Made by a program: the position numbers and the translations under genes
Virus record (IMG/VR): IMGVR_UViG_3300031673_000328
Coordinates: 1 to 30,705 of that record
Length of the DNA: 30,705 nt
From: a virus
Direction: 5' to 3' (one strand)
Shown here: positions 1 through 30,705 of the stretch, in pieces
Position numbering within the stretch: position 1 is the stretch's first letter
Layout: each line of letters opens with the position of its first letter
The notes under the pieces: generated by a model
What the model was told of the DNA's origin: nothing
The model's input: the letters and a program-made list of their open reading frames with translations, nothing else
Database searches by the model: none

Positions 1-127
1 GTTATATATTATCCACATTCTAATTTATATATTTACAGAACTAATGTGTTATTTAGTGGAACAAATAAGTCTCCAGCTAAGTTTAAAACGCTTAAATATA
101 TTGGTGAGTATTATAGTGGGGATATGT

Positions 128-346
128 ATGATCAAGAATAGTATATTTGTTTTTATAATATTTATATTTGGATGTGCGAATATGCCTACAGGATATAACC
201 AATTGGTTGATATAACAAGTGGTATTTATAAAGGTGAACGTGGTCGACTCATTGGAGATTGTTCAGGATTTGAGTTATATAAAATTCGGTTATATAGTAA
301 TAGAAATGTCTGCATAAGATCTTGGAACTTGGAAAGAGTTTATTAA
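128..346 (+). CDS. Small phage lipoprotein, KOW/SH3-like C-terminus
   Basis: A 72-residue protein. I chose the ATG at 128 because GTGGGG lies 6 nt upstream and the protein then opens with a classical lipoprotein signal: MIKN, a hydrophobic stretch and the lipobox FGCA with Cys17. An upstream in-frame ATG at 44 would bury the signal behind 28 residues. After cleavage about 55 residues remain, with a segment (SGIYKGERGRLIG) that reads like a KOW/SH3-type turn. It should be lipid-anchored on the periplasmic side of a membrane. Phage-encoded lipoproteins of this size often block receptors or DNA entry of competing phages (T5 Llp, for example); that role is inference here. It is one of only two plus-strand genes in the window and converges on the gene at 408-953. 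Confidence 0.6.
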   Translation: MIKNSIFVFIIFIFGCANMPTGYNQLVDITSGIYKGERGRLIGDCSGFELYKIRLYSNRNVCIRSWNLERVY

Positions 347-357
347 TTTTAGATAAT

Positions 358-388
358 AAAAAGCCCAGATTTCCCTAGGCTTTCTTTT
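358..388. terminator. Probable bidirectional terminator between convergent genes
   Basis: AAAGCC and GGCTTT pair around a short loop, with further AG/CT pairing inside after one mismatch. On the plus strand the stem is followed by CTTTT, and on the minus strand by a T-rich stretch. It sits between the plus-strand lipoprotein gene and the end of the minus-strand gene at 408, where a shared terminator is expected. Confidence 0.7.
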
Positions 389-407
389 TAAACTTTTATT
401 ATATAAG

Positions 408-953
408 TTATGCTGGACCAGCGCCTAAATGACCTCGACCTGGCGCTGCTGTGGCAAGAGTTACTGTCGGTTTGGCCCCACCCTCACCCAAAAGATCATA
501 TAGCTCGCTATTGGTATAAGGATCGGTCAGTGTGTCCATTGCTGTAGTACAATTATCTGCAATTGAATTCCATTCGGTATCATTATAATTAATATTTGCA
601 GAATCAATTTTTCCACTACAAGCTGATTCAATTTTAGAAATAGTTACTCCAGTAGATTTTACTTGTATTGCAACATTTTTTGTTGTTGCAGAATTTGTTT
701 CGGCTGATTCGTTGTTAGTATTGGTTTGACCAATTGCGACAAAAACCGACAAAGTTCTAGATTCTTCTGATGACATCTGTAAAGTTGAGTTATATATAGT
801 ATTATCACTTAAAGTGACTTTTACGTTCATAGACCCTTTACCTCTTGCTCTAATAGTTGTTGCTCCTGATCCATTTGACTGAGGGACGGTCCCTCCTTCA
901 ACGAAGGTTGATAATTGAAAACTTCCCGATACGTCTGCTTTTCCTGTGCTCAT
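408..953 (-). CDS. Hypothetical protein, probable virion component
   Basis: A 181-residue protein that I do not recognise. The first ~70 residues are rich in Ser, Thr, Gly and Val in alternating patterns suggesting beta strands (SFQLSTFVEGG, KGSMNVKVTLSDN). A Thr/Asn/Ser-rich stretch follows, then a region with two Cys (SACSG, DNCTT), and a Gly/Ala/Pro-rich tail. The start is supported by AAAGGAG about 7 nt upstream of the ATG. It is the last gene of the leftward run and ends just before the convergent terminator. Its composition and position after the fibre-like genes suggest a small structural protein, but nothing in it fixes a function. Confidence 0.6.
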   Translation of the reverse strand: MSTGKADVSGSFQLSTFVEGGTVPQSNGSGATTIRARGKGSMNVKVTLSDNTIYNSTLQMSSEESRTLSVFVAIGQTNTNNESAETNSATTKNVAIQVKSTGVTISKIESACSGKIDSANINYNDTEWNSIADNCTTAMDTLTDPYTNSELYDLLGEGGAKPTVTLATAAPGRGHLGAGPA

Positions 954-980
954 TTTATTCTCCTTTAAAGAATTTAATTA

Positions 981-1322
981 TTAAAATAAATTATTGTTTG
1001 TTTGTATTAAATAATCCTGATCAAGATTAGTTACGTCTTCTGTGTCTAATTTAACAGCTAAAGCTTGTATCGCCACTTGAAGCTTTGATATATTGGCTTC
1101 ACTAATAAGTTGGGCAGCTTTTAAGTCATTAACTTCATCTTGTAAATTATCGTTTTGTGTGGTTAGTTCTAAAATTCGAGCTTTTGGTCCACCATCTACG
1201 TCCATGTCCAGAGCAGCTCGAAGATTGTTTATTTCTTCATATAATTCTCGAAGAATAAACTCATCACCCTCAGACATTTTACCTGGACGAAAACTCATTT
1301 CACTTTGTGGTTTTTGTGGCAT
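981..1322 (-). CDS. Coiled-coil protein, C-terminus related to helical-repeat neighbours
   Basis: A 113-residue protein, mostly helical. Residues ~20-90 show heptad-like spacing of Leu/Ile/Val (ILRELYEEINNLRAAL, ILELTTQNDNLQDEVNDLKAA), typical of a coiled coil. The C-terminal ~30 residues (KLQVAIQALAVKLD then TNLDQDY) match the C-terminal half of the next gene upstream at 1332-1529 (KLQTTLNAILVKLD then TDTDY), so the two share an element. AAGGAG lies 6-7 nt before the ATG. It is one of several small genes transcribed together downstream of the promoter at 2786-2810. Function is unknown; a structural or assembly role is inference. Confidence 0.6.
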   Translation of the reverse strand: MPQKPQSEMSFRPGKMSEGDEFILRELYEEINNLRAALDMDVDGGPKARILELTTQNDNLQDEVNDLKAAQLISEANISKLQVAIQALAVKLDTEDVTNLDQDYLIQTNNNLF

Positions 1323-1331
1323 ATTATCTCC

Positions 1332-1529
1332 TTAATCTAACTTAATTTCTTCAACTAAACTATCAGAATAATCAGTATCTGTAACTCCAGTATCTGCATC
1401 TAATTTTACCAAAATTGCATTTAAAGTAGTCTGCAACTTATTAATTGCTTCCAGTATATCATCAGCAGCTTCTTTATTAGCTAATGCTGAACGAACTTTT
1501 TTTCTTAAACTTGCTTTACTTTGTGACAT
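1332..1529 (-). CDS. Small helical protein with a single KAS-type repeat
   Basis: A 65-residue protein. Residues 2-45 (S-Q-S-K-A-S-L-R, then VRSALANKEAADDILEAI, then LNAILVKLDAD) form one copy of the repeat found three times in the protein at 1755-2324. The conserved points are QxKAS, R-S/K-A-L, K-x-x-A-D, Q and N-A-x-L-x-x-[LM]-D-A-D. It ends in a short acidic tail (TDTDYSDSLVEEIKLD). AAAGGGTG precedes the ATG. The repeat reads as two amphipathic helices. Similar small helical proteins occur in phage structural clusters, but I know no assigned function. Confidence 0.6.
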   Translation of the reverse strand: MSQSKASLRKKVRSALANKEAADDILEAINKLQTTLNAILVKLDADTGVTDTDYSDSLVEEIKLD

Positions 1530-1531
1530 AA

Positions 1532-1744
1532 TTATTCACCCTTTCTTTTAACTATTTTTTTAGCTTTCTTAGCAGCTTCAACGGCTTCACGAGCTAGGTT
1601 TAGGTCTTCTTCGTCTACCACACCATCATCATTGAGGTCAGCATCGATTTCCTTCTGCTTTTCCTTCTTGGGAGCCTTCTCTTTTTTACGTCCGCTTATA
1701 GCATCTCTAAGTTCTCTTTTACGATCAATTTCTTGTCTTCGCAT
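1532..1744 (-). CDS. Small basic protein with one EF-hand/dockerin-like calcium loop
   Basis: A 70-residue protein. Residues 36-47 read D-L-N-D-D-G-V-V-D-E-E-D, a full EF-hand-type loop with Asp/Asn at loop positions 1, 3, 5, 9 and 12 and Gly at 6. A helix (LNLAREAVEAAKKAK) follows, which is the F-hand layout of a dockerin type I half. The flanks are strongly basic (KKEKAPKKEKQK and KKIVKRKGE). AAGGAG lies ~6 nt before the ATG. One Ca2+-binding loop in so small a protein suggests metal-stabilised packing or a protein-interaction handle. It lies between two helical-repeat genes. Function unknown; Ca2+ binding is inferred from the loop. Confidence 0.6.
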   Translation of the reverse strand: MRRQEIDRKRELRDAISGRKKEKAPKKEKQKEIDADLNDDGVVDEEDLNLAREAVEAAKKAKKIVKRKGE

Positions 1745-1754
1745 TCTCTACTCC

Positions 1755-2324
1755 TTAGTTAGCAGCTTGAATAGCATCGATCATAGCATTAACAGCATCT
1801 TGTGCTGCAACCATATTGTCGATAATTCTATCAGCTAAATTTTTATGAGCCAAAGCTTTTCTCAAAGACTGTCTGAAAGACGCTTTATGTTGAGCCTCGT
1901 CACCTTCTGCATCAGGATCAATTGATGCGATTCTGTATGCTTCATAAACGCCATCAGCGCTTAGTGTTCCAGCATCTGCATCCATCTGAGCTAACACTGC
2001 ATTCATAGATACTTGAGCTTCTTCCATGGCATCAACCATTTCATCTGCCAATTTCTTATGAGACAATGCACTTCTCATTACTCTTCGTAAAGATGCTTTA
2101 TGTTGTGCATCAGTACCAGTTTCATCCCACTCAGTCTCAGCTACTGCCCATGTGGCTACATAGTCTGTATCCCAAGTAGTATTAGTATCAGCTGCAACTT
2201 TAGCGGCTGCACCGGCTACATTTGTTTCTAGTTCCGATATGTCATTTAAAAGTGTATCTGCAGCACGTTTGTGCTTCAATGCGCTTCGTAATGATCTGTT
2301 ATCGCTTGCTTTATGTTGTGCCAT
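1755..2324 (-). CDS. Protein with three tandem KAS-type helical repeats
   Basis: A 189-residue protein built from three copies of a ~47-residue helical unit at about residues 2-48, 73-119 and 144-189, a period of ~71. Each begins AQHKAS, then R..[LM]R[SK]AL.HK..AD, and ends in a second helix with Q/N-A. Two acidic linkers of ~25 residues separate them (first with WDTDY, second with IDPDAEGDE). The gene at 1332-1529 carries a fourth copy. A GGAGATAATT ribosome-binding site precedes the ATG, and a 7-bp hairpin lies just upstream at 2341-2357. Repeating helical hairpins suggest an extended or oligomeric structural protein. Role unknown. Confidence 0.65.
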   Translation of the reverse strand: MAQHKASDNRSLRSALKHKRAADTLLNDISELETNVAGAAAKVAADTNTTWDTDYVATWAVAETEWDETGTDAQHKASLRRVMRSALSHKKLADEMVDAMEEAQVSMNAVLAQMDADAGTLSADGVYEAYRIASIDPDAEGDEAQHKASFRQSLRKALAHKNLADRIIDNMVAAQDAVNAMIDAIQAAN

Positions 2325-2340
2325 AATTATCTCCTTAAGT

Positions 2341-2357
2341 CACTGCTCGAAGCAGTG
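2341..2357 (-). other. Intergenic 7-bp hairpin
   Basis: CACTGCT and AGCAGTG pair perfectly around a 3-nt loop, in the 44-nt gap between the gene ending at 2369 and the gene starting at 2324. No T-run follows on the minus strand, so it is not an ordinary intrinsic terminator. An mRNA-stabilising or processing hairpin between cistrons is the more likely reading. Confidence 0.5.
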
Positions 2358-2368
2358 TCACAACGTTA

Positions 2369-2743
2369 TTAAAATAGTCCTAAAAAATAAGCACATGCGC
2401 CAGCAATGGCTACAAGTGCACCAGCAACTTTGCCGGCAATTATTAGTTTTTCTCTTATAGATCTTCTGAGCTTTACTGGCTCTTCAAGAACTATAATTCT
2501 TTTTTCATTATCTTTATGTAGATCTTCTAGTAAATCAGTCCTACGCATATGATCCGCCAACTGAGCATTTTGAATTTCATTTGTGGCTTCTATCTTAGTC
2601 AAACGCTCTGTGGTTGAAGTCTCTATCTTGGTGAGTTTTTCACCTGTTTCTTTATGTGATGCCCTGACTTCTTTTCTGAAACTAGTGTCTTCTTCTCGAC
2701 CTGATTTCAATAAGTCATAGATCATGTCGAGTTTATCGCTCAT
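2369..2743 (-). CDS. Coiled-coil protein with C-terminal membrane anchor, holin-like
   Basis: A 124-residue protein. Residues 1-90 are charged and helical with heptads (LTKIETSTTERLTKIEATNEIQ), followed by a HMRRTDLLE segment seen in small phage membrane proteins of the XhlA type. Residues ~97-124 form one hydrophobic segment (LIIAGKVAGALVAIAGACAYFLG) ending at the C-terminus. The topology is a cytoplasmic coiled coil tethered by one C-terminal helix. It lies beside another small phage membrane protein (2983-3225), and together they resemble a lysis region. The promoter at 2786-2810 fires directly into it. A holin or lysis-accessory role is inference; no endolysin is visible nearby. Confidence 0.6.
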   Translation of the reverse strand: MSDKLDMIYDLLKSGREEDTSFRKEVRASHKETGEKLTKIETSTTERLTKIEATNEIQNAQLADHMRRTDLLEDLHKDNEKRIIVLEEPVKLRRSIREKLIIAGKVAGALVAIAGACAYFLGLF

Positions 2744-2785
2744 TCTATGTCACTCCTACGTATAAGTGGCTTACTGTCTAGGTAA

Positions 2786-2810
2786 ATTCTACCATATTCT
2801 AGGGTTAAAC
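2786..2810 (-). promoter_or_regulatory. Phage promoter, GTTTAAC-N12-TAGAAT class
   Basis: Reading the minus strand, GTTTAAC (2810-2804) is followed by exactly 12 nt and TAGAAT (2791-2786), with TGG just before the -10 as in an extended -10 promoter. The same arrangement occurs at 6972-6996 and 18355-18379. It sits 43 nt upstream of the ATG of 2369-2743 and should drive that gene and those down to 408. Confidence 0.6.
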
Positions 2811-2813
2811 GAG

Positions 2814-2819
2814 TATAAT
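2814..2819 (+). promoter_or_regulatory. Plus-strand -10 box placed for a leaderless transcript
   Basis: TATAAT lies exactly 6 nt before the ATG at 2826, so normal initiation would begin at or next to the start codon. No Shine-Dalgarno sequence and no convincing -35 are visible. The site is only a few bases from the GTTTAAC box of the minus-strand promoter, so the two divergent promoters overlap. Confidence 0.4.
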
Positions 2820-2825
2820 CCTCAT

Positions 2826-2990
2826 ATGCAAGATAAGATAAATAAAAGGCTACAGGAACTAAGTGGGGAGCTTGAAAAGCTCATAGAAGAACGTGAAAAA
2901 CGGATAGCCGAACTACGCACAATGGATGCTAGAATTAAAGAACTTTCTGTTGTTCTCATAGAACTCAAGAAGCTACTAGATCCTACTTAA
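2826..2990 (+). CDS. Short coiled-coil protein on the opposite strand
   Basis: A 54-residue protein that is almost entirely one charged helix with regular Leu/Ile spacing (INKRLQELSGELEKLIEE, IKELSVVLIELKKLL). I took the ATG at 2826 rather than a GTG at 2766, because the 20 residues between them do not fit the coiled coil and TATAAT stands 6 nt before 2826. The composition is that of a real coiled-coil protein, not of a frame shadow; no minus-strand gene covers it. Its last 8 nt overlap the end of the convergent gene 2983-3225. Short coiled-coil proteins like this occur near phage lysis genes. Function unknown. Confidence 0.6.
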   Translation: MQDKINKRLQELSGELEKLIEEREKRIAELRTMDARIKELSVVLIELKKLLDPT

Positions 2991-3225
2991 TAGTTTCGTT
3001 CTTTCCTTCGTCTTCTTCTATTGATTTCTCAAAGTGATCTTTTTCGAATAGCTCAACTATAAAGTTAGCTATTTTATATATAGGCTTTTTAAGACCATGA
3101 TCATTTTTACCATCTCTAGACCATTTACCCATGCGAGAGCTTATAGTCTCATCAGGATCTCCGCCAAATATGGTATTCACCAATTGGTCAATTGATATTA
3201 AGATATTCCAAAAATATTGCTTCAT
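2983..3225 (-). CDS. Conserved small phage protein of the NILISIDQ/GGDPDETISSR family
   Basis: An 80-residue protein. The ATG at 3225 overlaps the TAA of the upstream gene (TAATG), which suggests translational coupling; a longer reading from 3285 would add 20 residues out of character. The N-terminus (YFWNILISIDQLVNTIFGGDPDETISS) matches a pattern I recognise from many phages of Gram-negative bacteria: a hydrophobic N-terminal helix, then a GGxPDETISSR signature, then a second short hydrophobic stretch (IANFIVELF) and an acidic tail (SIEEDEG). Relatives are small membrane-associated proteins often encoded near lysis or tail genes and have no firmly assigned function, as far as I know. The gene overlaps the convergent coiled-coil gene by 8 nt. 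Confidence 0.65.
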   Translation of the reverse strand: MKQYFWNILISIDQLVNTIFGGDPDETISSRMGKWSRDGKNDHGLKKPIYKIANFIVELFEKDHFEKSIEEDEGKNETIK

Positions 3226-3890
3226 TATACTTTTTTGCCCCATATAATGTTCGTATAGATGGTATCTTGAGTATTGTCGCCACACTGGGCTTCCATTCTT
3301 AAGTATAAACCTGAGTTTATAAATCCAAAAAATCCCATAGAATTTACATGAACTTTTCCATCTGGTTCGGCATAAAATCCTGCATTGGCTCCATCTTCAG
3401 TATATGATCCAACTTGAGTTCCAGCGCCATAACCTAAAATATTATCAACATCAATAACGTGAACTTTAAAATGGTCATCGGGATGATATGTTAAAAACCA
3501 AGCACTTCCACCTTCAACGTATCTGCCATCGCCACTACCAGCTGTTCCAGGTACTTTAATATCTAATTGAACAAAGCCAGATACATTAGAGGTAGCTTTA
3601 CCACAAGCCATTTTAAGTGTTATATTAGATTTTTCTTTTTGAGTTAAAACCTCTTTAGCTATATCATCTTTAAGATAATTTATTGCATCAGATACATCTG
3701 TTATATCATTATTTCCAGAATCATCTTTAGCAACAAGTGCATCACCACTTCCAATATCAGTTAGAAGTGTTGAATCATTAGCCCAATTAGATTCTTCAGA
3801 CGTTTGAATATTATAGTAAGTACTAGCTGCTACTTGTTGTCCTAGCCAAGTCTTACTACCTACAGTTGTATTTTTTATCCATTTAGCCAT
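3225..3890 (-). CDS. Virion appendage-type protein with IKNTTV N-terminal domain
   Basis: A 221-residue protein. It opens MAKWIKNTTVGS, like the next gene upstream (MAKIIKNTTVSD), and both continue with a similar ~70-residue module ending in an SGDxxV, Asp-rich turn. I recognise this module as the N-terminus of many phage tail or fibre-associated proteins. The rest (~90-221) is beta-rich, with aromatic and Gly-rich turns (GFFGFINSGLYLRMEAQCGD). A shared attachment domain followed by different C-terminal domains suggests two surface proteins docking on the same site of the particle. Its stop overlaps the next start. Role in the virion is inferred; the ligand, if any, is unknown. Confidence 0.6.
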   Translation of the reverse strand: MAKWIKNTTVGSKTWLGQQVAASTYYNIQTSEESNWANDSTLLTDIGSGDALVAKDDSGNNDITDVSDAINYLKDDIAKEVLTQKEKSNITLKMACGKATSNVSGFVQLDIKVPGTAGSGDGRYVEGGSAWFLTYHPDDHFKVHVIDVDNILGYGAGTQVGSYTEDGANAGFYAEPDGKVHVNSMGFFGFINSGLYLRMEAQCGDNTQDTIYTNIIWGKKV

Positions 3891-3892
3891 TT

Positions 3893-4636
3893 TTACACTC
3901 CATTTTGGGCTCCACCGCTATTATTTCCAATAGCACTAATAACTGACATTACTTCTCCAGAAATACCTGCAGGATTAATAATTCCTGTTCCAGTAACTTT
4001 TCTAGCAAAAATTGATATTCTATCACCTTGAGTTAAAGTTGATAACCCCGCTTCATCTGTGATGTAGGCCCATCGTTTATTTCTTATTGCCCAAGTATAT
4101 TGTAAAGTTCCATTTATATAAATTTCTAAATCAATACTAGAATCATCGTTTTTATTCATATAAGAAATTCCTATAACACTTCCACTCCATAAAGCAACAA
4201 AGGGGGTAGCATCACTAGAATCAGAAGGATGGGCAATATTAACCCATTTATCAAAAGTTTGTCCAGTAGTGGTAAATTCAAAATCCTGCATTTTTCCAGA
4301 AACAGTTGTTTTAGCAAATTCAATAGCTTCTTGTGTTGAGAGGTCATCTGGAAATCCATTTGATCTTGCTGTATTCCCTTCAAATCTTTGACTCAAAGCT
4401 TCATCTGGTATTCTTAAAAATTTCAAACCAGCCGCTGCACTAAGATCACTAGTTCCATCATTTACAACTATATCTCCAGAGTTAATATCCGAAGTTAATT
4501 CAGTAATAGCTTCTGTGGTTGCCCAATAACCATAGTTAATTGGATCTATTAAGATTTGCCCTGATGCTACAATGGTAACACCTGTTTCATATATTTCTAT
4601 GTCAGATACTGTAGTATTTTTAATTATCTTAGCCAT
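3893..4636 (-). CDS. Virion appendage-type protein with IKNTTV N-terminal domain
   Basis: A 247-residue protein sharing its first ~70 residues with the neighbour at 3225-3890: the MAK-IKNTTV start, then IVVNDGTSDLS. The C-terminal ~140 residues form a different beta-rich domain (FEFTTTGQTFDKWVNI, DSSIDLEIYINGTLQYTWAI, GDRISIFARKVTGTG) with the look of a jelly-roll or C1q/collagen-like head: long hydrophobic strands joined by polar turns. It overlaps the gene upstream by one base at TAATG. A tail-fibre or head-decoration tip is the likely role. Trimerisation and receptor binding are plausible but cannot be seen in the sequence. Confidence 0.6.
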   Translation of the reverse strand: MAKIIKNTTVSDIEIYETGVTIVASGQILIDPINYGYWATTEAITELTSDINSGDIVVNDGTSDLSAAAGLKFLRIPDEALSQRFEGNTARSNGFPDDLSTQEAIEFAKTTVSGKMQDFEFTTTGQTFDKWVNIAHPSDSSDATPFVALWSGSVIGISYMNKNDDSSIDLEIYINGTLQYTWAIRNKRWAYITDEAGLSTLTQGDRISIFARKVTGTGIINPAGISGEVMSVISAIGNNSGGAQNGV

Positions 4637-5127
4637 TAAAATGACCCCTTAAGAACACAACCTACAACTGGATTTTTTGCACTTCCAGATTCTATTCTCA
4701 TAGCTAATTCTTTGCCAGTTGTTAATGCTATACTAGCTATTGAGAAATCTCCAGTTCGTGTTGCTACTAAATTAACTGTAGTTAATAAAGTATAAGTAGT
4801 ACCATCATGTTCATAAACTCCAACACCGACAGTTGTAACATTTTCAACTCTAACAAATATTTGCTCTAAAGTAGCACCAGTTAAAAATATTGCTCTACCG
4901 GATTTATTAGAGGGAACTGTATCATTTAGTAACCATGTATTTGATGGAATATTACCACTTGCTCCCCAAGTAAAACCAGGAGAAGCAGATGTGTCAACTT
5001 GATGACATAATTCTTCTATAACTTCTTGAACATTCTCTGATATGAATCCACAATCGGGATCATTGTCCGGGTCAAATGGTGTTTCGATTGCATGACGTTC
5101 GAATTCGTCTCTACCAGATCCAGACAT
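4636..5127 (-). CDS. Putative fibre/appendage protein with VQEVIEEL motif
   Basis: A 163-residue protein. Residues ~15-45 (ETPFDPDN, then FISENVQEVIEELCHQV) carry the F-x-x-x-N-V-Q-x-x-I-E-E-L motif common near the N-terminal end of phage tail-fibre and appendage shafts. Residues ~55-163 form one beta-rich domain (AIFLTGATLEQIFVRVENVTTVGVGVYE, LAMRIESGSAKNPVVGCVLKG), probably a small beta-sandwich head. It is coupled to its neighbours by single-base overlaps (TAATG) on both sides. A short fibre or adaptor is the best guess. Confidence 0.6.
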   Translation of the reverse strand: MSGSGRDEFERHAIETPFDPDNDPDCGFISENVQEVIEELCHQVDTSASPGFTWGASGNIPSNTWLLNDTVPSNKSGRAIFLTGATLEQIFVRVENVTTVGVGVYEHDGTTYTLLTTVNLVATRTGDFSIASIALTTGKELAMRIESGSAKNPVVGCVLKGSF

Positions 5128-5435
5128 TATGCCCTCTCAGCTAATATAACATTAACACTTGCACCTGTGTCTGAAAGCATATAAACCTCTTGCTTCTCTG
5201 AGGCCTCGTAACTTCTTATAACATCTTTATTATGCACAAAGCCATCGGTCAACATTGTTGCCGCACTAGGTACTGTACTGCCATCACCAAATAAGACTCT
5301 TATTTTGCCTTCTGGTTGTAAGGTGATAACCTTTCTCTCATCTAGAGCAGAGGCACCTATCTTGATCTCTTTGACAGTTACATTATCAACTGCGATAACA
5401 CCCTGTGCTGATGGTCCGTCTAAAGGCTGTAACAT
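5127..5435 (-). CDS. Small beta-rich structural protein
   Basis: A 102-residue protein. After a short start (MLQPLDGPSAQGVIAVDN) it runs as alternating strands (VTVKEIKIGASALDERKVITL, KIRVLFGDG, KQEVYMLSDTGASVNVILAERA). The closing pattern, a strand, a short acidic/Gly turn and a last strand ending in a basic tail, resembles small decoration or fibre-tip modules in phage structural operons. The ATG is preceded by an AGGAGTAATAC-type ribosome-binding site overlapping the end of the gene upstream. No specific family is recognised. Confidence 0.55.
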   Translation of the reverse strand: MLQPLDGPSAQGVIAVDNVTVKEIKIGASALDERKVITLQPEGKIRVLFGDGSTVPSAATMLTDGFVHNKDVIRSYEASEKQEVYMLSDTGASVNVILAERA

Positions 5436-5438
5436 GTA

Positions 5439-5660
5439 TTACTCCTCAGATCCTTCAGCAGTTTCTTGTGCTTCAACTACTTTTAGAACCTCTAATATAT
5501 TAGCATTTATCTTAGGTAAGATAGCTTGTTGCATATGAGCAAGTAATTTGAAGTATTGGACTAATTCTTTAGTTTTTACCTTAAATTCTGCATGATCAGC
5601 TACCATATTAAGAAAGTCTATAAACTTTTGTTTGTCATCTTCTGTAAATTTGTCTTTCAT
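5439..5660 (-). CDS. Small conserved phage helical protein
   Basis: A 73-residue helical protein (DKQKFIDFLNMVADHAEF, then VQYFKLLAHMQQAILPKINANILEVLKVVE). The stretch YFKLLAxMQQxILPKIxANILE is a pattern I recall from small proteins within phage structural gene clusters, without a known function. It is the first gene after the terminator at 5680-5712 and lies directly upstream of the appendage genes. An assembly chaperone or small structural role would fit, but this is inference. Confidence 0.6.
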   Translation of the reverse strand: MKDKFTEDDKQKFIDFLNMVADHAEFKVKTKELVQYFKLLAHMQQAILPKINANILEVLKVVEAQETAEGSEE

Positions 5661-5679
5661 ATTTAACCTCTATATACAT

Positions 5680-5712
5680 AAAAAAAAGGGAGTATAATAC
5701 CATTATACCCCC
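5680..5712 (-). terminator. Strong intrinsic terminator
   Basis: On the minus strand an 11-bp stem (GGGGGTATAAT paired with ATTATACTCCC, one G-T pair) with a 3-nt loop is followed by eight T. It lies 27 nt after the stop of the gene ending at 5739 and before the gene starting at 5660. It should end most transcripts of the structural block above it. Confidence 0.85.
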
Positions 5713-5738
5713 AAATTAACTAATATGTAAGTTATTGA

Positions 5739-6935
5739 TTAACTAAGTTCTAAAGTTCTAATCTGTTGACTTGTATCGGCACTTACCCACTCAATATCTA
5801 CAGCAGCTCCAGCTCTCATTTCCATGTATGAACCAGGAGAAAGAGGGAATCCGTTAGCATCACTTACACCAGTAGCTCCGATATAAGCTTTCTTATTGCC
5901 AAAGTTGTAAATCCACAAGTACTTTCTAGAAGCAAGTGGGGAAGCAACAACATCTTCAGCTGTATTGGCAACACTCATAAAGTTAGCAGCGTTGGCGATT
6001 GCAGTATTTGCAAGAGCAGCATCGTTTGTATTAAACGAAGTGTCAGTAGCTAATGCAACACGTAATGTCTGAGCAGTAGTTACACCTGATCCAAAATCAG
6101 CAGCACCAGTAGCATTACCAATTTGAGCAGCAGTTCTAAGAGTATTAGCACCAACAGCACCGTAGTTATGATCTTCTGAAAGACCTACAGTCCAAGTTCC
6201 TGATTGAGTAGCAGCAATAGTACCATCAACAGTGATTGAACCACCGTTGTCATCAATAGACCAAGGAGAGTCACTTCCTTGAACAACAGCAATCTCAGTG
6301 TTTGAAATATGTACATCAAGAGCTATATCACTATTTTCAGAAGTACTAGTGAAGAATGCAGTTCCGTCACCTAATCTTATTGAATCTTGAGTGTGAAGAA
6401 GATCTCTAATATCTAAATCAGTTGCACTAACCACCCAAGGACTAGTTCCTTGATAAACAGTGATCTCATCAGCTTGTGTGATATTGACGTCGATTGGATT
6501 AACCATCCAAACATCAAGAGCACGTTTTTTGACTTCTTGCTCAGTTAATGTGTGGGTACCACCGCCAGCAGCAGCAGTAATATCAACAGCTACTCCTTCC
6601 TCAGAATCTTTAGCAGAAGCAGCAAGCTTGAAATTATCAGCATCAACTCTAATTACATAGTAATCAGTAGCTAAAGCTAAACCAGCAGGTAAAGTGCCTG
6701 TTGATGTCAATTGAATAACATCACCATCTAGTAAACCATGCGCTGTTTCATTGATAGTATCAGTTCCAACAGTTACATCACCATCAACAAAGTCAAAAGC
6801 AACATCACCAGCCTCAACTGGACTATGGTGCGTTATTAATGCACCAGCATCACCTGAGCGTACATAAGCACCTACACTATCAGTATCGTTGATTGTATCA
6901 ACATCTGTAGTATCAAAAATTAAATGATCTTTCAT
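5739..6935 (-). CDS. Large beta-rich virion structural protein
   Basis: A 398-residue protein. Residues ~45-130 form a module (VGTDTINETAHGLLDGDVIQL, then ATDYYVIRVDADNFKLAAS) that I recognise from many phage structural proteins. The middle contains repeated short motifs: ALDVWMVNPIDVNIT, EITVYQGTSPWVVS, IAVVQGSDSPWSID and IAATQSGTWTVGL, each a strand ending in a Q-G/S-x-x-x-W turn, suggesting tandem beta repeats. The C-terminal ~100 residues (ASRKYLWIYNFGNKKAYIGATG, then SPGSYMEMRAGAAVDIEWVS) look like a small decoration-type domain. The promoter at 6972-6996 is 37 nt upstream, and a strong terminator follows, so it can be a single-gene unit. A decoration or fibre protein is likely. Confidence 0.65.
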   Translation of the reverse strand: MKDHLIFDTTDVDTINDTDSVGAYVRSGDAGALITHHSPVEAGDVAFDFVDGDVTVGTDTINETAHGLLDGDVIQLTSTGTLPAGLALATDYYVIRVDADNFKLAASAKDSEEGVAVDITAAAGGGTHTLTEQEVKKRALDVWMVNPIDVNITQADEITVYQGTSPWVVSATDLDIRDLLHTQDSIRLGDGTAFFTSTSENSDIALDVHISNTEIAVVQGSDSPWSIDDNGGSITVDGTIAATQSGTWTVGLSEDHNYGAVGANTLRTAAQIGNATGAADFGSGVTTAQTLRVALATDTSFNTNDAALANTAIANAANFMSVANTAEDVVASPLASRKYLWIYNFGNKKAYIGATGVSDANGFPLSPGSYMEMRAGAAVDIEWVSADTSQQIRTLELS

Positions 6936-6971
6936 TAAAACATCTCCCTATATACTTGTATTAACATTAAT

Positions 6972-6996
6972 ATTCTACCATATATGTAAGTTAAAC
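6972..6996 (-). promoter_or_regulatory. Phage promoter, GTTTAAC-N12-TAGAAT class, with palindrome
   Basis: On the minus strand GTTTAAC (6996-6990), 12 nt, then TAGAAT (6977-6972), with TGG before the -10. The sequence and spacing match 2786-2810. A 7-bp palindrome, GTAAGTT-A-AACTTAC (6986-7000), covers the upstream box, so a dimeric activator could bind here. It drives the structural gene at 5739-6935. Confidence 0.6.
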
Positions 6997-7827
6997 TTAC
7001 TCCCAATACTGTATTTGAACTGTTTGATTAGACTTAGTTAACCTATAATATATAGTAACACCAGCAGTCAAATCTAAATCTTGATCTTCATAATATGAAC
7101 CAGCACTAACATCCCAATAGTCTGTGGCAGTATCGCCAGTGGCCCAAGCAATACGAGCCTTTGCACCACCGGCTTCTACTCTAAATTTAAAACGTCTTGT
7201 TGCTGTTGTAAACGTATAGGAATATTCGGTATTAGCAAGTGGCACTGATATACGTATGGCCTTAGGAACACTGACTAATGTACCTGCAACCTCAACAGGT
7301 AAAGGGTTTAATGTTGTAAACGGATCTCCATTTTCATCACGTACATTAACATCTTGGCCGCCAGGTGGAACTACAATTGTTGCGTCTACAGGTAAAGGAT
7401 TTTCTGCACAGTAACTTCTTCCAAGCCAATCAACAAGATGTGATCTGACAGCCACAGTAGGCTCTTCTTCATACACTTGACGCCAAATCTCATACAAATC
7501 AATGGTTGGACGTTTGTTGTTGTGGTGATCATCTGGGAGACCTATCATTGCATTGTCTGCAACTATCAGTGCTGATACATCTAAACCCTTATATATAGGA
7601 GTATTTACTTCACCAACTTTTATAATGGTTTCTGAAAGAATTGCTTTGATTTTTACTTTATAAGGGGCAACAGTATCAGATACTAATGTGACACACATAC
7701 CAACTTTCCAACAGAAAGTATCAGCAACTGTAATTGTGCCATCTGTCAACCCATCTGCTGTAAAAAGCTGTGGAGAGATAGCATAATAACGCTTTTCTGT
7801 GATGCGAGTTTCATCGCATTTAGCCAT
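6997..7827 (-). CDS. Beta-rich virion structural protein
   Basis: A 276-residue protein. Residues 1-100 contain MAKCDETRITEKRYYAISPQLF and a beta-rich stretch with FCWKVGMCVTLVSDT. A helical middle follows (IDLYEIWRQVYEEEP), then ENPLPVDATIVVPPG and NPLPVEVAG, two copies of an N-P-L-P-V motif, and a C-terminal beta domain (RRFKFRVEAGGAKARIAWATGD, then GVTIYYRLTKSNQTVQIQYWE). The NPLPV motifs and the closing domain are shared in style with the gene at 5739-6935, so the two probably occupy the same part of the virion. Its stop codon lies within the palindrome of the next promoter. Exact role unknown. Confidence 0.6.
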   Translation of the reverse strand: MAKCDETRITEKRYYAISPQLFTADGLTDGTITVADTFCWKVGMCVTLVSDTVAPYKVKIKAILSETIIKVGEVNTPIYKGLDVSALIVADNAMIGLPDDHHNNKRPTIDLYEIWRQVYEEEPTVAVRSHLVDWLGRSYCAENPLPVDATIVVPPGGQDVNVRDENGDPFTTLNPLPVEVAGTLVSVPKAIRISVPLANTEYSYTFTTATRRFKFRVEAGGAKARIAWATGDTATDYWDVSAGSYYEDQDLDLTAGVTIYYRLTKSNQTVQIQYWE

Positions 7828-7849
7828 ACATAATCCTATACCTTAAGTC

Positions 7850-7887
7850 AAATCACCTGCTGATTTAACTGTAATATGTATATTATA
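7850..7887 (-). promoter_or_regulatory. Extended -10 promoter followed by a short hairpin
   Basis: TATAAT (7887-7882) is preceded by TGA, an extended -10, and followed by a 6-bp hairpin (AAATCA/TGATTT, 7850-7866) in what would be the 5' leader. It stands in the 65-nt gap upstream of 6997-7827. No clear -35 is visible. Confidence 0.4.
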
Positions 7888-7892
7888 TCATA

Positions 7893-8345
7893 TTAATTGC
7901 TATTTGGATCAGTGAACATATTGCGTTTGATGCGTTCTTCTTCAGTGAGAGAGTCATTAAAGGATTCACCACTTGCCCACTCGGCATCTTTTTGGTCTTC
8001 TGGGATAATGGGAGCTTCTAGTGCTTTAATTAAGTTACCCTGCTTATTCTGCCAATCATCTTCGGCTTTCTTGGCCATTTCTTCAGTCACAACTAAATGT
8101 CCAAACATTTGCTCATCGGTAGGTTGTTGGGGAGCACCCTTGAGAATATAGCCGGCTATTTCTTCATTGGTAGGTTTTCTAGGAATCTCGCCTTTAACTA
8201 GTACTGGCTTAGATTTATTAAGTGGATCAACACCTTGTTTACCACCACCGTGTTTATCAGCTGCCCATAGAGCAGTAGGCTCATGGGTGTATTCTTCATC
8301 GGACTTCTTTAACTCATCCCAATTTAGCTCACCCGCTTTAGCCAT
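7893..8345 (-). CDS. Hypothetical hydrophilic protein of the head/connector block
   Basis: A 150-residue, strongly hydrophilic protein that I do not recognise. It has a partly duplicated segment: RKPTNEEIAGYILKGAP and QQPTDEQMFGHLVVTEE share P-T-[ND]-E-[EQ]-x-x-G. Glu/Asp/Lys-rich helices follow, and no membrane segment or signal peptide is present. Its start overlaps the end of the 48-residue membrane-protein gene by 8 nt, so it is translated from the same message as the connector genes upstream. A minor virion or assembly protein is likely from position only. Confidence 0.55.
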   Translation of the reverse strand: MAKAGELNWDELKKSDEEYTHEPTALWAADKHGGGKQGVDPLNKSKPVLVKGEIPRKPTNEEIAGYILKGAPQQPTDEQMFGHLVVTEEMAKKAEDDWQNKQGNLIKALEAPIIPEDQKDAEWASGESFNDSLTEEERIKRNMFTDPNSN

Positions 8346-8484
8346 CTTTCCTCTTCACTAGTTTTAGTTTAGGTCTTTTCCTACGCTTCATATCTTTATA
8401 CCAAGCATAGGAAAGGAAAAGAATAGATCCGATAACTAGAAGGATATAAGCACAAGCAAATACTGTTGCGGCAACTTCTGCCAT
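8338..8484 (-). CDS. 48-residue single-pass membrane protein
   Basis: A short gene starting MAEVAATVFACAYILL. One hydrophobic helix spans residues ~5-27 (continuing VIGSILFLSYAW), followed by a very basic tail (KDMKRRKRPKLKLVKRKDG). By the positive-inside rule the tail is cytoplasmic. The ATG overlaps the TAA of the large coiled-coil gene (TAATG) and its own stop lies inside the start of the next gene, so translational coupling links all three. Small basic-tailed membrane proteins in phages may be holins, pinholins or membrane tethers; none of these is shown here. Confidence 0.65.
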   Translation of the reverse strand: MAEVAATVFACAYILLVIGSILFLSYAWYKDMKRRKRPKLKLVKRKDG

Positions 8485-9878
8485 TACTTTACCTTTTCCT
8501 TAGGTGCAGCTGCTTTTTCTTTAACAGCTTGAGCTTTTTCTTTCTTACGAACGTCAGCATCCACCATCATCTGTTTCATCTTTAGTTCAGCTTGTTGTTT
8601 TTTAATCTCTAGATCCAATTCCATTTCTCGCTTAGCTTTTTCATATTCTAAGTCCATCATACGTTTTTGATGTTCAGTATCATCAAACTTATCGCCAGGA
8701 ATGTCTTTCTTGGCTCTTTCTAGTTCAATTTCTCTAAGCCTTTTCTTATGATCAGTTTCATCATTGGCTTCAGCATCCATTTGTGCTTTAGCATACTCGA
8801 CATCTTTCATGCGCTTAGTATGTTCTCTTTCTAATTCGAGAAGTGATTTCTTATGGTCAGCATCATATTGATTTATTCTTTCAGCATGGCCATTCTTAAG
8901 AGAACCTTCCATTTGCTTAATCTCAGCTTCTAATTGTTGAAGTGATAATTCACCTTCACGCTTAGCATGCTCTGTTTGCGATTTAGCTTGCTTCAATTCA
9001 TCAACATCAGGGAAGTGATGTCCGTGAACTGTATGTGCAATTTCTTCCTGAGAATAGCCAAGTTGATCCATCATTTCTTCTAATGACTCTTCATCTGCAT
9101 CTGCAGTACCGTCGTTGTCTTGGTCTTCTTCACTATCTTCGTCTTCTTCATTTTCAAAATCATTTTCAGAAGCTTCAGAATCATCGGATTCTGCTTCTTC
9201 TTCTCCACCCTCAATACCAGATAGCATTTGATGTAACTCATCATCACTAAGATCTTCACCAGTTTGTTGATCTTGCCCATCGGATTGTAGATCACCTTCT
9301 GGCGGAGTTTCTTGCTCTTCTTCTTCAGGTGTAAGGGCTTCATCAATGCTCATAAAAGCATCTTCAGCCATTGCTTTTTTAAGTTTCTTCCAGCGATTTC
9401 TAACTTTCTCATCGTATTCTTGCTGTGCAATATATTGCGAATTAGCTGCTCTACCGGCATCATCTTCTTTATCTAATTCTTCTTTGCCGTAATCTAATTC
9501 TTTCTTACCATCAGCTTCTTCATCTATGCGTAGTTCTTCTTTTTCTATTGTCTTTAATTTCTTATAGTAGTTTTTGTCTTCGGTTAAATGATCCATTGCA
9601 ATTTCTGTTGCAATATTTTTATCAGAAGTATGTTCCATCTCAACAAGAATGCCTTCTTCTAAACTCTTTGGATCAAAATCTCTAGGATCTGCGTTGTCGG
9701 CTAGTCCACCAGGAATCTTATCTTCTTTTTGCATGTTCTTTATATATTTCTCATAATGAGGTCTAGTTTTAGGTGGTTTAGGATCATTAAGGCCAGACCA
9801 ATCTTGTGGAGCTTTAGGCTTACGAGCCCTATTTCTCTCATTTCGCTCTTTATATTTATTTACATCTTCGTTAGACAT
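8484..9878 (-). CDS. DUF5661-domain protein with long acidic and coiled-coil region
   Basis: A 464-residue protein. Residues ~65-115 (GILVEMEHTSDKNIATEIAMDHL then EDKNYYKKLK) match DUF5661, a small domain common in phage structural clusters (G-x-x-V-E-x-E-H-T, I-A-x-x-I-A-x-D-H-L). A very acidic stretch at ~190-275, rich in Glu, Asp and Ser, follows. Residues ~285-455 form a long charged helix containing at least three related units, each beginning D-x-x-[DE]-H-[KQ]-K-R/S and ending E-x-E-x-A-K. The C-terminus is Lys/Ala-rich. It lies among head and connector genes, so an internal or scaffold-like virion protein is plausible. A good GGAGAAGG site precedes the start. Confidence 0.65.
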   Translation of the reverse strand: MSNEDVNKYKERNERNRARKPKAPQDWSGLNDPKPPKTRPHYEKYIKNMQKEDKIPGGLADNADPRDFDPKSLEEGILVEMEHTSDKNIATEIAMDHLTEDKNYYKKLKTIEKEELRIDEEADGKKELDYGKEELDKEDDAGRAANSQYIAQQEYDEKVRNRWKKLKKAMAEDAFMSIDEALTPEEEEQETPPEGDLQSDGQDQQTGEDLSDDELHQMLSGIEGGEEEAESDDSEASENDFENEEDEDSEEDQDNDGTADADEESLEEMMDQLGYSQEEIAHTVHGHHFPDVDELKQAKSQTEHAKREGELSLQQLEAEIKQMEGSLKNGHAERINQYDADHKKSLLELEREHTKRMKDVEYAKAQMDAEANDETDHKKRLREIELERAKKDIPGDKFDDTEHQKRMMDLEYEKAKREMELDLEIKKQQAELKMKQMMVDADVRKKEKAQAVKEKAAAPKEKVK

Positions 9879-9891
9879 ATTGACCTTCTCC

Positions 9892-10734
9892 TTAAAAGAA
9901 ATCTATCTGGAAAGAACGTTGGTAATAACCTTTAATAGCTATCTTTTGTTTATCTATGATCTCACCAAGATCTTTAATCCTGTTAACTAAGAATTGAGGT
10001 CCTGGAGTACCAACACTTTGGCTTACACCATCCATAGAAACACCCACAGAAGTATGCGGAAATATTAATGGTCCAATAAAAGACAATAGCTTCCAAGCTG
10101 CCATGTTTTCAATAAGTTCAATCATTGCTGTAGGAACTTTATCTTCTTCAAATCCTGCTTGGTATTTTACTCGAACACCACCAGGAAAGTTATGTAAGCC
10201 CATTGCTCTTAGAGCATGGAACTGAGTTCCAGAAAATGCAGACAATAAGAAACCAGATAGACTTGTTCCAAAAGCGGGCACTAGTTGTATTACACCCTCT
10301 TGAGGCATAACGTGTACATATTCCAATGGAAAATCAACAAAAGCGTTATCTTCAGTAGATGCACCGTTCGAGAAAGACAATTGTATTTTCTCTACGGCGA
10401 TTATATTTGGGTGATTCAACTTTAAATAGTTATAACTCCAAGTAAACTCATGTCTACTATAATCATGTTTCTCTTCAAATGTAACAGGCGTAATGTACAT
10501 ATCCAACTCATGTTCAATTTCAGAGATTGCAGAGTTAATATAATGAGTCAATGTTTCATCGTCAATCACTTCGCCAGTTAATGCAGATTTCAAAGGAATT
10601 CCGAATAAGGCACGCTTTCTCATTTCTTGAGGTGTAGGCAATGGACCATATCTCTCAAACTTATGAGTTACATCTTCTCCATCTTTAGCCCAAACTGGAA
10701 ATATTCCAGTTCTGTCTGTTTTACTCTTTGCCAT
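9892..10734 (-). CDS. Putative head-tail connector/adaptor protein
   Basis: A 280-residue protein. Residues ~50-90 (IDDETLTHYINSAISEIEHELDMYITPVTF) resemble the opening helices of phage head-tail adaptors of the gp6/gp15 type, in which a helical bundle around V-x-D-D-x-x-L-x-x-x-I-x-x-A is followed by a beta region. Then come EYVHVMPQEGVIQLVPAFG and FPGGVRVKYQAGFEEDKVPTAMIELIENMAAWKLL; the V-x-Y-x-A-G then P-x-x-[IL] pattern is typical of connector adaptors. It overlaps the gene upstream at TAATG. The neck or adaptor ring above the portal is the best fit. Another virion protein with this fold remains possible. Confidence 0.6.
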   Translation of the reverse strand: MAKSKTDRTGIFPVWAKDGEDVTHKFERYGPLPTPQEMRKRALFGIPLKSALTGEVIDDETLTHYINSAISEIEHELDMYITPVTFEEKHDYSRHEFTWSYNYLKLNHPNIIAVEKIQLSFSNGASTEDNAFVDFPLEYVHVMPQEGVIQLVPAFGTSLSGFLLSAFSGTQFHALRAMGLHNFPGGVRVKYQAGFEEDKVPTAMIELIENMAAWKLLSFIGPLIFPHTSVGVSMDGVSQSVGTPGPQFLVNRIKDLGEIIDKQKIAIKGYYQRSFQIDFF

Positions 10735-11846
10735 TATTGATCCCCTCCAGGTTTCTTAACTTTAAATCTATCACCATACTGTGCTTGTATTTCTTCAGGT
10801 GAAAGGGTTCTAACCGCACCGGGTTGTTGCTCCTTGGGAACTCTATTACGTGTTGGCATGGCATCATGTCTTTCTTGTGCCTCAGGATTTCGTCCCAATT
10901 TTGCGGCTAATTTTTGTTTCAACTGTGCAACAAATTCAGGGTTTTGTTCTCTAAATATTGCGTTTGGATCTTTAACTGTTCCAGCTTCGTATCCACTTTC
11001 ACCTTTAGCTCCACCAACCATTTGTGCAGCAGTTTGCATAGAATTATCTATATCACTTCCACCGCTTGCTTGAGTGCTAAATTCACCAGCAGAACTTTCT
11101 CCACTAGATGCTCCACCTTGAATTAAATTCAATCGACCTTCATCTAATTTTTCACCACGAGCCTGTTTTGCTTCATCAAAAGCTTTTCCAGATTCTGCAG
11201 AGCCTACCATTTGTTCTTTGGCTTCAGGATTTTGCTTATGCCAATCATCTTGCCACTTTGACACTGCTTCGTCATACTCATTTGGATGCAAGTCTTGCTC
11301 ATCTAGTTTTCCTAAAAAATCTTTATATTCTTTATCATAATCCCCATATGCTTCTTCGTGTGCTTTATTTGCCTTATGTGTTGCATACTTCTGTGGATTA
11401 ATACCAGGATCTGCTGTTTCACCCTCTAAATTAGCTGCACGCTGCTTATATTTTAAAGCATGTTCTTTCATAACACCCAACATCTTTTCTGAAGGTTGAG
11501 ATGGATTAACGCGATGTTCTAGTGCAGATGTGAAATCTTTAGGTGCATCATGGGCATTAGCAAATCTTTCTGCTTCTCTATGTGACCAACCATCTTTCAT
11601 ATGCTCTTCAATTTTAGCCTGTTGCTCTGGTGTATAATCTTCTTTGGGTTGCCAATCTCTATATCCAGACTTGGAAGTCTTTTTCTTTTTGTCTTCAGCC
11701 TTTTCTAAGGTCTCAGAACCGTCAAGATTGATTGCATCGAAAAAACGATCTTGGATACCTAAAAATACATCAGGATTCTCTTTGAGGTAATCCTCATGTT
11801 CTTTAAGCATGCTAGAAATGGATTTCAATAATTCTTCGTTAGTCAT
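10734..11846 (-). CDS. Hypothetical hydrophilic virion/assembly protein
   Basis: A 370-residue protein that I do not recognise. It is hydrophilic throughout, with no signal or membrane segment. Residues 1-60 are helical and acidic (LLKSISSMLKEHEDYLKENPDVFLG), like the N-terminus of the scaffold-type protein at 17149-17934 (MDITNEEMIKSL against MTNEELLKSI). The middle is rich in Glu, Lys and His. Residues ~235-280 are Gly/Ser-rich, and a Gln-rich helix (FVAQLKQKLAAKLGRNPEAQER) leads to a basic Pro-rich end. The start overlaps the upstream stop (TAATG). An internal head or scaffold-like role is inferred from composition. Confidence 0.5.
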   Translation of the reverse strand: MTNEELLKSISSMLKEHEDYLKENPDVFLGIQDRFFDAINLDGSETLEKAEDKKKKTSKSGYRDWQPKEDYTPEQQAKIEEHMKDGWSHREAERFANAHDAPKDFTSALEHRVNPSQPSEKMLGVMKEHALKYKQRAANLEGETADPGINPQKYATHKANKAHEEAYGDYDKEYKDFLGKLDEQDLHPNEYDEAVSKWQDDWHKQNPEAKEQMVGSAESGKAFDEAKQARGEKLDEGRLNLIQGGASSGESSAGEFSTQASGGSDIDNSMQTAAQMVGGAKGESGYEAGTVKDPNAIFREQNPEFVAQLKQKLAAKLGRNPEAQERHDAMPTRNRVPKEQQPGAVRTLSPEEIQAQYGDRFKVKKPGGDQ

Positions 11847-12802
11847 TATTTCTTCCCCATTTGTCTGATACGTTCAAGTCTAGCCTTAAGATCTGTAGGT
11901 GCAACACTTGTATTTTCTACTGGTGCCTTGCTAGTATCTAAACCCTCAACATCTTTATGAACAGCATCTGCCTTGTTAGAACCTCTGTTAGCATAGTCTT
12001 CTTTAGACATATTTGCTAACTTAGCTCTGTATTGAGCTTTGCCACCTTCAGAGTCATTATGAAATTTCTCTCTGGCTTCTAAGTATTTAGATTTCTTTTC
12101 AGAATTATGTGAACTAGGTGACTCATTGTAGTGCTGGAATATTGGATGAGAATCAAAAGGATGAGAAGAATTACTAGAAGGATCCTCAACTGAATCAATG
12201 TCTAGATATTTACCATTTACTTTTATTTCTTCCAAAGGATAAGCTTTATTGTGTCCATGTCTTGATACTTCATCTTTATAAGACTCATGTGGAGCTTGAC
12301 GCAACCAATCATAGTTTATGTTTGATCCGTGTCTTTTCCACCCTTGAGTATCAGTTTTAAATTTACCAGCGTCATTTTTGTTTGTATAAGCACTGCGTTC
12401 CCAAGGTTTTGGATCAACAGCTTCGATCTTTAATCTGCCGCCAGTATGATCAGTAACACCGTCTTTAGTTATCTTATCTGCTAGATGCATTGTCTTAAAA
12501 ATTTGACGCATATGATCATCGGCAACTTTATTGTTACCAGATTCTAATGCTGCTTTATAATGAGAAGCATGATGTGATAATGCATCATGGATCATTCCTG
12601 ATTTAAAGTTATTCATATTAGTGGCGAAATCTTTAACTGACGCATTGGGATTTTTCTTAGAATAAGATGCTGCCATCTTTTCTAAAGATTCAACAACGTG
12701 ATCTAGCAAGTAATCATCTCTCATGTATTTAATAAGGAGTTGTAGATTTTCGTTGTCTACGGACTTTTTTAAAAGCAACTCCTTAAAGTTATCTAACTTC
12801 AT
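11846..12802 (-). CDS. Hypothetical His-rich hydrophilic protein of the head block
   Basis: A 318-residue protein with no family I recognise. The N-terminal ~110 residues are helical and include many His (HDALSHHASHYKAALE, ADDHMRQIFKTMHLADKI). The middle is polar and rich in Asn, Ser and His (SSNSSHPFDSHPIFQHYN). The C-terminus is helical and basic (TDLKARLERIRQMGKK). A strong AAGGAG precedes the ATG. It overlaps the gene downstream by one base. Position between a small head protein and the connector suggests a virion or assembly protein; the His clusters could bind metal, but no clear motif supports this. Confidence 0.5.
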   Translation of the reverse strand: MKLDNFKELLLKKSVDNENLQLLIKYMRDDYLLDHVVESLEKMAASYSKKNPNASVKDFATNMNNFKSGMIHDALSHHASHYKAALESGNNKVADDHMRQIFKTMHLADKITKDGVTDHTGGRLKIEAVDPKPWERSAYTNKNDAGKFKTDTQGWKRHGSNINYDWLRQAPHESYKDEVSRHGHNKAYPLEEIKVNGKYLDIDSVEDPSSNSSHPFDSHPIFQHYNESPSSHNSEKKSKYLEAREKFHNDSEGGKAQYRAKLANMSKEDYANRGSNKADAVHKDVEGLDTSKAPVENTSVAPTDLKARLERIRQMGKK

Positions 12803-12811
12803 GGCTGCTCC

Positions 12812-13144
12812 TTAAAGTCGCAATAGTTCCTTGCGAGTTGGGTTTACACTTGTTTTAATATAATCTTCTGCACATAGAACATAGTGTTCGCCAGTAGCTA
12901 ATAGTAAGCCTGGATCTGCAGCAGCATCTGCTGTTAAAACTGATGCGCTGTCACTTGCAAATGTTACATAAGTTGTAGCACCAACAATTAGGCGTACAAT
13001 GTTACCAGCTCCAACTTCAACCCAACCAGCCGACATATCAGCGACTATAACCTCACCTGGGTATTTAACGGCTTGTAGTGCTTCACATGCTCGAGAAGCA
13101 TTGTTTGTTAGTCTTTTATTAAAACTAGATTTTTGATGACTCAT
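12812..13144 (-). CDS. Small capsid decoration-type protein
   Basis: A 110-residue protein. Residues ~1-25 (MSHQKSSFNKRLTNNASRACEAL) form a polar helix. The remainder is a beta-rich domain (VEVGAGNIVRLIVGATTYVTFASD, then LLLATGEHYVLCAEDYIKTS). The pattern G-x-x-x-x-V-x-F-x-x-x, then LxLATGEHYVLC, resembles small phage surface proteins that place a compact beta domain on the capsid. It has its own promoter and leader hairpin (13155-13186), which would allow high, separately controlled expression, as expected for a decoration protein made in many copies. The start has GAGGA at good spacing, partly inside that hairpin. Decoration is inference. Confidence 0.6.
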   Translation of the reverse strand: MSHQKSSFNKRLTNNASRACEALQAVKYPGEVIVADMSAGWVEVGAGNIVRLIVGATTYVTFASDSASVLTADAAADPGLLLATGEHYVLCAEDYIKTSVNPTRKELLRL

Positions 13145-13154
13145 TATAGCTATC

Positions 13155-13189
13155 CTCTATGGTTAAAGTTCCATAGAGACATTATACCA
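13155..13189 (-). promoter_or_regulatory. Extended -10 promoter with 8-bp leader hairpin over the RBS
   Basis: On the minus strand TGG-TATAAT (13189-13181) is followed 2 nt later by an 8-bp perfect stem, CTCTATGG and CCATAGAG (13178-13171 and 13162-13155), with an 8-nt loop. The 3' arm runs into GAGGA, the ribosome-binding site of the gene starting at 13144, so folding would hide part of that site. If initiation occurs further in, the same palindrome could instead be an operator. Confidence 0.5.
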
Positions 13190-13191
13190 CG

Positions 13192-13219
13192 CTAACAGAT
13201 GAGTTGATCTGTCTGTTAG
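13192..13219. repeat. Inverted repeat over the stop codon of the A1-like gene
   Basis: CTAACAGA (13192-13199) and TCTGTTAG (13212-13219) form a perfect 8-bp inverted repeat with a 12-nt loop, covering the stop codon of the gene at 13216-14913 and lying just upstream of the promoter at 13181-13189. No T-run follows on the minus strand. It may protect the 3' end of the message or serve as a protein-binding site for the promoter. Confidence 0.4.
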
Positions 13220-14913
13220 GCCTTATATTTGCCATCGATAGCATTTATGAGTTGACGCTGACCGTTAGGGTACACGAGACAGGAAGTGTTAAGCCAAGAG
13301 CTGGGCCCGATATTGTAACCGAGTTTGAGCACTGAAGAAGTTCCAACTTGCCAAGCACCTCTAATAATTTCAGGAGAGTGTGAATGTCCTGATACTGAAT
13401 TTCCGTAAGCAAATTCCATTGACTTGAGTCCGCCCCTGGAGCCATTAGCACCTTTATCACCGTGCGCCCCAAGCTGTATACCTGCAATCCTGAGGTCTTC
13501 ATCCCTAACGAGCCATTGAACTTTACTATGTAAGCTGGGGTCCAGTTCGCCGATTTCTTCAACTCCATACTTGAGAGGGTCTTTGTTGGAAGAAACATAT
13601 TCAAGTGCAAGCTGTAAAAAAGTCTTGTAATTATATGGGTCGTTCTTAAAATCACCCTTTTGTAAAAACCTTTGAAGGAACTCATCATGGTTAGATTTTA
13701 CCACAATGACCTTGTCAGTCCACGTGCATAGTTCTTTTAAGTCATTTGCTACTAGTTTCAGCTCATCTGATAAGTTCAAATGACCCTTCATTGCTCGCTT
13801 TGCTTTAGAATCAACATTCATTTCTTCATGGTGATTGATAGATCTACCATCAAACAAATCATGCATAATTAACATTTTTGGTTTCAATTTATTGCTGATT
13901 GTTTTCCAGACATCTTTAGACATTGGACATGTTGAACCAGAATGCCAATCACCTAAGACAAATGCTTCTGGTTGAATGTCCTTTGTTTCCTTACCATCAT
14001 AGCGTACACCAAGATCTATAAAACGACCTTTGCCATCGCATTGAAATTGTCTAAAATGATATTCATCCGAATCACCTATCTCAATTATTAGTCCACCCAT
14101 GACGTGATCATGTTCTGCGATGTGAGCAGTTTTGTTAGACATATAGCTACTTGACGTGTAATCTGATACTGTGATCGCACCAGTGGTCATCAAAAAATGA
14201 GGTGGTTTTGTATTTGAAACAGGACTTGATTTGAGTCTTTGCTTTGGTGATGCAAAAATAAAACTTCCATCACGTTGACCCAGTCTTCCTAATCCCGTAA
14301 TAGGATCAATTGCTTTTGCAGACAATTTAATTGTAGACAGGAAAATATTAGAATTCAAATGAGTATCTTCAATTACTATTGCTTCATTTAATAAACGCTT
14401 GTCAATTCTACCCAATGATCCTTTGTCAAGATTTGAAGCAGGATCAGAAGCAACTAATACTAGAAGTTCAGCTTTATTTAAAGTGCAATATTGTTTTATA
14501 GACTTATACATTCCAGTATCTAGTTCACAACCAGTAACTGCTGTTGTAACAATAAATCTTTTATTGTTTTTTACAGCATCTCGCAATTTATCTAATTGCT
14601 GTTCTGTCATAATATCTTCTATATACACATCTAGGAAGCATTTGGGAAATTTCTCTCTCGCCTCTGCATCGATCTTAGATAATGATCCCCAATGATGAGA
14701 GAGCATGTCCTTGGTGTATTCTGTACTGGATGTTAGATCATCTACACTAAGATCTTTACGTAATTTCTTACGCAGATTAGCATAGTCTCTAAGCATGTTC
14801 TTTTTCTTCTGAGAGTCTTCTTTTGCTTTTATTTTTTCAGACTTTTTAGTATCTATAGGTTCCTCTACAGGTTTGTCTATAGGTTTTATGTCTTCTTTTT
14901 TATCATCGTTCAT
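13216..14913 (-). CDS. T5 A1-like metallophosphoesterase/nuclease
   Basis: A 565-residue protein close in plan to the A1 protein of phage T5, the pre-early factor needed for host DNA breakdown and second-step DNA transfer. The catalytic C-terminal half has calcineurin/Mre11-type metallophosphoesterase motifs in order: GDWH at ~321-324, HDLFDGR at ~351-357, SNHDE at ~407-411, HGDKG at ~484-488 and GHSHS at ~509-513. These supply Asp, His and Asn ligands for two metal ions. The N-terminal ~50 residues are Lys/Glu-rich and likely disordered; residues ~90-310 form a domain of unknown role. It lies among head genes rather than in an early region as in T5. DNase activity on host DNA is inferred from family resemblance. 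Confidence 0.75.
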   Translation of the reverse strand: MNDDKKEDIKPIDKPVEEPIDTKKSEKIKAKEDSQKKKNMLRDYANLRKKLRKDLSVDDLTSSTEYTKDMLSHHWGSLSKIDAEAREKFPKCFLDVYIEDIMTEQQLDKLRDAVKNNKRFIVTTAVTGCELDTGMYKSIKQYCTLNKAELLVLVASDPASNLDKGSLGRIDKRLLNEAIVIEDTHLNSNIFLSTIKLSAKAIDPITGLGRLGQRDGSFIFASPKQRLKSSPVSNTKPPHFLMTTGAITVSDYTSSSYMSNKTAHIAEHDHVMGGLIIEIGDSDEYHFRQFQCDGKGRFIDLGVRYDGKETKDIQPEAFVLGDWHSGSTCPMSKDVWKTISNKLKPKMLIMHDLFDGRSINHHEEMNVDSKAKRAMKGHLNLSDELKLVANDLKELCTWTDKVIVVKSNHDEFLQRFLQKGDFKNDPYNYKTFLQLALEYVSSNKDPLKYGVEEIGELDPSLHSKVQWLVRDEDLRIAGIQLGAHGDKGANGSRGGLKSMEFAYGNSVSGHSHSPEIIRGAWQVGTSSVLKLGYNIGPSSWLNTSCLVYPNGQRQLINAIDGKYKA

Positions 14914-15048
14914 TTATAATCCGTTTGTTAGGTACCAAGTTATAACAGCCTTAACTGAAATTCCTAATACCGTTAATAAGATCACTCCGACCAATCCAAG
15001 AATGAAATACATGAATGTTTTGTACCATGGTTCTTTTTGTTCTGGCAA
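14914..15048 (-). CDS. 44-residue membrane protein with TTG start
   Basis: A short gene in the gap between the DUF3310 gene and the A1-like gene. It starts with TTG one base after the upstream TAA, with AAGGA about 8 nt before. The product opens PEQKEPWYKT and has one hydrophobic helix at residues ~13-31 (FMYFILGLVGVILLTVLGI) and a short tail ending NGL. Its TAA abuts the ATG of the A1-like gene directly. An internal ATG at residue 13 is a weaker alternative start. The tight spacing on both sides supports a real gene. Function unknown; it may tether a partner to the inner membrane. Confidence 0.6.
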   Translation of the reverse strand: MPEQKEPWYKTFMYFILGLVGVILLTVLGISVKAVITWYLTNGL

Positions 15049-15049
15049 A

Positions 15050-15583
15050 TTACAGTTCCTTGTCAATGTAGCGTTGTATATACCAAATAGCTTTTTCTAA
15101 GTCTTGTTTGGTTTTACGAGGATCTTTCTTACCAGCTCTTGCTATGTATTTAATAGTATTAGCTAGTCTAAAGTCTAACTTCCAATCTTCAATAACATCA
15201 ATGGGTTGAATCTTACCTTGGTTGTAGTGCTTTGGCCATTCTATTTCATCAAATGATGTATCTGCTAAACAGACATTACAACCTAGATCAGCACACTCTG
15301 ATCTTACTTTAGCAAGAGTTTGAGGATCTGTTGAGTCTATGACATCTTGTAAGCAATATCTTTCTTTTATGTCTGTATCGTCTATAGAAGGAAAGTGTCT
15401 TATTTCACTTTCTTGTTCAGCCATTGCTGCATTATCAAAACAACATTTTGCGCATTGTGGTTCATCACCCTGCATGTAACCAGTAACTGTATTACAGTCT
15501 TCGCATACGTGCTCTAACCACACTATATCTTCTTTTGTATCTGGTACATTTGACAATTCAATCTCCGATGGTTTCGTATTCAT
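15050..15583 (-). CDS. DUF3310 protein with N-terminal Cys cluster
   Basis: A 177-residue protein from the ATG at 15583; the frame stays open to an ATG at 15631, but that codon abuts the T-run of the terminator and lacks a ribosome-binding site. Residues ~25-55 contain CEDC then CAKCC, a possible zinc-binding knuckle. Residues ~120-175 (WPKHYNQGKIQPIDVIEDW, then NTIKYIARAGKK, then DLEKAIWYIQRYI) are a clear DUF3310 domain (PxHY, D-V-I-x-x-W, N-x-x-K-Y-I-x-R-x-G-x-K), a small helical domain common in phages and sometimes annotated as a nucleotide-kinase-like protein without firm biochemical proof. A -10 box lies at 15597-15602. It is followed closely by the 44-residue membrane-protein gene. 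Confidence 0.75.
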   Translation of the reverse strand: MNTKPSEIELSNVPDTKEDIVWLEHVCEDCNTVTGYMQGDEPQCAKCCFDNAAMAEQESEIRHFPSIDDTDIKERYCLQDVIDSTDPQTLAKVRSECADLGCNVCLADTSFDEIEWPKHYNQGKIQPIDVIEDWKLDFRLANTIKYIARAGKKDPRKTKQDLEKAIWYIQRYIDKEL

Positions 15584-15596
15584 ATTAGATACATAT

Positions 15597-15602
15597 ATTA
15601 TA
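15597..15602 (-). promoter_or_regulatory. Candidate -10 box after the capsid terminator
   Basis: TATAAT on the minus strand, 13 nt upstream of the preferred ATG at 15583 and 30 nt after the terminator T-run. It would restart transcription for the DUF3310, membrane-protein and A1-like genes. No good -35 is visible, so this is tentative in AT-rich DNA. Confidence 0.35.
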
Positions 15603-15631
15603 CGAGATTTATAATTGTGAACGTCGAACAT

Positions 15632-15663
15632 AAAAAAAAAGACCAGCCGAAGCTAGTCTTTTT
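15632..15663 (-). terminator. Strong terminator with UUCG tetraloop after the capsid gene
   Basis: On the minus strand AAAAAGACTAGC pairs with GCTGGTCTTTTT around a C(UUCG)G loop, one of the most stable tetraloops, followed by nine T in total. It begins 25 nt after the stop of the major capsid gene. A T-run on the plus strand too could make it bidirectional, though no plus-strand gene approaches it. Confidence 0.9.
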
Positions 15664-15688
15664 ACTTTTTGAATATTAATCTTAAAGC

Positions 15689-17149
15689 TTATTTGCCTAA
15701 GTTTTTAAACAAGCAGTTGAAGCGAGGAGCGTATACAAACAATGCACCGTAAAGAACAACAGCGAATTCAAGAGCAGTGCTCACGATTGCGAAGTTGATT
15801 TTAGAAAGAGGTGAAAGTTGTTTGAAGCGCATTACTTCTGAACTCATGTCAAGCAAGAATGCTTCACCAAGACCAGGAGCTTTCGCACCAGAATCAACGA
15901 TTGTAGCAGAAACTTTGTAGTTTCCAATGAACTTCTCAGTTCCTACAGCACCACCAGCAGCAGAGCGATATACTTTGATATGCTTTGTTCCAGCAGGAGT
16001 GTTTGCAAGAGCTAATGACATTGCTTGACCAGCAGTAACGGTCAAACCAGCACCAGAAGCTTGGATTGGAGAAGATTCGCCAGTATCGTTAACATAGCTA
16101 ACTTTTACTTGATAAGAACCAGCAGCTAAACCATCAGTAGAAGCCGAAGGGTTTGCAACCGCAGTTGCTACAGCAGCTGCTGCACCTACTACAGGAGATC
16201 CTTGGATTCCAGTGTTTCTAGCTTGACCACGAGGGCGCAAGAAAAGATTTGGTTTAAACTCAATGTTACCTGCAGATGTTACCATCTTGTTAACATCATA
16301 ACCAACGCTTTGACCTTGAAGACCAGGCGCAGATCTGAATTGCGGATAAAATTGTTTTACAAAAGAACTAAGAGCTAGAGGCTCAATGTGTAGATCAGTT
16401 GGAGCACCGAAGTTTTCCAAAGCGATCACAGTTAGATCTTCAAGGTCATCTTGAGCAAGAACAGCACCCTTAAGATCTGAAGCAATCGAGCGAACTTCGC
16501 CGTATCCTTCAAAGTCTCTAGACTTTTGTTGTGCATCATCGTCACCTTTGATAAGTTGTTGTAATAGACCGTTCATTGCAATGGAATTAGCAGGAAGATC
16601 AGAAAGACCACCTGATTGATCGCCAGTAGCAACGTTAGTAAAGTGGGCATGTCCCCAATACATTTCACGCTCAACGTTCTTCAAAAGGTGCATAGTACCT
16701 TCTTTAGCTTGTTGTGCAACGATATCGCCTACAGTTGTGCGAACAAGAGTCATTTGGTGCGATACTTTTCGACGAGTACCGAAGAAAACAATTCTTTGTC
16801 CGTCTCTGATATAAGTGCTATCTTCTTCTTGAGGAGCACCACCTTCACCAATATAAGGTGAAGAATCAGAACCGTAACCGATTAAACGGTTGTATTGTTC
16901 GAATAGGTTATAGGCTTTATCTACCGAAATAGAAGGCCACATTTTTAAATTCTTCATGTCAAAAGTGATTGACTTAAGTGTAGACTCAAGACTTTCAGCT
17001 TGTAACACACCGCCATAAGTAAGGTCGGTTGGTTTACCAGCGCCACCGTATCCGGCGGTAATGGCTTTATTCAAAGCCTGAACTTCTTCAGGAGACACAA
17101 TGCCCTGCTCCAGCCCTTGATTGATTTGGTTAACAGTTTCGTTTCTCAT
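15689..17149 (-). CDS. Major capsid protein (HK97-fold type) with inserted beta domain
   Basis: A 486-residue protein read as the main shell subunit. Residues ~45-110 (LQAESLESTLKSITFDMKNL, then NLFEQYNRLIGYG), ~115-165 (GTRRKVSHQMTLVRTT) and the end (AIVSTALEFAVVLYGALFVYAPRFN) are typical of large phage capsid proteins in this gene order. Residues ~28-56 contain KAITAGYGGAG and GGVLQAESLES, almost repeated in the protease/scaffold protein. An Ala/Gly-rich segment at ~315-340 opens a domain to ~425 (SYQVKVSYVNDTGESSP, HIKVYRS, YKVSATIVDSG) that looks Ig/Fn3-like and probably projects from the capsid. The ATG overlaps the scaffold stop (TAATG), and a UUCG terminator follows. The call rests on position between protease, scaffold and connector genes. 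Confidence 0.85.
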   Translation of the reverse strand: MRNETVNQINQGLEQGIVSPEEVQALNKAITAGYGGAGKPTDLTYGGVLQAESLESTLKSITFDMKNLKMWPSISVDKAYNLFEQYNRLIGYGSDSSPYIGEGGAPQEEDSTYIRDGQRIVFFGTRRKVSHQMTLVRTTVGDIVAQQAKEGTMHLLKNVEREMYWGHAHFTNVATGDQSGGLSDLPANSIAMNGLLQQLIKGDDDAQQKSRDFEGYGEVRSIASDLKGAVLAQDDLEDLTVIALENFGAPTDLHIEPLALSSFVKQFYPQFRSAPGLQGQSVGYDVNKMVTSAGNIEFKPNLFLRPRGQARNTGIQGSPVVGAAAAVATAVANPSASTDGLAAGSYQVKVSYVNDTGESSPIQASGAGLTVTAGQAMSLALANTPAGTKHIKVYRSAAGGAVGTEKFIGNYKVSATIVDSGAKAPGLGEAFLLDMSSEVMRFKQLSPLSKINFAIVSTALEFAVVLYGALFVYAPRFNCLFKNLGK

Positions 17150-17934
17150 TATCTTACATCTCCTTTAGATTTGAGTCCGTATTTATTTGCAATTTCCATA
17201 ACAGTTGATGGATCATTAGACGTTTCTACAGTAAAAATATCTGCAGAATCTACTTGCTCACCTGATTTCTTAAGTTCGAACAATGTATTAGCTACATCAG
17301 CCTTATTAAGAGGTTCAACTTCATCAGTAGATTTTTGTAACGCAGTAATTCCAGCAGGAACACCTTTGCGTGCAGCAGGCTTATCAGCTAATGCTTCAAT
17401 TGCCTCTTGCATTTTAGCAAGTGTTTCTGAAAAAGAACTGAATTTTTCGTCCACATAAGATTTCATTAAAGTTTCAGAAGCTTCTAAAGATTTTTTCATC
17501 TCTTTGTCGTCTTTCTTATCTTTCTTGTCTTTCTTATCTTTGTCGTCTTCGTCTTCATCTTCATCGTCTGCTTTAGATACAGTTGGTGCTTGTGCGAATT
17601 TACCAGCGTCTTCGTCAGCTTTTTCGTTCTCACCCTTACTTACAGTAGGAGCTTGAGCAAATTTGCCAGCGTCTTCATCAGCTTTTTCGTTTTCGCCTTT
17701 ATCTATATCTTCTTTTTTCTTCTTTTTATCTTCGTCGTCTTCATCTTCGTCATCATCAGCTTTCTTAGCATCAAGTTCACCGTTTTTTGACTTTCCAGCC
17801 ATGCCAGCATCACTATCACCAAGAGATACTTCTGAAGCCGCAAATTTGGACTTCTTGATCTCTTCGATCTCTTCTAGGGTTTCGTCAATTAGAGAGGTCA
17901 GAGATTTTATCATTTCTTCATTTGTAATGTCCAT
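17149..17934 (-). CDS. Acidic scaffold-like head protein with internal tandem duplication
   Basis: A 261-residue, highly charged protein immediately upstream of the capsid gene, where a scaffold or assembly core protein is expected. Residues 1-30 are helical. Residues ~55-80 and ~120-150 are Asp/Glu/Lys-rich low-complexity segments. Between them lies a perfect tandem repeat of 21 residues (KGENEKADEDAG, then KFAQAPTVS, twice). Residues ~150-190 form a coiled coil (MKSYVDEKFSSFSETLAKMQEAIEAL). The C-terminal ~50 residues are more ordered (VANTLFELKKSGE, STVMEIANKYGLKSKGDVR), as in scaffold C-termini that bind capsid protein. AAAGGAG precedes the ATG. Cleavage by the phage protease is plausible but unproven. 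Confidence 0.65.
   Translation of the reverse strand: MDITNEEMIKSLTSLIDETLEEIEEIKKSKFAASEVSLGDSDAGMAGKSKNGELDAKKADDDEDEDDEDKKKKKEDIDKGENEKADEDAGKFAQAPTVSKGENEKADEDAGKFAQAPTVSKADDEDEDEDDKDKKDKKDKKDDKEMKKSLEASETLMKSYVDEKFSSFSETLAKMQEAIEALADKPAARKGVPAGITALQKSTDEVEPLNKADVANTLFELKKSGEQVDSADIFTVETSNDPSTVMEIANKYGLKSKGDVR
17575..17700 (-). repeat. 63-nt tandem repeat, identical in protein, diverged in DNA
   Basis: Two adjacent 63-nt units (17638-17700, then 17575-17637 in reading order) encode the same 21 residues, yet 10 of 21 codons differ, every one synonymously. The duplication is therefore not recent, and selection has kept the peptide unchanged. Confidence 0.85.
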
Positions 17935-17963
17935 GATAACTCCTTTATAAGTTAGTTCTCTAA

Positions 17964-18302
17964 TTATTGGCCCATACCTAAAAGATCAGCGTGACCTTCT
18001 AATTCACCAGAGGGAAGAACAATGTTGTTCGCCATTCCAGAAACTACTCGCAAAACTCGATATTCATCAAGAGTTGAAGGGTCAGTATCAATGTTAATTT
18101 TTCCAGGGTTCGCGATGCCAATTCCTAAAAAAGGACTTGCACTATCATCAATTCCACCTTGGGGGGAATCTATTACTGCATCAACGTATGAAATTTCCAT
18201 ACCAGCAGCGGTTAGTAACTCGGCGCTATTTCGTGTAACAGCGATGTCTAGTTGACGACAGTTACGTTCGATTTTATCGAGTATTTGGACTTTATTTGCC
18301 AT
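17964..18302 (-). CDS. Small head-cluster protein of unknown role
   Basis: A 112-residue protein. The N-terminal third is helical (KVQILDKIERNCRQLDIAVTRNSAELLTAAG). The remainder is mixed, with Gly/Pro turns (SPQGGIDDSASPFLGIGIANPGKINI) and an ordered end (YRVLRVVSGMANNIVL). It is the first gene after the promoter at 18355-18379 and has strong AAAGGAG before its ATG, so it should be made in quantity with the scaffold and capsid proteins downstream. A minor capsid, decoration or scaffold-partner role fits the place; no family is recognised. Confidence 0.6.
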   Translation of the reverse strand: MANKVQILDKIERNCRQLDIAVTRNSAELLTAAGMEISYVDAVIDSPQGGIDDSASPFLGIGIANPGKINIDTDPSTLDEYRVLRVVSGMANNIVLPSGELEGHADLLGMGQ

Positions 18303-18354
18303 TTGTTTTCTCCTTTACGAGTTTTCGTACGATTTGAAAAGGTTTTCAGTGTAT

Positions 18355-18379
18355 ATCCTATCAGATTTGAAGGTTAAAT
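18355..18379 (-). promoter_or_regulatory. Capsid-operon promoter, ATTTAAC-N12-TAGGAT class
   Basis: On the minus strand ATTTAAC (18379-18373), exactly 12 nt, then TAGGAT (18360-18355), with TGA just before the -10. It is the third member of the class seen at 2786-2810 and 6972-6996. It stands 53 nt upstream of the ATG at 18302 and would drive the small head protein, scaffold and major capsid genes, ending at the UUCG terminator. Confidence 0.6.
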
Positions 18380-18391
18380 AGGGGCCCGCCC

Positions 18392-18736
18392 TTACTTACC
18401 CAGCTTAAGTCTCCAAGTTGTAGCATCCGATACAACTGAAGGATTGATTCTTCTATAGTTACCAAGGTGACCGACTAGTAAATGACAGTTAATACCGTAC
18501 TTTTTACTTTCACATAGACTCATTAGGTTATTTGAATCCAACTCTAGATCTGGAGCTAGATTATAAGGAATAATATGGTGTACTTCTACAGATTTAGAGG
18601 AATCACAGATAAAACACCTAGGATTCTTTTCTAGGTGAGCTAATCGAATTTTACGCCAACTAGTGTTGCGTTTATCGCCTGGCTCTGCTTTACCTGTTAT
18701 TCTATCTCTAAGATACTGGAAGAAATCTAAAATCAT
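18392..18736 (-). CDS. HNH endonuclease
   Basis: A 114-residue protein with a clear HNH fold. Residues ~40-100 hold CFIC (first zinc pair), then VEVHHIIPY with the catalytic His, then LDSNNLMSLCESKKYGINCHLLVGH with Asn, the second Cys pair and the final His. A short basic N-terminal region (WRKIRLAHLEKNP) may bind DNA. Single HNH proteins in phages are either homing endonucleases or packaging-linked nucleases that act with terminase. Here the gene is coupled to the protease gene (TAATG overlap) rather than inserted between operons, which slightly favours a phage function over a homing element. That choice cannot be settled from sequence. Confidence 0.85.
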   Translation of the reverse strand: MILDFFQYLRDRITGKAEPGDKRNTSWRKIRLAHLEKNPRCFICDSSKSVEVHHIIPYNLAPDLELDSNNLMSLCESKKYGINCHLLVGHLGNYRRINPSVVSDATTWRLKLGK

Positions 18737-20136
18737 TATAGGTATTTATCAAGTTTGCTTAGGGAAAAATTCTTGCCACATTCTCGGCATTTAACCTGAT
18801 GCTTCATATAGACCTGCTCGTGGCCACAATCATCACAAGATATATAGTTCATACCAGTCATGTCGTTTTTGGATGTTCTACCATCATCTAGTGATTCCGA
18901 TTGAATCACGCCTCCGCCAGTGTTATCCATTGGGGATCCAGCTCCACCATATCCAGCAGTTAAAGCTTTAATAAGACTATCTTTTATTGATTTATTCATG
19001 CTTTCTTTGATCTTTTGAACAGCTGCTGCAGCTTTTTCTGGACCATGAGATACCGAAAGTTGACTATATATATTGTTTAAATGTGCTGGGTCTTTGGCAG
19101 CTTTCATAGCGTGCCTACCGATAACAACGTTGGCTTTCTGTTGAACTCCAGATATAGGTTTATTAACGTCTTGATTTAGGACAGGGGAAGGTTTTGTTGT
19201 ATTAGATGTACTAGTATCAGCAGCTCGCTCTTTCATTCTATTCATTTCTCTATTATTTGTTATTTGTGCTTTTTGTTTAGTTGACACTGCTTCGTCAGTT
19301 TTAACTTGAAAAGCACTGGGTGTCACGTCATCTATGATGTCTGGAGCATGTACCGAGCGTGGTGTATTTATAGCTTTAACTAGACCACTTATCTTCTCTA
19401 TATTACTAGATATCTTATGCATTACGGCCTGCTTCATTATAGCTTCGGGAGTAGATTCTTTAACTTCTATATCAACACCTATATGTTTGGCTAGTTCTTG
19501 TATTTTCTGAATATTCTCGTATATTGTATTGGCAGATGCATGTCTCTCAATGTGCCTAAAAGAAGGAATATTGGTTTGAGCTAGATGCATTACTGACTTG
19601 ATTAGTTGCTTATCTGCTTCCCAGTCATTATTTGACTTATCTAAGTTGAGTGGTTCAACTAGAGTAGCATTATTTGCTGGTGTGAATGTCAGCGCGACGG
19701 AGTGTATTTTGGTTCTTGCTAAACGAGTTTGATCCTTTATGCCCCGAGCAACAACTCCACCCTCGACAGAGGCTTTCATTGCTAGAGGAGCGTCTTCTCT
19801 GTGGATATTTCGCATGATGGCAGCAGCCGCTTTGGCATTAGGGTGATCTTCATCGTTATATAGTTTACCACGTACATAGATATATGGAGCTTTTATCTTT
19901 TCCCAGTAGTATTTCTGTCGGTCTGTTTCACAGTCTTCGGCTTTGAAGATCTTCTTGGCCTCTGTGATTCGCCCTACAGAATTGAAAAATCCTTTTCCGT
20001 GATTGTCGTTGAAACGACCTCGGCCGGCTTCTAGATCAGAAATATCTGCACCCTCAACGCTTAGAGTCTCACCTTGAGTATCTTTAAGCTCAGAACCTGC
20101 GCACATATCTATTTCTAGTGATTTATTTTTAGCCAT
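18736..20136 (-). CDS. Prohead protease fused to scaffold-like region and zinc ribbon
   Basis: A 466-residue protein. Residues 1-165 resemble the T4 gp21/HK97 family of head-maturation serine proteases: His46 in N-D-N-H-G, Ser123 in K-A-S-V-E-G-G, and a closing strand SVALTFTPANNA. The active-site assignment is by pattern. Residues ~170-385 are helical and hydrophilic, like an attached scaffold. Residues ~390-416 (KALTAGYGGAG, then GGVIQSESL) nearly repeat the N-terminus of the major capsid protein. Residues 431-456 form a zinc ribbon with Cys434, Cys437, Cys450 and Cys453. Protease-scaffold fusions are known in phages; the zinc ribbon end is less usual. The start codon lies inside the leader hairpin at 20132-20151. 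Confidence 0.75.
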   Translation of the reverse strand: MAKNKSLEIDMCAGSELKDTQGETLSVEGADISDLEAGRGRFNDNHGKGFFNSVGRITEAKKIFKAEDCETDRQKYYWEKIKAPYIYVRGKLYNDEDHPNAKAAAAIMRNIHREDAPLAMKASVEGGVVARGIKDQTRLARTKIHSVALTFTPANNATLVEPLNLDKSNNDWEADKQLIKSVMHLAQTNIPSFRHIERHASANTIYENIQKIQELAKHIGVDIEVKESTPEAIMKQAVMHKISSNIEKISGLVKAINTPRSVHAPDIIDDVTPSAFQVKTDEAVSTKQKAQITNNREMNRMKERAADTSTSNTTKPSPVLNQDVNKPISGVQQKANVVIGRHAMKAAKDPAHLNNIYSQLSVSHGPEKAAAAVQKIKESMNKSIKDSLIKALTAGYGGAGSPMDNTGGGVIQSESLDDGRTSKNDMTGMNYISCDDCGHEQVYMKHQVKCRECGKNFSLSKLDKYL

Positions 20137-20161
20137 AGTAGCTCCTATGGCATATATTATA
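20132..20161 (-). promoter_or_regulatory. Promoter with 7-bp hairpin hiding RBS and start codon
   Basis: On the minus strand TATAAT (20161-20156) is followed 4 nt later by GCCATAG-GAGCTA-CTATGGC, a perfect 7-bp hairpin (20151-20132). The AGGAG ribosome-binding site lies in the 5' arm and loop, and the ATG at 20136 lies in the 3' arm. Folding would block translation of the protease; the palindrome might also be an operator. No clear -35 is visible. Confidence 0.5.
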
Positions 20162-20174
20162 CTACAAAACTAGC

Positions 20175-20501
20175 TTATACTTTAAAGGAAGATCCACAAC
20201 TACAGGTCTGAGTTGCATTGGGGTTGATAAATTTGAAGCCAGAACCGTTCAAACCACCCTCGTAATCAAGAGTCATGCCTATAAGGTATAGATAGCTCTT
20301 ATTATCAATTATTACTTTTACATTGTCTGCTTCGAGAACTTTGTCATTTTCGTTGGTCTGATCTGTGAAGTCCATTTTATAGTTGAAGCCAGAGCATCCA
20401 CCTACATTAATAGCTATACGTAACATGTATTCAGAGGAAAGATTTTCCTCTTCCCGTGATTTTACTATCTGCTTTAATGCGTTTTCAGTTACATTTATCA
20501 T
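20175..20501 (-). CDS. A-type Fe-S carrier (IscA/ErpA/HesB family)
   Basis: A 108-residue protein with all hallmarks of the family: MINVTENALKQI start, GGCSGFNY with Cys36, and a C-terminal TCSCGSSF with Cys100 and Cys102. These three Cys and the length match bacterial IscA/ErpA almost position for position. Such proteins carry iron or an Fe-S cluster to apoenzymes in the cytoplasm. I chose the ATG at 20501 because it overlaps the upstream TGA and begins the domain; a longer reading from 20558 adds 19 unrelated residues. HesB/IscA-like genes are known as host-derived auxiliary genes in some marine phages. Nearby phage proteins with Cys clusters are possible recipients. Confidence 0.9.
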   Translation of the reverse strand: MINVTENALKQIVKSREEENLSSEYMLRIAINVGGCSGFNYKMDFTDQTNENDKVLEADNVKVIIDNKSYLYLIGMTLDYEGGLNGSGFKFINPNATQTCSCGSSFKV

Positions 20502-20791
20502 CTTGGCCTGCCTACTATTTTCAATAAGCATCGTTTGTTGAAAATAATAGATGTACAAGGATACAATGTAAGTCCTTTAGTTAGAATAGTGTGATCATCC
20601 ATGTGTTGTGTACCGATATAAATATTTCTATTGCTATTATTTTGAATATAAACTTCATCATTGAATTTCATAGCCACAACTGAACATGGGTCAAAATCAT
20701 TAGATGATACAAATAGAGGTTCAAAATGTTGATCAACTGGATACCCTAATCGACTAAGTGTATTTAATAAATTTAAAGTTACCTCAATCAT
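20498..20791 (-). CDS. Hypothetical small protein
   Basis: A 97-residue protein that I do not recognise. It has a helical start (VTLNLLNTLSRLGYPVD) followed by short strands (DFDPCSVVAMKFNDEVYIQNNSNRNIYIGTQHM, then LTLYPCTSIIF). Three Cys are present but spaced widely. It overlaps both neighbours by 4 nt (ATGA), so it is translated with the Fe-S carrier gene downstream. A link to that carrier is possible from coupling alone. Confidence 0.55.
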   Translation of the reverse strand: MIEVTLNLLNTLSRLGYPVDQHFEPLFVSSNDFDPCSVVAMKFNDEVYIQNNSNRNIYIGTQHMDDHTILTKGLTLYPCTSIIFNKRCLLKIVGRPR

Positions 20792-20997
20792 GATATATCT
20801 TTCTTTTTGCCATTATAAAGTGCTTCGCTTAAATCCTTAAATGCTTGTGGTGATATATATAGTTTATCTGGTCGACCAAAATTATTTAATGCAGCATTAA
20901 ACACTGAATCAAACATATTAGGTTTATACAGTTTCAATCTTTCGAGCGTATCTAATAGTCCTTGTGTATATTCGTCTATCGTTGAAAAATCACCCAT
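20788..20997 (-). CDS. Hypothetical small helical protein
   Basis: A 69-residue protein. I set the start at 20997 because GGAGGGAAG stands directly before that ATG; an upstream ATG at 21027 would place this ribosome-binding site within the gene. The product is helical (TIDEYTQGLLDTLERLKLY, then SPQAFKDLSEALYNGKK), with FGRPDKLYISPQ between the helices. No family recognised. It overlaps the next gene by 4 nt. Confidence 0.55.
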   Translation of the reverse strand: MGDFSTIDEYTQGLLDTLERLKLYKPNMFDSVFNAALNNFGRPDKLYISPQAFKDLSEALYNGKKKDIS

Positions 20998-21047
20998 CTT
21001 CCCTCCAAAAATAATCAAATATGGCATTCTTAATAAGTTCTATCATC

Positions 21048-21251
21048 TTACTTTTTTTCATCTGCAATTGCCTTTGACATTGTTAAAAACACTGATCCCT
21101 TATTAATATCCCCAAGTGGTGTACTTAATAAATATCTAATAGAATCACCAATATGATCGCCCATTAAGAAAGCAAAAGATTTAGGTGCAAGATTCAATCT
21201 CATAAATGTCATATGTAATCTATCTCTAACAGCTATATCTTTTTCTGTCAT
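21048..21251 (-). CDS. Hypothetical small protein
   Basis: A 67-residue protein with no family I recognise. Sequence features are a basic helical start (DIAVRDRLHMTFMRLNLAP) and a moderately hydrophobic middle (KSFAFLMGDHIGDSIRYLLSTPLGD), without a convincing membrane segment. Its start overlaps the lipoprotein stop by 4 nt. A small host-interaction protein is possible, but there is no evidence beyond its presence in an accessory block. Confidence 0.5.
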   Translation of the reverse strand: MTEKDIAVRDRLHMTFMRLNLAPKSFAFLMGDHIGDSIRYLLSTPLGDINKGSVFLTMSKAIADEKK

Positions 21252-21517
21252 ATAGCCTCATTTCTGTCATATTTTTCAAAATTAGGTTTGATGTTTTCGT
21301 GTTCTAGTTTTATAAGATACAATTCCATACACATAGCATCTAACATATCATAATTCAATGTTTGTACAGTTGCTTCTGGTTTAAAAGCCAAGACAAGTTC
21401 AACACTAGCATCAGCACAGCCACTTATATAACCTGAATACTTAAGATAAGTATGAGGTTGTGGAGTTGTTGCACACGCTGATAAACCCAACATTAATAAT
21501 ACACTAATCCACTTCAT
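21248..21517 (-). CDS. Small lipoprotein
   Basis: An 89-residue protein with a textbook lipoprotein signal: MKWISVLLMLGLSAC, with lipobox LSAC and Cys15 as the lipidated residue. The mature ~75 residues (TTPQPHTYLKYSGYISGCADASVELVLAF) hold two further Cys (GCAD, AMCME) that could form a disulfide in the periplasm. Phage lipoproteins serve as outer spanins (Rz1) or as exclusion proteins. No i-spanin gene lies beside it and it is not Pro-rich like Rz1, so exclusion or an envelope role seems the better guess. The start overlaps the end of the sigma-like gene by 14 nt. Confidence 0.65.
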   Translation of the reverse strand: MKWISVLLMLGLSACATTPQPHTYLKYSGYISGCADASVELVLAFKPEATVQTLNYDMLDAMCMELYLIKLEHENIKPNFEKYDRNEAI

Positions 21518-21860
21518 TGTCCATATCCTTTACAATCTTAAATTCCTTAATTTTATTTAATGCTTCTTTTTCAACTGATTTAACCGTATCAACAGATACA
21601 TTGTTCATATGAGCTATTTCTTTATCAGAAGGCGGTGTATGTAAATAGTCTTTTGTATACTTAAAAAAACAGTAGTTAGACATCTGGTGATTGACAGCCC
21701 AAGGACAACCGGGAAGCTTATTCTCTTCCACCTCTGTTAACTCTTTACTGCTATTGCGAAGAGCTTTCAATCTCATAACAGCTAACGGACAATAGTCACA
21801 AGGAAGCTCTTCTAGCTTTCTTGGACATCGCTTATCCATTTCGTTATCCTCTTTGCTCAT
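21504..21860 (-). CDS. Cys-rich protein with sigma-region-4-like helix-turn-helix
   Basis: A 118-residue protein. The C-terminal ~45 residues (PSDKEIAHMNNVSVDTVKSVEKEALNKIKE) read as a sigma-70 region 4-type helix-turn-helix: [ST]-D-x-E-I-A-x-x-x-x-[VI]-S-V-x-T-V-[KR]-x-x-E-K-x-A-L-x-K-[IL]. The N-terminal half has six Cys, including CPRKLEELPCDYCPL, then PGCPW and NYCFF, spaced as in a zinc or Fe-S site. A protein of this kind may direct host RNA polymerase to phage promoters. Two starts are reasonable: 21860 (GGAG at good distance) and 21839 (AGAGG). An IscA-type carrier is encoded 1 kb downstream, which makes an Fe-S site worth testing. Confidence 0.6.
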   Translation of the reverse strand: MSKEDNEMDKRCPRKLEELPCDYCPLAVMRLKALRNSSKELTEVEENKLPGCPWAVNHQMSNYCFFKYTKDYLHTPPSDKEIAHMNNVSVDTVKSVEKEALNKIKEFKIVKDMDNEVD

Positions 21861-22386
21861 CCAATATCTCCATGATCCTTTGAACTCGGTCAATATCTGC
21901 ACCATTGACTTCATAATATGGCATATTATATTTATTTAGGAAGTTAAGGGTTCTTTTATCAACATCTAAAGCTTCATCTTCAGATTGATAGCGTCCTCTA
22001 GCATCATATGGCTTATTTCTACCCAATAATATATTGATGTGTTTAACACCTTCATCACTTGCCTTATTGAGAAACTTAATTGCTGCTTCTTCAATTATAG
22101 AATCGCCATGATAAAATACTTCATATATAGGAGCTAAAAGAATAGGTGAGTCGGTAACTATATAATCAACCTTACCATATAGCGTATGCTCTAGCTTACA
22201 CTGTTCTCCGAATATATTAACTTGATCAAATTGGCCTATTTTAGTACCTTGCCAAGCTAAAACCTTAACATATTCCCTAACAAGCTCAACGTTCATACCA
22301 GCCAGCTTCATATTGTAATAAAGACCAGCGGCCGTGGTAGATTTACCTATTCCACTGCCGCCCAGCATATTTACGACTACAGTCAT
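21844..22386 (-). CDS. AAA_28-type P-loop ATPase/kinase
   Basis: A 180-residue protein with Walker A GGSGIGKST at ~9-17, preceded by the strand VVVNML. VREYVKVLAWQGT and IVTDSPILLAP supply a DSP motif like the Walker B/DRx segment of NadR- and deoxynucleoside-kinase-like enzymes. Later, GRNKPYDARGRYQSEDEALDVDKR resembles the lid with arginines, then YYEVNG ends the sheet. This fits the AAA_28 family common in phages, thought to phosphorylate small molecules such as nucleosides or NMN derivatives. Substrate is unknown. It overlaps the sigma-like gene by 17 nt and belongs with the other nucleotide-related genes upstream. Confidence 0.75.
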   Translation of the reverse strand: MTVVVNMLGGSGIGKSTTAAGLYYNMKLAGMNVELVREYVKVLAWQGTKIGQFDQVNIFGEQCKLEHTLYGKVDYIVTDSPILLAPIYEVFYHGDSIIEEAAIKFLNKASDEGVKHINILLGRNKPYDARGRYQSEDEALDVDKRTLNFLNKYNMPYYEVNGADIDRVQRIMEILDEQRG

Positions 22387-22394
22387 TGTGCCTA

Positions 22395-22979
22395 TTATCC
22401 TTCTTGGTTGTTTTCTTCTAAACTTTCCTCAACTTCTTTCTTTAATCGTAGGCCTATGATATCAATAACATGCTTGGTTCCTTGAATATCAGTTTCAATT
22501 TTATCGCCAACCGCACTACCTAGCAATTTCTCTCTTAGATCTGGAGTATTACACTCCGCCATTGCAAATTTTGATCGAAAAATACCTTGATCTTCATCTG
22601 TATCAGGAGTAGATGAAGAGATAATAACAATGCTATCTTCATTTATAAGACCAGCTGGATCAACTTCATATCCTTTAGCTAAATCTTCTTTAGCAGAGGC
22701 TTTTTCGAAATCAGCTAATTTAAACTCTTCAGCTTTAGCGTTAACCGCTTCTTTATCGAAAGAACCAAGTTCTAACATGGCTAGAGTTCGATATTGGAAA
22801 TCGTTACTCATTCCCATGACTCCACCAACATCTTGCTGTAATGCAGAAACCTGATTAGTAAGATGTTTTACCATCATTTGTGACATTTGTAATGCCATTT
22901 GCGAATTCTGAACTGCAACCTCAAGTTCCTTAAGGCGCTGCTTTGTTGGTTTCGCAGCTGCTTGTCTCATTCCCTTCAT
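22395..22979 (-). CDS. Hypothetical coiled-coil protein with FKBP/Gre-like C-terminal pattern
   Basis: A 194-residue protein. Residues ~1-60 form a basic start and coiled coil (KQRLKELEVAVQNSQMALQMSQMMVKHLTNQVSALQQ). Residues ~120-185 form a beta-rich domain (SIVIISSSTPD, IFRSKFAMAECNTPDLREKLLGSAVGDKI, then GTKHVIDIIGLRLK). The order of a charged helix, L-L-G-x-x-V-G-D-x-I, then strands resembles FKBP/SlyD or the C-terminal domain of GreA. A coiled coil before such a domain recalls GreA, which enters the RNA polymerase secondary channel, but the match is loose. Function remains open. It overlaps the gene upstream by one base. Confidence 0.5.
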   Translation of the reverse strand: MKGMRQAAAKPTKQRLKELEVAVQNSQMALQMSQMMVKHLTNQVSALQQDVGGVMGMSNDFQYRTLAMLELGSFDKEAVNAKAEEFKLADFEKASAKEDLAKGYEVDPAGLINEDSIVIISSSTPDTDEDQGIFRSKFAMAECNTPDLREKLLGSAVGDKIETDIQGTKHVIDIIGLRLKKEVEESLEENNQEG

Positions 22980-23278
22980 TATTTATCTCCTTGTAATGAC
23001 TGTATTGATTTCATTATACGTGTAATTTCTTCTGTACTGTCGCAACCTATAACATCATCTGTTATTGGAGTGCTATAGCATATATTTGAATTTTTTTCAT
23101 CACCCTTCAATACCGCAGCTTCATATTTACCATAAGCGCCATTACCCTGAACAACAGATACTCCATATCCATTATTAAAGAATAATCTTGCTTGAGTAGA
23201 GAAACCACCAAACAAAGCACCAGCCATACTGTCGGCATGTGGGTGTTTTTGAAAGTTTAGATCATTAAATGTCTTCAT
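22979..23278 (-). CDS. Conserved phage protein of unknown function
   Basis: A 99-residue protein whose pattern I recall from small hypothetical proteins in many phages: FGGFSTQARLFFNNGYGVSVVQG, then YEAAVLKGDE, then ICYSTPITDDVIG. The order of an aromatic strand (ARLFF-NGYGVSV), a Y/G-rich turn, a second strand (YEAAVLKG) and a PITDDV helix start is steady in that family, and no function is known to me. It is a soluble alpha/beta protein lying between a HAD phosphatase and a coiled-coil gene. Confidence 0.65.
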   Translation of the reverse strand: MKTFNDLNFQKHPHADSMAGALFGGFSTQARLFFNNGYGVSVVQGNGAYGKYEAAVLKGDEKNSNICYSTPITDDVIGCDSTEEITRIMKSIQSLQGDK

Positions 23279-23280
23279 AT

Positions 23281-23631
23281 TTACTCCTTAAATTGTCTTT
23301 CTGGCATCCAGTGTGTTGCTTCTTGATCGTCATAATACCAATCTGGTTTTGTAAGTACTGCGTCTACATATTTTTCTAAGGATAAAGCTCGTATTACTGC
23401 ATTCGCCCAATCAACTCCACCCTTAGACCAAATAATAACGATGTGTCCCGCATGTGAGTGATCCTTCAAAGCCTTAACATTTGCCCAAATGGCCTTTTTA
23501 TAGAAAATATGGCCATTATTGACCACTTTTACGGCATTTTCATCACTTTTATTGCAAGATTGCCACTCTAATAGAGTATCATCTACATCGAAATAGGCGG
23601 TTCTTCCGGACCTACAGGAAAACATATTCAT
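23281..23631 (-). CDS. HAD-family hydrolase, nucleotidase-like
   Basis: A 116-residue protein with haloacid-dehalogenase motifs: motif I YFDVDDTLLEW with Asp15 and Asp17 as nucleophile and acid/base, motif II IVIIWSKGG with the Ser, and a late KPDWYYDDQEA with Lys and the Asp pair. The length suits a minimal capless phosphatase. It overlaps by 4 nt the thymidylate-kinase-like gene just upstream, so the pair could act in nucleotide turnover. T4 pseT/PNKP-type 3' phosphatases also use this fold, so a polynucleotide substrate is possible. Confidence 0.8.
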   Translation of the reverse strand: MNMFSCRSGRTAYFDVDDTLLEWQSCNKSDENAVKVVNNGHIFYKKAIWANVKALKDHSHAGHIVIIWSKGGVDWANAVIRALSLEKYVDAVLTKPDWYYDDQEATHWMPERQFKE

Positions 23632-24494
23632 CCCATTTTCTCTTTTATTCGCTGAGCATAGATCTTTAAGATCTGTACTTCATCTTCTGTGAAAGTTTTT
23701 TCACTCTTTTTCTCAAATAGTCGTTCTAATTGATCTTCTAAAAATCCCCGAATATCTTTTTCAATGTTGTTATAAACGCTGTCTTTCTTTTTAAGGATTT
23801 TGCTTCCGAGTATAGCTCGGATAGCATTTGCCCGTGATAACCGCTCTTCCATAGACGCAACACTTCTGCTCTTACTGGTCTCGTTAGGTGTTTCGGCGTC
23901 TTTATTAGATCCAACAGTATTAGTGTTTCCTCCATCTGCATCAGTATCTTTTTTGTCTTTTTGTAGTTTGTCTTTTCTATCTTTTGTCTCTGCTTCCAAC
24001 TTGTCGCTTTCTTCTGCAAGCGCCGAAAAGTCACTAAGCTGTTTGCGTTCAAATCCTCTTTCAAGTTCAAGTTTATCATATAACCTCGCAGCTTGTACAA
24101 ATTGAATTCTATTAATTGGCTCTTTATTGGCAACACATCGTTTCCAGTGAGCTTCTGTATCTTCAGGAACCATAAGGTATTTAACTGCTTCTTGATTGTA
24201 TTCAAGCTGTGCTAGATAGTCTAGATCTTCATTGTTGAGTAGTGGCATCCTGAGGAATACTTCAGGCCAGATTAGTTCACCATATACTGTTCTGTCAAAT
24301 ACTACGTTTTGACCAGAATATAAACTATACATCTCAACCATTTCTTCTAAATAAGAAGGTCCAGCATAGCCAGGTTCGAAATATTTCTTATTTGGGGCTT
24401 CCATATGGACAACTTCATAACCCTGTTTCCTATATATATCTGCAACAGACGATTTGCCTGAACGATCTAGTCCTTCTAATAGAATCCAACTCAT
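23628..24494 (-). CDS. Thymidylate-kinase-like protein with extra C-terminal domain
   Basis: A 288-residue protein. Residues 1-155 resemble dTMP kinase: P-loop GLDRSGKSS at ~8-16, VVFDRTVYGE at ~64-73 as the DR[SY] motif, and later WKRC/NRI basic residues where the lid lies. Typical TMKs have ~205-215 residues, so the kinase part is compact. Residues ~156-215 are a charged, low-complexity linker rich in Lys, Asp, Asn and Thr. Residues ~215-288 form a separate helical domain (ERLSRANAIRAILGSK, then IEKDIRGFLEDQLERLF, then DEVQILKIYAQRIKEK), which is not part of known kinases. It overlaps the small membrane-protein gene upstream by 4 nt. dNMP kinase activity is inferred. Confidence 0.75.
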   Translation of the reverse strand: MSWILLEGLDRSGKSSVADIYRKQGYEVVHMEAPNKKYFEPGYAGPSYLEEMVEMYSLYSGQNVVFDRTVYGELIWPEVFLRMPLLNNEDLDYLAQLEYNQEAVKYLMVPEDTEAHWKRCVANKEPINRIQFVQAARLYDKLELERGFERKQLSDFSALAEESDKLEAETKDRKDKLQKDKKDTDADGGNTNTVGSNKDAETPNETSKSRSVASMEERLSRANAIRAILGSKILKKKDSVYNNIEKDIRGFLEDQLERLFEKKSEKTFTEDEVQILKIYAQRIKEKMG

Positions 24495-24730
24495 TTTAAT
24501 TTCCTTCTACCTGAAATTTTTGGCATATTCTTATATGAAAATTTATACGCATAAGGGGCGGCGAACTGCATTAATAGTCCAAATAAAACTAAAGTAAAAT
24601 ACTGCTTTTTCGCAACTTGGTCTTTGCCCCTATATGCTAGGAAAAACCAATAGTACCACTTATTGAAGTGTCTAATTGAACGCCATTCTGATATGAAATG
24701 ATAATTTTCATTGAACTTTTTAAATACCAT
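24491..24730 (-). CDS. Small membrane protein
   Basis: A 79-residue protein with an aromatic-rich start (FNENYHFISEWRSIRHFNKWYYWFFLAYRG) and one clear hydrophobic segment at ~45-62 (YFTLVLFGLLMQFAAPYAYKF), ending very basic (KISGRRKLK). WYYWFFLA could be a second membrane-associated stretch. The ATG lies in a 17-bp palindrome and has no ribosome-binding site; TATAAT stands 6 nt before it, so a leaderless message is likely if this start is used. Function unknown. Confidence 0.6.
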   Translation of the reverse strand: MVFKKFNENYHFISEWRSIRHFNKWYYWFFLAYRGKDQVAKKQYFTLVLFGLLMQFAAPYAYKFSYKNMPKISGRRKLK

Positions 24731-24742
24731 AATGGTATTATA
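24723..24742 (-). promoter_or_regulatory. -10 box abutting a 17-bp palindrome and start codon
   Basis: On the minus strand TATAAT (24742-24737) stands exactly 6 nt before the ATG at 24730. AATACCAT and ATGGTATT (24723-24739) form an 8-bp palindrome with one central base, which overlaps the -10 and start codon as an operator might. A -35 is not evident. Confidence 0.45.
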
Positions 24743-24767
24743 CGAAGATCAAATTGATTAAGGTATG

Positions 24768-26687
24768 TTAGTTATTAAGAGGGTTCTTAATTTTTTTACC
24801 ATCAACAGTAACAGCACTAGATGCACCAGTTGCTTTAGCAATATCTTTAGTTGATTTTGCATGCTGTACTGCGTTATAGGCAGCTTGGCCTTTTACTTGA
24901 TTCATCTCAGCTTTATGTTTTTCTTCTTCGCGTTGATGTTCACCTTCATCTAATTGCTTTTGATGTTCAGCTGCTTCCGCTTCTGCTTGAGACTGTGCAG
25001 ATTGAGCTTTCATTTGCTCATCCATTTGCTTCTCTTGCTTCTTCATCTGATCTACACTCATTAGCATTTGCTGCCAATTTAAGAATGCAGGATCAGCAGG
25101 AATGTATTGTAGTTCTTTCTTTTTAGAAGCATCTTTGTCATTAAAGAATACTTCTCTGATCTCACCACGTGTCATATTTTTCTCTACTAAAGCCCAGAAT
25201 GCCTGGTTCATAGTGAGATCACCAACGGGATGTTTGATCTTTTCTTTTCTAGCAGCACACAGTAAGTCATTCATAGACTTGTTTACTGTCATTTCGGCTT
25301 GTAGTAATGCCACTTCAGTTTGTGGTGTTTCGTCTGTATAGCCTTCAAATTGAAATTTATATTTCTTAGCATATTCAGGGTCAATAGCTGGCATTATATC
25401 GCTATTTATGAAATCCTCAATAAACATTAATATAGGATATAATCCTTTTTCTCTTGAGAATTCAATCTTGCTGGCGTGACCATCAGTGCTGGCTATATTT
25501 TTACCACCGGTAACTAAAAGATCTAAACCAATTTCGGTTGGATCAATCTGGAACTGAGTACACACTGCACGCATTAGATGCATATTGTAGTTTAAATACT
25601 CCATGTCTTTAGAGCCACCAGCCATTGGCACCCATTGAACATCATCTAAACCAGAGATGATAGGTGTTCTCCAAGCATTTTGTGAACCGTTTATTAAGTT
25701 GTAAAACTGACGACGAAATGCTGTAAGCTGGGAAGCAGTGACAGTTCCCTTTAAGTGTAATACACCTTTAGCCGCTTGACCATGAGTAAAGAAGTTAGAA
25801 TTGTAATGCTCAGTATTCATGTGATGAGTAATATTCATTACTGCCATCTCTAACGGAGAATAACAATAACCATTACTGTCTTGAAAATTTTGAGGATTAA
25901 AAAGTTTAAAGATCATGTCCTCGTCGCCGAAAACAGCCAAGGGACGATTGTCGTATGATACTTGTACATATTTGTAGTAATCTAAATCAGGTTGATTATG
26001 TTGATATTTCATTTCAGGATCATTGTCTGATTTAGGTGCAATGGTACCTTGGATTGACTTAATATGACCTTCAATTTGAGATTTAGGTGCATCTTTATTA
26101 ATATGATACACGCCTTCGGCTGGCAAAGGTCTAAACCTATGCAAAGCGCCTCTGCGAGTTAAAATCTTTTCAACAGTGATATTGCCAAATGTCATGGCAT
26201 CTCTTATTGTGAGCTTAAGAAACTCACCAAATAACATTCTGTCATCATCCGGGGTGTTCTTTATGCGTCCACAATTATATATAAATGCCTGAATATTCTC
26301 AATTTCTTCTCGTTCTTCTTTAGAATACTCTTCTGTTAAGTCGTGTTTAACAACTCTAAAGCCCATATCAAACTTCTTGAGTTGAGGTCTAGAGAACCTT
26401 AAAAGTATATCTACTCTGTTCTGTATGATGGCAGAAACCAACCAGTCTCTGAGAGAGACGTCTTTCAATGTCTTATTTGAGAGTCGAGATAGTCGGAACT
26501 TAAATAAAGTCTGTTGACTAGCTTGAGTAAAGAACGGGTCTGTGAGGATAGCTTTACGGCCAATCTCTGGATTGTCGTCATCCGGCATGTGATCCCTGTT
26601 CTCAGGGATAGCATCAGCATCAGCCTTATAAAGCTGCTCTAACTCATCATTTATGCCTTTTTTGAACCAATCTTCGAAAATACCCAA
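24768..26687 (-). CDS. Portal protein
   Basis: A 639-residue protein directly after the terminase, of the size and design of phage portals. Residues ~30-100 lead into WLVSAIIQNRVDILLRFSRPQ, the wing start of many portals. The stem and crown region includes FGEFLKLTIRDAMTFGNITVEKI, then RFRPLPAEGVYHINKD, then YVQVSYDNRPLAVFGDEDMIFK, then YCYSPLEMAVMNITHHM and the hydrophobic FFTHGQAAKGVLHLKG. Residues ~375-420 (FQIDPTEIGLDLLVTGGKN) match the common P-x-x-[IL]-G pattern. The C-terminal ~100 residues are Gln/Glu/Lys-rich coiled coil. The start is TTG with GGAGAG 5 nt upstream; no ATG lies nearby in frame. It forms the dodecameric DNA gate of the head. Confidence 0.9.
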   Translation of the reverse strand: MGIFEDWFKKGINDELEQLYKADADAIPENRDHMPDDDNPEIGRKAILTDPFFTQASQQTLFKFRLSRLSNKTLKDVSLRDWLVSAIIQNRVDILLRFSRPQLKKFDMGFRVVKHDLTEEYSKEEREEIENIQAFIYNCGRIKNTPDDDRMLFGEFLKLTIRDAMTFGNITVEKILTRRGALHRFRPLPAEGVYHINKDAPKSQIEGHIKSIQGTIAPKSDNDPEMKYQHNQPDLDYYKYVQVSYDNRPLAVFGDEDMIFKLFNPQNFQDSNGYCYSPLEMAVMNITHHMNTEHYNSNFFTHGQAAKGVLHLKGTVTASQLTAFRRQFYNLINGSQNAWRTPIISGLDDVQWVPMAGGSKDMEYLNYNMHLMRAVCTQFQIDPTEIGLDLLVTGGKNIASTDGHASKIEFSREKGLYPILMFIEDFINSDIMPAIDPEYAKKYKFQFEGYTDETPQTEVALLQAEMTVNKSMNDLLCAARKEKIKHPVGDLTMNQAFWALVEKNMTRGEIREVFFNDKDASKKKELQYIPADPAFLNWQQMLMSVDQMKKQEKQMDEQMKAQSAQSQAEAEAAEHQKQLDEGEHQREEEKHKAEMNQVKGQAAYNAVQHAKSTKDIAKATGASSAVTVDGKKIKNPLNN

Positions 26688-26710
26688 AATTACTCTCCGC
26701 TATTTAATCT

Positions 26711-26738
26711 ATTATACCTTATTTGTCCCCATTGACCA
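26711..26738 (-). promoter_or_regulatory. Candidate promoter for the portal gene
   Basis: On the minus strand TATAAT (26716-26711), with a TGGTCA (26738-26733) 16 nt upstream that matches four of six bases of the sigma-70 -35. It lies in the 52-nt gap between terminase stop and portal start. TGACCA occurs twice on the plus strand here (26733-26738 and 26746-26751), which may be a direct repeat for a regulator. Confidence 0.45.
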
Positions 26739-26739
26739 C

Positions 26740-28692
26740 TTAAAGTGACCAAAGAAAACCTCCGCCACCATTCCAGTCATCATCTTCATCGTCATCATCG
26801 AGGTCTGATAATTTACCAATTTTACCCAATTTAGACTTATCATTCATATCTTCATTCAATGGTATATTGTTTATAGTCGCAAACTCTTCTGGTGTCGGGG
26901 TTCTATGATATTGGCCCTTGCCATCCTGTATTTGAATTTCTTCTTCCACCATACCATTACCCATAACTAATGTTCCCTTACCTAATAACATAGTAAGTGG
27001 ATATCTTAAAGCATCAAGCCAGTGATCATATTCGGATTCAGGTATCTCTGTAATTGTTCCGTCGGCAGCTGTTTTAAAGTGATATGTCATAAACTCAGTT
27101 ATCAAAGGCCCAGTTGTGTCTTTGGCCAAATGAATCTTTGTATCCGTTGAGCCAGGTACTCTCAATAACTTCTTAATAACCTGAATGCCAGTATTGATAG
27201 CTTTATCTGTATCAGTAGCAACTGGTAATCCTGCTTTTCTCATTTCTGTGACAGCACCTTGATCCGCAATATCAGGAAAATATAGTTGACATCTATATAA
27301 GTGGTGATATTTACCCTTAATATAATGTATCCATTCTGGTTGAGATACAAATGTCATTCCATCTGCCTTAACTACAAATACATTATCTTTTTTGTCTAGG
27401 AAGAAAAATACAACAGTATTTGGATTAGACCAACCCCAATCGACACCAGCATAGCAAGATAGTCTCATTGAGTGACATTTTTTTACAAATATATCGTGTG
27501 TACATTCACCTGGATATTCAATACCAGTTAACTTAACCCACATTCCATTCCAGTCATTGACGTGTAATTTCTCTTCAAATTCCTTATATATAATTCCTTC
27601 AACAGAAGGCTTTAAGTTCATAAGCTGAGCTAATGCCCAGTCAGCGCCTTCAGATCTAACTTTTTGAATAAGTTCAGATATGGGTTTTAGCATCCATGAT
27701 TTAGATGTTTGCTTTTTAGCATCACCTAAACAAATAGCTGCAGCTGGACAAGTTAAGCAATTTTCACCAGGCATAACATGCTTAGTATATTCTTTCTTTT
27801 TCTTATCATCTTTTAATTTGTAATTTGCTTCAGATAAGACTTCCATCTCATCCTGTATGTGATATGAATCTGTTGGTATGACACCAGACCTAGAATCAGG
27901 ACATGCTTGTGAGAATTCAAATGCTGTCCATCTACGTACGTGTCTGCCGGCCTGTTCAGCTTCTTCCATCATTCTGTTCATTAATCCATATCTAGATTTT
28001 CGAGTAGATATACCAACCCTTAGAGCTCGTTTACCACCTTTTGAATCTAGCATACCCGCAATCTCTTTGAAGGCTCTTAAACCTTCACCAGAGACAGTAT
28101 CGATCTCATCTGTCACAACTAATGGAACGTGAGGACCATTACAGGCTTTAAGTGTACAAGGAAGAACCTCTAACGTTACTGTTTCATCATCGATATTGAA
28201 TGTTGATTTTTCCATGTTTAATTTTTGTAAGACACGATCTTCTTGAGGAACAGATCTATCCTCTATGATAGGTCGAATGCGACGGGATAGCATAAACTTA
28301 GTTTGATAGTCATAACATCGCTTTGCCTGAGCCAACACTGCACCAACATGACAAGCATCTCTACCATCATGTAACATGACTAGCAATTCTGCTATAGCCA
28401 TACCTAGAGTCTTACCAGAGCCTCGACCTGCAACATATAATAATTCTTCAATGTCTTCTGGATTGTTTTTGTTCACACATATATCATAGACTTCCCATAT
28501 GATATGAAGTGGATTTGTATCTGCGAATCTGGAAACCGTTTGATCAGGTAAGTGTAACCCAAAGAAAACTTGTATGAACTTAGAAAGTTCTTCTTTTGAA
28601 GTGCATTTCTTGAAAAAAAGTTTTTTCTTTTGCTCTATAGATAGAGCATCGAAGCCGCTTTCTTTATTTTTTCTTTTTTTCGCACTCATCAT
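26740..28692 (-). CDS. Large terminase subunit
   Basis: A 650-residue DNA-packaging motor. ATPase half: Walker A AGRGSGKT at ~88-95 and Walker B VVTDEID with Asp195 and Glu196; RVGISTRKSRYG follows as the coupling motif III-type segment. Nuclease half (RNase H-like): VDWGWSNPN with Asp418, FPDIADQG with Asp474, and EYDHWLDALRY with Asp556/Asp560. Between the two lies an unusual Cys set: Cys264 in SQACPDS and Cys312, Cys315 and Cys321 in NCLTCPAAAICLG, probably binding Zn or an Fe-S cluster. The C-terminal ~40 residues are Asp-rich. It hydrolyses ATP to pump DNA through the portal and cuts the concatemer. The start overlaps the gene upstream by 29 nt. Confidence 0.93.
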   Translation of the reverse strand: MMSAKKRKNKESGFDALSIEQKKKLFFKKCTSKEELSKFIQVFFGLHLPDQTVSRFADTNPLHIIWEVYDICVNKNNPEDIEELLYVAGRGSGKTLGMAIAELLVMLHDGRDACHVGAVLAQAKRCYDYQTKFMLSRRIRPIIEDRSVPQEDRVLQKLNMEKSTFNIDDETVTLEVLPCTLKACNGPHVPLVVTDEIDTVSGEGLRAFKEIAGMLDSKGGKRALRVGISTRKSRYGLMNRMMEEAEQAGRHVRRWTAFEFSQACPDSRSGVIPTDSYHIQDEMEVLSEANYKLKDDKKKKEYTKHVMPGENCLTCPAAAICLGDAKKQTSKSWMLKPISELIQKVRSEGADWALAQLMNLKPSVEGIIYKEFEEKLHVNDWNGMWVKLTGIEYPGECTHDIFVKKCHSMRLSCYAGVDWGWSNPNTVVFFFLDKKDNVFVVKADGMTFVSQPEWIHYIKGKYHHLYRCQLYFPDIADQGAVTEMRKAGLPVATDTDKAINTGIQVIKKLLRVPGSTDTKIHLAKDTTGPLITEFMTYHFKTAADGTITEIPESEYDHWLDALRYPLTMLLGKGTLVMGNGMVEEEIQIQDGKGQYHRTPTPEEFATINNIPLNEDMNDKSKLGKIGKLSDLDDDDEDDDWNGGGGFLWSL

Positions 28693-28996
28693 CGTCCTCA
28701 GCTTCTCTTAATGCACGCTCGAAAGCTTCTTCTGGTGAGAATATAATAGCTTTATACTCATCTTCCAGCTTACTAAGCCTTTGTCTGTGGTCATTAATTA
28801 TTTCATGATGAAACCGCTTGAGGGTTGCAATGGTATATTCATTGACATCGATTACGTTATTATCAATAGTTACTTTGGTATTTATAGAGCTGTGAACAGC
28901 TATCTTACATTGTTCAAGTTTAGACACAAAGACACTCAACTCTCTTATTTGATCTTTTAATGTTAAGGCTCTTTCGAGTTCTTGTTCTGTGATCAC
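28664..28996 (-). CDS. Hypothetical coiled-coil protein upstream of terminase
   Basis: A 110-residue protein with two helices (ELERALTLKDQIRELSVFVSKLEQ and IATLKRFHHEIINDHRQRLSKLEDEYKAIIF) joined by a short strand pair (INTKVTIDNNVIDVNEY), and a charged tail (REAEDDDECEKKKK). This helix-strand-helix plan suits a small oligomer or accessory factor. It overlaps the terminase gene by 29 nt and follows the terminase-small-subunit candidate by 4 nt. It could be an alternative small terminase subunit or packaging helper; no family is recognised. Confidence 0.55.
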   Translation of the reverse strand: MITEQELERALTLKDQIRELSVFVSKLEQCKIAVHSSINTKVTIDNNVIDVNEYTIATLKRFHHEIINDHRQRLSKLEDEYKAIIFSPEEAFERALREAEDDDECEKKKK

Positions 28997-29000
28997 GATT

Positions 29001-29627
29001 TTATTTGTCCCTTTTTTCTTGATCTAGAATTTTATCTAGGTCGATCACTTCTTCTTCAGGTTCCTTATCTTCATCTTTGGGCTGTGAAGCACCTGGAGAC
29101 AAAGCATCAAACATTGGAGACATATTATTGTTCTTAGCATTTGGTGTAGCACCTTGAACAATTTTAGCTAATGTTTCAGTTACTTCTTTATAATCTTTAA
29201 TTGATTTAATTCTAAGTGATGGTACTGGTTCTTTTTCTGGATCAAGGTAGTAATTTCTCATTTGCTTCATGTGTTCAGCAGATGCCACACCAAGCATTGA
29301 TGTAAGGAAATCAACTTGATCAATTACAGATTTTACAACTTTAGCTCTTACCCTATCTCGTAGAGTACCCTGCATCTTATCTCTATCAGATCCCCAACGG
29401 TTTAACGCAGCGGTTAATATAATTTGTCCTAATTCATATTGAGGAAATTGTTGTTCTATCTCATGAAACGAACTGCCTATGAGATACATTTCATATAATC
29501 TTAATGCCGGGACATTATCAATGGCACCAGCTGTCTTATTTTTTCTAAGATACTTCTCGCCTATTTCGACTTCTTGACTGGAAAGACCTATCTTTTCTTC
29601 GTCACTAAAGTTTCTCTTTAAGGCCAT
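29001..29627 (-). CDS. Putative small terminase subunit
   Basis: A 208-residue protein, proposed as TerS by position and shape. Residues ~25-80 (LRKNKTAGAIDNVPALRLYEMYLIGSSFHEIEQQFPQYELGQIILTAALNRW) read as a helix-turn-helix: L-Y-E-x-Y-L-x-G, an S-x-x-E-I turn and a recognition helix. Residues ~85-120 form a helical region (VRAKVVKSVIDQVDFLTSML) suited to oligomerisation. The acidic C-terminus (EDKEPEEEVIDLDKILDQE) is like the terminase-binding tails of small subunits. It lies just before the large subunit with one small gene between. Confidence is limited because TerS proteins diverge strongly. Confidence 0.6.
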   Translation of the reverse strand: MALKRNFSDEEKIGLSSQEVEIGEKYLRKNKTAGAIDNVPALRLYEMYLIGSSFHEIEQQFPQYELGQIILTAALNRWGSDRDKMQGTLRDRVRAKVVKSVIDQVDFLTSMLGVASAEHMKQMRNYYLDPEKEPVPSLRIKSIKDYKEVTETLAKIVQGATPNAKNNNMSPMFDALSPGASQPKDEDKEPEEEVIDLDKILDQEKRDK

Positions 29628-29820
29628 CTAACATCTCCATACTAACATAAACGATAATGTTATCGTTTTCTCTTTTATTTCTTATTGATATAAGTTTTTC
29701 TTCAAATGAAAAGGGCGAATTACCTTCTAAAAAGTATATCCACAATTCCTGTTGTAAATCCTCGTCGCTAGTCAACCTGTTGATCTTCTGTGCCACGAAT
29801 CCTAAAATTCTCGCTTTCAT
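29605..29820 (-). CDS. Hypothetical protein, possible sigma region-2-like segment
   Basis: A 71-residue protein. Residues ~8-35 (FVAQKINRLTSDEDLQQELWIYFLEG) follow the pattern of ECF-type sigma region 2 (x-D-x-x-D-L-x-Q-E-x-W-x-x-[FL]-L), but the protein is far shorter than a full sigma factor. It overlaps the gene upstream by 53 nt and the next by 23 nt, so it is tightly coupled. The start codon has only a weak ribosome-binding site, and a start further in is possible. A real gene is likely; the sigma resemblance is weak. Confidence 0.45.
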   Translation of the reverse strand: MKARILGFVAQKINRLTSDEDLQQELWIYFLEGNSPFSFEEKLISIRNKRENDNIIVYVSMEMLDGLKEKL

Positions 29821-30226
29821 CTTTATTGTCTGCGTTATAAATTTTTACGCTTGTGCTCCATTTTCTGTTTAAGTAAGCTTTTACAAAATTATTAGCTATT
29901 TGTTCCAACTTATAGCCGACAACGCCAGTGTTGTCAACCTTATCAATCTCCTTTTTTTTCTTCAAGAACCTTTTAAGCTTAATGGAATTCCAAAATCCTA
30001 TGCTTTCACCGTTCTCAAATCTACTTAGTAATCTTAAATTATTGCAAAGATCACCAGGAATAAGTAGATTATAGGTTACAACATTATCATTAAAGTTAAT
30101 TGTAGTAGTGACATCTTTGACACTTTCTACTATACAGTAACCAGCCATTGCAATATTTGCTTTCATCTCTTCAGTAAGCAAATTGTGCTCTACTAAAAAT
30201 GAATGATGGTCAATGTTTTGTTCCAT
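29768..30226 (-). CDS. Hypothetical protein
   Basis: A 152-residue protein that I do not recognise. It has a mixed alpha/beta first part (ANIAMAGYCIVESVKDVTTTINFNDNVVTYNLLIPGD) and a basic helical region (IKLKRFLKKKKEID), followed by GYKLEQIANNFVKAYLNRKWSTSVKIY. The polar C-terminus overlaps the next gene by 53 nt. An AGAGGTAGG ribosome-binding site precedes the ATG, and a TGG-TATAAT box lies at 30246-30254. No membrane segment or signal peptide is present. Function unknown. Confidence 0.5.
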   Translation of the reverse strand: MEQNIDHHSFLVEHNLLTEEMKANIAMAGYCIVESVKDVTTTINFNDNVVTYNLLIPGDLCNNLRLLSRFENGESIGFWNSIKLKRFLKKKKEIDKVDNTGVVGYKLEQIANNFVKAYLNRKWSTSVKIYNADNKDESENFRIRGTEDQQVD

Positions 30227-30245
30227 ATACCTACCTCTCGCTTAC

Positions 30246-30254
30246 ATTATACCA
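30246..30254 (-). promoter_or_regulatory. Extended -10 promoter TGG-TATAAT
   Basis: On the minus strand TGG (30254-30252) directly precedes TATAAT (30251-30246), identical to the element at 13181-13189. It lies 20 nt upstream of the ATG at 30226 and could drive the terminase gene group. No convincing -35 is present. Confidence 0.5.
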
Positions 30255-30257
30255 AAC

Positions 30258-30705
30258 TTAATGGGTGCCCTTGATTATTTGGTGGGCTCTCTTGATTATG
30301 AGGTCTTTGTCCTCACCTCCAGAATATACTTTATTAACATATTCTGAGACTATGCCTTCTGGAGACACTGCTTCGATTTTTACTCTATTTTGCTTTTCAG
30401 AATCAATGGGTGTAGTCTTAGAGACTACATTCTTGCCCTCTATCAACTTGAGGTACTTTTTAGACTTAAAGTAGGCAGTTAACTCTACTTTTGGGCCACT
30501 TACTTTTAAAATCCACTTATTTTGATCGTCAAGTGAATGTTCAAGTAGTGTATGTAGGGCGGTAGTGGGTCTAGTGTAGTCAACTTCAAATTCTATTGAG
30601 CGCCATTTAGGAAATGGGGATTCGATAAATTGCTGTTCGAGGGTTTCAGTTTCGAATAATAGAATTCCTTTAGTTTGGCCGACATCGGTAGCGTTATGTG
30701 CAAAC
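30258..30705 (-). CDS. Hypothetical protein, 5' end outside the window (partial)
   Basis: The frame that ends at 30258 stays open to the end of the window, giving at least 148 residues; a TTG at 30446 that could be read as a start is not preceded by any stop. The visible part begins FAHNATDVGQTKGILLFETET and continues with WRSIEFEVDYTRP, then KWILKVSGPKVELTAYFKSKKYL, then VKIEAVSPEGIVSEYVNKVY and a basic helical end. It is a beta-rich protein with no signal or membrane segment in view. I do not recognise the family. The gene continues beyond the right edge. Confidence 0.6.
   Translation of the reverse strand, partial: FAHNATDVGQTKGILLFETETLEQQFIESPFPKWRSIEFEVDYTRPTTALHTLLEHSLDDQNKWILKVSGPKVELTAYFKSKKYLKLIEGKNVVSKTTPIDSEKQNRVKIEAVSPEGIVSEYVNKVYSGGEDKDLIIKRAHQIIKGTH

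Follow-up and report, generated by a model that had tools for sequence, protein, structure and literature searches.

The major capsid protein (MCP) and the head maturation protease of the phage analysed here carry copies of one 29-residue peptide, which is confined to these two proteins. The two copies co-vary among phages and, as judged from their sequences, are either homologous or held alike at the protein level. We see slightly better than an even chance that the protease tail mimics the MCP N-arm and docks the protease in the procapsid, with self-cleavage freeing it. The features concerned, listed below, lie on the minus strand of the window, by which we mean the whole 30,705-nucleotide stretch of IMG/VR record IMGVR_UViG_3300031673_000328 that was analysed; a slash marks a scissile bond.

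15689..17149 (-): MCP gene, 486 aa, SPO1 type (phrog_752, 9vel)
16982-17068 (-): shared peptide, MCP copy, residues 28-56, reading KAITAGYGGAGKPTDLTYGGVLQAESLES
17066..17149 (-): MCP residues 1-28, predicted propeptide, removed at K28/A29 (aligned with A511 and 9row)
Between codons 17066-17068 and 17063-17065 (-): K28/A29 bond, as predicted for the window phage
17149..17934 (-): scaffold-like ORF, 261 aa, K/D/E-rich (position and composition like SPO1 gp3.3)
18736..20136 (-): head maturation protease gene, 466 aa (phrog_1028, Herelleviridae profile)
18739..18855 (-): four-cysteine zinc-ribbon-like C-terminal domain of the protease, about residues 428-466 (conserved Cys)
18883-18969 (-): shared peptide, protease copy, residues 390-418, reading KALTAGYGGAGSPMDNTGGGVIQSESLDD
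18970..19386 (-): protease linker without invariant residues, about residues 251-389 (alignment of 18 relatives)
19387..20136 (-): protease catalytic part with H46 and S123, about residues 1-250 (alignment of 18 relatives)

The original prediction had placed the same peptide at capsid residues ~28-56 and protease residues ~390-418, and this is confirmed: the copies are identical at 20 of 29 residues, 54 of 87 bases and nine codons, and BLASTP of the two proteins aligns them with E=2e-9. BLASTP finds no other meaningful match between MCP and protease outside the peptide, so that the description of the proteins as otherwise unrelated also holds, and there is no third copy in the window. Comparison of the MCP and protease family profiles gives E=1.5e-12 across 36 columns, and the whole-protein MCP-versus-protease score exceeds the best of 200 shuffles in 19 of 21 lineages, the window included, with Mec66 and LfeInf failing to do so. 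A chance likeness of the two copies is ruled out by these BLASTP, profile and shuffle scores.

The window MCP belongs to the SPO1-type MCPs (phrog_752), matching the phrog_752 major head protein at E=1.8e-60 and SPO1 Gp6.1 (9vel) at E=5.6e-64, and 9vel is also its best fold match (9vel_D, Z 16.8). The AlphaFold model of this protein is poor (mean pLDDT 57) and uninformative for the N-arm. The window protease matches the phrog_1028 head maturation protease (E=1.7e-8), and its catalytic part matches Herelleviridae proteases in hhalign (E=6.6e-12); H46 and S123, the latter in the motif S-V-E-G, are invariant in 18 relatives and align with H63 and S119 of SPO1 gp3.2. Catalytic-domain homology and the conserved His and Ser thus identify it as a caudoviral prohead serine protease. 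PF04586 matches the SPO1 and A511 proteases and was not reported in a Pfam scan of the window protease. The nearest folds of the catalytic part are herpesvirus proteases, a weak match. The linker that follows, ~140 residues in the window and up to several hundred in relatives, is of low confidence or helical in AlphaFold. In the peptide itself K390, A391, A394, G395, G397, G408, V410, Q412 and E414 are invariant among the 18 relatives. In the terminal domain C434, C437, C450 and C453 are invariant in the same set, pLDDT is about 80, and there is weak similarity to the S27e and Rpb12 ribbons. At residues 388-427, covering the peptide, the model has pLDDT <50, and the peptide is predicted to be unfolded in the free protease, flanked by the variable linker and the small folded domain.

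The protease had also been described as the scaffold, which the gene layout contradicts: a separate K/D/E-rich scaffold-like ORF (17149-17934) lies between the protease and MCP genes. This ORF contains an exact tandem repeat of KGENEKADEDAGKFAQAPTVSK, with two copies in a row. An HNH endonuclease ORF (18392-18736, minus strand) sits in the head operon, its start codon overlapping the last base of the protease gene, and a Fe-S_biosyn gene encoding an IscA/ErpA-like A-type carrier (20175-20558, minus strand; PF01521, E=3.3e-20) lies directly upstream of the protease gene.

In relatives, the start of the peptide coincides with the bond that is cut in capsid maturation. The A511 Cps record has its mat_peptide beginning at S24 after K23 (propeptide 1-23), which is exactly the peptide start, and PDB chain 9row_B, a Kayvirus MCP, begins at the same place with the aligned serine. 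In 9vel_B, the best-resolved SPO1 capsid chain, 445 residues are modelled, equal to 468 minus the 23 before the bond, and this number is consistent with, and not proof of, a cut at the peptide start. The K28/A29 site is conserved in the window MCP, before an [AT]G[YH] block, and by alignment with A511 and 9row it is the predicted maturation site of the window phage. K390/A391 of the window protease is a predicted self-cleavage bond and fits the MCP site; the corresponding predicted cuts are after K169, before SLEAGYE, in SPO1 gp3.2 and after K170, before SWTTGHG, in the A511 protease. With modelled MCP chains of 434-445 residues, the shared peptide falls within the part that is retained in the mature shell.

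Both copies are widespread. They are present in 93 of 93 IMG/VR loci in which both regions are readable (61 distinct pairs), and 14 relatives of 108-177 kb have exactly two copies per genome, one in the MCP and one in the protease. In five loci (L028, L042, L044, L048 and L063) the protease and MCP genes lie on opposite strands, with both copies present, and in L042 and L048 the protease gene runs past the ribbon. All 17 Herelleviridae sampled (SPO1, Ex132, LysYB1, Goe26, ADU4, A511, K, EF24C, a Twort-like phage, AGATE, BSP38, SIOphi, Goe8, Troll, Bromius, Lbab1 and LfeInf) have both copies, as do three unrelated phages, Morganella Mec66, Pseudomonas Touem01 and Myxococcus Mx1. When the SPO1 protease is compared with all PDB sequences, its sole match is SPO1's own MCP (E=2.4e-6), through the peptide, and the A511 protease matches the Kayvirus MCP from the first residue of the mature chain onwards. 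Herelleviridae protease and MCP profiles match at E=7e-14 in the peptide region only, and a single A511 protease peptide used as query finds 1124 places in 572 phage records, or about two per record. Sequence searches of solved capsid structures found MCP chains only and no protease tail fragment.

The protease copy is not universal, being missing in some phages and reduced in protease-scaffold fusions. Bacteroides phage DAC16 and Chryseobacterium phage MA9V-3 either lack it or have it in unrecognisable form, and single-sequence scans for relatives of the MA9V-3 protease-scaffold and of the DAC16 MCP found none. Among the Bacteroidota-type relatives (L138-L217) found for the MCP, most have protease and scaffold fused, and many retain between them a short peptide reduced to its ends, K[AS]x.[AT] and L.KE[SD][LV]. 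The idea suggested by MA9V-3, that the peptide is lost upon protease-scaffold fusion, was dropped because many fused relatives keep this shortened form.

The original prediction proposed asking whether the two copies change together in related phages, and they do. Among 12 deep lineages, treated as exchangeable and with core positions anchored by hand (full-length alignment recovers the same stretch), the peptide score is 87.6 for a genome's own pair versus 43.9 for other pairs (p=2e-5). Control segment pairs (29 residues upstream, 29 residues downstream, one stretch of the catalytic part and one of the MCP body) yield p=0.22-0.78, with the upstream control, the residues before the K, at p=0.50 and with no shared likeness. 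An old duplication followed by drift would predict that a protease copy is no closer to its own MCP than to others, the opposite of what is observed; for the window, ADU4, LysYB1, Mx1 and SPO1, the likeness between the two copies of one genome exceeds that between orthologues of either type from different lineages. Individual columns illustrate this. The column after the hydrophobic residue (Q, R or K) is Q in both copies of the window phage and Mx1 and R in both copies of nearly all Herelleviridae, and two places on, in a column of E or Q, ADU4, Mec66 and Touem01 have each replaced E by Q in both copies. Within the window clade the MCP copy is nearly invariant, and the co-variation is therefore visible between clades rather than within.

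Our preferred reading of this pattern, on which we infer docking to the shell, self-cleavage and the fate of the tail, is as follows. During procapsid assembly the protease peptide would take a shell site of the same kind as receives the MCP N-arm, and the protease would hang inside the procapsid at the place of the MCP propeptide. Upon activation the protease would cut the MCP at K28/A29, itself at K390/A391 and the scaffold at its many K-S sites. The cut at K390/A391 would release the protease, as the cut at K28/A29 would release the MCP propeptide, and the 76-residue tail (the peptide and the small domain) would be left on the inner shell or escape. A head-assembly docking motif was among the functions first suggested for the peptide, and it gives the best fit to the whole stretch, the co-variation and the predicted unfolded state, with the binding itself presumed. 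Whether this is also a general loading route in SPO1-type phages, with the protease posing as a capsid subunit by means of a co-evolving copy of the N-arm and the same scissile bond, we regard as an even question. If docking is correct, shell maturation and enzyme release would share one cleavage chemistry, and the virion may retain the tail domain. Proteases of this family have been detected in purified virions of CKA15 (at 29.5% coverage; PMC12282133) and Bc431v3.

The main rival to docking, which we consider rather unlikely, is that the peptide is an extended substrate. Both copies would bind an exosite on the protease, with the MCP copy the preferred substrate and the protease copy either an autocleavage site or a pseudo-substrate that holds the enzyme inactive until assembly. 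The peptide begins exactly at the scissile lysine, as an extended substrate might, and co-variation is expected here too, such that the same data would fit a model in which the peptides bind the protease and not the shell; the SPN3US protease, moreover, is known to cleave itself at a C-terminal propeptide. However, the conservation is almost wholly on the primed side and reaches about 25-26 residues past the bond, the residues before the K are not shared (the control at p=0.50), scaffold K-S sites lack the peptide, and in the structural model the tail has no confident structure and is not placed within the catalytic domain.

A shared cleavage site had likewise been suggested, and for the first bond this stands, since the MCP is matured at K/[SA] in A511 and, from 9row_B, in Kayvirus. 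That the likeness is nothing other than a protease recognition sequence is very improbable, because the stretch exceeds the length of such a sequence and lies on the side of the bond where it would not be expected. The scaffolds are informative here. The scaffold-like ORF of the window has eight K-S dipeptides versus 3.4 expected and no copy of the peptide, and the scaffolds of 21 phages together have 171 versus 63 expected (2.7-fold enriched), again with no peptide found; K-S is not enriched in mature MCP bodies (22 versus 29 expected). This enrichment is as expected if K/S were the cleavage code for scaffold removal, and since it occurs in scaffolds free of the peptide, such a code would work without it, and cleavage alone leaves ~25 conserved downstream residues unexplained. 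The downstream part is also kept where the lysine is missing or shifted: AGY...GG.ALR.[EQ]S is retained in the protease copies of LfeInf, Bromius and Mec66, which have no lysine directly before it, and in Lbab1 the K-S is positioned further upstream in both copies.

It is very improbable that the peptide serves some other partner common to MCP and protease, such as the scaffold, a chaperone or the portal. Any common partner would yield the same co-variation, and some relatives fuse protease and scaffold with the shortened peptide between them, but in the MCP the peptide belongs to the portion that the mature shell keeps (the 434-445 modelled residues). Least probable is exchange of DNA between the two genes, by gene conversion or recent duplication, a trace of which had also been proposed: the copies look paralogous and track each other, and an ancient partial duplication could be their origin, but the flanks are without likeness and codon identity at identical residues is 37% in 61 window-clade pairs, against a codon-usage expectation of 41%, and 43% in 20 deep lineages, against one of 45.5%. 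Synonymous codons are thus no closer than codon usage predicts among close and deep relatives alike, which argues that DNA exchange is not the cause; selection acting on the protein is, as read from these sequence comparisons, what keeps the copies alike.

The nearest precedent that we see for the window protease tail, by analogy, is SPN3US gp245, which removes from itself a C-terminal propeptide of 64 residues; this segment has been proposed to direct the enzyme to the prohead (PMC7411985, PMC10052503). That tail, of the SPN3US/phiKZ type, is of similar size (64 residues versus 76 in the window protease) and is self-cleaved, whereas self-cleavage of the window protease is predicted; no likeness to the MCP is reported for it in the accessible text of these papers, whereas the window tail opens with a co-varying copy of the MCP N-arm. 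In T4 a short peptide, the capsid targeting sequence, is responsible for the entry of proteins into the prohead and has a prohead-protease site at its end (PMC5694885). The window peptide is not a sequence of this type, being C-terminal and behind the predicted cut; the T4 sequence is N-terminal, removed and core-binding, whereas the window peptide matches the N-arm that is retained. The herpesvirus UL26 protease-scaffold has a protease domain, a linker and an MCP-binding C-terminal segment, with a cut near the C-terminus at the M site (PMC12474303). It resembles the window protease in this layout, and herpesvirus proteases are, weakly, the nearest folds of the window catalytic part, but its tail is no copy of an MCP segment and its scaffold is within the same protein. 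The gp3.2 proteases of Herelleviridae (SPO1, A511 and K; Peptidase_S78) share the catalytic family by profile, the gene order and the peptide; they differ in having a tail after the peptide that looks helical by sequence, in contrast to the zinc ribbon of the window clade, whose linker is also longer.

That prohead proteases can have targeting tails and cleave themselves is already known. In the openly accessible literature we found no earlier report of a peptide shared by MCP and protease, or of a protease tail that duplicates the MCP N-arm and varies with it from phage to phage. To our knowledge, how proteases enter the procapsid and are restrained from cutting early is poorly known beyond a few models. 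The sequences name a 29-residue element, its likely partner and a scissile bond that are also found in the well-studied phages SPO1, A511 and K, and the question is therefore testable with mutants and peptides. A cut after lysine cannot be separated from a tryptic end by routine trypsin proteomics, and this resemblance may be the reason why processing of the protease went unnoticed. The peptide could also serve as a tag for loading foreign proteins into large T=16 heads.

We note finally that some proteases are much longer than that of the window. Four in the window clade (L026:3750-6560, L071:3198-6068, L011:3763-6747 and likewise one in L077) are 937-1010 aa and contain arrays of HEAT or LRV repeats (Pfam E to 1.5e-33), which sit between the catalytic part and the tail and, in L011, between the peptide and the ribbon; the Mx1 protease is 1239 aa. 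The repeat arrays are possibly cargo that is taken into the head.
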